49,710 bases of DNA. It comes from Thermoleophilia bacterium. Its GTDB lineage: Bacteria; Actinomycetota; Thermoleophilia; Gaiellales; Gaiellaceae. The notes below the pieces were generated by a model. That model was given only the letters and a program-made list of their open reading frames with translations. It had not been told where the DNA came from and did not search any database. Each line of letters begins with the position of its first letter. Position 1 is the stretch's first letter. A program made the translations under genes and the position numbers. Positions 1 to 49,710 of this stretch are shown one piece after another. Where the stretch lies: contig JAICME010000003.1 of the NCBI GenBank assembly GCA_025929425.1, positions 1-49,710 on the forward strand. The letters are read 5' to 3'.

Positions 1-162
1 CATCCAATCAGGCTCATCCTTATGCGAAGAAATCGCATCGACAAGCTCATGCGAAAGACCACGCCCCGACTTGAAAAAATAATCCTCCGAAACAGAAAAC
101 CCATACTTGATCGCGTAATCGGAGCCAATCCCCTCGACAATGTCGGTCTCGGTCTGGCTCAC
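1..162 (-). CDS. sufB: Fe-S cluster assembly scaffold SufB, N-terminal fragment
   Basis: The minus strand from a GTG at 162 to the window edge encodes 54 residues without a stop. The sequence contains GLSHELVDAISSHKDEPDWM, which matches the conserved N-terminal region of SufB (gly-leu-ser, then a KxEPxWM segment). SufB is the scaffold subunit of the SUF iron-sulfur cluster assembly complex in the cytoplasm; the rest of the gene lies outside the window. An AGAGG stretch precedes the GTG, and the start overlaps the stop of the small upstream ORF (GTGA), so the two may be translationally coupled. Codon use is odd for this window: 22 of the 54 codons end in T and none in A, whereas neighbouring genes use almost only G or C at the third position. 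Family call is fairly firm despite the short length. Confidence 0.8.
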   Translation of the reverse strand, partial: MSQTETDIVEGIGSDYAIKYGFSVSEDYFFKSGRGLSHELVDAISSHKDEPDWM

Positions 163-299
163 GCTGCCTCTTCGTGGAGCACGAGCCAGTGCTTGTAGGC
201 CTGGGTAGGCCGCGAGTGCGCCCATGCCCGCTCCACGAGCTTCGGCAGGGCCGGGTAGCGACCGTCGAAGTGACCGTGCTTACGCGATGATTCGATCAC
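159..299 (-). CDS. small hypothetical protein upstream of sufB
   Basis: A 46-residue frame starts at a GTG at 299 and ends in a TGA that overlaps the sufB GTG by 4 bp. The predicted peptide is basic and rich in aromatic residues (for example RYPALPKLVERAW and TQAYKHWLVLHE). Its codons end mostly in G or C like the rest of the genome, unlike sufB. It is not a family I recognise. It could be a coupled leader peptide or the conserved C-terminal end of a shortened SUF-associated protein. The frame remains open upstream to a TAG near 347 but has no better start codon there. The 4-bp coupling and good codon bias are the only support. Confidence 0.4.
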   Translation of the reverse strand: MIESSRKHGHFDGRYPALPKLVERAWAHSRPTQAYKHWLVLHEEAA

Positions 300-513
300 C
301 GTTACTGCTCCCGACGAACGAGATGTCGGTGCACAGAGATGGGGCGACCTAGGGGCCTAACGACCATGACCTGCTCCTCTGGAGACTCTTGCTCTAGACG
401 TTCAGAGAACGCCGCACAACGCTCTCTGCGCATCAGGCCCGGTCTGCAAGTCGGAGAGGACGTTCCCCGGCGGCTTCCGCGCTAGGTCTACGCGCATATC
501 GACTGTAGCGGTC

Positions 514-1248
514 CTAGACGAGGATGTTGACCGCGCGCGCGGCGACGAGCAGCACGGTGACGACCGAGAGCATGGATTCGGCTGCCATCAGGGCCTTGGC
601 CGGACGAGTAAGCGGCATGGAGTCGGTGGGGCTGAAGGCGGTCGCGTTCGTCAGCGAGATGTAGAAGTAGTCCCAGAGTCGGGGCGCCCACCCGTCGCGG
701 GCGAGCTGAGGGTTCTCGTCCTGGGGAAACTGGAAGTCGGGTTTGCGGGCTGTCGTTGCGAGGGCCCGCGCGACCGGGCCGCCGCAGTCGAGTTCCCAGA
801 AGGCGAGGCCGAAGGCGATCGCGTTTGTCAGCCAGACAGCACCGCCGCTGGCAAGAAGCTGAGGCCCTGTGATTTGGCTCGCGGAATGCGCGACCAGTGA
901 GGCGACGAGAACGACGACACCGAGCACGTTGAACACCCAGACGAGCCCCAGGAGCGCGATCACGATCTCCCGCCTGTGATCGTGACCGACGAGCCGGTTC
1001 AGGCCCAGCAGCAGCGTCGCCGCGAGGCAGAGGTAGGGGCCGGCGACGATCAACCACGTCCACCAGAGCGACTGTCCGAGCGCGTGCCAGTGCGCATGTC
1101 TGGCAACGAGCGCCAACGCGATCAAGATCGCGGCGGCGACCAGCGCAAAAGGGGCCGCGTCGTTCCGTGCTTCTCGCGCCGCCGCATGCACCCGATCCGT
1201 GTCAGGAGACGGCGAGCCGGTAGCAGCCTGTCCAGGCGCCCGATTCAT
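514..1248 (-). CDS. multi-pass membrane protein with ion-channel-like C-terminus
   Basis: A 244-residue protein with a polar N-terminal segment (about residues 1-30) followed by about five hydrophobic helices: near 33-52, 62-80, 92-118, 130-150 and 222-242. Between the last two is DYFYISLTNATAFSPTDSMP, a pattern I associate with uncharacterised membrane proteins whose C-terminus resembles the pore region of two-TM ion channels. No enzymatic motif is visible. It probably sits in the cytoplasmic membrane. It is transcribed away from the ClC gene at 1360, from a shared intergenic region of about 110 bp. A transport or channel role is an inference from topology alone. Confidence 0.6.
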   Translation of the reverse strand: MNRAPGQAATGSPSPDTDRVHAAAREARNDAAPFALVAAAILIALALVARHAHWHALGQSLWWTWLIVAGPYLCLAATLLLGLNRLVGHDHRREIVIALLGLVWVFNVLGVVVLVASLVAHSASQITGPQLLASGGAVWLTNAIAFGLAFWELDCGGPVARALATTARKPDFQFPQDENPQLARDGWAPRLWDYFYISLTNATAFSPTDSMPLTRPAKALMAAESMLSVVTVLLVAARAVNILV

Positions 1249-1345
1249 CGCCGAGTCAGAATGAGCCGAGCCTCGGACGGCGGGTCAGGGCGATCACATG
1301 CTCTTCACCACGCGGTGGGCATGTAGCGACCACTTCCTATCGGGC

Positions 1346-1351
1346 TACGAT
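1346..1351 (+). promoter_or_regulatory. possible -10 box of a short-leader transcript for the ClC gene
   Basis: TACGAT lies 8 bases before the GTG start of the ClC gene, which would give an almost leaderless mRNA. No convincing -35 hexamer is seen at the right spacing. Leaderless transcripts are common in actinobacteria, so the position is reasonable, but this rests on one hexamer. Confidence 0.25.
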
Positions 1352-1359
1352 GCAGATTT

Positions 1360-3045
1360 GTGAGCCCTGACCCCGGCCGGCTCGACCGGCGCCTTCCAAG
1401 TGACAGCATCGGCGGCGCCGATCGCCGCTCCGACCTCGACGGCGAACGCCGTCTCGCGGACTTCACGGTCGACTGGTCCGTCCTGAAGCTCGTTGCCCTC
1501 GCACTCGTCGTGGGCGCACTCTCCGCCGGCGTCGCGCTCGCGCTGCTGGCGCTGATCGGCTTCTGCACGCACCTGGCGTACTACGGCGATCTTGGCTGGC
1601 GCCTCGTGCCGCCGAGCCTGCACCGTTGGGGCGCATGGACGGTCGTGATCCCGGTCGTCGGCGGCCTGCTCGTCGGGCTGATGGCCCGCTTCGGCTCCGA
1701 GCGGATCCGCGGGCACGGGATTCCCGAGGCGATGGAGACGATCCTCATCGGTGGCAGCAAGGTCGAACCGCGCCTGACCGTCCTCAAGCCGATCTCGAGT
1801 GCGATCAGCATCGGAACAGGCGGCCCGTTCGGCGCGGAAGGACCGATCATTCTCACCGGTGGCGCGGTCGGCTCGGTCTTCGCGCAATTCCTCCACCTCA
1901 CCTCGCGCGAGCGGCGGACGCTGCTCGTCGCAGGGGCCGCAGGCGGGATGGCGGCGGTCTTCGGGACGCCGCTCGCCGCCGTCCTCTTCGGTGTCGAGAT
2001 ACTCGTGTTCGAATGGCGACCGCGCTCGTTCGTGCCGATCACGGCCGCGGTCGCGGTCGCATCGACGCTGCGGACGTGGTTCGCGGGCATGGGGCTCGTC
2101 TCGAAGGCGCCGCTCTTCCCGCTCACGGTCCATCCTCAGCTCACGGCGCTGCTCAGCTTCGAGGCACTCGCGGTCGGTGTGGCGTGCGGCGTGCTCGCGT
2201 GGGTGCTGACGGCCGCCGTGTACGGCGCGGAGGATGCGTTCAAGCACCTTCCGATCCACTGGGGGTGGTGGCCGGCGCTCGGTGGGCTTGTGATCGGACT
2301 CGGGGGCCTCTTGGAGCCGCGCGCGCTCGGCGTCGGCTACGGGACGATCGGCGACGAGCTCGGCGGCCGGCTCGCCCTCGGGACGCTCGCTCTCGTCCTC
2401 GTGGTCAAGCTCGCGATCTGGGCGACCGGGCTGGGGTCCGGGACGAGCGGCGGTGTGCTCGCGCCGCAACTCATGATCGGCGCGGCGGCGGGCGGCCTGC
2501 TCGGGCACGTGTTCGGCGGACCTGCCGGAGTGTGGGCGCTGCTCGGTATGGGGGCGACGCTGGCCGGCGCGATGCGCGCGCCGCTCACCGCGGTCGTGTT
2601 CGCCGTCGAGGTTACCCACGCGGTCGGGCTGCTTCTGCCGCTCATCGTCGCCTCGGCAACGGCGTTCCTGCTCAGCGTTCTTCTCCTGAAGCGATCGATC
2701 ATCACCGAGAAGGTGGCGCGCCGCGGCTTCCACGTGATGCGCGAGTACGCCGTCGACCCGCTCGAGGCGATGTTCGTACGCGAGGTGATGCAGCCCGCCA
2801 GAGCCGGCGCGAGCTCGGGCCGAGTCCTCGCGTACTCGGACGAGGTGCTGCGCGTCGTCGCCGGTCGCATGGCGGCCTACGAGCTCGACGAGCTGACCGT
2901 CGTCGATCGCGAGACCGGCACCGTCGCCGGGACGATCACGGTCTTCGACCTCCTCGCCGCACGGCGCAGGCAATGGCACGCGGAGAGAAGCCGCGAGCGG
3001 CCGCTGCAGCTGCCGCCGCTCCGCTTGACTGCTAGCCGCCGCTGA
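1360..3045 (+). CDS. ClC-family chloride channel/antiporter with CBS domain
   Basis: A 561-residue ClC protein. The family signatures are present in order: GHGIPEAMETI (the GxGIPE ion-path motif, with His where many ClC proteins have Ser), GPFGAEGPIIL containing the gating glutamate, LVAGAAGGMAAVFGTPLAA, and GSGTSGGVLAPQLMIGAAAG. Around ten hydrophobic segments lie between residues 40 and 440. A C-terminal cytoplasmic part (about 465-545) has one CBS-like repeat ending in GTITVFDLLAARR, which usually senses nucleotides. It would move Cl- across the cytoplasmic membrane, possibly in exchange for protons as the gating glutamate suggests. The start is a GTG with no clear Shine-Dalgarno, consistent with a leaderless mRNA. 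The 3' end overlaps the convergent MoaD-like gene by 14 bp. Fluoride specificity cannot be excluded but no fluoride riboswitch was recognised upstream. Confidence 0.9.
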   Translation: MSPDPGRLDRRLPSDSIGGADRRSDLDGERRLADFTVDWSVLKLVALALVVGALSAGVALALLALIGFCTHLAYYGDLGWRLVPPSLHRWGAWTVVIPVVGGLLVGLMARFGSERIRGHGIPEAMETILIGGSKVEPRLTVLKPISSAISIGTGGPFGAEGPIILTGGAVGSVFAQFLHLTSRERRTLLVAGAAGGMAAVFGTPLAAVLFGVEILVFEWRPRSFVPITAAVAVASTLRTWFAGMGLVSKAPLFPLTVHPQLTALLSFEALAVGVACGVLAWVLTAAVYGAEDAFKHLPIHWGWWPALGGLVIGLGGLLEPRALGVGYGTIGDELGGRLALGTLALVLVVKLAIWATGLGSGTSGGVLAPQLMIGAAAGGLLGHVFGGPAGVWALLGMGATLAGAMRAPLTAVVFAVEVTHAVGLLLPLIVASATAFLLSVLLLKRSIITEKVARRGFHVMREYAVDPLEAMFVREVMQPARAGASSGRVLAYSDEVLRVVAGRMAAYELDELTVVDRETGTVAGTITVFDLLAARRRQWHAERSRERPLQLPPLRLTASRR

Positions 3046-3295
3046 TCGCGGCGATGACGTCGAGGCGCGAGCGTTCCGCGACCCGCGTGTCCAGTGCCGC
3101 GCGCTCACCGTCCACGTAGACGTGGATGTGGTTACGCAACGACGGGCCCTCCGCGACGAGCCGATCGCGCAGTCCGGGCCAGCGCTGCTCGAGCTCGTCG
3201 ATCGCGGCCAGGACGCTCGCCGCCTCGATCTCGAGGCGGCGGGGCAATCCTGGGAAGAGCGGGGTCAGCGTCCCCGGGAGTCGTACTTCCAACAC
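3032..3295 (-). CDS. MoaD/ThiS-like ubiquitin-fold sulfur carrier
   Basis: An 87-residue protein that ends in Gly-Gly (DVIAAISGG), the C-terminal signature of MoaD/ThiS/CysO sulfur carriers. In those proteins the terminal glycine is adenylated by an E1-like enzyme and then made a thiocarboxylate. The N-terminus LEVRLPGTLTPLFP and the segment HIHVYVDGERAALDTRV fit the beta-grasp fold. The gene lies just downstream of the BNR protein on the same strand, 4 bp apart, so the two are probably co-transcribed. No MoaE, ThiG or E1-like partner is next to it, so whether it serves molybdopterin, thiamin, cysteine or tungsten cofactor synthesis is open. Confidence 0.8.
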   Translation of the reverse strand: MLEVRLPGTLTPLFPGLPRRLEIEAASVLAAIDELEQRWPGLRDRLVAEGPSLRNHIHVYVDGERAALDTRVAERSRLDVIAAISGG

Positions 3296-3299
3296 GGCG

Positions 3300-4373
3300 C
3301 TACCCGACGATCGCGACGTCGACCGAGGAGATCGACGGGAGGTAGCTCGCGATCTCGGTCCACGTCTCGCCCTCGTCGGCGCTCGCGTACACCTGGCCCG
3401 TGCTCGTGCCGAAGTAGACGCCGGGAACGTCGTGCTTGTCGATGGTCATGCCCTGGCGGAGAACGCCGAGGTGCGCGTCCTCCTGGGGCAGCCCCGCGCG
3501 CATCGGCGCCCAGCTCGAGCCGGCGTCGCGCGTCCGCCAGACCGTCGCCTTGCCGTCGTGCATCGTCCGGCCGTGGCCTCCGTCGACGGGGACCACGTAG
3601 AACGTCTCGGTGTCGTGCGGATGCACGGCCGCCGCGAAGCCGAAGTCTCCCGGCAGCCCTTCCGTGATCTCCGTCCACGACTTGCCGCCGTCGTCCGAAC
3701 GGTGCATGCCGACGTGGTTCTGCTGATACATGCGGTCCGGGCTCGAGGAGCGGACGAGCTTGTGCACGCAGAAACCGACGTCCTCGTAGTCGGCCGGCCA
3801 GTCGCGCCTCAGGCCCTTGTTCCGCGGCACCCACGACGAGCCGCCGTCCTCGGTCTCGAACGCGCCGATTCCCTGCACGACGGCGAAGAACTTGTCGGAG
3901 TCGCCGGCGTCCGTGACGAAGCCGGAGATGCCGAGGTGGCCGGGGGGCTGGTTCGCGGGGTCGTCCCACGCCTCGCTGCCGTGCTGGCCCGAGAGGGTCG
4001 ACAGGAGCGACCACGTCTGGCCGTTGTCGCGGCTCTCGAAGATGCCCGGCGCTTCGACGCCGACGAGCAGGCGGTCGCCTGCCCGCGCGAGCGTCGAGGC
4101 CTTCGAGATCTTCCGGCCGTCCTCGTCACCGTAGGTGAGCCCTTCGCTCGACTGCTCCCACGTCTCGCCCAGGTCGCTGCTGCGCCAGATGGTCGAGCCG
4201 TGCCACTCGCTCGCCGCGGCCGCGTAGATCGAGCCGGTCGGCTCGTCGTAGATCGCGTGGTAGACGGGCCAGCCTTCGCAGTACGGGCCGCGCAGCGTCC
4301 AATCGCGGCGATCCACGCTCTCGAGGATGAACGCGCCCTTACGCGTTCCGACGGTCAGCAGGGTCTTCGACAT
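3300..4373 (-). CDS. BNR/Asp-box beta-propeller protein (sialidase-like fold)
   Basis: A 357-residue protein starting at the ATG at 4373, which has AGGAG upstream. An open frame continues further upstream but lacks conservation-like features. It contains at least six Asp-boxes of the form SxDxGxTW: SSDLGETW, SRDNGQTW, TEDGGSSW, SDDGGKSW, TRDAGSSW and SADEGETW. These mark a six-bladed beta-propeller of the sialidase/BNR type. No signal peptide is visible, so it is probably cytoplasmic. The N-terminal TLLTVGTRKGAFIL is typical of the 'WD40/YVTN/BNR-like repeat' proteins found in many soil bacteria. The catalytic Arg triad of true sialidases cannot be assigned, so the enzymatic role is unknown. 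It precedes the MoaD-like carrier in a likely two-gene operon. Confidence 0.8.
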   Translation of the reverse strand: MSKTLLTVGTRKGAFILESVDRRDWTLRGPYCEGWPVYHAIYDEPTGSIYAAAASEWHGSTIWRSSDLGETWEQSSEGLTYGDEDGRKISKASTLARAGDRLLVGVEAPGIFESRDNGQTWSLLSTLSGQHGSEAWDDPANQPPGHLGISGFVTDAGDSDKFFAVVQGIGAFETEDGGSSWVPRNKGLRRDWPADYEDVGFCVHKLVRSSSPDRMYQQNHVGMHRSDDGGKSWTEITEGLPGDFGFAAAVHPHDTETFYVVPVDGGHGRTMHDGKATVWRTRDAGSSWAPMRAGLPQEDAHLGVLRQGMTIDKHDVPGVYFGTSTGQVYASADEGETWTEIASYLPSISSVDVAIVG

Positions 4374-4465
4374 CGATTCGCTCCTAGCGGTCGCGGGACG
4401 GTCGAGAGTGTCGCCGATCGGCGATCTCGAGGGATGAGACTCCGAGTCCGTGAGAAAGTCATCGG

Positions 4466-4909
4466 TCAGGCGCTCAGCGGCTCTCCGGTCTCGAGCAGCG
4501 TCTTGAGGTTGCTGAGGACGAACATCCAGCCGGCGCCGGAGACGCCCTCGGCCGTCTTCGGTGCGCCCTCGAGCTGGTCGTGGACGACAGTCAGGAGCGT
4601 CGTTCCGTTCTCCTGCGCCTCGATCTCCCAGGTGACACGGCTCGGCTCCTCGGCGGCCAGCTCCGGGTCGTACGCCGACGTCCAGCGATGGACGAGCCGC
4701 CGGGGTGGGTCGGACTCGAGAATCTCCTCGTCCCATGTCATGTCTCCGAGCGCGGAGAAGCGCCGTCCGTCCCGGAGCTCGATCCGGACGCCGTGGAAGT
4801 AGCGCTCGGTGAACTCCGGCTTCGTGATCGCGTCCCAGACCTGCTGCGGAGTCGCGAGGATGAAGACCCGGTACACCTGCGTCGTCTGCGCGGTGGTCGT
4901 CGTGCTCAT
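4466..4909 (-). CDS. SRPBCC / AHSA1-type ligand-binding protein
   Basis: A 147-residue protein of the START/Bet v1-like SRPBCC superfamily. The segments VYRVFILATPQQVWDAITKP and GDMTWDEEILESDPPRRLVH are the N-terminal and central signatures of the activator-of-Hsp90-ATPase-like subgroup. The C-terminal helix (SGAGWMFVLSNLKTLLETGE) closes the hydrophobic pocket. The start overlaps the stop of the ArsR gene by 4 bp (ATGA), a very common pairing in which the ArsR regulator controls its SRPBCC partner. The ligand is unknown. The ATG at 4909 follows an AGGAG-type site (GGAGGAGACTGC). Confidence 0.85.
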   Translation of the reverse strand: MSTTTTAQTTQVYRVFILATPQQVWDAITKPEFTERYFHGVRIELRDGRRFSALGDMTWDEEILESDPPRRLVHRWTSAYDPELAAEEPSRVTWEIEAQENGTTLLTVVHDQLEGAPKTAEGVSGAGWMFVLSNLKTLLETGEPLSA

Positions 4910-5223
4910 GCAGTCTCCTCCAGTTCGTGCTTGAGATCGGCGAGCGCCGCCACGCGGTGCTCCGTGTACTTGTCGATCCACCGGTCGTGGATCAGCCGGA
5001 TCGGGACCGGATTGAGGAAGTGGAGCTTTTCCCGACCCTGCCGGCGCGTGACGACGAGCCCGGCGTCCTCGAGCACGCGCAGATGCTTCATCACGCCGAA
5101 GCGGGTCATCTCGAGCTCGGACTCGAGCTCCGTGAGCGTCCGGCCGTCGCGATCGTAGAGCCGATCGAGCAGGTGGCGCCGCGTCGAGTCGCCGAGCGCC
5201 TTGAAGACGTGGTCGTCGTCCAT
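4906..5223 (-). CDS. ArsR-family winged-helix transcriptional regulator
   Basis: A 105-residue ArsR/SmtB-type regulator. The N-terminus MDDDHVFKALGDSTRRHLLD is the classic ArsR start, followed by the recognition helix region MTRFGVMKHLRVLEDAGLV and the wing VTRRQGREKLHFLNP. It has no cysteine, so it is not a typical metal sensor and belongs to the subgroup paired with SRPBCC proteins. It starts 15 bp downstream of a GTGACC-AAAA-GGTCAC inverted repeat, the probable autoregulatory operator. It is co-transcribed with the SRPBCC gene through a 4-bp overlap. Confidence 0.9.
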   Translation of the reverse strand: MDDDHVFKALGDSTRRHLLDRLYDRDGRTLTELESELEMTRFGVMKHLRVLEDAGLVVTRRQGREKLHFLNPVPIRLIHDRWIDKYTEHRVAALADLKHELEETA

Positions 5224-5238
5224 GCTCAGAGACTTTAG

Positions 5239-5254
5239 GTGACCAAAAGGTCAC
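5239..5254. promoter_or_regulatory. probable ArsR operator (inverted repeat)
   Basis: GTGACC-AAAA-GGTCAC is a perfect 6-bp inverted repeat with a 4-bp spacer, lying 15 bp upstream of the ArsR start codon and 11 bp from the stop of the DUF2269 gene. Size and position fit a site for the dimeric regulator encoded next to it. Binding is inferred from position only. Confidence 0.55.
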
Positions 5255-5265
5255 ATGTCAACTGC

Positions 5266-5856
5266 CTAACTGAAAGGCTTCGTGAACATGTCCGCGACCA
5301 CGACCAGCAGCACAGCGATGTCGACGCGCGCGACGAGAAGGATGCGGGCGATGGCCGCCTGCGTCTCGGGTGCAGCGGCACCCTTGTCCGCGAGTAGCGA
5401 CACGATCCGCCTCGACATAGGCGCTAGGACGCCGATGCCCGTCGCGAAGCTGAGCGCATAGCCGGTGAGGCCTATGTCGACCCATGTCGTGCCGAAGCCG
5501 ATCTCGTGCGAGTTGATCACCATCGTGATCCCCATCGCGAGCACGACGAGGCCTGCGGGCGCGAACAGCCTCTCGCCTGCAAACACCGCCTGACGGGCGA
5601 TGTGCGCCATCTCCTCCGGATCCTTCGCTCGCTCCGCTCTCAGCGCGAGAACCGTCAGGAGGATCCCGCCGCCGACCCAGAAGACGGCGACAACGACATG
5701 GATCAGCTTGAAGATCGCGAACGCGTGCGTAGGCGCGTCAGTCGTCTTCAGAGCGAACGTAAGGCCCAGAGCGAAAACGGCGGCGGCGATGCCCGCGGTG
5801 ACCCAGGCGGAGGTGCGGCTGGCACGTGGAGCGGCAGCGATGGGAGTCGTTTCCAT
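5266..5856 (-). CDS. DUF2269-like integral membrane protein
   Basis: A 196-residue protein with about four membrane helices: near residues 18-36, 48-68, 94-114 and 170-190, plus a weaker one near 125-145. The segment AIFKLIHVVVAVFWVGGGIL with a His in the helix is typical of DUF2269 / heme-exporter-like membrane proteins of unknown function. The start at ATG 5856 was chosen because the longer frame upstream runs through the 3' part of the peroxiredoxin gene in another frame and shows no membrane character. It follows the peroxiredoxin by 29 bp on the same strand and may belong to that operon. Confidence 0.7.
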   Translation of the reverse strand: METTPIAAAPRASRTSAWVTAGIAAAVFALGLTFALKTTDAPTHAFAIFKLIHVVVAVFWVGGGILLTVLALRAERAKDPEEMAHIARQAVFAGERLFAPAGLVVLAMGITMVINSHEIGFGTTWVDIGLTGYALSFATGIGVLAPMSRRIVSLLADKGAAAPETQAAIARILLVARVDIAVLLVVVADMFTKPFS

Positions 5857-5885
5857 GAGCGGAGTAAACGCGATCCGGCGGACGG

Positions 5886-6347
5886 CTACAAGGCTCGCGC
5901 CGCTGCGAGCAGCTCGTCGAGGTCGGGAAGCTCGCTCGTCTCGTACGCCCAAGCGCCGCGGATGACGCCGTCCACGTCGATCAGGAACGCGCTGCGCCGC
6001 GACACGTCGCGCATCCCGTTGTGCTCGAAGGAGACGCCGAAGCCGTGCGTCGCTTCCGCGTTCCAGTCGGAGAGGAGCGGGAAGTCGAGGTCGAGCGCCT
6101 GCATCCACGCGACGTGGGTGTACGGCGAGTCGCGCGAGATCGCGAACGGCTCCACGCCCGCGTCCTGCAGCTCCGCTCTCCTGTCACGCAGGAGCTCGAG
6201 CTCTGTCGTTCAGGTCGAGGACCAGTCGAAGAGGTAGAACAGCAGGAGCAGCGGTCGCTCGTGGAGGAGGTCGCCGATGCTCACACGCTCGCGCGGCGTC
6301 GTCCACACCACCGCTTCGAGCGGCGCGCTCTGCCCGATCTCGAGCAC
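5886..6347 (-). CDS. peroxiredoxin with an in-frame UGA (probable selenocysteine) at the peroxidatic site
   Basis: The frame from GTG 6347 to 5886 encodes 153 residues if the TGA at 6212-6210 (codon 46) is read as selenocysteine. The context is LFYLFDWSST-U-TTELELLRD, which is the AhpC/TSA peroxiredoxin active site with Sec in place of the peroxidatic Cys (S-x-x-U). Downstream sequence in the same frame continues the family fold: ISRDSPYTHVAWMQAL, FPLLSDWN, then SRRSAFLIDVDGVIRG with the conserved Arg. The protein has no cysteine at all, so without Sec there would be no catalytic residue. A two-part stem-loop with G in the apical loop begins just after the UGA. TAGGA lies before the GTG. The enzyme would reduce peroxides in the cytoplasm using an external thiol. 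The downstream half also has its own ATG (6155), which a gene caller may wrongly take as a start. The alternative is a recent nonsense mutation. Confidence 0.75.
6178..6212 (-). promoter_or_regulatory. candidate bacterial SECIS element after the UGA codon
   Basis: In mRNA sense, 15 nt after the UGA begins CTCCTG-CGTGA-CAGGAG, a perfect 6-bp stem with a 5-nt loop. A lower AGCTC/GAGCT stem is separated from it by an internal loop (3' arm ends a little beyond 6178). The apical loop starts 21 nt after the UGA and its second base is G, which meets the known bSECIS rules (loop roughly 16-37 nt downstream, a G among the first two loop bases). SelB would bind this to deliver Sec-tRNA. Confidence 0.6.
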
Positions 6348-6356
6348 GGGGCGATC

Positions 6357-7583
6357 CTACGCAGCGGCTGCCGACTCGGGCTCCGGCTCGGAGGCGACCT
6401 CCGTCGCCTCCGCGATCTCCCGCACGACCTCGACGATGTCGCGGTTCGCATTGAAGATGTGGAGCTGCCGGTCGGCGCCGTTGCCGCGGCTCAGGATCTC
6501 CTCGATTCCGGCCAGCTCCTCCTCCGACCCGAGGTCACGGGCGTGAGGCTGCAGCGTCTCGAGCGTTCGCCGCACGAGAGCGGCCACCGGCACCCGGTTG
6601 CGACGCCCGGTGTGGAGATCCATCACGGGCGCCGAGAGCCCATAGCGCGCCGCGAGCCACTTGTTCTCCGTCGTGAGGATGCGGTGGAAGGAGGGGATCT
6701 CCTCGCCGCGTTCGACGAGCTCCGCGTAGTGCTTGACGAGTGCCTGGCAGTACGCGGTGATCGCGACCACGTCCTCGAGCCGGGTGACGGCGTCGCAGAT
6801 CCGGATTTCGACCGTGCCGAGGCGCGGGTGGAGGCGGATGTCCCACCAGATGTGCGTGTAGTCCTGGATGCAGCCGGTCTTCTCGAGCTGGTTCACGACC
6901 CCCGCATAGTCGGCGTAGTCGCGGAAGCGCGGGGGCGGGCCGGAGCGGGGAAACGCGGCGAAGACCATGTGGCGCGAGGAGCGGAGCCCGGTCGGCTCGC
7001 CTCGCCAGAACGGCGAGCTCGCGGAGAGGGCGACGAGCTCCGTCAGGTGGGCGATCAGCCCGTTGACGACCTGGATCGCCTTTTCCGCGTCGTCGACCGC
7101 GACGTGGACGTGCATCCCGAAGATCAGCTCGCGCCTCGCGATGTACTGCATCTGGTCGACCATCGCGCGATAGCGATCCTTCGCGGTGATCCGCTGTCTC
7201 TCGAACAGCGAGAATGGGTGGGTGCCGGCCGAGCCCACGCGCAGCCCCTTCTCGCGGGCCACGTCGGTGACGTAACGGCGGATGCGGAGGAGCTGCTGCC
7301 GCACGCCCGCAGGCGTGTGACAGACCGGCGTCGCGACCTCGAGCACCGACTGCATCAACTCCGAGTTGATGCGCGGCTCGAGCTCGTGTCCCGCGACGGC
7401 GGCGAGCACCGTGTCGATGTGCTGGACGAGGTCGAAGGTCTCGCTGTCGAGGAGCATGTACTCCTCTTCGACCCCGAGCGTGTACGGGTCACTCTGGCCG
7501 AAGGCATGGTCCAGCACGCTGCCGCCGGGTGGGAACTGCGAACCCTTGCCCGTGATCGACGGGGGTATCAGCGAGTCGCTCAT
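6357..7583 (-). CDS. GCS2-family carboxylate-amine ligase (YbdK-like)
   Basis: A 408-residue ATP-dependent ligase of the glutamate-cysteine ligase type 2 family. The N-terminal YTLGVEEEYMLLDSETFDL is the metal/ATP-binding signature (GVEEE), followed by NSELMQSVLEVATPVC, GTHPFSLF, HVHVAVDD and a C-terminal LGTVEIRICDAVTRLEDVVA. Family members join an amino group to the gamma-carboxyl of glutamate; YbdK itself has weak gamma-glutamylcysteine synthetase activity. The gene overlaps the upstream VUT gene by 4 bp and precedes the Sec-peroxiredoxin by 9 bp, so it may supply a low-molecular-weight thiol to the peroxidase (inference). The exact substrate is not shown by sequence. Confidence 0.85.
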   Translation of the reverse strand: MSDSLIPPSITGKGSQFPPGGSVLDHAFGQSDPYTLGVEEEYMLLDSETFDLVQHIDTVLAAVAGHELEPRINSELMQSVLEVATPVCHTPAGVRQQLLRIRRYVTDVAREKGLRVGSAGTHPFSLFERQRITAKDRYRAMVDQMQYIARRELIFGMHVHVAVDDAEKAIQVVNGLIAHLTELVALSASSPFWRGEPTGLRSSRHMVFAAFPRSGPPPRFRDYADYAGVVNQLEKTGCIQDYTHIWWDIRLHPRLGTVEIRICDAVTRLEDVVAITAYCQALVKHYAELVERGEEIPSFHRILTTENKWLAARYGLSAPVMDLHTGRRNRVPVAALVRRTLETLQPHARDLGSEEELAGIEEILSRGNGADRQLHIFNANRDIVEVVREIAEATEVASEPEPESAAAA

Positions 7584-8194
7584 GCGGGGACCCTATCCCC
7601 GGCGTTTGCAGGAAGAAAGCGTCGGCCCAGCACGACGAGCGGAATCCCGATCACGACTGAGGACGCGATCTTGCCCACGAGCTGGCCGTTGAAGAAGTCG
7701 AGGCCGGACGACCCGAACGCGAGCACGAGGAACACGACGCTGTCGATCGGCGCGCTCGCCGCCGCCGAGACGAGCACCCGCAGGCTGTCGTGGACGCGGC
7801 CGCGCAACGGGGCGCCGATCAGGTTGTCGATGGTCTCCGAGGCGAGGAAGGCTACGAGGCTGGCGCCGACGATCCGCCAGGTCGAGCCGACGGCGCTGTC
7901 GAACTCCTGTCCGGGGAAGGCCGGGTGGGTGTGCACGAGCAGGGCGATGTAGCCGGCGAGGAGCGCCGAGCCGACGAAGCCGAGGCCGATCAGCAGCTGT
8001 GCGTTGACGGCTCCGTCGCGGCGCGTGGCGCCTGTGTGGTGCGCGAGCTGGACGAGTGCGAGCGCAACGCCGATCGAATAGACGCCGCCCGGGGCGTCGA
8101 GATGCGTGAAGGGGAGGCGGACGATCTTGCTCGCGCCGATCTGCGCCGAGAGGACCACGGCCACGTACAGGCCGGCGAGAACCGGCAGCCTCAT
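7580..8194 (-). CDS. VUT-family transporter (YhhQ-like)
   Basis: A 204-residue integral membrane protein with about six hydrophobic helices. The segments IGASKIVRLPF, GGVYSIGVALAL, GSTWRIVGASLVAFLASETIDNLI and SAAASAPIDSVVFLVLAFGS match the VUT/YhhQ family. That family includes queuosine-precursor transporters and proteins with proposed vitamin uptake roles. It lies in the minus-strand operon between RidA and GCS2 with 4-bp overlaps at both ends. No queuosine biosynthesis genes or preQ1 riboswitch were seen nearby, so the substrate is left open. Confidence 0.75.
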   Translation of the reverse strand: MRLPVLAGLYVAVVLSAQIGASKIVRLPFTHLDAPGGVYSIGVALALVQLAHHTGATRRDGAVNAQLLIGLGFVGSALLAGYIALLVHTHPAFPGQEFDSAVGSTWRIVGASLVAFLASETIDNLIGAPLRGRVHDSLRVLVSAAASAPIDSVVFLVLAFGSSGLDFFNGQLVGKIASSVVIGIPLVVLGRRFLPANAGDRVPA

Positions 8195-8565
8195 TCGGGG
8201 AGCAGCGCGTCCGCCTCGATCTCGACCTTCCAGGCGGGATCCAGCAGCCCGCTGATCACGAGCATCGACGTCGCGGGCATCGCTGAGCCGAACACCTCGC
8301 CGTGCGCGCGCCCGACGGCCTCCCAGTCTGAGGGGTCGACGATGAAGATCCGGGTGCGCACGACGTGCTCGGGCCCGGCATCGAGCTCGCGCAGCGCGTC
8401 CATGATGATCTCCAGGCAGCGCTTCGTCTGCTCGTACGGGTCGTCCGACGCGAGACCGACCGGCGCAGTGCCGCTCACGTACACGTGGCGCCCGTCGCGC
8501 ACCGCGCGCGAGTAGCCGACCGTTCCGGCGAAGGCCGAGATCGCGGGGACGGCGGCGCGGGCCAC
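8191..8565 (-). CDS. RidA/YjgF/UK114-family protein
   Basis: A protein of about 124 residues; the GTG at 8565 is chosen because the family fold begins there (VARAAVPAISAFAGTVGYSR) and the open frame further upstream has no homology-like content. Signatures are RAVRDGRHVYVSGTAPVG, EQTKRCLEIIMDAL, VVRTRIFIVDPSDWEAVGRAHGEVFG and VEIEADALLPE. RidA members deaminate reactive enamine/imine intermediates. The Arg of VRTRIFI corresponds to the conserved carboxylate-binding Arg. An AGGA lies very close to the GTG. It heads the operon RidA-VUT-GCS2-peroxiredoxin, divergent from the serine hydrolase at 8585. Confidence 0.85.
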   Translation of the reverse strand: MARAAVPAISAFAGTVGYSRAVRDGRHVYVSGTAPVGLASDDPYEQTKRCLEIIMDALRELDAGPEHVVRTRIFIVDPSDWEAVGRAHGEVFGSAMPATSMLVISGLLDPAWKVEIEADALLPE

Positions 8566-8584
8566 GTTCCTAGTATCCCGCGAG

Positions 8585-9385
8585 GTGGAGGCGTTGCGTG
8601 CGATCGACGGCTGGGACGCCGGTATGGCTGCCGCGGGCGTCGCGCGCGCGGAGGGCGTCGTCGCGACACACGGCTCGACGGACCGCGAGGTTCCCTGGGC
8701 TTCGGTGACGAAGGTCCTCACCGGCGTCGCCTTCCTCGTCGCGCTCGAGGAGGGGACGGTCGATCTGGACGAGCCGGCGGGCCCGCCCGGCGCAACGTTC
8801 CGGCACCTGCTTGCCCACGCCTCCGGTTTGCCGGTCGACGGCCCCGAGCCGATTGCCGAGCCGGGTCGGCGAAGGATCTACTCGAACACGGGGATCGAGC
8901 TCGCCGCACAGCTGCTCGAGGAGCGTGCCGAGATGCCGTTCGCCGATTACTTCGCCGCGGCGGTGTCACGGCCGCTCGGCCTCGCCGGCCGCCTCGCGGG
9001 CTCTCCCGCGCACGGCTTCCGCGGTCCCCTCGGCGACCTCCTGGCGCTGGGTCGAGAGCTGCTCGCGCCGACCCTCGTGGCCGCCGAGACGCTCGCCGAA
9101 GCGACCACCGTCCAGTTCCCGGGCCTCTCCGGCGTTCTCCCCGGCTTCGGTCGGATGGAGCCGAACGACTGGGGGCTCACGGTCGAGCTTCGAGACGACA
9201 AGGCGCCGCACTGGACCGGCTCCTTGAACGGGCGGAGCACCTTCGGCCATTTCGGCGCGAGCGGCACGTTCCTCTGGGTCGATCCGGAGGAGGGTCTCGC
9301 GTGCGGTGTCCTCACGGATCAGCCGTTCGGGGACTGGGCGAAGGAGGCCTGGCCGGCTCTCAGCGATGCCATCCTGAGGAGTTAG
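8585..9385 (+). CDS. beta-lactamase-family serine hydrolase (class C / PBP4* type)
   Basis: A 266-residue protein beginning at a GTG only 20 bp from the divergent RidA start. It has the three class C/D-alanyl peptidase motifs: S40-V-T-K43 (SxxK nucleophile), Y99-S-N (YxN) and FGHFGASG near residue 222 standing in for HxG/KTG. The helix region FRHLLAHASGLPVDG is typical of the family. There is no signal peptide, so it probably acts in the cytoplasm as an esterase or peptidase rather than as a periplasmic beta-lactamase. It is shorter than the usual 350-400 residues. Substrate unknown. Confidence 0.85.
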   Translation: MEALRAIDGWDAGMAAAGVARAEGVVATHGSTDREVPWASVTKVLTGVAFLVALEEGTVDLDEPAGPPGATFRHLLAHASGLPVDGPEPIAEPGRRRIYSNTGIELAAQLLEERAEMPFADYFAAAVSRPLGLAGRLAGSPAHGFRGPLGDLLALGRELLAPTLVAAETLAEATTVQFPGLSGVLPGFGRMEPNDWGLTVELRDDKAPHWTGSLNGRSTFGHFGASGTFLWVDPEEGLACGVLTDQPFGDWAKEAWPALSDAILRS

Positions 9386-9447
9386 GTCCGGCCGTCCGCG
9401 AAGTTGAGCCGAACGGCCCATAGCCAGCGGCCCGTTTCGCGTCGATC

Positions 9448-9618
9448 ATGCGCGCAATGAGCGAGCGCGGCCTGCATTGCATCGAGGATGACATCGCCGA
9501 GACGTGGCTCGAGGACTGGGCCGGTGCCGGTCTTGGAGAGCTCGAGGCGTATCTCGCCAAGCACGCGGACTTTCTGCGGTTCGTCGAGGGGCGCGAAGCG
9601 CCTCAGCCGGCGGAGTAG
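9448..9618 (+). CDS. small acidic hypothetical protein
   Basis: A 56-residue frame from ATG 9448 (an alternative ATG lies at 9457) to TAG 9618. The peptide begins MRAMSERGLHCIEDDIAETW and continues as amphipathic helix-like sequence with the motif HADFLRFVEGRE. It has one Cys and several Trp, is net acidic, and its codons end mostly in G or C. No family recognised. It sits alone in the otherwise empty 290-bp gap between the serine hydrolase and the convergent thioredoxin gene. Support is codon pattern and helical periodicity only. Confidence 0.45.
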   Translation: MRAMSERGLHCIEDDIAETWLEDWAGAGLGELEAYLAKHADFLRFVEGREAPQPAE

Positions 9619-9677
9619 CTCGAAGGGTTCGTGAGGGCGCGGCGAGCGCGGCGTAGACGCCGCGCTCCGTCGCTTGG

Positions 9678-9989
9678 CTAGCTCTCGAATCCGAGCTGGC
9701 GCTCGAGCATCCCCTTCGGCATCGCGCCAACGACCGAGGCCTTCGGCGCGCCGCCTTCGAAGAGCATCATGTTCGGGATCGACTGGATCCCGTAGCGCAT
9801 CGCCAGATCCTGGTTCTCGTCGATGTTCACCTTCACGAGCTTCAGGTTGTGCTCGTCCGCGATTCGCTCGAGCACCGGCGCAACCGCGTGACACGGTCCG
9901 CACCATTCGGCCCAGAAGTCGACGAGTACGGGCTCGTCGGCCTGCAGGACCTCGCTTTCGAAGGTGGTGTCCGTTACCTCTGTTGCCAT
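9678..9989 (-). CDS. trxA: thioredoxin
   Basis: A 103-residue thioredoxin with the active site W-C30-G-P-C33 in VLVDFWAEWCGPCHAVAPVL, followed by KVNIDENQDLAMRYGIQSIP with the conserved cis-proline after Ile, and the C-terminal MLFEGG turn. It reduces disulfides in the cytoplasm using electrons from thioredoxin reductase, which is not in the window. The ATG at 9989 is preceded by AAAGGA. It is monocistronic and divergent from ileS (10077). A second thioredoxin lies at 21293; this one is the more canonical of the two. Confidence 0.92.
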   Translation of the reverse strand: MATEVTDTTFESEVLQADEPVLVDFWAEWCGPCHAVAPVLERIADEHNLKLVKVNIDENQDLAMRYGIQSIPNMMLFEGGAPKASVVGAMPKGMLERQLGFES

Positions 9990-10076
9990 CGTTTCCTTTC
10001 GATTTCGCAGTAGCGGAAGCGTCATGTACCCACGCTGCCTGTAGTCAGAACGCCTGAGCCTAGACTTGGCTTCCCG

Positions 10077-13000
10077 ATGACCGAGCCAATCTTCCAGTCT
10101 CTGCCGGACAAACCCGACCATCCCGGGCTCGAGCGGGAGATGCTCGCGCGCTGGGACGAGGAGGGCACGTTCGCGAAGCTCCGCGAGCAGAACAGCGCGG
10201 GCCCGACCTTCTCGTTCATGGACGGCCCCATTACGGCGAACAATCCGGCCGGTGTCCACCACGGCCATGGGCGGACGCTCAAGGACGTCTTCCAGCGCTA
10301 CAAGGGCCAACGCGGCCACGAGCTCCGCTACCAGAACGGCTTCGACTCGCAGGGCCTCCATGTCGAGGTGGAGGTCGAGAAGTCACTCGGGCTCAATTCG
10401 AAGCGCGAGATCGAGCGCTACGGCCTCGCCGAGTTCGCGGAGCGCTGCAAGGAGCGCGTCGCGCACTACGCGGGCGTGATGACGCGACAGTCGAAGCGGC
10501 TCGGGATGTGGATGGACTGGGGCAACGACTACTTCACGTTCTCGGACACGAATATCGAGTACATCTGGCGCTTCCTCAAGGAGGTTCAGTCGCGCGGCTG
10601 GCTCTACAAGGGGCACCGCGCGACGCAGTGGTGTCCCCGCTGCGGCACGTCGCTCTCGAAGCACGAGCAGGCCGGGGAGGAGAACTACGCCGAGCTCGAG
10701 CACCCGTCGCTCTTCGTCCGGTTCCCGCTGCGTGACCGCGCGGGCGAATCGCTCGTGATCTGGACGACGACCCCGTGGACGGTGCCTGCGAACGTCGCTG
10801 CAGCAGTGAAGCCGGATGCGGAGTACGGCCGAAACGACATCGGCGAGTGGGTCGCGGTCGCCCGGTATCCGGACGAGCATTTCGAGGAGCGCGTCCGCGG
10901 CGAGGAGCTCGTCGGGCTCGAGTACGAGGGGCCGTTCGACGACCTGCCGGCGCAGGACGGCGTCGTCCATCGCGTCATTCCGTGGAACGATGTCGCACTC
11001 GACGAAGGAACCGGCATCGTCCATATCGCACCGGGTGCGGGGGCCGAGGACTTCGAGCTCTCACGGGTCCACGACCTTCCCGTCCTCACGCCGATCGACG
11101 AGTCGGGCCTGATGCTGCCGGAGTACGGCGAGCTCGCGGGTCTGAGCACGAACGACGTCGTCGTGCCGGTGATCGAGGCGCTGCGCGAGCGCGGCCGCCT
11201 CGTCGAGGCAACGTCGATCGTCCACCGCTATCCGGTTTGCTGGCGTTGTTCGACGCCGCTCGTCTTCCGCGTCGTCGACGACTGGTTCATCTCGGCCGAC
11301 GAGATCCGACAGCCGATGCTCGACGGCAACGCGACCGTCGAGTGGACGCCGCCGCAGTACAAGAAGCGGATGGACGATTGGCTGCGGAACATGGGTGACT
11401 GGAACATCTCCCGGCGCCGCTACTTCGGCCTGCCACTCCCCTTCTACGAGTGCGAGTGCGGGCATCTCAACCTGATCGGCTCGCGTGCGGAGCTCGAGGA
11501 ACGTGCCGTCTCGGGTCTCGACCAGCTGCAGGAGCTTCATCGACCGTGGATCGACGCCGTCCGCATCCGCTGCGAGAGCTGTGACGCCGAGGTCGAGCGG
11601 ATCCCCGAGGTCGGCGACGCCTGGCTCGATGCCGGCATCGTCCATTTCTCCACTCTCGGCTGGCGGAACCCGGAATGGATCCCGCGCGGCTACGCGACCG
11701 GGGCGTCCGCGGGCATCTCCGGGGCCGACCTGCCCGACCACGCCTACTGGGAAAAGTGGTTCCCGGCCGACTGGGTGACCGAGATGCGCGAGCAGATCCG
11801 GCTGTGGTTCTACTCCCAGGGCTTCATGTCGATCACGCTCGACGGACGGCAGCCGTACGCGCGCGTCCTGACCTACGAGAAGGTCTACGACGAAACCGGC
11901 CGAGAGATGCACAAGTCGTGGGGCAACGCGATCGAGCTCGACGACGCCCTCGAGCGGATGGGGGCCGACGTGATGCGCTGGCTCTACTGCAGCCAGCCGC
12001 CGAGCCAGCCGCTCCGCTTCGGCTACGGCATGGCGGACGAGGTGAAGCGGCGCTTCCTCACGTTCTGGAACTGCGTCAAGTTCCTCGTCGACTACGCGAA
12101 CGTACGCGGTTTCCGGCCGGGCTGGTCGGAGCTCGAGCCCGCTGATCTGTCGGCTCCGCTCGATCGCTGGCTCGTCGAGCGGACGAACGCTTTCGTCCGC
12201 GCTGCGGAAGCCGGCTACGAGGCCTACGAGACCGTCGCTGTGATGCGCGAGTTCGAGGCATACGTCGACGATCTCTCGAACTGGTACATCCGCCGCTCGC
12301 GCCGCCGTTTCTGGGCCGACGACGAGGCGGCGCTGCGGACGCTGTGGTACGCGCTCGTGCAGTCGCTGCGCGTCCTGGCGCCGATCCTTCCCTTCGTCAC
12401 CGACCATCTGTGGCGCGTGCTCGTTCTCGACGGGCCGGAGTCGGTCCATCTCGCAGGCTGGCCCGAGGTCGCAGAACCGGATCGCACGCTGCTGGCCCAG
12501 ATCGCCGAGGTGCGGCGCGTGGTGGAACTGGGCCGGCAGGCGCGCTCGACCTCCGGCATCAAGCTGCGGCAGCCGCTGCGGCTGCTCATCGTCGAGGGTG
12601 CGAGCCTCGACGGGCACGCCGAAGAGGTTGCCGACGAGCTGCGGGTGAAGAGCATCGAGCTCGGTCCCGTCGAGGCCGTCGAGCTGCGCGTGAAGCCAAA
12701 CCTTCCCGTGCTCGGCCCGAAGCTCGGCAAGGAGCTCGGGGTGGTGGGCAAGGCGCTCGCCGCCGGCGAGTTCGAGGAGCTCCCCGAGGGACGGTTCCGC
12801 GCCGCCGGACACGAGCTCGGGCCGGACGAGGTGCTCGTCGAGAGGGGTGGCCGAGCAGGCTGGGCAGTCGCGTCGGCCGACGGCGTCACCGTCGCGCTCG
12901 ATCTCGGCCTCGACGACGAGCTGCTGCTCGAGGGCGAGGCGTACGAGCTCATCCACCGCGTCAACACGCTCCGCAAGGAGCAGGGCTTCGAGCTGGCGGA

Positions 13001-13130
13001 CAGGATCGTGCTGACTGCGCCCGAGGCCCAACGCGAGCTCGTCGACCGCCACGGCGACTGGATCGCGAGCGACGTCCTCGCGACCGAGATCCGCGTCTCG
13101 GGCGCCGAGCTGAAGCTCGAGAAGAGCTAG
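10077..13130 (+). CDS. ileS: isoleucyl-tRNA synthetase
   Basis: A 1017-residue class I aminoacyl-tRNA synthetase charging tRNA-Ile. The HIGH-type motif is HHGH at residues 61-64 (in PAGVHHGHGRTLKDVFQRYK). The KMSKS-type loop is present as GREMHKSWGN near residue 610, a variant with His in the second position. CP1 editing-domain features (VIWTTTPWTVPANVAAAV) and two Cys pairs (CPRCG near 186, CECG near 457) are visible. The C-terminal anticodon-binding part includes FVRAAEAGYEAYETVAVMRE and YIRRSRRRFW. The overall type resembles the eukaryote-like class 2 IleS. Start ATG 10077 follows a TAGACT hexamer by 13 bp and lacks a Shine-Dalgarno, suggesting a short or absent leader. It overlaps the convergent ispH stop by 4 bp. 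Confidence 0.93.
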   Translation: MTEPIFQSLPDKPDHPGLEREMLARWDEEGTFAKLREQNSAGPTFSFMDGPITANNPAGVHHGHGRTLKDVFQRYKGQRGHELRYQNGFDSQGLHVEVEVEKSLGLNSKREIERYGLAEFAERCKERVAHYAGVMTRQSKRLGMWMDWGNDYFTFSDTNIEYIWRFLKEVQSRGWLYKGHRATQWCPRCGTSLSKHEQAGEENYAELEHPSLFVRFPLRDRAGESLVIWTTTPWTVPANVAAAVKPDAEYGRNDIGEWVAVARYPDEHFEERVRGEELVGLEYEGPFDDLPAQDGVVHRVIPWNDVALDEGTGIVHIAPGAGAEDFELSRVHDLPVLTPIDESGLMLPEYGELAGLSTNDVVVPVIEALRERGRLVEATSIVHRYPVCWRCSTPLVFRVVDDWFISADEIRQPMLDGNATVEWTPPQYKKRMDDWLRNMGDWNISRRRYFGLPLPFYECECGHLNLIGSRAELEERAVSGLDQLQELHRPWIDAVRIRCESCDAEVERIPEVGDAWLDAGIVHFSTLGWRNPEWIPRGYATGASAGISGADLPDHAYWEKWFPADWVTEMREQIRLWFYSQGFMSITLDGRQPYARVLTYEKVYDETGREMHKSWGNAIELDDALERMGADVMRWLYCSQPPSQPLRFGYGMADEVKRRFLTFWNCVKFLVDYANVRGFRPGWSELEPADLSAPLDRWLVERTNAFVRAAEAGYEAYETVAVMREFEAYVDDLSNWYIRRSRRRFWADDEAALRTLWYALVQSLRVLAPILPFVTDHLWRVLVLDGPESVHLAGWPEVAEPDRTLLAQIAEVRRVVELGRQARSTSGIKLRQPLRLLIVEGASLDGHAEEVADELRVKSIELGPVEAVELRVKPNLPVLGPKLGKELGVVGKALAAGEFEELPEGRFRAAGHELGPDEVLVERGGRAGWAVASADGVTVALDLGLDDELLLEGEAYELIHRVNTLRKEQGFELADRIVLTAPEAQRELVDRHGDWIASDVLATEIRVSGAELKLEKS

Positions 13131-14071
13131 GCCGCGGCGCGCTCAGCGCGTCGCAGCTCGACCGGCAGCTTGAAGTTCACGTCCTCGCGCACCGGCGCCT
13201 GCTCGCGCACCTCGGCACCGCGGGCCGCGAACCACGCGCAGACCTCTGCGACGAGCCGCTCGGGAGCCGAAGCGCCGGACGTGAGACCGACCGTCTCGCA
13301 ACCTTCGAGCCACGACTCGTCGATCTCTCGGACGTCGTCGACGAGATGGGCCGGAGTCCCGTCGGCGCGGGCGACGTCGACGAGCCGCTGCGAGTTCGAG
13401 GAGTTGGGCGAACCGACGACGAGCAGGAGATCGACCTCGCGCACGAGCTCCTTCGCCGCCCACTGCCTGTTCGAGGTCGCGTAACAGATGTCCTCGCGGG
13501 CAGGCCCCTCGATGTGCGGGAACCGGCGCCGCAGCACCGCGACGATCACGTTCGTCTCGTCGACGGAGAGCGTCGTCTGGGTCACGTAGGCGAGCGGCTT
13601 GCCCTGCGGGAGCGAGACGCGCTCCGCATCCTCCATCGACTGGACGAGAACGATCGCCTCGGGCGCTTCGCCGAGCGTCCCCTCGACCTCCTCGTGTCCC
13701 TCGTGGCCGATGAGGACGATTGCGTAGCCGGCTTCGGCGTACCGTCTCGCCTGCGCGTGCACCTTCGTGACGAGCGGGCAGGTGGCGTCGATCGTCGTCA
13801 AAGTCCGGTCCTGCGCCTCCCGGCGCACGGCCGGAGCGATGCCGTGGGCGGAGAACACCACGGTCGCGCCCTCGGGCACGTCGGCGAGCGCATCGACGAA
13901 GACTGCGCCACGGCCCCGGAGATCGTCCACGACATGCGAGTTGTGCACGATCTGCTTCCGGACGTAGACCGGTCTGCCGTAGAGCGCGAGCGCGCGCTCG
14001 ACCGTCTCGACCGCTCGTTCGACTCCCGCGCAGTAGCCTCGCGGGGAGGCGAGGAGAAGGCGTTTCACCAC
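13127..14071 (-). CDS. ispH: 4-hydroxy-3-methylbut-2-enyl diphosphate reductase (IspH/LytB)
   Basis: About 314 residues from the GTG-GTG pair at 14071/14068, where the family N-terminus VKRLLLASPRGYCAGVERAV begins. An ATG at 14164 is open but adds a non-homologous basic tail. IspH is a 4Fe-4S enzyme making IPP and DMAPP in the last step of the MEP isoprenoid pathway. The three cluster cysteines are seen in SPRGYCAGV, IDATCPLVTKVH and DICYATSNRQ. The catalytic Glu region IGHEGHEEVEGTLGE and the substrate-binding GSPNSSNSQRL are intact. It is monocistronic and convergent with ileS. Confidence 0.93.
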   Translation of the reverse strand: MVKRLLLASPRGYCAGVERAVETVERALALYGRPVYVRKQIVHNSHVVDDLRGRGAVFVDALADVPEGATVVFSAHGIAPAVRREAQDRTLTTIDATCPLVTKVHAQARRYAEAGYAIVLIGHEGHEEVEGTLGEAPEAIVLVQSMEDAERVSLPQGKPLAYVTQTTLSVDETNVIVAVLRRRFPHIEGPAREDICYATSNRQWAAKELVREVDLLLVVGSPNSSNSQRLVDVARADGTPAHLVDDVREIDESWLEGCETVGLTSGASAPERLVAEVCAWFAARGAEVREQAPVREDVNFKLPVELRRAERAAA

Positions 14072-14198
14072 GGCGCGGCCACGATAGCCGGGGAGCGTTA
14101 GGGCAGCGTGAGGAATCGCATGACGCGATGCTTCCGGGTTGCAAAGATGGGCCGGACGGCCCATTGTCCGCCCCGCAAACGCGCTCTAGCCTCCCTGT

Positions 14199-14290
14199 CA
14201 CTGGGCGATGCGAACCGCGGCGTCTTCGGACGACTCGCGGGGAGCAATCGGGAGAGCCCGCCGCACCGACCCCCCGAGCGGCGGGCTTTT
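14199..14290 (+). ncRNA. possible small RNA or terminated leader upstream of the kinase
   Basis: Between ispH and the kinase lies a non-coding stretch with TTGTCC (14164) and TAGCCT (about 14187) at 17-bp spacing, followed about 100 bp later by a strong terminator. The intervening sequence can form a CCGCG...GCGTC-TTCG-GACG...CGCGG stem. It could be a short independent RNA or an attenuated leader for the kinase; no known riboswitch class is recognised. Confidence 0.25.
14255..14290 (+). terminator. Rho-independent terminator
   Basis: AGCCCGCCGC and GCGGCGGGCT form a perfect 10-bp stem with a 13-nt loop, ending in TTTT. On the plus strand there is no upstream coding gene nearer than ileS, so it must end a non-coding transcript or attenuate one entering the kinase region. 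Confidence 0.65.
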
Positions 14291-14332
14291 CCATGTCCGG
14301 AGTGGATTCGCGTGCCGGCTGGCGGGCCTTCG

Positions 14333-14338
14333 TACAAT
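14333..14338 (+). promoter_or_regulatory. probable -10 box for the kinase/regulator operon
   Basis: TACAAT lies 12 bp before the GTG at 14351, downstream of the terminator. GAGG between them could serve as ribosome site. No good -35 is visible. Confidence 0.35.
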
Positions 14339-14350
14339 CTGAGGCGCCCA

Positions 14351-17300
14351 GTGAGGATTGCGGACAAGCTTCCGACGGTTCGCGCGCTCGGCCGCGTCGC
14401 GGCCGCAGCGATGCTTCTGCGTGCGATCTTGCGGCGTGGGAGCGCGCGTGAGGAGCGGCGTGCCTTCACGACCCAGGAGCTTCAGAGCGTCAGCCGGGTC
14501 GCAGACCAGATGGCGCGGAGCGTCGACGTCGAGGGGGTCGCGAGGACGCTGCTCGACGAGCTCGCGGAGCTGTTCGACGTGGCCTTCGTCGCGCTCGCGT
14601 TCGTCTCGGACGATCGGCGCGAAGCAGCCGGCTACCTCGCGCGTTCGAACGGGGAGGACGTCGACTGGTGGCGAGACGTGCGCCTCGACCTCGAGCATGA
14701 GCCTTCGGGAATCGCCAGCACCGTCTTCGAGGCCTCGGCGCTCGCCGTCTACGACGCCGAGGGGTCGGGCGTCGTCAGCGCACGGCTCGCCGCGGCCGTC
14801 GGGGCGAAGAGCGCCGCATTCGTCCCGCTGCTCGTCAAGGAGCGCGTGATTGCGGTGATCTCGGTCGCGACTCTCGAGGAGCACCGGGTCTTCACGAACG
14901 AGGACCTGGCCGTGATGCAGACGCTCGCCACGGAGGCGGCCTCCGCCCTCGAGCGGCTGCGAGCGGGCGTCGCGCTCGAAGAGGCCCTGAAGCGAAACGA
15001 GGAGCAGCTGGCGCAGCAGTCCGCACTCCTGCGCGCCGCGCATGTCCTCAGCAGCGAGCTCGATCTGGCCGTCGTGCTGCAGCGACTCGCGGATCAGCTC
15101 GCCGAGCTCCTCGATGCGGACGCCGCGGACTGCTACCTCCTCGACCGCGACCGCGGGCATTTCCGCTGCGTGGCGGTGCACGGCTTCGCTCGCTCGCTCG
15201 TCGGCTTCGAGTTTCCCGCCGCCCACGGCCTGGCCGGAGCAGCCGCCCGTGAGGGCCGGCCGCTGATCGACAGCGCCTACGGCGAGATCGCCTCGCCGGT
15301 CCCGCACCCCGCCTACGACGGCTTCACGGATGTGATCGCGGCCCCCATGTTCTGGAGCGACGAGGTGCTCGGCGTCCTGGGCGTCGGCCGGCGCGAGGGG
15401 CGCCGCTTCGAGCAACAGGATGCGAACGTCCTGGAGGCGTTCGCCGGTCTCGCGGCGCTCGCGCTGCGCAACGCCGAGATGTTCACGCAGCGCGCGCGCC
15501 AGGCCCGGATCCAGCGGGGCTTCTACCGGATCGCATCGGTTCTCGGCCAATCCCTTTCGCGCGCGGCGACGCTCGAGGCGATCGCGCAGGCAGCCGCGGA
15601 GGCTCTGGGCGGCAGCTCGGCGGCCGTCCTCGTGCCCTCACGAGGGAGGCTCGAGGCCGTCGGGACGTACGAGCTCCCGGAGGATCTCGAGAGCATCTTC
15701 GAAGGGCCTGCAGCCGAACAACAGGGGCCGCTCTTCCGCGCGGCCGCCGACGGGCGCATCCTCGTCTCTTCCTCCATCGCCGACGACGAGCGGTTGCTCC
15801 CCGATCTACGGACGACCGCAGCTGCCCACGGCTACCCCTCGCTGATCTCCGTGCCGGTCGACTCGCCCCGCGAGGCGGGCCGGGGGGTCGTCCTCATCTT
15901 CTTCGACGAGGAGCGCTCGTTCTCGGACGACGACCTGGAACTCGCGCGGCATCTCGCCGACGCGACGCGCGGCGCGCTCGAGCGCAGTGAGCTGTTCGAG
16001 GCCGAGCGTGCGGCGCGCGCTCTCGCCCAGCAGCTGACACGCACCGGCCGGCTGCTCACGAGCGAGCTCGATCCGGCGGCGGTGCTCGACGAGGTGGTCG
16101 AGCAGGCGCCCGCGCTCGTCAATGCCGACGCGGGGGCATTCCGGCTACTCGAGGGCGAGGAGCTGGTCGTGACCGCCGCCGGTGGACCCGGAGCGGACGC
16201 CGCCCTCGGCTCTCGCAGCCCGGCGGGCGGCTGGTTGTCCGGCGATGTCGTGCAGTCGGGGACGCCGCTTGCGCTCGCGCAGGCCGGCGAAGACGATCGG
16301 CTGCGCGGGCTCGACCCGATGCTCCAGGCCGGTCATTCCGCCTTCCTCGGCGTTCCGGTTGGCGGGGCGGATGGGACGACGCTGGGCGTCCTTGCGGTCT
16401 ACGCCTCCGTCGCTCGCGAGTGGCGTGAGGAGGAGATCGAAGCGCTCCTCGCCGTCGCTGCGAGCACCTCTGCCGCGCTCGCGAACGCCGAGCTCTACCA
16501 GCGTGTCGCGCTCGAGCGCGAGCGGTCGGTCGCGATCCTCGCCAACACCGCCGACGGGATTGTCGCCGTCGACCGTGACGGCAAGGTCGTCCTCTGGAAC
16601 AGCGCCGCCGAGGGGATCACCGGTATTCCCGCCTCGGCCGCGCTCGGCCGCACGCCTGTCGACGTGTTGCAGCGCAGCCTCGAAGCACCTGACGGCGGCG
16701 TTCGCGGCGACCGGCTCGTGTCGATCACGCGCGGCCGCGAGGAGGTGTGGCTGTCCGTCACCGAGGCGGTTATGCGGGACCCCCTCGGCGCCGTTGCAGG
16801 CCGCATCTTCGCCTTCCGCGACATCTCCGGAGACAGGCTCGTCGAGCAGGTCAAGTCGGACTTCGTGAGCACGGTGTCGCACGAGCTGCGCACGCCGCTC
16901 ACGTCGATCTACGGCTTCGCGGAGACCCTCCTCCGCCAGGACGTCATGTTCGGTGAGGAGGAGAGGCAGACGTTCCTCCGTTACATCGCCTCCGAGTCGC
17001 AGCGGCTGACCGCGATCGTCGACACGCTCCTGAACGTGGCCCGGCTCGACACCGGCGATCTCCAGGTCAACCTCGCCGAGACGGACGTGCGGGACGTCGT
17101 CGGCCAGGTGCTCGAGACGGTTTCTGAAACCGACGGCGCTGGGCACCGGTTCGTCGTGGAGCTACCCGACGAGCCGCTGGCGGCGAGAGCCGACCCCGAG
17201 AAGCTGCGGCAGGTGTGCTCGATCCTCGTCGACAACGCTCTTCGCTACTCGCCGGACGGCGGGACGGTGACGGTCGGTGCCGAGCGGCACGACGACAGGG

Positions 17301-17566
17301 TCGAGGTCAGCGTCGAGGACGAGGGGATCGGCATCCCGCTGGCCGACCAGGAGCAGATCTTCCGCAAGTTCTACCGCGGGGCCGACGCAGAGTTGCGGGC
17401 GGGCGCCGGCGGGACGGGGCTCGGCCTCTTCATCGCGCGCGGTCTCGTGACCGCGATGGGTGGGCGGATCTGGGTTTCCTCGGAGGAGGGAGAGGGCTCG
17501 CGCTTCGCGTTCGAGCTTCCCGCGGCAGTTGCCGCTCAAGCCCCGACGCCCGGTGGACGAGAATGA
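14351..17566 (+). CDS. multi-GAF, PAS-containing sensor histidine kinase
   Basis: A 1071-residue soluble sensor kinase; the GTG at 14351 is chosen because of GAGG upstream and a TACAAT box, whereas the longer frame from 14108 crosses a terminator. Four GAF-like domains are seen at roughly 43-203, 233-376, 387-547 and 567-715, separated by helical linkers such as EEALKRNEEQLAQQSALL. A PAS domain follows (about 726-825, ILANTADGIVAVDRDGKVV). HisKA contains the phospho-acceptor His in TVSHELRTPLTSIYGFAE (about 842). HATPase has the N box (ILVDNALRYS, about 960), EDEGIGIP (about 987) and GGTGLGLFIARG (about 1020). No membrane helix except a weak segment at the very N-terminus, so sensing is probably cytoplasmic, of small molecules or redox state. 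It overlaps its response regulator by 4 bp. Confidence 0.9.
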   Translation: MRIADKLPTVRALGRVAAAAMLLRAILRRGSAREERRAFTTQELQSVSRVADQMARSVDVEGVARTLLDELAELFDVAFVALAFVSDDRREAAGYLARSNGEDVDWWRDVRLDLEHEPSGIASTVFEASALAVYDAEGSGVVSARLAAAVGAKSAAFVPLLVKERVIAVISVATLEEHRVFTNEDLAVMQTLATEAASALERLRAGVALEEALKRNEEQLAQQSALLRAAHVLSSELDLAVVLQRLADQLAELLDADAADCYLLDRDRGHFRCVAVHGFARSLVGFEFPAAHGLAGAAAREGRPLIDSAYGEIASPVPHPAYDGFTDVIAAPMFWSDEVLGVLGVGRREGRRFEQQDANVLEAFAGLAALALRNAEMFTQRARQARIQRGFYRIASVLGQSLSRAATLEAIAQAAAEALGGSSAAVLVPSRGRLEAVGTYELPEDLESIFEGPAAEQQGPLFRAAADGRILVSSSIADDERLLPDLRTTAAAHGYPSLISVPVDSPREAGRGVVLIFFDEERSFSDDDLELARHLADATRGALERSELFEAERAARALAQQLTRTGRLLTSELDPAAVLDEVVEQAPALVNADAGAFRLLEGEELVVTAAGGPGADAALGSRSPAGGWLSGDVVQSGTPLALAQAGEDDRLRGLDPMLQAGHSAFLGVPVGGADGTTLGVLAVYASVAREWREEEIEALLAVAASTSAALANAELYQRVALERERSVAILANTADGIVAVDRDGKVVLWNSAAEGITGIPASAALGRTPVDVLQRSLEAPDGGVRGDRLVSITRGREEVWLSVTEAVMRDPLGAVAGRIFAFRDISGDRLVEQVKSDFVSTVSHELRTPLTSIYGFAETLLRQDVMFGEEERQTFLRYIASESQRLTAIVDTLLNVARLDTGDLQVNLAETDVRDVVGQVLETVSETDGAGHRFVVELPDEPLAARADPEKLRQVCSILVDNALRYSPDGGTVTVGAERHDDRVEVSVEDEGIGIPLADQEQIFRKFYRGADAELRAGAGGTGLGLFIARGLVTAMGGRIWVSSEEGEGSRFAFELPAAVAAQAPTPGGRE

Positions 17567-18048
17567 CAAGTGAGATGGATGGGAATACACGGCCGATGCC
17601 GGATGGAGGTCAGGTGCGCGTCCTCGTGATCGACGACGAGGCGCCTATCCGCCTGCTTTGCCGCGTGAACCTCGAGGCCGAGGGGATCGAGGTGCTCGAA
17701 GCGGCCGACGGCAGGAGCGGGCTCGACCTCGCGCGGGCCGTGCATCCCGACGGCGTGCTGCTCGACGTGATGATGCCCGGTCTCGACGGCTGGCGGGTGG
17801 CCGAGGAGCTGCTCGAGGATGCCGAGACGCGTGGCATCCCGATCATCTTCCTCACGGCGCGGGCCGAGTTTCGCGACCGCGCTCGTGGGCTCGACATCGG
17901 CGGTGTCGACTACGTGACGAAGCCGTTCAACCCGCTCGAGCTCGCGCCGCTCGTTCGCGACCTGCTCGACCGGATCGACCGTGGCGAGCGCGACGAACTC
18001 CGCGGCGAGAAGCTCGCCGAGCTGCGCTCGCTCATCGAATCCGAATAG
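17563..18048 (+). CDS. single-domain (REC) response regulator
   Basis: A 161-residue protein with one receiver domain. The acidic pocket is D24-D25 (LVIDDEAP), the phospho-acceptor D68 (VLLDVMMPGLDGW), the switch Thr T98 (IIFLTARAE) and Lys K120 (YVTKPFNPLEL). After the REC domain only a short helical tail remains (DRIDRGERDELRGEKLAELR), with no DNA-binding domain, so output is through protein interaction or phosphotransfer. The ATG overlaps the kinase stop (ATGA), giving a clear cognate pair. The 3' end overlaps the convergent nucleotidase gene by 17 bp. Confidence 0.92.
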   Translation: MTSEMDGNTRPMPDGGQVRVLVIDDEAPIRLLCRVNLEAEGIEVLEAADGRSGLDLARAVHPDGVLLDVMMPGLDGWRVAEELLEDAETRGIPIIFLTARAEFRDRARGLDIGGVDYVTKPFNPLELAPLVRDLLDRIDRGERDELRGEKLAELRSLIESE

Positions 18049-19342
18049 TCGAGAGCTTCTCCTCGACGGCCTCGCGGATGATCGTGGGGAAGTCGTAGCG
18101 CACCGAGAGGCTCCAGTCGGGTTCGACCAGCCGGCCGTACGATTCGAGCTCGTAGTCGGTAGCCGCGACGACGTATGTCCGCTCCGGTTCGAGACGGCTC
18201 GCGTCGCCCGCGACGTGAAGGGGCCCACGCGGCACGCCGCGGAGTGAGTGGTCGGTCGTCTGCCGGAAGGCGGGATCGTTTCCCTTCTCGAGCATTCGGG
18301 CGACCTGCGCCCCGGTGAGCTCGGTCACTGCCGGGTTCGCGGTCGAGTGGCACGCCTCCCACAGAGCACCGCGACGCAGGGGCCCGGCCGGAAGCGGATA
18401 GTCCAGCAAGGCGGCGGAGGTCGCGAGGCCGATCTCGGCGTGCATCCGCTCACGAAGCATCTCGGTGATCCACTGGGCGTCGAGCGGACCGTCGAGCTCA
18501 GCGATCACCTCGTCCAGTGAGGCTTCCAGGCTTCGCTCGGCCTCTGCCAGTGCCTCGAGCACGCGCGGATGCGGCGGCACGTCGTCTTCGACCGGGATGA
18601 CCGACGCGTGGATCTCGTTGTCGATCACGTCGACGCGCCCCAGATGCTCGGCGAACTTGCCGGCCTGAACAATCGTCACGGAGCCGATCCGCTCGCCCTC
18701 CGGGAGCAAATTGTGCGAGTGGGCGCCGATGATGAGGTCGACCTCGCCCTGCACGCGCTCGGCGAGCTCCGGGTCGATCGTTGCGACGTCGAGGTTGGGG
18801 GCAACTCGCTGGTAGCCGAGGTGTGAGAGGCACACCACGAGCTCGGCTCCGGCGGCGCGGAGTTCGCGGGCGCCGTTGAGCACTTCCTCGACCTCGTCGG
18901 TCGGACGGATCCCGTAGTCGATCTCGCTGCCGAGGAAGCTCAGAAAGGGATCAGTGACACCCACGAATCCGACCCCGTCGATCAGCGCAGTAGCCTGCAC
19001 GCCTTCGACCGGGGCGAGGTTCGCGAGCAGCAGTGGATAGCTCGCGGCCAGCGCCTGAGCGGGGATGACTTGCGGGCCGTAGCGAAGCCAGACCGCGTTT
19101 CCGACGACCGAGACCTCGCAGCCCGCGGCCGAGAGGAGGCGGTGCATCGCGACGCCCTTCGTCAGGTTCGAGAGCCGCGTCGTCGTTTCCTCGACGTCGC
19201 CGGCATCGACGTAGATCACGCGGTGCGGCGTCTCGGCGCGGATCCGCTCGACCAGTGTGGCGACACGTGCGATTCCCTCGACCCGGCCGTGAATGTCGTT
19301 CGTGTGAAGGATCGTGACCCGCACCGTCGGCACGATACGCAC
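18032..19342 (-). CDS. 5'-nucleotidase/2',3'-cyclic phosphodiesterase-like metallophosphoesterase
   Basis: A 436-residue protein of the UshA/CpdB family. Metal-binding motifs are ILHTNDIHGRVEG (D and H), VDAGDVEET (D), LVVCLSHLGYQ (H) and LIIGAHSHNLL (HxH). The C-terminal substrate domain begins about residue 290 (EIGLATSAALLDYPL) and includes TELTGAQVARMLEKGNDPAF. Two points are unusual. The third motif, normally GNHE(F)D, reads VVGNAVWLRYG: the metal-ligand Asn is kept but the catalytic His is Ala. Also no signal peptide is visible, although family members are usually exported. Activity may therefore be altered. It ends convergent with the response regulator. The annotated start gives MRIVPTVRVTILHTNDIHG. 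Confidence 0.8.
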   Translation of the reverse strand: MRIVPTVRVTILHTNDIHGRVEGIARVATLVERIRAETPHRVIYVDAGDVEETTTRLSNLTKGVAMHRLLSAAGCEVSVVGNAVWLRYGPQVIPAQALAASYPLLLANLAPVEGVQATALIDGVGFVGVTDPFLSFLGSEIDYGIRPTDEVEEVLNGARELRAAGAELVVCLSHLGYQRVAPNLDVATIDPELAERVQGEVDLIIGAHSHNLLPEGERIGSVTIVQAGKFAEHLGRVDVIDNEIHASVIPVEDDVPPHPRVLEALAEAERSLEASLDEVIAELDGPLDAQWITEMLRERMHAEIGLATSAALLDYPLPAGPLRRGALWEACHSTANPAVTELTGAQVARMLEKGNDPAFRQTTDHSLRGVPRGPLHVAGDASRLEPERTYVVAATDYELESYGRLVEPDWSLSVRYDFPTIIREAVEEKLSTIRIR

Positions 19343-19373
19343 GTTCGACGAGCGACCTTACACTGGGCTCTCT

Positions 19374-19448
19374 CGGGACGTAGCTCAGCCTGGTTAGAGC
19401 GCCCGCTTTGGGAGCGGGAGGCCGGCAGTTCGAATCTGCCCGTCCCGA
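19374..19448 (+). tRNA. tRNA-Pro (TGG)
   Basis: Acceptor arms CGGGACG/CGTCCCG, anticodon stem CCCGC/GCGGG with loop TTTGGGA giving anticodon TGG, and T-loop TTCGAAT. Discriminator A; CCA not encoded. Confidence 0.95.
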
Positions 19449-19486
19449 TTCCGCAACCGGATCGCGGCCAGCCTCGTTGCCCCGAC

Positions 19487-20515
19487 ATGCGCGCACGCGA
19501 GCAGGTTGACGGCACGCGGCCCGTCCCAGACGAGGCACTGCTCGAGGAGCAGGCCGGGCACGAGCCGATGCCGCAGCCCGAACGGGAGGAGCCGCGGCTC
19601 GAGGATCCCGGCCTGCGCGATCTGTCCTTCCGCGACTGGCGGGCGATCCTCGTCCGTGCCGTCAAGGAGTTTCTCGACGACAACGGGACGATGCTCGCGT
19701 CGGCGCTCGCGTACTCGACCTTCTTCGCGATCCCATCGGTGTTGCTCGTGGTGGTCGGCGCCTTCACGCTCATCGCCGGGCCGCACACGATCGACACGTT
19801 GATGGCGCACTTCTCCAACGTCGTCCCGAGCCAGGCCACGCACCTCCTCGGCGGGAGCCTGCACCGGCTCGACCAGCATCCGTCGACCGGGCTGACGATG
19901 ACGATCGTCGGCGCCGTGCTCGCCCTCTGGTCGACGACGGGGGCCATGACGTCGTACATGACCGCTCTCAATCTCGCCTACGAGCGAAAGGACGGCCGGT
20001 CCTTCATCCGCAAGCGTGTGATCGCGGTCGAGCTGGTCGCAGTGATCGGTTTCGCGTTCCTGCTCGTGGCCGTGCTCCTCATTTTCGGGCCGCCGGTCGA
20101 GCGCTTCGTCGCGGGACACGCCGGACCGGTTTCCGGTGCGGTCGGCTGGATCTGGTGGATCGCGGAGTGGCCGATTCTCGTCGCGGGGCTCCTGACTGCA
20201 TTCGCGACGCTCCTCTACCTCGGGCCGGACGTCGCGCATCCGCGCTGGCGCTTCGTGACCCCTGGCTCGGTCTTCGCGGCTGTGGTCTGGCTCGCGGCCT
20301 CGGGCGCCTTCGCGGTCTACACGTCGATGTTCGGCTCCTACAACAAGACCTGGGGGTCTCTCGCGGCGGTGATCATCATGCTCACCTGGCTCTGGCTCGC
20401 GGCGATAGCGCTGCTGCTCGGCGCCGAGATCAACGCCGAGGCCGAGCGGAGCCGGGAGCTGCGCCAAGGGCAGCCGGCCGAGCGCCGGCTCCTGGCGCCG
20501 ACGCGTTCGAGCTAG
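19487..20515 (+). CDS. YihY/BrkB-family inner membrane protein
   Basis: A 342-residue protein starting at ATG 19487, shortly after tRNA-Pro. An acidic, proline-rich cytoplasmic N-terminus (about 1-50) leads into the family core: RAVKEFLDDNGTMLASALAYSTFFAI, then about six membrane helices with GAVLALWSTTGAMTSYMTALNLAYE, LLYLGPDV...WRFVTPGSVFAAVVW and YNKTWGSLAAVIIMLTWLW. These are the signature stretches of YihY/BrkB (once misannotated as ribonuclease BN). Function is unresolved; serum-resistance and transporter roles have been proposed for relatives. The 3' end overlaps the convergent CtaG gene by 86 bp. Confidence 0.88.
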   Translation: MRAREQVDGTRPVPDEALLEEQAGHEPMPQPEREEPRLEDPGLRDLSFRDWRAILVRAVKEFLDDNGTMLASALAYSTFFAIPSVLLVVVGAFTLIAGPHTIDTLMAHFSNVVPSQATHLLGGSLHRLDQHPSTGLTMTIVGAVLALWSTTGAMTSYMTALNLAYERKDGRSFIRKRVIAVELVAVIGFAFLLVAVLLIFGPPVERFVAGHAGPVSGAVGWIWWIAEWPILVAGLLTAFATLLYLGPDVAHPRWRFVTPGSVFAAVVWLAASGAFAVYTSMFGSYNKTWGSLAAVIIMLTWLWLAAIALLLGAEINAEAERSRELRQGQPAERRLLAPTRSS

Positions 20516-21227
20516 GGGTGAACGCTCCGCTCGCCTGCTCGTCGGCCAGGAAGCGCAACAGGTAGGCGGCGAAAGCCCCGAAGAACACGAGCGCTTCCTC
20601 GGCCGCCATCGTCACGCCCGCGATCTGCTGGTCGGCGAGCGGGGTCGGGCCCCAGGTTCTCGGCGCATGGACGTAGAAGGGGTAGATCGCGCGGGGGATC
20701 AGGGCGAGGAGGAGGCCGAGCGGCGACGAGAGCACGAACGCAGCGAAGAGATACGCGGCCTTCGCTCCCGCCGAGCGCTTGCCGTGCACGACCGGCCACC
20801 ACACGCAGACTCCGGCGGCGAGGTAGGTCACATGCTCGACGTGCAGGAGCGAGTGCGGGTGCCGAAGCGCCGTGTCGTAGATCCACGGCAGGTGCCACGT
20901 GTAGTACACGGCGAGCCACAGCGGTAGTGCGACGAACGGCCGAAAGAGGGGGAAGCCCGAGGCCCGATCGGCGATCCGGGACGGGATCGCGAGCAGAAGA
21001 AGCGCGGGAGCCCACTCGGCGAGAACGACGTTCTGCAGCAGGTGCGCCCAGAGGAACGTGTGGTTCGCGAGGGGCTCGAGCTCGGTGGCGAAAGCGGCGA
21101 AGACGAGGACGACGCCGAGAGTCCCGGCGACGAGACGTGGCCGCGACACCCGGTTACCCCGAGCCGCGAGCGCGAGCCCTGCCGCCAGTGCCGGCGCAAG
21201 CCCGATCGCCTCCGCCGAGGGGTGCAT
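20430..21227 (-). CDS. CtaG-like cytochrome c oxidase assembly membrane protein (caa3 type)
   Basis: A 265-residue protein with about seven membrane helices. Histidine-rich segments LANHTFLWAHLLQNVVLAEW, YYTWHLPWIYDTALRHPHSL and HVEHVTYLAAGVCVWWPVVH match the caa3_CtaG family, linked to assembly of the CuB/heme site of cytochrome c oxidase or copper handling. C-terminal DQQIAGVTMAAEEALVFFGAF also fits. The last about 30 residues are low-complexity Ala/Pro/Arg and lie antisense to the YihY coding end, so the functional protein may end before the overlap. No oxidase subunit genes are nearby. Confidence 0.85.
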   Translation of the reverse strand: MHPSAEAIGLAPALAAGLALAARGNRVSRPRLVAGTLGVVLVFAAFATELEPLANHTFLWAHLLQNVVLAEWAPALLLLAIPSRIADRASGFPLFRPFVALPLWLAVYYTWHLPWIYDTALRHPHSLLHVEHVTYLAAGVCVWWPVVHGKRSAGAKAAYLFAAFVLSSPLGLLLALIPRAIYPFYVHAPRTWGPTPLADQQIAGVTMAAEEALVFFGAFAAYLLRFLADEQASGAFTPSSNASAPGAGARPAALGAAPGSARPRR

Positions 21228-21250
21228 CTCGCTACCGTACCCACCGCTCC

Positions 21251-21321
21251 GCGGGTGTAGCTCAATGGTAGAGCCCTAGCCTTCCAAGCTAGTTATGCGG
21301 GTTCGATTCCCGCCACCCGCT
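21251..21321 (+). tRNA. tRNA-Gly (TCC)
   Basis: Acceptor arms GCGGGTG/CACCCGC, anticodon stem CTAGC/GCTAG with loop CTTCCAA giving anticodon TCC, and T-loop TTCGATT. The 3' half is antisense to the last codons of the thioredoxin gene at 21293. Confidence 0.95.
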
Positions 21322-21664
21322 CCTCCTCCGCCGGCGCACCGTGCTTCTCGATCACTTCGTCGAGGAAGCTGCCGATCGTGCTCGCCGGGTGTGCGCCGAT
21401 GAACCCGATGACCGGCTCGCCGTCGCGGAAGACGGCAACGGTGGGGATGCTCTGGATCCCGTAACGGGCTGCGAGGGCCTGCTCGGTCTCGACGTCGATC
21501 TTGGCGAGGGCGAGCTCGCCGTCGCGCTTCGCGACCTCCGACTCGATTGCCGGGCCGAGAGCGCGGCACGGGCCGCACCAAGCGGCCCAGAAGTCGACGA
21601 CGACCGGCAGCTCGTTGGAGCGCTCGATGACCTCGCTGTCGAACGTCTGGCTGGTGACATCCAT
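21293..21664 (-). CDS. thioredoxin-family protein
   Basis: A 123-residue thioredoxin with W-C30-G-P-C33 (VVVDFWAAWCGPCRALGPAI), AARYGIQSIPTVAVFRDGEP with the cis-Pro, and a longer acidic C-terminal tail than the copy at 9678. The start at ATG 21664 is preceded by GGAAAGGA. The gene ends inside tRNA-Gly on the opposite strand (29-bp overlap), so the last residues (ERVAGIEPA) are antisense to the tRNA. It lies 38 bp downstream of the ArsR gene and is probably controlled by it. The ArsR/thioredoxin pairing and nearby glutaredoxin and DUF302 genes suggest a thiol-stress role. Confidence 0.9.
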   Translation of the reverse strand: MDVTSQTFDSEVIERSNELPVVVDFWAAWCGPCRALGPAIESEVAKRDGELALAKIDVETEQALAARYGIQSIPTVAVFRDGEPVIGFIGAHPASTIGSFLDEVIEKHGAPAEEERVAGIEPA

Positions 21665-21702
21665 CTCTGATTCGTCCTTTCCGTTGTGTGCGCTGAGGTA
21701 GT

Positions 21703-22044
21703 TCAGGGAGTCGGGCCGCCGATGAGGGCGGCGAGGGAGGAGAGCTGGGTTTGAAGCGATCCGCAGACCTGCTCGCAGAGCGCGAACACGCCCTCGTCCG
21801 CGATCCCGTAGTAGACGTGGTTTCCGTCCTTGCGGCGGTGGACCATTCCGGCGTCGGCGAGCACGTTCAGGTGCTTCGAGACGTTCTGTTGCCCTGCGCC
21901 GAGCTGCTCCGCGATGGCGTTGACGCTCAGCTCGCCGTCCCGGAGCAGGTCGAGCATGCGCACCCGCAGCGGGTCGGCCAGGACGCGGAAGCGCCGGGCG
22001 ATCAGCTCGGCGAGATCCTCGGGGAGTGGGTGGGGAACGTTCAT
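21703..22044 (-). CDS. ArsR-family regulator with a Cys pair
   Basis: A 113-residue ArsR/SmtB regulator. RFRVLADPLRVRMLDLLRDG is the N-terminal helix pair, LGAGQQNVSKHLNVLADAGM the recognition helix, and RRKDGNHVYYGIAD the wing. Its only two cysteines are C-terminal (ALCEQVCGSL, CxxxC). This spacing is not the classic arsenic-site CVC, and could act as a redox or reactive-sulfur switch (inference). It starts 81 bp from the divergent MMPL transporter, across an AT-rich operator-like region, and is followed by a thioredoxin gene on the same strand. Confidence 0.88.
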   Translation of the reverse strand: MNVPHPLPEDLAELIARRFRVLADPLRVRMLDLLRDGELSVNAIAEQLGAGQQNVSKHLNVLADAGMVHRRKDGNHVYYGIADEGVFALCEQVCGSLQTQLSSLAALIGGPTP

Positions 22045-22125
22045 CGCGTTGGAGTCTAGCAAACTGTATAGTTGTAGAGTAGTGTAGTATCCGGATCGGA
22101 TGAAAGCGAACCCCAAGGAGACTCC
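22045..22125. promoter_or_regulatory. divergent AT-rich promoter region with short inverted repeat
   Basis: This 81-bp gap is by far the most AT-rich stretch nearby. It contains AACT-GTAT-AGTT (22062-22073), then TAGAGTAGTGTAGTAT. AAGGAG before the GTG at 22126 is the ribosome site of the MMPL gene. It is likely the control point for both transcripts by the ArsR protein. Confidence 0.5.
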
Positions 22126-24279
22126 GTGGCTGTAGTCGAAGCGCCTGACGTTCCCGTGCCTGTCGAACACCCCGGGGCCGTCGGCCCGATCGGGCGGCTC
22201 GGCCGCTGGGCGGCGGATCACTTCCGGCTCGTCGCACTCTCCTGGGCTGCGGTCGCCCTGGCCCTCGCGGTCTTCGCCCCGAAGGTCGAGACGGCGCTCT
22301 CGGGTGCCGGCTGGCAGGCGAACGGCTCGCAGTCGGTCGAGGCGCGCACGCAGATCCAGCAGAACTTCGGCGGCCTCTCCAGCTCGGCGCCGCTCGCCGT
22401 AATCCATTCATCGACCCTGCGGACTGGCGATCCTCTCTTCCGCTCGACCGTCGCGAAGACCGAAGCGATCCTCCACTCGGATCCGCGCATCTCGACCGTC
22501 GTGCCTCCCCGCCCAGGCTCCTCGATCTCCCGTGATGGGCACACTGCGCTCGTCGTCGCCGGCGCGCGGCGCGATCCGACGGCGATGGTCGCTGCGGCCG
22601 ACTCGCTCAAGAAGAAGCTGCACGGGCTCTCGACGGACCAGATCTCGGTCAGCCTCACCGGCGCCTCCGGCATGTGGTCCGACTTCAACAGCGCCAACCG
22701 GACGGCGATGATGAAGTCCGAGCTGTACTCGTGGCCGGTGACGCTGGCGATCCTTCTCCTGGCGTTCGGCTCGCTCGTCGCCGCCGGATTGCCGCTACTG
22801 CTGACGATGCTTGGCCTGCTCGCCTCGGCCGGGCTGCTCGCGCTCCTGACCCACGGCTTCGAGATCTCGATCTGGGCGATGAACTTCGCCCTCATGTTCG
22901 CGCTCGCGCTCGGGATCGACTACGCGCTCTTCGTCGTCCACCGTTTCCGAGGCACGTACTTCGGCTCCGGGCAATCGGTGCGCGACGCCGTGGCGATCAC
23001 CATGGACACCGCAGGAAAGGCCGTGCTCTTCTCTGGCCTGACCGTCTTCGTCTCGCTGTCGGCGGTGATGCTCGTGCCGAGCCCGGCCTTCCGCTCGATG
23101 GCGCTCGGGATCATGCTCAGCGTCGCCTTCGTCCTCGCCGCGACGATGACTCTGCTCCCCGCGGTGCTGGCGAAGCTCGGCTCCAGGGTCGACTCGCTCT
23201 CGCTGCGCTGGGTGCACTCCGGCGAGCACCGTTCCCCGCGCTTCGCCCGCTGGGGCGAGCGCCTCTGGCGCCGTCCGCACCTCTACGGCCCCGCGGCGAC
23301 GCTCGTCCTCGTGCTGCTCGCGCTGCCCGTCTTCGGCCTGAAGACCGGGATGCCGTCGATCAAGGTCGTCCCGACGAGCGACGGCTCCCGCATCGGTTAC
23401 ACCCAGGTGCAGCACGCGTTCGGGCGCGGCGCACCGGGCGCGCTCCAGATCGTTGCCCCGCGGCCCGACGCTGTCCAGGTCGTCGCGGTCGCCAAGCGCG
23501 ACCCCGGCATCGCCCAGGTCTCACCGCCTCGACTCGGCGGCGGCGGCCTCGCGCTCGTCCAGGCGACGCCGACGACGGATCCTTCGAGCGGCGCGACAGG
23601 CGCCACCATCGACCGGCTCCGCGCAGCACTCCCGACCCGAGCCCTCGTCGGCGGTGCGGCAGCTGAGAACCATGACCTGGAGAAGGCGCTGGCCGGGAAG
23701 ACGCCCCTTGTGATCGGCGTCGTTCTCGCCCTCGGCTTCCTGCTTCTGTTCTTCGCTCTCCAGGCACCGCTGATCGCCGCGCTCGGCGTCCTCACCAACC
23801 TGCTCGCCGTCGGGGCCGCCTTCGGCATTGGACGGCTGATCTTCCAGAACGGCCACGGCTCCGGACTCCTCGGCTTCGAGCCGCAGGGGTTCATGGACGC
23901 GTGGGCACCGGTCTTCTTCTTCGCGATGATCTTCGCCATCTCGATGGACTACACGGTGTTCCTGCTCTCCTCCGCCAAGGAGCACTGGGACAAGAGCCAC
24001 GACGCCCGCGAAGCAGCCGTCGGAGGGATCGCCCATTCCGGTCGCGTGATCTTCGCGGCAGCGGCGGTGATGGTCGCCGTCTTCTTCACCTTCGCGCTCT
24101 CCGGTCCGTTGCCGCCGAAGGAGATGGGCGTCATCCTCGGCCTCGCCGTCCTTCTCGACGCCGCCCTCGTCCGGCTCGTCCTGATCCCGACTCTGCTGCG
24201 CGTCTTCGGCCGCTACGCCTGGGCGCTGCCGCGCTGGCTCGACCGAATTCTCCCCGACATCCGGTTCGGGCACGCCTGA
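22126..24279 (+). CDS. MMPL/RND-family exporter
   Basis: A 717-residue MMPL transporter with the typical duplicated topology. One helix lies near residues 36-54, then an extracytoplasmic domain (about 60-200). Helices follow from about 205 to 350 containing ALGIDYALFVVHRFRGTY, then a second soluble domain (about 400-520), and final helices with FAISMDYTVFLLSSAKEHWD. Those two DY(A/T)(L/V)F motifs hold the proton-relay Asp-Tyr of the family. It would export a hydrophobic molecule or lipid using the proton gradient. GTG start with AAGGAG upstream. The ATG of the glutaredoxin gene overlaps its stop (TGATG). The ArsR gene diverges from it. Confidence 0.88.
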   Translation: MAVVEAPDVPVPVEHPGAVGPIGRLGRWAADHFRLVALSWAAVALALAVFAPKVETALSGAGWQANGSQSVEARTQIQQNFGGLSSSAPLAVIHSSTLRTGDPLFRSTVAKTEAILHSDPRISTVVPPRPGSSISRDGHTALVVAGARRDPTAMVAAADSLKKKLHGLSTDQISVSLTGASGMWSDFNSANRTAMMKSELYSWPVTLAILLLAFGSLVAAGLPLLLTMLGLLASAGLLALLTHGFEISIWAMNFALMFALALGIDYALFVVHRFRGTYFGSGQSVRDAVAITMDTAGKAVLFSGLTVFVSLSAVMLVPSPAFRSMALGIMLSVAFVLAATMTLLPAVLAKLGSRVDSLSLRWVHSGEHRSPRFARWGERLWRRPHLYGPAATLVLVLLALPVFGLKTGMPSIKVVPTSDGSRIGYTQVQHAFGRGAPGALQIVAPRPDAVQVVAVAKRDPGIAQVSPPRLGGGGLALVQATPTTDPSSGATGATIDRLRAALPTRALVGGAAAENHDLEKALAGKTPLVIGVVLALGFLLLFFALQAPLIAALGVLTNLLAVGAAFGIGRLIFQNGHGSGLLGFEPQGFMDAWAPVFFFAMIFAISMDYTVFLLSSAKEHWDKSHDAREAAVGGIAHSGRVIFAAAAVMVAVFFTFALSGPLPPKEMGVILGLAVLLDAALVRLVLIPTLLRVFGRYAWALPRWLDRILPDIRFGHA

Positions 24280-24611
24280 TGTACGAACTGTGGCAGACCG
24301 AATGGTGTCCGGCCTCCCGACGTGTGCGGCAGCGTCTCACGGAGCTGGGGATCGACTACATCACGCGGCAGGTGCCGGTCGACAAGGACGATCGCACACT
24401 CCTCCTCGAGCGCACGGGCACCGACACGGTTCCCGTCCTCGCGGTGCCCGGCGTGTCGCCGATCGTCGGCGAGGCGGCGATCCTCGAGTTCCTGTCAACC
24501 CATGAAGCCGTTCCCGCCCAGGCGCGCGCCCACCGGCTGAAGGCCGAGAAAGCGCGCCGCCGGTACCTCGAAGAGGAGTGCGAATGTCCACCACAGCCGG
24601 CTACACGCTGA
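24279..24611 (+). CDS. glutaredoxin-like protein with monothiol CPAS site
   Basis: A 110-residue protein of the thioredoxin fold starting YELWQTEWCPASRRVRQRL. The active site is C10-P-A-S13, so the second thiol is Ser, as in monothiol glutaredoxins and some GST N-domains. GTDTVPVLAVPG holds the TVP cis-proline loop and GEAAILEFLS the C-terminal glutathione-site region. The tail carries a further Cys pair (EEECECPPQ). Its start overlaps the MMPL stop, and its 3' end overlaps the start of the DUF302 gene, so it is co-expressed with both. It may also be described as a GST-N-like domain protein. Confidence 0.82.
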   Translation: MYELWQTEWCPASRRVRQRLTELGIDYITRQVPVDKDDRTLLLERTGTDTVPVLAVPGVSPIVGEAAILEFLSTHEAVPAQARAHRLKAEKARRRYLEEECECPPQPATR

Positions 24612-25033
24612 CGACCACGAGCGCCGTCCCATTCTCGGAGACGGTCGAGCGCGTCCGTGCCGAATTGAAGGAAGAGGGCTTCGGTGTCCTCTGCGAGATC
24701 GACGTGCAGTCGACGTTGAGCGCCAAGCTCGGAGCCGAGACGGAGCCCTACCTGATCCTGGGCGCTTGCAACCCACCACTCGCCCACCAGGCGCTCGCCA
24801 GCGAGCCCGATCTCGGAACCCTCCTGCCCTGCAACGTCGTCGTCTACGAGCGCGACGGCCGGACGCACATCTCGGCGATCGACGCCGAGCGCATGCTCTC
24901 GATCGTGGGCAACGACCGACTCGCTCCGATCGGGGCGCAGGTCCGTGACAGGCTCGCCCGCGTCATCGACCACGCCGCGGCCCAGCCGAGCGGGGCGTTC
25001 CGTCCTATCGAATCGAGCCCAGCGCCTGCCTGA
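24584..25033 (+). CDS. DUF302-family protein
   Basis: A 149-residue protein whose ATG at 24584 follows GAGGAG, inside the end of the glutaredoxin gene. The family signatures are seen: SETVERVRAELKEEGFGVLCEIDVQ, LGAETEPYLILGACNPPLAH, EPDLGTLLPCNVVVYERDG and DRLARVID. The conserved GACNP motif contains one Cys; a second is in LLPCN. The fold is a small alpha/beta barrel of unknown function, often found with sulfur- or redox-related genes. It ends convergent with and overlapping (29 bp) a small minus-strand ORF. Confidence 0.88.
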   Translation: MSTTAGYTLTTTSAVPFSETVERVRAELKEEGFGVLCEIDVQSTLSAKLGAETEPYLILGACNPPLAHQALASEPDLGTLLPCNVVVYERDGRTHISAIDAERMLSIVGNDRLAPIGAQVRDRLARVIDHAAAQPSGAFRPIESSPAPA

Positions 25034-25304
25034 GCACGTCACCCTGGGCGGCGTTGAGCTCGATCGGATGCCTGAAGCGAGCGGATTGGTTCCCCTCGTG
25101 CATCAGCATCGCGGCGGTCGAGATCGCGCCGGGAACATCGGAGAGATCCCACAAGGCCTGGTAGATCTGCCGGAGCTGCTCGTCTTGCACACGCAGGGAC
25201 GTGCCATCGGAAAGCCTGAAGTCGATGACGTCCGACGAAGACAAGGTCGGAGTATGCAAAAGCCGGGCGGATGCTGAAGGCGCGGTCGAGCCGCCGGTCG
25301 TCAC
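25005..25304 (-). CDS. hypothetical protein coupled to a TSUP permease
   Basis: A 99-residue frame whose GTG at 25304 overlaps the stop of the TSUP gene by 4 bp. The core VIDFRLSDGTSLRVQDEQLRQ followed by IYQALWDLSDVPGAISTAAM looks like a compact alpha/beta protein. The first about 18 residues are low complexity, and a TTG near 25256 could be the true start. No family recognised, and no cysteines. Translation coupling with the permease is the main clue to its role. Confidence 0.55.
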   Translation of the reverse strand: MTTGGSTAPSASARLLHTPTLSSSDVIDFRLSDGTSLRVQDEQLRQIYQALWDLSDVPGAISTAAMLMHEGNQSARFRHPIELNAAQGDVLRQALGSIR

Positions 25305-26119
25305 GCTCCGGCCAGCAGGCGCGCCGCGAGCGCGAGCAGCGCCACAGCGAGGAGCCGCTGTATGACGCGACCGCCGAGTCGGAGCGAGACATGAGCGCCG
25401 AGTTGCGCGCCTGCGACGACTCCTGCCGACAGGGCTACGGTGCGGCGGAAGCCGTGGTGGTGGAAGCTGCCGAGCACGAGGTGGGTGGCGGTACCGGTTC
25501 CGGCCATGATCGCCAGCACGAAGTGCGAGGTCGCCGTGGCGATGTGCGTTGGAAAGCCGAAGGCGCGCACAAGTAGCGGGACGTGGATCACCCCTCCGCC
25601 GATGCCGAGGAAGCTGGAGAGAAATCCGACTCCGAGGCTGAACAGCGCGCCGCGTCGAAGCGGGACGGCGTACTCGTAGGTCTCGCCCTGCCGATCGGTC
25701 AGCACGCGTTGTTCGAGATGCCCGCGCGCTCGGCGTAGCGGCCAGCGCTCTCCCGCGATCAGCCAGACGGCCAGCGCAGCGAGGACGGCACCCATGATCG
25801 CGTTGAAGGCTTGGCGGGAGATATCGCCGACGAGGAGGGCGCCGCCGATTGCACCCGGGATCGTGGCGAGTGCGAAGACGATCCCGCTGCGGTAGTCGAT
25901 TCGGCGCTGGCGCGCATAGGCGACGCTGCCGCTGGCTGCATTGAAGAAGACGGCCGTCAGGCTGATCGCGGTCAGCGTCTGCGCCGACTCATGCGGGTAG
26001 AGGAGAAGCAGGATCGGCGTGAGGATGAAACCGCCGCCTGCGCCGATCACGGTGCCGAACGCGCCCACGCCGAACCCGATCAGGACGAGCAGAGCCGCCG
26101 TCTCGGTTGTAAACGCCAC
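25301..26119 (-). CDS. TSUP-family (TauE/SafE) membrane permease
   Basis: A 272-residue protein with about eight membrane helices and the duplicated TSUP signatures VIGAGGGFILTPILLLLYP (residues about 24-42) and LGIGGGVIHVPLLVRAFGFP (about 172-191). Family members export or import sulfite, sulfonates, thiosulfate and other small anions. The loop between the halves (RWPLRRARGHLEQRVLTDRQ) is cytoplasmic. It lies close to the thioredoxin/ArsR/glutaredoxin/DUF302 genes, which supports but does not prove a sulfur substrate. Confidence 0.88.
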   Translation of the reverse strand: MAFTTETAALLVLIGFGVGAFGTVIGAGGGFILTPILLLLYPHESAQTLTAISLTAVFFNAASGSVAYARQRRIDYRSGIVFALATIPGAIGGALLVGDISRQAFNAIMGAVLAALAVWLIAGERWPLRRARGHLEQRVLTDRQGETYEYAVPLRRGALFSLGVGFLSSFLGIGGGVIHVPLLVRAFGFPTHIATATSHFVLAIMAGTGTATHLVLGSFHHHGFRRTVALSAGVVAGAQLGAHVSLRLGGRVIQRLLAVALLALAARLLAGA

Positions 26120-26194
26120 CGGCGCTGACGCTATCGAGTCGTTGCGAGGAACCGTCGGTTCAGCGGGCGGGCGAGACGCTGCCCAGGCCCTGGG

Positions 26195-26773
26195 CTACCT
26201 CTTGACCTGGCAGAACCGCGCCGCGAACGTGCCGTTATAGCCGTAGATCTTGCCGTCGCCGTAGACCCGCGTCGGGAGCATGAAGCGGCCCTTCCAGACG
26301 CCCCGCGGATACGAGTTCACGCTCTCGAAGACGAGCTTTGCGCCGTGTTTGAGCCCGGCAACGTGCGTCGGCACGCTTCGATTCCGGTAGACCGTGAGAA
26401 ATGCGACCTGGGGCCGCGCCATCGGGCGTGTGATGTGGACGCGAGGCCTGTCGGTGACGTGGATCTGGATCAGGTGGCCCGGAACCTGGACCGCTTGGGG
26501 CAGCGTCCGGCAGGCGAACTTCTTGCGCCGGAACAGATAGAGCGTCAGCGTGTTCCACCGGCGGCTCCAGACGATCGCAGCCGACCGCGTGATGTACGGG
26601 TGCCCCGCGACGATGCCTCGGCCCGAGGTGACCGCGAGGCTCACTCCGACCCGCTCCCGAGGGAACGCGCGGCCGATCCTGGCGGCGGCCGGTGCCGCGA
26701 CGGCCAGCGTCAGAACGACGACGGCCAGCACGAGTCGCCGCAGGCGGCGGTGGGGAGCCCGTGGGCTCCCCAC
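26195..26773 (-). CDS. secreted hypothetical protein
   Basis: About 192 residues if started at GTG 26773; a TTG at 26809, inside the end of the upstream PKD gene, is also possible. A basic start (PHRRLRRLVLAVVVLTLAVA) and AAPAAARIG give a clear signal peptide with Ala-x-Ala cleavage. The mature part is basic and rich in aromatic residues (SRRWNTLTLYLFRRKKFACR, YNGTFAARFCQVKR), with two cysteines that could form a disulfide. No family recognised. The first codons from 26773 lie inside a perfect 13-bp inverted repeat that separates this gene from the PKD gene. Confidence 0.55.
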   Translation of the reverse strand: MGSPRAPHRRLRRLVLAVVVLTLAVAAPAAARIGRAFPRERVGVSLAVTSGRGIVAGHPYITRSAAIVWSRRWNTLTLYLFRRKKFACRTLPQAVQVPGHLIQIHVTDRPRVHITRPMARPQVAFLTVYRNRSVPTHVAGLKHGAKLVFESVNSYPRGVWKGRFMLPTRVYGDGKIYGYNGTFAARFCQVKR

Positions 26774-26775
26774 CG
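26748..26775 (-). terminator. perfect inverted repeat between PKD gene and secreted-protein gene
   Basis: CGGTGGGGAGCCC and GGGCTCCCCACCG are exact 13-bp inverted arms separated by GT, 18 bp after the PKD stop. It has no U tract, so it may be a processing/terminator hairpin or an RNA structure masking the start of the next gene. Confidence 0.45.
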
Positions 26776-26792
26776 CGTTGCTCGGATGTTTC

Positions 26793-28688
26793 TCAACAGA
26801 CCTGCGCAACGACGTTTCCTGTGCCGGCGTGTCCCGGGTTCGGCGCGTAGCCCGGGTTCGTCTGGACGACGACGACGTGTGGCGTCGTGCCGCTGATCTG
26901 CGAGCCGCTCTTCGTGGCCGAATCGGTCGAGATCACGCCCATGTACGCGGGCAGCGGGCCGGCCGGGGGCGGCGCGCTGTTACCGGGATCGGTCGTCCAG
27001 GTGGCCCCGCAGGTCGGGCTGGCCGGGCTCTTCGCATAGCCCTTGAACGCCGCCGGCGCGGCGCCGTCGGTGAGGACGTTCTGGCCCGCCCACTGGGCGC
27101 CCCAGAAGGTCACCGGGTTGCCGATGCCGCTCGATCCGTCGCCGACGACGAACGACCCACCACCGGGGGCGAACGCGAAGACGAGCACGGTGCACGGCTT
27201 CGTCGTGTCGGCGCTGCTGCCTCCTTCGTCGTCGACGTGGACGTTCACGTCGAAGTACCCGGTCGACGCATAGGTGTGCGCGCCGGCGATGCTGTAGTTA
27301 CCGCCGCCACCGCTCAACGTCCCACTCGACGTCGAGCCGTCTCCCCAGTCGATCGTGGCCGTGAAGTCACTGAGCGGGGCCCCGGGGTTGCCGTCCTGGA
27401 GCGCGGCCACCGTTCCGTTGAACGCCTGCAGCGAGACGGGTGGAGTTGCGCAGCTGAGAGTCAACGGCGCGTCGACCACCGGCACCGAGAAGGAGAGCGT
27501 CGTGGAAAGGCCGGTCGGGTCGGTGACGACGACCGTGCCGGTGTGCGTGCCCTCCTCGGCAAAGGTGTGCTGCGGGCTCTGCCCGGTCGCCGTGCCGCCG
27601 TCGTCGAAGCTCCAGGCGAACGTGAGGCCGCTCGTGCCGCACGGGCTGAGGCTTCCGCCCGGCCCGGTTCCCGTGACGTTCAGCTGAACCGGGTTGCCCT
27701 CGGTTCCCGTCGGGATCGTGTCCATCGCGACAGTGGGTGCCGTTTCGTTCGGCAAGAGGGTGCCCAGGTCGACGTTCTGGGCGGGTGCACCGAGCGTGAT
27801 CGTGTTGAACGTCACCGGCGGCGTGTCGAACAGGTTCGGGAAACCGAACGGCCCGACGGTGAAGAGGTGGACGTCGGGTGCCAACGGGACTCGCAGGAAC
27901 GCATCGCCCTGGACGCTGGCGCCGAACCCCTCCGTGAGCGAGCCGTTGACGTGACTGGACTCGTCTCCCATGGCGTAGTTCACGGGCTGGCCGGCAGGGA
28001 CGGTGCACGGGAGCGGCGCGGACTCGTCCAGCGTCTGTGGGGTCGAGGTGAACGTGAGGTCCGTGGGCGTCTTGACGTCGGTACCGCCGGCAGTGAGCGT
28101 GCGGTGGGACGTGACGCCGTCGCCCGTGATGCTCGCGGAGGTCGTGATGTCGGCATTGAAGCTCACCTGCAGGTAGGCGACCCCGATGTCGATCGGCGTG
28201 AAGTCGAAGAGCGTGATGCTCTTCGTGTCGGAGCAGCTGTCCGAGGTCAGGGGCAGCCCGCAGTTCGCAATCACGTCGCCCTCGGTCTTGTCGTAGGTGA
28301 GGTCGAAGCCGAACACGTTGAGATCGCCGCTCAGCGTGTAGTCCACCCCGAGCGATTGCGAGTCACGGGTGAAGGTGTTGGACAGGTCGAGAGTGCTCCC
28401 CTGCCGGAGGTTCGTGTCGGTGAAGGTCAGGTCGTTGTGCGTCCCGGCGTTGGCGCTCGTCTTCACGTCGAGAGCGATCCCGCCGTGGATATCGGTGTCG
28501 ATATTGAGCGGATCGCCGACGACGATGTGACAGCACGAGAACGGCTCGTCGAAGATGTTCGTCGTCGAGTTCCCGCTGAGCGGGAAGTTGAGCGTCTTCG
28601 TGACTGTCGCCCCGAAGGCCGCTCCCGTCGACAGGATGACTGCGGCGACGGCCGCGCCGAGCGCGACCGCGATTCGTGCTCCAAGCAT
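26793..28688 (-). CDS. secreted PKD-domain protein
   Basis: A 631-residue exported protein. Residues 1-27 (MLGARIAVALGAAVAAVILS, then TGAAFGA) form a signal peptide. The N-terminal half (about 28-300) is a beta-rich Thr/Ser/Asp region without recognised domain. Two PKD-like domains follow: about 320-400 with LTFAWSFDDGGTATGQSPQH, and about 420-500 with TATIDWGDGSTSSGTLSGGG and AHTYASTGYFDV. A C-terminal Gly/Pro-rich domain ends in Cys (GNVVAQVC). There is no sortase motif or transmembrane anchor. PKD domains bind polysaccharide or mediate contacts outside the cell. Highly NNC-biased codons. An inverted repeat follows the stop. Confidence 0.75.
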   Translation of the reverse strand: MLGARIAVALGAAVAAVILSTGAAFGATVTKTLNFPLSGNSTTNIFDEPFSCCHIVVGDPLNIDTDIHGGIALDVKTSANAGTHNDLTFTDTNLRQGSTLDLSNTFTRDSQSLGVDYTLSGDLNVFGFDLTYDKTEGDVIANCGLPLTSDSCSDTKSITLFDFTPIDIGVAYLQVSFNADITTSASITGDGVTSHRTLTAGGTDVKTPTDLTFTSTPQTLDESAPLPCTVPAGQPVNYAMGDESSHVNGSLTEGFGASVQGDAFLRVPLAPDVHLFTVGPFGFPNLFDTPPVTFNTITLGAPAQNVDLGTLLPNETAPTVAMDTIPTGTEGNPVQLNVTGTGPGGSLSPCGTSGLTFAWSFDDGGTATGQSPQHTFAEEGTHTGTVVVTDPTGLSTTLSFSVPVVDAPLTLSCATPPVSLQAFNGTVAALQDGNPGAPLSDFTATIDWGDGSTSSGTLSGGGGNYSIAGAHTYASTGYFDVNVHVDDEGGSSADTTKPCTVLVFAFAPGGGSFVVGDGSSGIGNPVTFWGAQWAGQNVLTDGAAPAAFKGYAKSPASPTCGATWTTDPGNSAPPPAGPLPAYMGVISTDSATKSGSQISGTTPHVVVVQTNPGYAPNPGHAGTGNVVAQVC

Positions 28689-28789
28689 GCGTCCACCCCT
28701 TCGGTCGACCTTGGACGCCGCAGTCCAGTTGTGGTCAGCCGACCGTAGAGCGCAGCCCGCGAGGCCGTCAATCCTTCATTCGAGGGAAA

Positions 28790-28809
28790 CGTCCTCTCGC
28801 CCGAGGACG
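28790..28809 (-). terminator. hairpin downstream of the HtrA-like gene
   Basis: CGTCCTC/GAGGACG is a perfect 7-bp stem with a 6-nt loop, read on the minus strand and followed by TTT. It starts 31 bp after the protease stop codon, consistent with a weak intrinsic terminator. Confidence 0.4.
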
Positions 28810-28839
28810 GCGTTGATGACGAGCGCGTCGGCGAGCGCT

Positions 28840-29841
28840 CTACTGAGGCGGGCCGCTCGCCGGCGTGATGGTGCCGCTCTGGGCCGTCCCGGTCGCATCG
28901 TTCCAGCCGATCGAGACAGCGGTTCCGACCGCGAGCGAGAAGAGGGCCTGGCGCATGTCCGCCATCGACGAGATCGGTGCGCCGTTCAGGGAGGTGATGA
29001 CGTCGCCGGCGACGAGGCCCGCGGCGTCGGCCGGGAGGTTCGGCAGCACCTGCTGGATCTGCGTGCCGCCCGAGACGTCCTTGAGGACGACGCCGAGGAA
29101 TGCGGTCGGCCCGACGTGGATCGCCGCGCTCGACTTCCCCTTCATGATCATTCGCGCGTAGAGCAGCGCCTGTCTGATCGGGATTGCGAAGCCGCGAGCC
29201 ACACCGACGGTCGATCCGGCCGTGACCATTCCGATCGCGCGATTGTGCAGGTCCTCGAGCGGTCCGCCCGAGTCGCCGGGCTCGACCGCCGTGTTCGTCG
29301 CGATCACGTTGTGCAGCGTCTCGGAATCCCCGCTGATGTCCCTCGCGACGATCTTCCGGTGCAGAGCGGTGACCCGGCCGGGCGCCGCCTTCGGCGCTCC
29401 GCCGCGCCCCTGCGCGTTCCCACGCGCGATGACCTGCTGCCCGACCTGCAGCTTCAGGTAGCCGCCGAGCCTGATCGTCTGCAGATGCGAGGCGTTCGCC
29501 AGCTGCAGGACGGCGATGTCGTGCGACACCGAATAGCCGACGACCGTGGCGTTGTACGAGCGATGGGTCGTGACGTCGACGACCTTGAACTTCGTCGCGC
29601 CGCGAATGACGTGATTGTTCGTGAGCACCTCGCCCGTGCGCGAGATGAGCATCCCCGTGCCGGCAGCTGCGGCCCCGTCCTCGTAGCCGAGCGTGGTGTA
29701 GATGTCGACGATGCCCCTGTTGGCGCTCGTCGTGGGGGCCGTGCGGGTAGTGTGCCCGGCCGCGCCGGCCGGAGAGGCGGCTACGGCCGACGCGAGCGTC
29801 GCCAGGACGGCGAGCAGAAGGCGTCGCGTTACGCCGGGCAC
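28840..29841 (-). CDS. HtrA/DegP-type trypsin-like serine protease with PDZ domain
   Basis: A 333-residue exported S1C protease. A signal peptide covers about residues 1-28 (LLLAVLATLASAVAASPAGA). The catalytic triad is H77 (VLTNNHVIRG), D108 (SVSHDIAVLQL) and S191 (NTAVEPGDSGGPLED). A C-terminal PDZ domain (about 235-325) shows LGVVLKDVSGGTQIQQVLPN and AGLVAGDVITSLNGAPISSM, with the usual carboxylate-binding loop. It would degrade or chaperone damaged proteins outside the membrane. Smaller than DegP because it has a single PDZ domain. It is not obviously in an operon. A hairpin follows the stop. Confidence 0.9.
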   Translation of the reverse strand: MPGVTRRLLLAVLATLASAVAASPAGAAGHTTRTAPTTSANRGIVDIYTTLGYEDGAAAAGTGMLISRTGEVLTNNHVIRGATKFKVVDVTTHRSYNATVVGYSVSHDIAVLQLANASHLQTIRLGGYLKLQVGQQVIARGNAQGRGGAPKAAPGRVTALHRKIVARDISGDSETLHNVIATNTAVEPGDSGGPLEDLHNRAIGMVTAGSTVGVARGFAIPIRQALLYARMIMKGKSSAAIHVGPTAFLGVVLKDVSGGTQIQQVLPNLPADAAGLVAGDVITSLNGAPISSMADMRQALFSLAVGTAVSIGWNDATGTAQSGTITPASGPPQ

Positions 29842-29969
29842 GGGGACATCAGAGCAAGCATCGATGAGTTGGGTCTAAGCGATCTGAAAGCGCGCTGTAA
29901 GCGTCGTTCGGGGAGTGCATCGGCAGCCCTCCCCTCCGACCTTGAATGTGAAGCAGTAGCGTCCCGCCC

Positions 29970-30452
29970 GTGTCGGAAGAAGGGCGGCAAGGGGACGAGA
30001 CGCCGAAGGAGCGGGCCGACCGCGAGCTGATCGAGCTGCTGAACGAGCTGCGGGTCGTTCTGCCGGGGGTCTCCGTCCTGCTCGCCTTCCTCCTAGCTGT
30101 CCCGTTCGCGAAGGGCTGGTCGCGGGTCACGGAGCTCCAGCGCGACGAGTTCGTTGTCGCATTCCTCGCGACGGCCGTTTCGGTCGCCCTCCTGACAGCG
30201 CCGAGCTCCTACCACCGGCTTCGCTTCCGTCACGGCGACAAGGAGCACATGGTCCGTATAGGGAACCGGCTGTCGATCGCGGGGATCGCCGCCTCCGCCG
30301 TCTCGCTCGAGGCGGTCGTGCTGCTCGTGATGGACTATGTGCTCTCGCTCGAAGCGGCGATCGCGGCCGCCGTCTCGCTGTTCGGGGTGGTAGCGCTGCT
30401 CTGGTACGGACTGCCGCTCGCGGCTGCGCTCAGAGATCGACGCGCTCGATGA
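29970..30452 (+). CDS. DUF6328-family membrane protein
   Basis: A 160-residue protein. A charged N-terminus ([20 protein letters not shown]) leads into [19 protein letters not shown]. Four helices lie near 32-50, 64-82, 101-125 and 130-152, with the family segment [20 protein letters not shown] between helices 2 and 3. Members of this family occur widely in actinobacteria with no known function. GTG start. The 3' end overlaps the convergent cyclophilin gene by 23 bp. Confidence 0.78.
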
Positions 30453-30882
30453 CGACGTCCTCGCTCGGACGGTCGCCTGCCCCGGTCTGCACTTGCGAGA
30501 TCGTGTCGACCACGTCCATGCCGCTCGTGACCCGACCGAAGACGGTGTGCTTGCCGTCGAGCCACGGGCACGCGTCGGCGGTCACGATGAAGAACTGGCT
30601 GCCGTTGGTGTTCGGGCCCGCGTTTGCCATCGCGAGCGCGCCGCGCGCGACCGGATGGTCGTTGAACTCGTCCTCGAACTGGTAGCCGGGGCCGCCCGTG
30701 CCGGTTCCGGTCGGGTCGCCGCCCTGGATCATGAAGTCCGGGATGACGCGATGGAAGACGACGCCGTCGTAGAAGCCGTCCGCGGCGAGCTTGCGGAAGT
30801 TCTCGACCGTCTTCGGTGCGTCGCCGTCGTGCAGCTCGAGCTCGATGGGCCCGTGGTTCGTGTGAAGGGTCGCTGTGCTCAT
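30430..30882 (-). CDS. cyclophilin-type peptidyl-prolyl cis-trans isomerase
   Basis: A 150-residue single-domain cyclophilin. Key segments: [40 protein letters not shown] (active-site Arg, Phe and Gln), [20 protein letters not shown] and [15 protein letters not shown]. It speeds proline isomerisation during folding in the cytoplasm, as no signal peptide is present. It follows a small gene with a 4-bp overlap and is convergent with DUF6328. Confidence 0.93.
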
Positions 30883-31184
30883 CGCGGCGGAACGCTATCT
30901 GCCAAGGGCTCGAGCGCGCCTGCCGTAGGTTCGAGCGATCCATCCTCGAGGCCCGTGACCACCTCGCGCAGGAGCGCGTGGGCGGCATCGACGTCGTCGG
31001 CCGAAAGGACGGTCGTCACTCCGGCGAGGTGCTCGCCGCGACGTTCCTCCCAGAGCTCGAGCACGACGGTGTCGAGTTCGCGGCGCGGGATGTAGGAGTC
31101 CTCGGCGATGCCGACGCGAACCCTGACGACGCGGCCGTCCTGTAGCGTCGCGTTCTGTTCGAGCGGTTCTCCGCGCAGGGACAT
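30879..31184 (-). CDS. hypothetical protein coupled to cyclophilin
   Basis: A 101-residue protein from ATG 31184 whose stop overlaps the cyclophilin start (ATGA). The sequence [20 protein letters not shown] followed by [20 protein letters not shown] looks like a compact beta-rich domain, ending with a helix ([20 protein letters not shown]) and a disordered tail. No family recognised. The upstream open frame is low complexity and was not included. Function unknown; co-translation with the isomerase is the only clue. Confidence 0.65.
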
Positions 31185-31269
31185 CGCTTGGCATTCTGCC
31201 GGAGTGAGCCGGGGCACGAAACCGCAAAGGGGTAGGACCCATGGCGTGTGAATTTGTGCCGAACGGACT

Positions 31270-31845
31270 ATGGCGCTCGTCCGGGCCGTCCGCGAAGGTG
31301 TCGGCGTGAACCGGGCGAGGCTGCTCACTCTCGCCGTCGTCGTGGCTGCGCTCGTCGCCATCGGGCTCCTCGCCTCCTCGGCGCTCGCAAGAAACAACTC
31401 CGCGCGGAGCCTGCCGACGCTGAACCAGCAGGTCTTCGCCGCCATCAACAAGCTCCGCACCTCGCATGGTCTCGTTGCGCTGAAGGAGTCGAAGGCGCTC
31501 GACAGGTCCGCGCTCGCTCACTCGCTCCAGATGGGCCAGAAGAGCTTCTTCGGCCACAACTCGGCCAATGGGGAGCCGTTCTATGTGCGCATCAAGCGCT
31601 ACTACCACCCGACGGGCTACGCGCACTGGGCGGTGGGGGAGAACCTGCTCTGGGACGCTCCGTCCGTCTCCGCCGCGCACGCCTTGCAGCAGTGGATCAA
31701 GAGCCCGCCGCACCTCGAGAACCTCGAGACGGCGAAGTGGCGCGACCTCGGCGTCTCAGCGGTCACCGTCGCGAGGGCGGGCGGCCCTTACGGCGGGCAG
31801 CGCGTCACGATCATCACGACCGACTTCGGCGCCCGGACCGGGTAG
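31270..31845 (+). CDS. secreted CAP-domain (SCP/PR1-like) protein
   Basis: A 191-residue protein with an N-terminal signal/anchor (LLTLAVVVAALVAIGLLASS, then ALA). A GTG at 31306 is an alternative start just before it. The CAP domain (about 50-188) shows LNQQVFAAINKLRTSHGLVA, SFFGHNSANGEPFYVRIKRY, YAHWAVGENLLWD and the pair of conserved His/Glu residues around HN...GEN. Bacterial CAP proteins of this short type are secreted, with proposed roles in wall or lipid binding. The 3' end overlaps the convergent flippase-like gene by 90 bp. Confidence 0.85.
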   Translation: MALVRAVREGVGVNRARLLTLAVVVAALVAIGLLASSALARNNSARSLPTLNQQVFAAINKLRTSHGLVALKESKALDRSALAHSLQMGQKSFFGHNSANGEPFYVRIKRYYHPTGYAHWAVGENLLWDAPSVSAAHALQQWIKSPPHLENLETAKWRDLGVSAVTVARAGGPYGGQRVTIITTDFGARTG

Positions 31846-32856
31846 TTCGCCCTCCGGCGGTTGCGGTGGAGGCCGGCGTCGCAGCGCGTAGAGCCCGGCG
31901 GCGGCTGGGCCGAGCGGCAGCCAGAGGTTGAAGACGCGGTAGGCGAATACTGCGAGGACGGCGGCCGGCAGCCCGTAGCCGACCCAGGTGAGCGCGAAGG
32001 GCAGCAGAGCCTCGACCGCCCCCGCGCCGGCGAGCGGAAGCGTCCGGCGCGTCAACGCGTATCCCGTCGCGTAGCCGACGACGACGGCCTCGACCGAGGG
32101 CGTGTGCCGTTCGAACGCTGCGAGGCAGACCCAGAGGACGAATACCTCCCCGGCCCAGTAGACCGCCATCCCGCTGAAGGCGGCCGCCCCGTGGCGACGT
32201 GGGGAGGCGACGATCTGCCCGACGACCGCGATCGCCTCGAGCGGCGGGCCGAGGATTCGCTTGAGCAGGCGCCCTCGGCAAATCCAGTGGCGATACCGAA
32301 CCGCGAGAAGGGCGAGCGCGGTCCCGGCGGGGACGCCGATCGTCCACGAGAGCAAGACCGCACGCTGGGCATCGTCGTGCTGGACGAGCAGGAGGATTGC
32401 GCAGGCGCAGGCGCCCACCGAGAGGACGGCGTACTCCAGCGAGCCGAGACCGAGCACACGCACCCGTGCCTCGTCCGGTGGGACGCCCAGATCCTGGAGC
32501 GCCTCGATGTCGACTGCGAAGCCGCCGCGAGGAATGAACATCCCGAAGCCAGCGGCGACGATCGCGCCCGCGCGTAGTGCGCCGAGTCGGACGCCGCGAC
32601 CGACGTGCGCGACCTCCCGGTAGGCGAACGTGTAGCCGATGTGGGCCGCGACGGCGCCCACGATCGCGAACGGGAACCAGTACCAGTGCGCGTGCCGGAT
32701 GTGGGAGGCGACCGCTACGTAACCCGCCGCCCCCGCGACGAGGATCGCCGCGATCAGCGAAAGCGCTCCCGCGACGATCATCAGCATCACGACGTGGTGC
32801 GCCTCGTGCTCGCGGTGGTGCGCGAGCAGGATTCCGAGCGGTCCCCGGCGCGTCAT
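31756..32856 (-). CDS. LPG-synthase-TM-like (UPF0104) integral membrane protein
   Basis: A 366-residue membrane protein with about eight helices. The pattern with helices near 24-50, 58-76, 92-112, 140-160, 165-185, 235-258 and 265-320 fits the lysylphosphatidylglycerol synthase transmembrane/flippase region (UPF0104), but no C-terminal aminoacyl transferase domain is present. The segment VVVGYATGYALTRRTLPLAG is typical, as is YRVFNLWLPLGPAAAGLYAL at the end. The last about 40 residues are charged and low complexity and are antisense to the CAP gene. A role in lipid or glycolipid translocation is inferred from family. Confidence 0.7.
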   Translation of the reverse strand: MTRRGPLGILLAHHREHEAHHVVMLMIVAGALSLIAAILVAGAAGYVAVASHIRHAHWYWFPFAIVGAVAAHIGYTFAYREVAHVGRGVRLGALRAGAIVAAGFGMFIPRGGFAVDIEALQDLGVPPDEARVRVLGLGSLEYAVLSVGACACAILLLVQHDDAQRAVLLSWTIGVPAGTALALLAVRYRHWICRGRLLKRILGPPLEAIAVVGQIVASPRRHGAAAFSGMAVYWAGEVFVLWVCLAAFERHTPSVEAVVVGYATGYALTRRTLPLAGAGAVEALLPFALTWVGYGLPAAVLAVFAYRVFNLWLPLGPAAAGLYALRRRPPPQPPEGELPGPGAEVGRDDRDALPAVRAARPRDGDR

Positions 32857-32888
32857 CGTCCGCTTCTACCCACGGCATCCACGAGAGA

Positions 32889-32961
32889 TGCGCCCGGGAG
32901 GATTCGAACCTCCGACCCGCGGATTAGAAGTCCGCCGCTCTGTCCACTGAGCTACGGGCGC
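32889..32961 (-). tRNA. tRNA-Arg (TCT)
   Basis: Minus strand: acceptor GCGCCCG/CGGGCGC, anticodon loop CTTCTAA giving anticodon TCT, and T-loop TTCGAAT. Discriminator A. Confidence 0.95.
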
Positions 32962-33009
32962 GCGGTGACAAGAGTAGAGCGCTCGGCGGCGCGGGTAGGG
33001 TCTCCGCCG

Positions 33010-34494
33010 ATGGCGGATGCGCTCGAACAGCTGAAGGAGCGGCTGGCCGAGATCACCGATCTCGGCAAGGTCGGACGTCTTCTCTCGTGGGATCAGCAGA
33101 CGATGATGCCGCTCGCCGGCACCGGGCACCGGGCCGACCAGATGGCCACGGTGTACCGCCTCGCGCACGAACGGTTCACCGCTCCCGCCGTCGGGCGGCT
33201 GCTCGAAGAGCTGCGGCCGTTGGAGGAGTCGCTCGACCCGGACTCCGACGACGCGGCCCTGATCGGCGTCGTGCGCCGCGACTACGAGAAGGCGGTGAAT
33301 GTGCCGTCCTCGCTGCGGGCGGCGATGACGAGGGCCGCTGCCGAGGCGCGGCCGGTGTGGGTGAAGGCCAAGGCGGAGTCGGACTTCGCGTCGTTCCTGC
33401 CGTCGCTCGAGCGGATCGTGGAACTGAAGCTCGAGTACGTGGACTGCGTCGCCGACGGCGCCGCCGAGCGGTACGACGTCCTGCTCGACGATTACGAGCC
33501 GCAGACGACGACCGCCGAGGTGCGGACGCTCTTCGAGGAGCTGAAACCGCCGCTCGTCGAGCTCATCGCCGAGCTGCGGCAGCGCGACGTCGACGACTCC
33601 TTCCTCCACGCGGACTTCCCACCCGAGCGTCAGCGCGGGCTCGCGCACGAGGTGATCGATCTGTTCGGCCATCGGCCGGACAGCTGGCGGATCGATCCGA
33701 CCGAGCATCCCTTCGCCTCCGGTCCCGGGCGCGACGACATCCGGATCACCACGAACTACCACCCGGACTCGCTCGAGTCCCTCTTCTCGACCATGCACGA
33801 GTACGGTCACGGCCTCTACAACCACCAGCTGCCGCAGCACCTCGAGCGACTGCCGACCGGCCAGTCGTGCTCGCTCGGCATCCACGAGTCCCAGAGCCGC
33901 CTCTGGGAGAACCTCGTCGGCCGCAGCCTCCCGTTCTGGCGGTTCTTCTATCCGCGCCTGCAGGTGACGTACCCGGAGGTGTTCGCGCGCGTCGACCTCG
34001 AGCGCTTCCATGCCGGAATCCGCACGGCCAAGCCGGGGCTGATCCGGATCCAGGCCGACGAGGTGACCTACGGGATGCACGTCATGCTCCGCTTCGAGCT
34101 CGAGCAGGACATCGTCGAGGGCCGCGTGGCGCTCCGCGACCTTCCGCAGCGCTGGAACGAGAAGATGTGGGACTACCTCGGCGTCGAGGTGCCCGACGAC
34201 GGGCACGGCGTCCTCCAGGACGTGCACTGGTCCGGCGGCTCGATCGGGTACTTCTCGACCTATCTGATCGGAACCGTCGCATCGGTTCAGATCTGGGAGG
34301 CGGCCTGCCGTGACGTCCCGGACCTCGAGGATCAGGTCGGCCGCGGCGAGTTCGCGCCGCTGCGCGAGTGGCTCGGCGAGCACGTCCATGCGCTCGGCCG
34401 CAAGTTCTCGCCGCAGGAGACGTTGCGCCGCGCGACCGGGTCGTCACTTGCGGCGCAGCCCTACCTCGACTACCTCCGCAGCACCTACGCATAG
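33010..34494 (+). CDS. M32-family metallocarboxypeptidase
   Basis: A 494-residue thermostable-carboxypeptidase-1-like enzyme. The zinc motif is H263-E-Y-G-H267 (in LFSTMHEYGHGLYNHQLP). Downstream are GQSCSLGIHESQSRLWENLV (HESQS) and GLIRIQADEVTYGMHVMLRF with further conserved residues. The N-terminus LGKVGRLLSWDQQTMMP is the family start, and the length is as expected. It removes C-terminal residues from peptides in the cytoplasm; M32 enzymes do not cut before proline. ATG 33010 lies just after tRNA-Arg on the other strand; there is no strong ribosome site. Confidence 0.92.
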   Translation: MADALEQLKERLAEITDLGKVGRLLSWDQQTMMPLAGTGHRADQMATVYRLAHERFTAPAVGRLLEELRPLEESLDPDSDDAALIGVVRRDYEKAVNVPSSLRAAMTRAAAEARPVWVKAKAESDFASFLPSLERIVELKLEYVDCVADGAAERYDVLLDDYEPQTTTAEVRTLFEELKPPLVELIAELRQRDVDDSFLHADFPPERQRGLAHEVIDLFGHRPDSWRIDPTEHPFASGPGRDDIRITTNYHPDSLESLFSTMHEYGHGLYNHQLPQHLERLPTGQSCSLGIHESQSRLWENLVGRSLPFWRFFYPRLQVTYPEVFARVDLERFHAGIRTAKPGLIRIQADEVTYGMHVMLRFELEQDIVEGRVALRDLPQRWNEKMWDYLGVEVPDDGHGVLQDVHWSGGSIGYFSTYLIGTVASVQIWEAACRDVPDLEDQVGRGEFAPLREWLGEHVHALGRKFSPQETLRRATGSSLAAQPYLDYLRSTYA

Positions 34495-34546
34495 GTCCCG
34501 GCGCGCCGGGTAGGCGCTCGGGAGTGAAACCTAAGGAGGGGTCTGC

Positions 34547-35101
34547 ATGGCAGACGTGTTGAAGAACAAGAAGGTCGCAATCCTCGCCGCTGACATGTTC
34601 GAGCGGGTCGAGCTCGAGGAGCCGCGGAAGGCGCTCGAAGACGCGGGCGCAGACGTCGAGATCGTCTCGATCTCCGGCGGCGAGATCCAGGGCTTCGACC
34701 ACTTCGATCCGGCGAACACGGTGAAGGTCGACCGCACGGTGGAAGAAGCGTCACCCGACGACTACGACGCGCTCCTCGTTCCCGGCGGCGTTGGCAATCC
34801 GGATCAGTTGCGGGGCGACGAGAACGCGGTCTCGTTCGTTCGCGCGTTCCACGACGCCGGCAAGCCGATGGCAGTCATCTGCCACGGCCCGTGGGTGCTC
34901 GTCGAGTCGGGGGCGGTGCGTGGAAAGCGCCTCACCTCGTGGCCGACTCTCGAAACCGACATCCGCAACGCGGGTGGCGACTGGGTGGACGAGGAGGTCG
35001 TCGTCTCCGGCAATCTCGTCACGAGTCGGAAGCCGGATGACATTCCGGCGTTCAACCGCGAGATGCTGCGGATCTTCTCGGGGGAGCGCGTGCCGGCCTG
35101 A
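34547..35101 (+). CDS. PfpI/DJ-1 family protein (type 1 glutamine amidotransferase-like)
   Basis: A 184-residue protein of the DJ-1/PfpI superfamily. The nucleophile elbow is C112 in KPMAVICHGPWVLVES, with His113 next to it as in PfpI. The N-terminal AILAADMFERVELEEPRKAL holds the conserved acidic residue that activates the Cys, and YDALLVPGGVGNPDQLRG is the second signature. Members act as protein/nucleotide deglycases or proteases; the exact activity is debated. A strong TAAGGAGG precedes the ATG, which suggests high expression. A hairpin follows the stop. Confidence 0.92.
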   Translation: MADVLKNKKVAILAADMFERVELEEPRKALEDAGADVEIVSISGGEIQGFDHFDPANTVKVDRTVEEASPDDYDALLVPGGVGNPDQLRGDENAVSFVRAFHDAGKPMAVICHGPWVLVESGAVRGKRLTSWPTLETDIRNAGGDWVDEEVVVSGNLVTSRKPDDIPAFNREMLRIFSGERVPA

Positions 35102-35110
35102 GGGTCAGCA

Positions 35111-35139
35111 TGGCGGGGCCGCCACGCGCGGCCCCGCCA
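35111..35139 (+). terminator. hairpin after the PfpI gene
   Basis: TGGCGGGGCCG/CGGCCCCGCCA is an 11-bp perfect stem with a 7-nt loop, 10 bp after the PfpI stop. It lacks a T run but is well placed to end that transcript. Confidence 0.5.
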
Positions 35140-35233
35140 CCGCGTGAACGAGGGAGGGCGACAGTTCTGCTTAGGTCAGCCGCATGACCAGACGGGCGCG
35201 GCGCGTGCGCCTTGCACACGTGCCCTCACGGGG

Positions 35234-35250
35234 TTTGCACACGCCGCGCG
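35234..35250 (+). repeat. left copy of an imperfect direct repeat flanking the accessory block
   Basis: TTTGCACACGCCGCGCG here matches TTTGCACACACCCCGCG at 40934-40950 at 15 of 17 positions, in the same orientation. Half-copies (TTGCACACG) occur at 35212 as well. The two copies lie just outside the ATPase stop and the transposase stop. Confidence 0.5.
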
Positions 35251-35257
35251 AGACCGC

Positions 35258-36517
35258 CTAGTCCGTCCAGATCGAAGAGATCGGCGCCGCGACGATCCGG
35301 TCGCTGAGCTGATAGACGCGCGGGGTCGAGCAGAAAACCACGCCGGCGATGAAGCGATCGCCCAGCTGTTCTCGCAACCAGATCAGGTGCTTCGCCTCAT
35401 CCGCGTCTGGGGCGGCGCCCGCCTTCACTTCGATCCCGATCACCCTGTCGCCGCCCAGTTCGAGAACGATGTCGACCTCGTGACGTCCGGCTTCCGTTCG
35501 GAGGTGGTAGCGACGGATGCGGTGAGGGGAGATTGCAACCTCCGGCCGTAGCTGTGCGGTCACGAACGTGTCGATCATCCGTCCCAGCAGGTTCCCGTCC
35601 CGGATGACTCCCGGCGCGTCGAGCCGAAGCAGATGCGCGGCCAGCGCTGGATCGACGACGTAGCGCTTCGGCCCGTGGGTTAGCCGGCTCAGGCGATTCG
35701 TCATCCACGCTGGCACCTGCTCGAGGACCAAGAGCCGCTCCAGGAGTTCCTCGTACACGACCGCCGTTTTCTGCTGCACCCGAGCCGCGTCGAAGATGGT
35801 CTTGTGCTCGGTGACGCCGGCCGAGTTCAAGGCGTACGCCTCGAAGTAGCGCCGGAGCCGTACCGGGTCGCGCTTCCTCGTCTTCGAGTCCTCGACCTGC
35901 TCGACGTCGTGGGTCACCAGGTCATCTACATAGCTGTCGAACCAGGTGGCCCGAGTGAGCGGATCGCGTAGAGCGAGCGCCGGGTAGGGGAAGCCCCCGG
36001 TAAGCAGGAGATCAACGTAGTCCCGTAGATCGAGCGCTTTGCTTGGCGCCGCGAGAGGCACTCCTTCGATGAGCTTGTCGATCACGCTCTTGCTGCTCGT
36101 GAGGCCGCGAAGCTCTCGCACTGTCATCGGGAAGATCGGGACTCGCTGGAGGCGGCCGGTGCCTGGCCACGGCGTGTTCTCCACCTCCGCGCGCACCGAG
36201 CCGGTCAGGAAGTAGCGCGACGGTCGCGGGTCGTCGTTCACCCGCTGGGCGACTGCGCGTAGTACGTCCGGGACTTCCTGCCACTCGTCAAGGAGCACCG
36301 GCTCCTCCAAGCCCTCGAGGGCGGCGCTTGCATCGGCCTTGAAGGCCGCGGCCTCGCCGGCGACGTTCAGACGAACGGTCGTCGCCGCGCGCCGCTCGAC
36401 CGTCCGTGTCTTGCCGACGGCTCTTGGCCCGACGACCATAAAGGCCGAGAGCTCACTCGCCAGCCGCGACAGATGAGGCTCGATCAGGCGGTCGTGGTAG
36501 GAGGGAGTCGCAGGCAT
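35258..36517 (-). CDS. AAA ATPase with DUF4143 domain
   Basis: A 419-residue protein of the AAA_14/DUF4143 type. Walker A is GPRAVGKT at residues 30-37, Walker B is EEPVLLDEWQEVPD, and the sensor region is SRYFLTGSVRAEVENTP. The C-terminal DUF4143 part (about 200-400) has a PD-(D/E)xK nuclease-like core: EAGRHEVDIVLELGGDRVIG and IEVKAGAAPDADEAKHL. Family members are abundant in bacteria and archaea, often in accessory DNA, and their biological role is unclear; toxin or mobility functions have been proposed. ATG 36517 lies only 4 bp from a run of four 23-bp tandem repeats, and no Shine-Dalgarno is visible. An earlier start inside the repeats (36556) is possible. Confidence 0.88.
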   Translation of the reverse strand: MPATPSYHDRLIEPHLSRLASELSAFMVVGPRAVGKTRTVERRAATTVRLNVAGEAAAFKADASAALEGLEEPVLLDEWQEVPDVLRAVAQRVNDDPRPSRYFLTGSVRAEVENTPWPGTGRLQRVPIFPMTVRELRGLTSSKSVIDKLIEGVPLAAPSKALDLRDYVDLLLTGGFPYPALALRDPLTRATWFDSYVDDLVTHDVEQVEDSKTRKRDPVRLRRYFEAYALNSAGVTEHKTIFDAARVQQKTAVVYEELLERLLVLEQVPAWMTNRLSRLTHGPKRYVVDPALAAHLLRLDAPGVIRDGNLLGRMIDTFVTAQLRPEVAISPHRIRRYHLRTEAGRHEVDIVLELGGDRVIGIEVKAGAAPDADEAKHLIWLREQLGDRFIAGVVFCSTPRVYQLSDRIVAAPISSIWTD

Positions 36518-36520
36518 CAA

Positions 36521-36612
36521 GGAAATAATACCCGTTTCACGCACCGAATAGTACACGTTTCACGCAGGGAATACTACCCTCCTCACACACGGAATAGCAC
36601 CTGTCTCACGCA
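36521..36612 (-). repeat. four tandem 23-bp repeats at the DUF4143 gene start
   Basis: Four contiguous 23-bp units (36521-36543, 36544-36566, 36567-36589, 36590-36612) share GGAATA-x-TACC near one end and TCACGCA at the other. On the minus (sense) strand the unit reads TGCGTGAAAC, then GTGTACTATTCGG. The array abuts the ATPase start, consistent with autoregulatory operator sites or iterons. No spacers, so it is not CRISPR. Confidence 0.8.
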
Positions 36613-36695
36613 GGCGAGGGATTGCTTCTGGAAGAAGATCGGCGGCCTGTGCCGCGTTCCGGGAATGGAACGGTCTGGGACGCCGGTGATGCCAA

Positions 36696-36765
36696 CTATA
36701 GGTTCTGCGCCCCAAAACCTACATTTGGACGGCAACAACCTATAGCTGGGCTGACCGCGCAGAAC
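36696..36765. repeat. two interleaved 9-bp inverted repeats in a gene-free stretch
   Basis: CTATAGGTT (36696-36704) pairs with AACCTATAG (36737-36745), and GTTCTGCGC (36702-36710) pairs with GCGCAGAAC (36757-36765). The second motif recurs directly at 36789-36797. The 236 bp from 36613 to 36848 contain no convincing gene; this cluster is the only structure seen. Confidence 0.45.
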
Positions 36766-36848
36766 GTATGCCTTTTCAGCAGTCGGGCGCGCAGAACGAA
36801 CACTTTCTCGGCGCTTGCCCGCTCTACACCTTCTTCGTCTACGGCTGC

Positions 36849-37988
36849 CTACGCGCCCTGGTCTGCTGCCTTCCACCTGACGCTCTTGTTGCCGTGGCCG
36901 GTGTTCGTCTTCTCGACGAGCTCGAGCCGGCGGAGGCGCTGGAGGCGAGCCCCGGTCTTCCGGGTCGTCCAGCCGATCTCCTCTGCGATCTCCGCACGGC
37001 TCGCTGGCCGCTTGAACTGCCTGATCGCGTCAAGGAGTTCCTGATCGGTCGCGTCTCGCCGCTCGCGGCGCGCGATGCGGGCGGAACGGAGATAGTCGAT
37101 CCCGGCGCGCTCGACACTCCACCTCGCGTCCGCTTGGCGCGCGCGCTCGAGCAGCGCCGGCTCCTGGTCGCGTGCGCCAAGCCGCCAGGCGACGAGCTCG
37201 CGGGTCTGCTCGCTGACTGTCATCCCCATCCGCTTCGCCGCGCGCGTGAGCGCTCCCGCAGGAGCAAGGTTCAGGCGGCCTTTCTTCATCCGCTGGTACG
37301 CACGCTGGGTGAGCTTCTCGCCGGGGTGGCTCAGCTCGTGCTCCTCGAGCGCCGTCAAGAGCGAGTCGATGCAGCGCTCGCAAGTCCACGTCCCACCCGG
37401 TTGCTGCGGCAACTGAGGCGGCTGCGGCGGCGGCTCGAGACCCGCCTCCTCGACTACACGGGCCCAGCCGTGGGCCCACTCGATCCGCTCCGAGCTCGGA
37501 TAGTCGTCCCAGACCCGTCGTCCGTGGAGCCACGAGCGCCTCTGCTCCTCGATGAGCCGGTCGAGCTCCCGGTCGTACTCGGCGGGTCGGAGTGTGCGCA
37601 CCTCGAGGCGTTTCGCCACCGCTCGGACAGCCGCGGCCGCCTCCTCGAGCGTGAACGGCATCCGCTCGCGGCGTGTGATGACGACCAGGTTCATCTGGAA
37701 GTCGCGGCCAGTGAGATGAGAGACCTCGACGATCCGCCGCCAGGGCTGCTTGAAGAAGCGGATGATCTGATCGGCGCGCGGACTCTCCGGGTAGGGCGAG
37801 CCGGCGCGCGCCGCGTCGTACGCGCGGGTGGTTGTCCGCAGCGGGTCGCTGCCAGCCGCGCTCGCGGCCGCGGTCGTGATCTCACGGACGATCGTGAGGA
37901 GTTCGACCGGCTCGTAGCGCGGCGCGTAGCGGCCGCCGCGGCGCCGCGGGCCAGCGGCTCTTGTCGTCGACTCTGTCTTTCTGCTCAC
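36849..37988 (-). CDS. putative DNA-binding protein with homing-endonuclease-associated-type repeats
   Basis: A 379-residue protein with no catalytic motif recognised. Segments TTTRAYDAARAGSPYPESPR then ADQIIRFFKQPWRRIVEVSH, and later GRRVWDDYPSSERIEWAHGW then ARVVEEAGLE, resemble the repeat (aY/D...P....I...F..W..a...aGl) often seen next to homing endonucleases and in actinobacterial regulators. A Cys pair (TWTCERC, about 212) and a helix-rich section follow. The C-terminus (about 315-375) is a winged-helix-like region: RRDATDQELLDAIRQFKRPA then SRAEIAEEIGWTTRKTGARL. DNA binding is therefore likely. GTG start. Its place next to an XRE gene and a transposase suggests an accessory role. Function unknown. 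Confidence 0.6.
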   Translation of the reverse strand: MSRKTESTTRAAGPRRRGGRYAPRYEPVELLTIVREITTAAASAAGSDPLRTTTRAYDAARAGSPYPESPRADQIIRFFKQPWRRIVEVSHLTGRDFQMNLVVITRRERMPFTLEEAAAAVRAVAKRLEVRTLRPAEYDRELDRLIEEQRRSWLHGRRVWDDYPSSERIEWAHGWARVVEEAGLEPPPQPPQLPQQPGGTWTCERCIDSLLTALEEHELSHPGEKLTQRAYQRMKKGRLNLAPAGALTRAAKRMGMTVSEQTRELVAWRLGARDQEPALLERARQADARWSVERAGIDYLRSARIARRERRDATDQELLDAIRQFKRPASRAEIAEEIGWTTRKTGARLQRLRRLELVEKTNTGHGNKSVRWKAADQGA

Positions 37989-38201
37989 GACGGACGATCC
38001 TGGCAGCTTCGACTGCTGTTGTTGTTGCGGTCACAGTCGTTGCCGTCGACCCGCTGGCGACCGTGATGATCATCATCCCGTCGACGCTGACGACGACGCC
38101 GAAGAAGCCGACGTCGACGATGGTGCCGACATCCGTGATGAAGATGAAGAAGAAGCCGCGGCCGACGTCCGCTGTCGGACTCGCTGGGTAGCGTCCCGCG
38201 G

Positions 38202-38513
38202 GTGCCAAGACCACGCGGGCGCCGGCCGGGGGAGCAGACGAAGGCGGAGACCCGGATCGCCCAGTGGCGGGTGAAGCGCGGAATGACCCAGCAGACCGCG
38301 GCCGATCTCGTCGGGCTCAGCTTGAACGGCTACTGGAAGTACGAGCGAGGACGTCTCTTCAACCCGAGCATCCGCCAGCTCGCGAACCTGGCCATCATCT
38401 TCGGCTGCCGGATCGAGGACTTGATCGAAGACGACTGGCGGGAAGGCGTCTGGAGCTTCAGCAACCCGCGGCCGCCAGACCCGACGCTGTTCTGGCGCAA
38501 CGCGGATGGCTAA
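38202..38513 (+). CDS. XRE-type helix-turn-helix regulator
   Basis: A 103-residue protein with an HTH_XRE domain at about 18-75: IAQWRVKRGMTQQTAADLVG, LSLNGYWKYERGRLFNPSIR and QLANLAIIFGCRIEDLIEDD. The basic N-terminus PRPRGRRPGEQTKAETR may add DNA contacts; the C-terminal tail is Trp-rich. It is divergently arranged to the repeat-containing protein at 36849 with about 210 bp between. Likely a local regulator of the island. Confidence 0.85.
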   Translation: MPRPRGRRPGEQTKAETRIAQWRVKRGMTQQTAADLVGLSLNGYWKYERGRLFNPSIRQLANLAIIFGCRIEDLIEDDWREGVWSFSNPRPPDPTLFWRNADG

Positions 38514-38521
38514 CTAGAGCG

Positions 38522-38917
38522 TCAAGCGTCGACGAGACGCCAGAGACTCGAGATGGTCTCCGCCCAGATTTGGCCGGCTTCCTCCTGGCTGACCTGCGGC
38601 TCGCGCAAGAGAATCAGCTCGTACTTGCCGGCCTTGTCGGCGGTGAAGAGGTTCAGGTGGAGACCTGGCGCGACCTCGCCCTGAGCAAGGAACGCGGGAT
38701 GGTCAGTCGGCTCCAGCTGCCACTGACTGGCGACTGCCGCCTGCAGATGCTCAGCATCGTGCGTGGAGTCGAACAGGAGCGTTCTCCCGTACCGGCGAGC
38801 ATCGAAGAACCCATCAACAGGGTCGAACGGAACATCCACCCGACGAGCGTGGCGACCGGCGCTGAGCTGTGCCGGCTTTTCGTCAGCGTCCCCGGCACAT
38901 ACGCATGTGCGCCTCAT
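38522..38917 (-). CDS. hypothetical protein
   Basis: About 131 residues from ATG 38917. The C-terminal 105 residues look like a compact domain: VDVPFDPVDGFFDARRYGRT, LLFDSTHDAEHLQAAVASQW, FLAQGEVAPGLHLNLFTADK and AGKYELILLREPQVSQEEAG. Codon bias is good. No family recognised. The start overlaps the previous small ORF by 35 bp, so both probably form one transcript that converges with the XRE gene 8 bp away. Confidence 0.55.
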   Translation of the reverse strand: MRRTCVCAGDADEKPAQLSAGRHARRVDVPFDPVDGFFDARRYGRTLLFDSTHDAEHLQAAVASQWQLEPTDHPAFLAQGEVAPGLHLNLFTADKAGKYELILLREPQVSQEEAGQIWAETISSLWRLVDA

Positions 38918-39158
38918 ACTGGGCTCGCAACATTTCGGCTTGTTGCTCGCGGTTGCGGCCACCTCCACTGCCCCTGAACTTCCCGTCGTCGCTGTAGTGC
39001 CGGATTCGATTCCAGAGGTCTTCGCCGCGCCTGCAACCAGGACTGTGGGCCGTGCACTTCACCGGCCTCGTATCGGCAGGCTTCGCCGTGAACTGAATCT
39101 CGATGGTGATCCATCCGCCGCACCTCCTACCATTTGCTCTTACTGGGAGTGGGATCAA
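38883..39158 (-). CDS. small Cys- and Arg-rich hypothetical protein (start uncertain)
   Basis: A frame of about 91 residues. The part ITIEIQFTAKPADTRPVKCT, AHSPGCRRGEDLWNRIRHYS and DDGKFRGSGGGRNREQQAEM is plausibly real and ends EAHMRMCRGR. Three to four cysteines could bind a metal. The start is not clear: TTG 39158 is used here, but no good ribosome site is seen, and an overlapping frame has an ATG after AGGAGG at 39114 with less protein-like content. No family recognised. Confidence 0.4.
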   Translation of the reverse strand: MIPLPVRANGRRCGGWITIEIQFTAKPADTRPVKCTAHSPGCRRGEDLWNRIRHYSDDGKFRGSGGGRNREQQAEMLRAQYEAHMRMCRGR

Positions 39159-39251
39159 GAGCGAGTTGAGGAGGGCTAGGCAGACAGCGGAGCGCGGGCG
39201 TTCTCCAGATCGTCCGTTTCGCTCACGGTAAGAGCAAACACGCTGCCTAGC
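39133..39251. repeat. two interleaved inverted repeats upstream of the transposase
   Basis: TTTGCTCTTAC (39133-39143) is the exact reverse complement of GTAAGAGCAAA (39228-39238). GCTAGGCAG (39175-39183) is the reverse complement of CTGCCTAGC (39243-39251). The order is a-b-a'-b', so the pairs cross. The right arms end 12 bp before the transposase ATG, where a transposase-binding end or operator would be expected. Confidence 0.55.
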
Positions 39252-39262
39252 GTCGGTGGGAG

Positions 39263-40897
39263 ATGGCGAAGAAGGGAACAAAGCGGAGCCAGCTTCCGGC
39301 ATCCCTGCCGGGGGCGACAAGTTTCTCGGATGATCGGGCCGAGCTAGACCCGGTTGCCGTTATCCGTCTCCTGAAGCAGCAGAAGCGCCTCTGCGACCGC
39401 CTCGTTCAGGTGACGACGATCCGCGCTCAGGGCGTTGGACGGCAGCGGGGCCAGGGGAGCTGGGCCCTCGCGTATATCGCCTTCGTCGCCAGCCGCAAGT
39501 ACGCGGACATCGAGCCCTGGTGGACGGTTGCCGCGGCGAACCCGCAGCTCTGGCGGGAGTGCGGCTTCAAGGGTGGCCGGCCGCCGTACTCGACCGTCTA
39601 CGAGCGCTTCACCGAGCTCGAGCAGTTCGCCTGGGAGTTCCAGACGACCGTGGGAGAGCTCGTGCAGCAGGCCCGGAGGGCATCAGGCGGGCTAGTTGGT
39701 CGAGACGTTCACGTGGATAGCTGCGAGGAGGAGACACACGCGCGGCTCGTGCACGACTGCCAGCCTGGCGAGCAGTGCCGGCGCGAAGCCGAGCTCCTGA
39801 AGCGGAAGCGCCAGCGCACCAGTGCTGGCCGGCAAGCGCCGATCTCGCCGCCGCTGTATCCGGACAGGGACACGTGCAAGCACGCGGGCGAGGAACGCGG
39901 CAAGCTCGCCTCCGAGCCGCCGCTCGAGGCGGAGCCGAAGGTCGCGGGGCTGGCGGAGCAGATCAGGACGGAGAAGCGCGGCCGGGCTGAGGTGCAGCGG
40001 CTCCGGATCAACGGCTGCTGGTATCGGAGCCTGGACACGGAGGCGGGCATCCGCTGCTACGGCGGCAAGCAGAAGCGGAGCTTCAAGTTTTGGCACGGCT
40101 ACTACAACACGAAGGCGATCGACCACTACACGGCTGCGCCCCTCTCGATCGTGATCTCGAGCGCCTCGACGCAGGAGTGCCACATCTACCCGGTGCTGCT
40201 CGACCGCGTGCTCTCGACGGTCGGCGGGACGGTGCGCAGCGTCGTCGCCGACAAGGGCTTCTCCGTCGAGAGCGTCTACCAGGAGAACACGAGCCGCGGC
40301 ATCTTCACGGTGATGCCGTTCCGGCGCGGATCGCACAAGACGCGCCCCGAGTACGCGACGAGCGAGTACGACGCACACGGCGTTCCCCGCTGCAAGCACT
40401 GCGGCGAGGAAGGCGTGTTTGTCAGCTTCACGTTGAAGCCGAAGCCGCGACTCTTGTACCGCTGCTCGATCAACTGTCCCGCCTCCGCCGGGAAGAGGCA
40501 GTCGATCAACTGCGAGCGCAAGTGGCGCTTCCTCCTGCCCCTCTGGCGGACGACCGAGCTCTACCACGCACTCCGCGCCTCGCACGGATCGTACGAGCGG
40601 GTGCACGGCTTCTTCCGCCGGCGGTATCACGTGGGAGGCGACAGCTGCGACACGCGCGCGAAGCGTCTGGGGCGCGGCGCGCGGCAGTTGCGCGCGAACG
40701 CGGCGCTCGTGATCGAGTGGCTTCTCATCAACTGGCGGCAGGGCTGGTCAGGCGGAAGGCCGCGGAACGAGCGACCCGTCTGGGTGCAGCGCGGAGCTCG
40801 AGAGCTCGCCCGACTCCTCCGTTACCGCGCGCGACTGGCGAGCCAGCAGCTGCAGCTCGCTACAACCAACGGCGCGCACGGCCCCGCGCCGCCGTAG
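39263..40897 (+). CDS. DDE-type transposase
   Basis: A 544-residue protein with a candidate DDE triad: D152 (GRDVHVDSCEEETHA), D330 (SVVADKGFSVESVYQ) and E445 (HGSYERVHGFFRRRYHVG). The N-terminal part (YSTVYERFTELEQFAWEFQT, GELVQQA) resembles IS1182/IS4-type transposases. A Cys-containing insert (CKHCGEE then CSINC) lies between the second D and E. It would catalyse cut-and-paste transposition. The ATG at 39263 follows GTGGGAG. It appears intact. Terminal inverted repeats at both ends could not be found, so the precise element limits are not set; the interleaved repeats just upstream may be its left end. Family assignment is moderate. Confidence 0.65.
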   Translation: MAKKGTKRSQLPASLPGATSFSDDRAELDPVAVIRLLKQQKRLCDRLVQVTTIRAQGVGRQRGQGSWALAYIAFVASRKYADIEPWWTVAAANPQLWRECGFKGGRPPYSTVYERFTELEQFAWEFQTTVGELVQQARRASGGLVGRDVHVDSCEEETHARLVHDCQPGEQCRREAELLKRKRQRTSAGRQAPISPPLYPDRDTCKHAGEERGKLASEPPLEAEPKVAGLAEQIRTEKRGRAEVQRLRINGCWYRSLDTEAGIRCYGGKQKRSFKFWHGYYNTKAIDHYTAAPLSIVISSASTQECHIYPVLLDRVLSTVGGTVRSVVADKGFSVESVYQENTSRGIFTVMPFRRGSHKTRPEYATSEYDAHGVPRCKHCGEEGVFVSFTLKPKPRLLYRCSINCPASAGKRQSINCERKWRFLLPLWRTTELYHALRASHGSYERVHGFFRRRYHVGGDSCDTRAKRLGRGARQLRANAALVIEWLLINWRQGWSGGRPRNERPVWVQRGARELARLLRYRARLASQQLQLATTNGAHGPAPP

Positions 40898-40933
40898 CGC
40901 CGCCGCTCGCGCCGGCGAGCGCTCGGCTATCCC

Positions 40934-40950
40934 TTTGCACACACCCCGCG
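40934..40950 (+). repeat. right copy of the imperfect direct repeat flanking the accessory block
   Basis: TTTGCACACACCCCGCG, 15 of 17 identical to the copy at 35234-35250 and exactly 5700 bp away. It lies 36 bp after the transposase stop. Confidence 0.5.
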
Positions 40951-41040
40951 CCGCCCGGCAGACCCTCTGCTGGGCGGTGTTCGCCGGGCGAAGGCCCGCG
41001 GTGGCCCTCGGCTCGTTCAGCAGGCGGATCGCACTAGCCG

Positions 41041-41063
41041 AAGCGCCCGAAGGGGGCGCTTTC
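41041..41063. terminator. hairpin right of the island
   Basis: AAGCGCCC/GGGCGCTT forms an 8-bp stem with a 5-nt loop, ending TTTCT on the plus strand. It may end transcription from the transposase or, on the other strand, from tRNA-His. Confidence 0.5.
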
Positions 41064-41120
41064 TAGACGGAAAGGGCGCTTGCGGCGTCCTTTCCGGAAC
41101 TGCGACTGAAACACAAGGAG

Positions 41121-41194
41121 GGTGGCGGACGGGACTCGAACCCGCGGCCACCGGGACCACAACCCGGAGCTCTACCAACTGAGCTACCGCCACC
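41121..41194 (-). tRNA. tRNA-His (GTG)
   Basis: Minus strand: 5' GGTGGCGG with the extra G-1, anticodon stem CCGGG/CCCGG with loop TTGTGGT giving anticodon GTG, and T-loop TTCGAGT. Confidence 0.95.
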
Positions 41195-41232
41195 GAGCGC
41201 CGATAGCGTAGCGGGATACCCTTTGTCGGCTC

Positions 41233-41304
41233 GGCCCCGTAGCTCAGCGGATAGAGCGGCAGCCTTCGAAGCTGCGCGCGGTGGTTCGATTCCACCCGGG
41301 GCCA
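41233..41304 (+). tRNA. tRNA-Arg (TCG)
   Basis: Acceptor GGCCCCG/CGGGGCC, anticodon stem GCAGC/GCTGC with loop CTTCGAA giving anticodon TCG, and T-loop TTCGATT. Discriminator A. Confidence 0.94.
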
Positions 41305-41328
41305 TCGCTAGGCCGGGGTGAAAGAGCA

Positions 41329-41354
41329 ACAGCCGCGCCTCTCGGCGCGGCTGT
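41329..41354. terminator. intrinsic terminator-like hairpin between tRNA-Arg and the Cys-repeat gene
   Basis: ACAGCCGCGCC/GGCGCGGCTGT is a perfect 11-bp stem with a TCTC loop. It lies 29 bp after the stop of the minus-strand gene at 41383 and 25 bp after tRNA-Arg, so it can serve both. Confidence 0.65.
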
Positions 41355-41382
41355 TCGAGCTCCGCAGGGAATCCGCTGCGTC

Positions 41383-41904
41383 TTAGCCGTTCGACGCCTT
41401 CGACTGCGCGGCGACGCACTTGCCGAAAGCATTCTTTGAGCCGTAGAGGGCCTGGAACGTCGCGTCGGACTTCAGGGCCTTGCAGGTCTTGGTCGCGGCG
41501 AGCTCGCTCTGGGCGTCAGTCTGCGCGTTCTGCTTCGCGAGCGTCGAGACGCACTTGCCGAACGCGTTCGCGCCTGCGCCCTTGCCGTTGCCGCCGTTTG
41601 TCCCGTAGAACTGGTTGAACGTCTTGCCGTTGTGGGCGGGGTCGGTGGCGAAGTTCGGGTCGCTCCGCTGGGCCTTGCAGGTCTTCGCAGCGTTGGTCAC
41701 GTCCTGCTTCGAATCGGTCTTCAGCGCCTTGAGACAACCGGCGAAGGAGTGGTACGCCATCTTGAACGTCGCGAGCTGCTCGTGACCGTGAATGGCCTTG
41801 CACGTCTGGATCGCGAGCTGCTTCGGCGTCGGCGTGGCAGCGGCAGAGACGGCCGGCACGCACAGAATCGCGGTCCCGACCAGAAGAAGCACGAATTTCC
41901 GCAT
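41383..41904 (-). CDS. secreted protein with cysteine-containing repeats
   Basis: A 173-residue exported protein. The signal peptide is MRKFVLLLVGTAILCVPAVS, with cleavage after AAA. The mature part holds three degenerate repeats, each with two Cys in the pattern TCKA...(F/Y)...(A/N)..G.C(V/L): about 34-65 (TCKAIHGHEQ...SFAGCLKAL), 77-125 (TCKAQRSDPN...NAFGKCVSTL) and 140-170 (TCKALKSDAT...NAFGKCVAAQ). Six paired cysteines suggest disulfide-linked repeats outside the cell. AGGTGA precedes the ATG. No known family; similar short secreted Cys-repeat proteins occur in related bacteria. An intrinsic terminator follows. Confidence 0.7.
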   Translation of the reverse strand: MRKFVLLLVGTAILCVPAVSAAATPTPKQLAIQTCKAIHGHEQLATFKMAYHSFAGCLKALKTDSKQDVTNAAKTCKAQRSDPNFATDPAHNGKTFNQFYGTNGGNGKGAGANAFGKCVSTLAKQNAQTDAQSELAATKTCKALKSDATFQALYGSKNAFGKCVAAQSKASNG

Positions 41905-42040
41905 TGATTTCACCTCGTTGGGGTCTGGGCAACTGCCAGCACAATCGTCGTGCACTGTGAATCTTGGGCGCGAACCGGCAAATCGCAAGGCTGGAAGACT
42001 CCGATTTACGCCCTGTTTACGAGCCGGAAACGCCGCCGGA

Positions 42041-42211
42041 TCAGGACCGGCGCCGATGAGCCTGCCAGGCCGCGACAACCGCGGCGACGAGCGCCCCTGC
42101 GAGCACGGCGACGAGGGTCTGGTGGTCGATCTTGCCGAGCTGGCCCACCGCGGCGAGCAGCACGGCGAGCACGAGGACGAACATGCCCGCGCCGTTCGCC
42201 AGCGCGCGCAT
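42041..42211 (-). CDS. small two-helix membrane protein
   Basis: A 56-residue protein whose ATG at 42211 overlaps the stop of the S9 peptidase gene (TGATG). Two hydrophobic helices (AGMFVLVLAVLLAAVGQL and LVAVLAGALVAAVVAAW) are joined by GKIDHQT, with a basic tail QAHRRRS. No family recognised. Coupling to the peptidase suggests co-expression. Confidence 0.6.
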   Translation of the reverse strand: MRALANGAGMFVLVLAVLLAAVGQLGKIDHQTLVAVLAGALVAAVVAAWQAHRRRS

Positions 42212-44178
42212 CAGCTCTCGTTGGGCGAGAGGTAGCGGCCGAACCACTCGAGGATCGCCTCGAAACGCAGCACGCGGTGTACCGGCGATCCCGACCGCGA
42301 GAGCTCGTGGCTCTCGTTCGGGAAGCGGAGCATCTCGACGTCCTTACCGAGCAGGCGAAGCAGGGTGAAGAGGTGTTCTCCCTGCTCGACGTTGCAGCGG
42401 AGGTCGTTCTCGGAATGGACGATGAGGAGCGGCGTCTCGATCTCGCGCGCATACGTCGCCGGCGACATCCGCAGCCACTCGTCGACGTGCTCCCACATCG
42501 GCCCGCCGAACTGACGCTCGAAGATCCAGAACACGTCGCTGGAGCCGAAGGCGCTGACGAGGTGATTGACGGCGCGCTCGGACAGCGCCACCTTGAAGCG
42601 CTTCGTGTGGCCGACGATCCACGAGGTCATGTAGCCGCCGTACGAGCCGCCGAGCACGCCGAGCCGGTTGCGGTCGAGAAACGGGAACCGCTCCAGCGCC
42701 GTGTCGACGACGCCCATCAGATCTTCGTAGTCGACCGTGCCCCAGCCGGGCCCGGCGTCTCCACCCGGCCCGCGAATCGCCCGACCCCACGCTTCGGAGT
42801 AGCCCGAGCCGCCGCGCGGATTCGAGAAGAGCACGCAGTAGCCGCCTCCCGCATAGACCTGCACCTCGTCGAAGAAGCCCGTCCCGTACTGGGTGAAGGG
42901 GCCGCCGTGGATCGTGAGGAGCGCGGGATAGTGCTTGCCCTCGTCGAACCCGGGCGGTCGCACCAGCCACGCGTCCACCTCCGTGCCGTCGGCCGAGGCT
43001 GCGGTGAATCGCTCGACCTCGGCGAGCTCGCGACCGGCGACGAAGTCGTCGCAGACCGCCGTCATGCGCGTGCCGTCTCCCGCGAAGAGCTCGGCCGGAC
43101 GCGTGTGCGTCGTCGCCGTGTAGACGAGCCGACCGTCGCGCAGGTCGTAGTACCCGATCGCCTGCTCACCACCGACGAGGAGCTCCGGCTCGCCCGATCC
43201 GTCGGCGGCGACGGTGTAGAGATGCACGTTGCCTTCGTCCTCGACCCCGAACGCGATGTGTCCACCGTCCCAAACCGGCCCGCGACTGACGGGAAACGGA
43301 CTGCACTGGCGATCGAGGGACGCCGTGAGGATGCGGCGCTCGCTGCCGTCCGGCCGCATCACTGCGATCCGGCTGTGGTGGGGATAGGTGCCGTCTTCCG
43401 GCGTGTGCACGTACGCGATGAGCTCGCCGTCGGCGGAGAAAGAGGCAAGCCCGGCCGACTCGTCGGGCTGCGTCAGCCGTTTCGGCTCGGTGCCCGCAGA
43501 GTCGACCTCGAGCTCGTAGAGGGCTGCGATGAGCTCGACGTCCCAGCGCTCGCCGCGCATCGAGGTAAAGACGATGCGGCGCCCGTCGGCAGACCACGCG
43601 GGCTCGTCGTTCTCGCAGTCGCCGTCCGTGAGTTGTCGCTCGGCGCCTTCGAGATCGACGACGAAGACGTGCTTGCGGCGGTCGCCCGTCCAGCCGACGC
43701 TGTCGAGCTTGTGGAAGACGCGTGTGAACCGCCGGGGCGGCCTGCGCAGGTCGTCCTCATCCTCGTGCGCCTCGTCCCTGACGCGACGCGCAAATGCGAT
43801 CCGCCCCGAGTCGGGCGACCAGGCGATCGACTCGACTCCCTCCTTGCCGTCCGTCAGCCGTCGCGCCTCGCCGCCGTTCGCCGGCAGGACATAGAGCTCC
43901 CCGTGCGCTTTCTCGTCTTCGCCGTCCCGGTTGGAGACGAAGGCGAGCCAGCGTCCGTCCGGAGACCAGCGCGGTGAGCTGTCGCTGCGCGTGCCGGAGG
44001 TGAGCTGACGCGGTTCGTCCGAGCCCCCGAGCGGCGCCACCCAGAGCGCCGCGCGGTAGCCGTTCGCCTCGCGGTCGATCCAGTTGACGACGTAGGCCAC
44101 GTATTGGCCGTCCGGAGAGAGGCGCAGGTCACCCACGCTCGTGAGCGCATAGACGTCCTCGGGCCGCATTCCCGTCAC
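42211..44178 (-). CDS. S9-family prolyl oligopeptidase / acylaminoacyl-peptidase
   Basis: A 655-residue peptidase. The N-terminal part (about 1-380) is a beta-propeller with repeated SPDG(R/Q) and WSPD motifs (for example LRLSPDGQYVAYVV, SPRWSPDGRWLAFV). The C-terminal alpha/beta-hydrolase domain has the nucleophile S512 in GVLGGSYGGYMTSW, an Asp in VHSENDLRCNVEQGE and a His in FPNESHELSRSG. LLTIHGGPFTQYG forms the oxyanion region. It cleaves short peptides in the cytoplasm; there is no signal peptide. It is followed by a coupled small membrane protein gene. Confidence 0.92.
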   Translation of the reverse strand: MTGMRPEDVYALTSVGDLRLSPDGQYVAYVVNWIDREANGYRAALWVAPLGGSDEPRQLTSGTRSDSSPRWSPDGRWLAFVSNRDGEDEKAHGELYVLPANGGEARRLTDGKEGVESIAWSPDSGRIAFARRVRDEAHEDEDDLRRPPRRFTRVFHKLDSVGWTGDRRKHVFVVDLEGAERQLTDGDCENDEPAWSADGRRIVFTSMRGERWDVELIAALYELEVDSAGTEPKRLTQPDESAGLASFSADGELIAYVHTPEDGTYPHHSRIAVMRPDGSERRILTASLDRQCSPFPVSRGPVWDGGHIAFGVEDEGNVHLYTVAADGSGEPELLVGGEQAIGYYDLRDGRLVYTATTHTRPAELFAGDGTRMTAVCDDFVAGRELAEVERFTAASADGTEVDAWLVRPPGFDEGKHYPALLTIHGGPFTQYGTGFFDEVQVYAGGGYCVLFSNPRGGSGYSEAWGRAIRGPGGDAGPGWGTVDYEDLMGVVDTALERFPFLDRNRLGVLGGSYGGYMTSWIVGHTKRFKVALSERAVNHLVSAFGSSDVFWIFERQFGGPMWEHVDEWLRMSPATYAREIETPLLIVHSENDLRCNVEQGEHLFTLLRLLGKDVEMLRFPNESHELSRSGSPVHRVLRFEAILEWFGRYLSPNES

Positions 44179-44212
44179 CCCGGCGCGACTCTAGACTGTC
44201 CGCGCCGGAAAT

Positions 44213-44298
44213 GCGGGCGTGGCGGAACTGGCAGACGCGGCGGGTTTAGGTCCCGTTGGGCCACGCGGCCCTTGGAGGTTCGAGTCCTCTCGCCCGCA
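44213..44298 (+). tRNA. tRNA-Leu (TAG)
   Basis: Acceptor GCGGGCG/CGCCCGC, anticodon loop TTTAGGT giving anticodon TAG, a long variable arm (class II, 86 nt), and T-loop TTCGAGT. Discriminator A. Confidence 0.95.
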
Positions 44299-44452
44299 CC
44301 TCTCGATCAGGCGCGAACGCGAACGGCGTAGACCATCGCCGACAGCATCGCGATCCAGATCGCACCCGCGAGGGAGAGCATGCTCAGGATCCACGCGCTC
44401 ACGCGCCTGGAACGTTCGACCTCGTTCGGTCGCTCCCTGCTTGAATGGCTCC

Positions 44453-45817
44453 GTGGAGACCCACGTCGAGGAGCTTACGGAGAACCGCGTCCGGCTGACG
44501 GTGCAAGTGCCGTCGCACGACGTCCATCACGCCGTCGAGCACGCCGCCGAGGATCTCGCGCAGAGCGTCAAGGTCCCCGGCTTCCGCAAGGGGAAGGTGC
44601 CGCGCCAGGTGCTGTTGCAGCGCGTCGGCCGCGAGCGCCTCATGACCGAGGCGGTCGAGAGCCACATCGGCGGCTGGTTCTGGAACGCCGCTGCGCGCAC
44701 GCGGCTCCGGCCGATCGAGCAACCGCAGTACGACTTCGAGCTGCCCGCCTCGGCCGACGCGGACTGGGAGTTCGCCGCGACGTTTGCGGTGCAGGCGAAG
44801 CCCGAGCTGCCCGACTGGAAAGAGCTCGAGGTCGGCGTCGCGGAGGTCGACGTGCCCGAGGACCTCGTCCAGGCAGAGCTCGACGCGCTGCGCTCGACCG
44901 TCGCGGAACTCGTACCCGTCGAAGGGCGGCCTGTGGCTTCTGACGACACGGTGATCCTCGATCTCGTCTCCGCGGAGGAGACGCGGCGGGACTACGTCGT
45001 CGAGCTCGGTCGGGGCGCCGTCGTCGAGGAGATCGAGCAGGGCCTCGTCGGGATGGGCGCCGGGGAGACGAAGGAGATGTCCTTCGAGCTCGCCGACGGT
45101 TCGACCCAGTCGCTCTCCGCCACCGTCAAGGAGATCAAGGAGAAGGTGTTGCCGCCGGTCGACGACGACCTCGCCCGAGCCGCGAGCGAGTTCGATTCGA
45201 TCGCCGAGCTCCGGGAGGACATCGAGTCGCGTCTGCGCGAGCAGATCGAGGACGAGGTCGAGACGCGCTTCCGTGCCGACGCGGCGGATGCCCTCGTCGC
45301 GGCGTCGAAGGTGGACGCCGCCGGCCCGCTCGTCGAGTCGCGCACGCGTGAGCTCCTGCGCGGTGTCGCCCGCCAGGTCGAGGCCCGCGGCGTCCCGCTC
45401 GAGACGTTCCTCGCGATGACCGGGCAGCAGCCGGAGGAGCTCGTGGCGCGGCTGCAGGAAGAGGCCCAGCGCTCGGTCGCGCGTGAGCTCGTGCTCGAAG
45501 CCGCCGCCGAGCAGCTCGGGCTCGACGTGCCCGATGCCGAGGTGGAGGAGCTCGTGCGCGAGCAGGCCGAGGCGGTCGGCGACGACGCCGACGAGATGCT
45601 CGTGGCCCTGCGTGAGAGCGGTCGCTTCGAGTCGCTTCGTGACGACCTCAGACTTCGCAAGGCGCTCGACCGCATCGCGTCCGAGGTCAAGCGCATCCCG
45701 CTCGCGCAGGCCGAGGCACGCGACGCGATCTGGACGCCCGACAAGGAGAAACCCCCGACCGAGACGAAACTCTGGACCCCCGACCAGCCGCAGAAGCCTG
45801 AAGGAGCCCGATCATGA
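44453..45817 (+). CDS. tig: trigger factor, ribosome-associated chaperone
   Basis: A 454-residue trigger factor starting at GTG 44453 ([20 protein letters not shown]). The ribosome-binding loop is [20 protein letters not shown] (GFRxGKxP). The central FKBP-like domain (about 155-240) includes [20 protein letters not shown] and a [16 protein letters not shown] linker. The C-terminal helical arms follow (about 255-420) and a short Pro/Thr/Trp-rich tail. It binds nascent chains at the exit tunnel and may speed proline isomerisation. It overlaps clpP by 4 bp (ATGA), in the well-known tig-clpP-clpX order. An open frame upstream passes through tRNA-Leu and is not real. Confidence 0.93.
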
Positions 45818-46407
45818 ACCCCTCGAATCTCGTCATCCCGTCCGTCATCGAGCAGACCTCTCGCGGGGAGCGCTTCTTCGACATCTACTCGCGGCTGCTC
45901 AACGAGCGGATCATCTTCCTCGGCACTCCGATCGACGACCAGGTTGCGAACCTCGTCGTCGCCCAGATGATCCACCTCGAGTCCGAGGATCCGGACAAGG
46001 ACATCAACATCTACATCAACTCGCCGGGCGGCTCCGTCTACGCCGGGCTCGCGATCTACGACACGATCCAGTTCATCAAGCCGGACGTCGCGACGACTTG
46101 TGTCGGCATCGCGATGTCGATGGGCGCGCTGCTCCTTGCGGCGGGCACGGAGGGAAAGCGCACCGCGCTGCCGAATGCCAAGATCCTGATCCACCAGGTC
46201 TCGGGCGGCTTCCAGGGCCAGGGCACCGATATCGAGATCCAGGCCAAGGAGACCATCAGTCTCAAGCGGCGCCTGGAGGAGATCATCGCCCTGCACACGA
46301 ACCAGCCCGTCGACAAGGTCTCGAAGGACATGGAGCGCGACTACTACATGACGGCCGAAGAAGCGAACCAGTACGGAATCGTCGACCAGGTCATCGCGCA
46401 CCGCTGA
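45814..46407 (+). CDS. clpP: ATP-dependent Clp protease proteolytic subunit
   Basis: A 197-residue ClpP. Catalytic triad: S102 ([19 protein letters not shown]), H127 ([16 protein letters not shown]) and D176 ([20 protein letters not shown]). The N-terminal [20 protein letters not shown] is typical. It forms the tetradecameric barrel that degrades proteins fed by ClpX. It is translationally coupled to tig and lies 43 bp before clpX. The start [14 protein letters not shown] suggests a short processed propeptide. Confidence 0.95.
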
Positions 46408-46450
46408 CGGCGTAGACGAAGAGACATTTTCGAGGTAGAAGAAGAGACAA

Positions 46451-47728
46451 ATGGCGCGCGCAACCGACGGCAACGAGCAGCTCCTCTGCAGCTTCTGCGG
46501 CAAGAGCCAGCGGCAGGTGAAGAAGCTCATCGCCGGCCCCGGCGTCTACATCTGCGACGAGTGCATCGATCTCTGCAACGAGATCATCGACGAGGAGCTG
46601 ACGATTCCGACCCAGCTCGACCTCGACAACCTGCCGCGCCCGCGCGACATCTACGACGTCCTCAACGACTACGTCGTCTCGCAGGAGGAGGCGAAGCGCA
46701 CGCTCGCCGTGGCGGTCTACAACCACTACAAGCGCGTGCAGATGGGACAGGAGGACGACGACGTCGAGCTCCAGAAGTCGAACATCCTTCTCCTCGGCCC
46801 CACCGGCTGCGGCAAGACGCTTCTCGCGCAGACACTCGCGCGGATCCTGAATGTGCCGTTTGCGATCGCCGACGCCACGGCCCTGACCGAGGCGGGCTAC
46901 GTCGGCGAGGACGTCGAGAACATCCTCCTCAAGCTGATCCAAGCCGCCGACTTCGACATCAAGAAGGCCGAGACCGGAATCATCTACATCGACGAGGTGG
47001 ACAAGATCGCGCGGAAGGCGGACAACCCTTCGATCACGCGCGACGTCTCGGGCGAGGGCGTGCAGCAGGCGCTCCTCAAGATCCTCGAGGGGACGGTGGC
47101 GTCGGTGCCGCCGCAGGGCGGGCGGAAGCATCCGCACCAGGAGTTCCTCTCGATCGACACCACCAACATCCTCTTCATCTGCGGCGGCGCGTTTGCCGGC
47201 CTCGACAAGATCATCGCGCGCCGCATCGGCAAGAACGCCGTCGGTTTCGGGGCGGACATCCGCTCGAAGCACGACGTCGAGTCGTCCGAGCTGCTCGCCG
47301 ACGTGATGCCGGAGGATCTCCTCAACTTCGGGCTGATCCCGGAGTTCATCGGCCGGCTCCCGGTCGTGTCGGCCGTGCACCAGCTGCGGCGCGAGGATCT
47401 CGTCCAGATCCTGGAGGAGCCCAAGAACGCGCTCACCAAGCAGTACCAGCGCTTCTTCGGCTACGACGGGATCGAGCTCGTCTTCACCGAGGATGCGATG
47501 TGGGAGATCGCCGACCGCGCGCTCGAGCGCGAGACCGGCGCGCGCGGCCTCCGCTCGATCATCGAGGGCGCGCTGCTCGACGTGATGTTCGAGCTCCCGT
47601 CGCGGCGGGATGTGACGAAGTGCGTGATCACGAAGGAATGCATCGCGCAGGGCATCCGGCCCACGCTCGTCACGAGCGCCGGCGCCGCCGGCGACGAGCC
47701 GGACGAGCCCGTCGAGCAGACGGCCTAG
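46451..47728 (+). CDS. clpX: Clp protease ATP-binding subunit ClpX
   Basis: A 425-residue AAA+ unfoldase. The C4 zinc finger uses C13, C16, C35 and C38 ([18 protein letters not shown]). Walker A is GPTGCGKT (116-123), with the pore loop in [18 protein letters not shown] and Walker B in [17 protein letters not shown]. Sensor 2 lies in [15 protein letters not shown]. It recognises tagged substrates, unfolds them and threads them into ClpP. It forms one operon with tig and clpP. The 3' end overlaps the convergent Rieske gene by 4 bp. Confidence 0.95.
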
Positions 47729-49467
47729 TCCACGTCCTCGTAGAGCTGCTCGCCGCGGTGGAGTCGGCGGGCGATCTCGAAGGTCTGTCGCTGCGAGCGG
47801 TTCGTCGTCGCGTGGGCGGCGAGGTAGCCGGCCGCCGCGACGAGCGGGAGGGCGGCGTCGTCCGTTCCGCTGAGCAGCTCGTGCTGCCGGGCTGCGGCTT
47901 CGACGCACTGGATCGTGTGGAAGTTCCGGTCCTCGCGTACGAGCGCAGCGCCCAGCGCGGCGACCAAGCGCTGCGGGTCGCCGCCGGCACCGAGGAAGGA
48001 GGCCGCGAGCTGCCGCGCCTCGTCCACCTGCTGCTGGCGGTCGAGCAGCGCCGGCAACTCTGCGAGCAGGGCGTCGGGGTCGGCCCCGGGCTCGGGATTC
48101 GGCAGACGCCGCGCGGGAACATTGAGGAACCGGTCGAGGTGCACGCTCATCGCGGCGTCGAAGACGCCGCGTACCAGCTCCGGCGAGGGCGAGCGGCGCA
48201 GGCCCTGCTCGACCGCGTTGGCGAACGTGAACGTGTGCAGCGCCGTGTCCCAGTCGCCGAACTCGTTCGAGGTGGGGAAGCGGGCGATCCGCCTCGCCGC
48301 CGCGTACGTGACCGCCGAGGCGAGCTCGACCTCGGTCGCGCCGTCGCGGAGCGCCGAGAGGAGTGCGCCGGCGATCTCGTCGGCCTCCGCATCGAGCACC
48401 GTTCCTACGAGCGTTGCGCGTCCGTCCCAGCGGTGGCTGCTGCGGCTCTCGAGCGCCGCGGGCAGCTCTCCGAACGTGGCCTCGAGCAGTCGAACGAGGT
48501 CGACGGGGTTGCGCCAGGCGTTCGACTCCTCCATCCGCTCGGCTCCGGCGAGCTGCGCGGGCAGGGAGCCGAGGACGGCTTCGGCGTGCTCCCAGCCGGC
48601 GGTGTCCAGCGCCTCTAGCGCCTTGTTGACGAAGTCGAGCGTGTGCCCGCCGTCGAGGTAGCGGTGGTCGGTGGCGGCGGCGAACAGCATGTCGGCGAGC
48701 TCCGCCGGCGTCGCGCCGCCGCGTACAGCGGAGACGAGAGCGCGCTCAGCTCCCTCGGCGTCGCGAACCTCGACGAAGCGCCGGAACCAGGCCGCCAGCC
48801 GGGCAGGGCCCGGCACCCGGCCGGGCAGCGGCTCGAGCGGGAACCGCGGCACGTCGCCTGCGGAGTCCATGGCGACGTCGGCCAGACCTTGGTAGAGGGC
48901 GGCCGCCCGCTCGGGAGCGTCGAGTCGCGGCGTCAGGTTCATGAAGCACGTGAGTGTCGTGAGGCCTCGGAACCAGCCGCCGCCGCGGCGGGCGACGCCG
49001 AACTCGAGACCCGCACGAAAGATCTCGGCGCCGCTCGGGTCCGCCTCGAGCAGCGCGATCGCCGCCTTCGCGAGCACGAGCGGGATGTCCCGCTCGAGCC
49101 CGTCCTGCAGGCGCTTACGCTGGTGTGCGGCCGGGTCGTTCGGCGGGCTGAGATCGACGAGGACGTCGTCGCCCTCGACGGAGACGGGGAAGCGGCGGAG
49201 CTCGTCCGCGAACTGGTCGAAGGTGCCGCCGGTCGCGAGGTCGAAGCGGGCGTGGTGCCAGTGGCAAGTGAGGATCCCGTCGCAGACGCTGCCGCGATGG
49301 AGCGGAAAGCCCATGTGCGGGCAGCGGTTGTCGACCGCGAACACCTCCTCGCCCTCGGCGAACAGGCACACGACGTGCCCGTCGAGGTGGACGACCTGCC
49401 GGCCGCCGGCGCGCAGCTCGGCGAGTGACGCGGCGCGGACACGGCGATCGGATGCGACTGCGGTCAT
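47725..49467 (-). CDS. Rieske [2Fe-2S] protein with a long duplicated helical region
   Basis: A 580-residue protein. Residues about 8-110 form a Rieske domain: cluster ligands C49 and H51 ([14 protein letters not shown]) and C68 and H71 ([13 protein letters not shown]). The remaining about 470 residues are helical with an internal duplication. [20 protein letters not shown] (about 243) and [20 protein letters not shown] (about 367) share GAT..ELA....AA, each followed by a His/Asp-containing helix ([30 protein letters not shown]). Such an architecture resembles a ferredoxin-fused oxidase-type helical protein, but no family is certain. AGGAGG precedes the ATG at 49467. The start overlaps the stop of the upstream gene at 49464 by 4 bp, so the two are probably partners. 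Role as electron carrier or oxygenase component is inferred. Confidence 0.75.
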
Positions 49468-49710
49468 CGGTTCCTCCTTTGCCACCAGAATCGCGGATCG
49501 GCCGGCTCCGACGAAGCGAGCTGATCGAGCGAGACGTCGCGGTAGTGCTCCAGCGTGAACGACGTCTGCGCGGCGAAGCCGACCGCCGAGAGCGAGAACG
49601 TGAGCGGATGCACCGACAGCTGCCTGCCCGCGAGCGGGCCGGGGTCGCCCAGGAGCAAGTGGTCGTGCCAGACGGCGAGCCCGCGCCGGCGGTCGGAGAC
49701 GCACTCGTTC
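49464..49710 (-). CDS. unidentified protein, C-terminal part (runs off the window)
   Basis: The minus-strand frame open from the window edge to a TGA at 49464 encodes about 81 residues of a C-terminus. It includes NECVSDRRRGLAVWHDHLLL, GDPGPLAGRQLSVHPLTFSL and SAVGFAAQTSFTLEHYRDVS, ending in [11 protein letters not shown]. It overlaps the Rieske gene start by 4 bp (ATGA), so it is its probable operon partner. I do not recognise the family. Aromatic, His-rich segments would fit a metalloenzyme but this is weak. Confidence 0.5.
   Translation of the reverse strand, partial: NECVSDRRRGLAVWHDHLLLGDPGPLAGRQLSVHPLTFSLSAVGFAAQTSFTLEHYRDVSLDQLASSEPADPRFWWQRRNR

Follow-up and report, generated by a model that had tools for sequence, protein, structure and literature searches.

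Evidence for a selenocysteine-encoding peroxiredoxin lineage across an order of uncultured actinobacteria

A peroxiredoxin gene in the 49,710-nucleotide stretch of DNA analysed here (hereafter the window) almost certainly encodes a genuine selenoprotein, with selenocysteine (Sec) inserted at UGA codon 46. The original prediction, that of a probable selenoprotein with UGA-encoded Sec at the active site, is strongly supported by the selenocysteine machinery of the genome, by orthologues, by the selection acting on the gene, and by a SECIS-type hairpin; from these lines, we infer actual Sec insertion.

A single in-frame TGA and its conservation among orthologues

The gene lies on the minus strand, a detail that the original prediction did not give. 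Translation from position 6347 to 5886 with the TGA taken as a residue yields MLEIGQSAPL...FDWSST-U-TTELELLRDR...LAAARAL (Table 1). This frame is broken by one TGA only, at FDWSST-U-TTE, and it contains no cysteine, in agreement with the earlier remark that no other cysteine occurs in the protein. A domain search assigned the product to AhpC-TSA (PF00578, E = 1.4e-23), with homology on both sides of the TGA; frame and domain match thereby confirm that the codon joins two halves of one peroxiredoxin at the peroxidatic site. Standard gene calling leaves a 45-residue stub and a headless open reading frame (5886..6155), as had been foreseen. We gave no evidential weight to the openness of the frame around the TGA: in the six frames of the GC-rich window, 124 TGAs have at least 40 open codons before and at least 80 after them. 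An open frame alone is therefore uninformative, and the case for a selenoprotein rests on the two-sided homology and on the orthologues.

Table 1. Positions of the peroxiredoxin gene, its recoding elements, and its neighbours within the window.
Feature	Position	Strand	Remarks
Predicted Sec peroxiredoxin gene	5886..6347	minus	GTG start at 6347, TAG stop at 5888-5886; 153 residues including the predicted Sec46
In-frame TGA, codon 46, peroxidatic residue, read as probable selenocysteine	6212-6210	minus	TGA in 72/78 orthologues
Candidate bacterial SECIS apical hairpin, CTCCTG-CGTGA-CAGGAG	6194-6178	minus	immediately downstream of the TGA; loop at a spacing of 21 nt
GCS2/YbdK-family carboxylate-amine ligase	6357..7583	minus	directly upstream; recurrent neighbour
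Vut_1 (queuosine-precursor-type transporter)	7580..8194	minus	near the gene in only 3/77 relatives
RidA-like protein	8191..8721	minus	recurrent neighbour
DUF2269 membrane protein	5266..5856	minus	downstream; neighbour in 11/77 relatives

A lone stop in an otherwise good frame of a draft metagenome assembly could also be an ordinary stop codon, i.e., a nonsense mutation in a pseudogene, or a sequencing or assembly error for TGC. Across 129 genomes of the window's order, most of the clear orthologues had exactly one TGA inside the match. After removal of duplicates, 78 distinct sequences, all from this order, were readable at codon 46, where the original prediction had called for a comparison of homologues: 72 have TGA, five have TGC, one has TGT, and nothing else occurs, so that an in-frame UGA stands where homologues have Cys. 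The 3' half, whose decay among close relatives would have spoken against a selenoprotein, is free of decay in all 78 sequences. Measured against the closest relative, which shares 90% identity, dN/dS comes to approximately 0.12 before and approximately 0.10 after the TGA. As both values are well below 1, both halves are under purifying selection, which is at least as strong on the 3' half as on the 5' half. An ordinary stop is thus highly improbable, given that the same TGA recurs across genera, in 72 distinct sequences that come from separate assemblies, that neither side has decayed and the 3' halves are intact, and that the hairpin described below is maintained at synonymous sites.

In a sample of the class, 79 of the 80 genomes with a match at E ≤ 1e-18 belonged to the window's order, and at the corresponding position more distant relatives elsewhere in the phylum carry either TGA or Cys. 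A phylogenetic tree built without the Sec residue placed the Cys genes at three positions within the Sec clade, an arrangement that takes a minimum of three Sec-to-Cys events. More distant peroxiredoxins from other families of the phylum (loci L143-L151) share the peroxiredoxin fold with a TGA at the peroxidatic position; they differ from the window's protein in sequence (about 30-36% identity) and fall outside its clade, and simple folding revealed no obvious strong hairpin in several of them. Two further loci, L129 (genome G083) and L130 (G085), for which tblastn first put a TGA at codon 46, proved to be misaligned paralogues and were excluded from all counts. They represent a second, divergent peroxiredoxin-like gene with an in-frame TGA (FDFTGSxEGG-TGA) and a shifted active-site alignment, possibly another type of selenoprotein. 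A plasmid search returned distant redoxins only, all below 60% identity.

SECIS-type hairpin and selenocysteine machinery

The hairpin downstream of the TGA has a 6-bp stem and a 5-nt loop (CGUGA, in which a G and then a U stand near the beginning) at a distance of 21 nt from the UGA. These dimensions lie within the bSECIS model, which describes a stem of 4-16 bp, a loop of 3-9 nt with a G in the first two positions, and a spacing of 16-37 nt from the UGA (PMC13188914). All six pairs are intact in 67 of the 72 TGA genes and in none of the six Cys genes (Fisher p = 1.8e-6, indicative only, as the sequences are related and relatedness is uncorrected). Among 14400 synonymous recodings, the six-pair hairpin occurred in 91 (0.6%). 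The codons underlying the hairpin (L-L-R-D-R) would otherwise be free to vary and yet are nearly frozen at synonymous sites in the TGA genes, with CTC in 70/71, CTG in 72/72, CGT in 69/72, GAC in 72/72, and AGG in 71/72. This last codon is used for Arg almost throughout although six Arg codons exist, and Cys genes mostly carry CGC or CGG for the Arg residues of the region instead. Folding of the window's single copy was weakly better than that of shuffled sequences (z = −1.3); as this energy is not decisive, the support for the hairpin lies in the comparison across genes. Rfam contained no relevant family around the hairpin.

The window belongs to a draft genome of 2.7 Mb (contig C18; completeness 86%), in which we searched for selA, selB, selC, and selD as suggested by the original prediction. 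All four were found in this one draft: a tRNA-Sec (selC) with anticodon TCA above the Rfam cut-off, selB and selA adjacent to each other on contig C120, and selD. Because the selB search at 1e-50 also matches other elongation factors, a hit was counted only if it exceeded the curated cut-off or came very close to it. Among the 25 TGA-carrying genomes with a completeness of at least 90%, selA or selB was detected in 23; the corresponding figure for other genomes was 10 of 20 (p = 0.002). Neither selA, selB, nor tRNA-Sec was detected in G032 and G072, two carriers of the TGA gene (loci L036 and L087) represented by drafts of 91% completeness, for which missing sequence may be the cause. The Cys-type genomes G037 and G038 are without selA and selB, yet have kept the tRNA-Sec, and three others (G058, G061, and G082) have kept both selA and selB. 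Sec machinery alone hence does not dictate the presence of TGA.

The readability of TGA in this frame would also be explained by a reassignment of the codon or by general read-through in the lineage, e.g., as Trp, rather than by Sec-specific decoding. Such a change is very improbable: some orthologues use TGA as their terminal stop, the replacing residue is always Cys and never Trp, and both Sec machinery and the SECIS hairpin are present.

Further support for Sec decoding comes from two formate dehydrogenase alpha genes of the window's genome (L131 on contig C55 and L132 on contig C48), in which the Sec site is occupied by an in-frame TGA (DSCNRT-TGA-HAPSVVGL and ENQARI-TGA-HSSTVPSL). Downstream of each TGA is a hairpin whose loop, GGUCU or AGUCU, is of the GUCU type.

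Fold, active site and proposed function

An AlphaFold model with Cys in place of Sec gave a confident peroxiredoxin (pLDDT 96.6), with Bcp4 of S. solfataricus (TM 0.93) and AhpE of M. tuberculosis (TM about 0.9) as closest folds; a profile search agreed with these matches, and the predicted fold is that expected of the AhpC-TSA/Redoxin domain (PF00578). Archaeal Bcp/PrxQ proteins (2cx3/4gqc from A. pernix and 3hjp, the S. solfataricus Bcp4) are the best solved relatives both in the profile search (E = 6.8e-32) and in fold (TM 0.93). They are Cys enzymes with about 29-31% identity to the window's protein. The 1-Cys enzyme AhpE (Rv2238c) has the same length and fold at about 30% identity and differs in using Cys where the window's peroxiredoxin would use Sec. 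AhpE does not use a resolving cysteine, and the window's protein likewise has none, as it belongs to the 55 of 72 TGA gene products without any Cys.

Invariant positions of the alignment include the Sec site and Arg118, and Glu49 (U+3) is nearly invariant. At U-3, the 72 TGA genes encode Ser (64) or Thr (8), and all of them thus display the T/SxxU active site by which the Prx selenoprotein family is recognised (PMC1794560). The extended motif PxxxTxxU, described as highly conserved and not as defining (PMC13188914), is incomplete in the window's gene, which has Leu at U-7 and Ser at U-3. Leu is in fact the rule at U-7, where Pro is the usual residue (Leu 69, Pro 2, and Ile 1 among the 72 TGA genes).

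The product is probably a 1-Sec, AhpE/PrxQ-like peroxidase that follows a 1-Sec peroxidase cycle. At UGA codon 46, the ribosome would receive Sec-tRNA(Sec) from SelB bound to the downstream hairpin, giving rise to the full 153-residue peroxiredoxin with selenocysteine as the peroxidatic residue. The selenolate would then reduce peroxide and be converted to selenenic acid, which an outside reductant, either a low-molecular-weight thiol or a redoxin, would restore; the need for such a reductant is expected because the protein has no cysteine and thus no resolving residue. Peroxidase activity and the identities of reductant and substrate are predictions from sequence in this scheme. An altered chemistry on a peroxiredoxin fold, e.g., that of a reductase or a sensor, is an unlikely alternative for this selenoprotein. 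It would fit the replacement of Pro by Leu at U-7, the missing resolving Cys, and the recurrent tie to RidA and the GCS2 ligase; however, the lineage retains Ser/Thr at U-3 and Glu at U+3 as well as the invariant Arg118, and the structural match to AhpE and Bcp4 is close, which argues for the peroxidase.

Sec peroxiredoxins as such were already known in bacteria, as the original prediction had stated: they were described long ago (PMC1794560), and 91 of them were reported from 78 organisms (PMC5029168). The window's gene shares with these T/SxxU proteins, such as PrxU of Eubacterium acidaminophilum, the AhpC-TSA fold, the peroxidatic Sec, and a bSECIS within the coding region. In contrast to them, it belongs to a separate lineage, in which most members have Leu for the usual Pro, and is without any Cys. 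Its score against the NCBIfam PrxU model NF040737 is 49.8 bits, far from the cut-off of 270, and none of the NCBIfam models attains its cut-off with this protein. Literature searches that combined the window's order with selenoproteins yielded no relevant paper. The kind of protein is therefore known; the order-wide Sec-peroxiredoxin lineage, with its unusual active-site Leu and its recurrent neighbourhood, was found in none of the papers searched and in no NCBIfam model.

Gene neighbourhood and implications

Upstream of the peroxiredoxin gene, the GCS2-type ligase comes first, separated by 9 bases, and the transporter-like and RidA-like genes lie further off. The context of GCS2 ligase and RidA, pointed out in the original prediction, is real and recurrent: the ligase is nearby in 32 of 77 relatives and RidA in 29 of 77, Cys types included, and both counts are lower bounds because the flanks are short for many relatives. 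The arrangement of RidA, GCS2 ligase, and peroxiredoxin (6357-8721 in the window for the neighbours) is found across genera, also with the Cys forms. If the GCS2-type ligase were to make a gamma-glutamyl thiol, it would be a natural partner of the peroxiredoxin. More speculatively, the Sec peroxiredoxin subfamily, RidA, and the ligase might form an antioxidant module, in which the ligase would make or recycle the thiol responsible for reducing the oxidised selenium, and to whose chemistry the Leu-for-Pro exchange would be suited; we regard this as a doubtful proposal.

An order of uncultured actinobacteria is thus predicted to carry a Sec-dependent peroxidase widely, in a gene that ordinary gene calling splits in two. 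The three nested Sec-to-Cys reversions, each accompanied by loss of the hairpin, represent a natural experiment on selenocysteine loss, and they also inform which bases of the bacterial SECIS are constrained.
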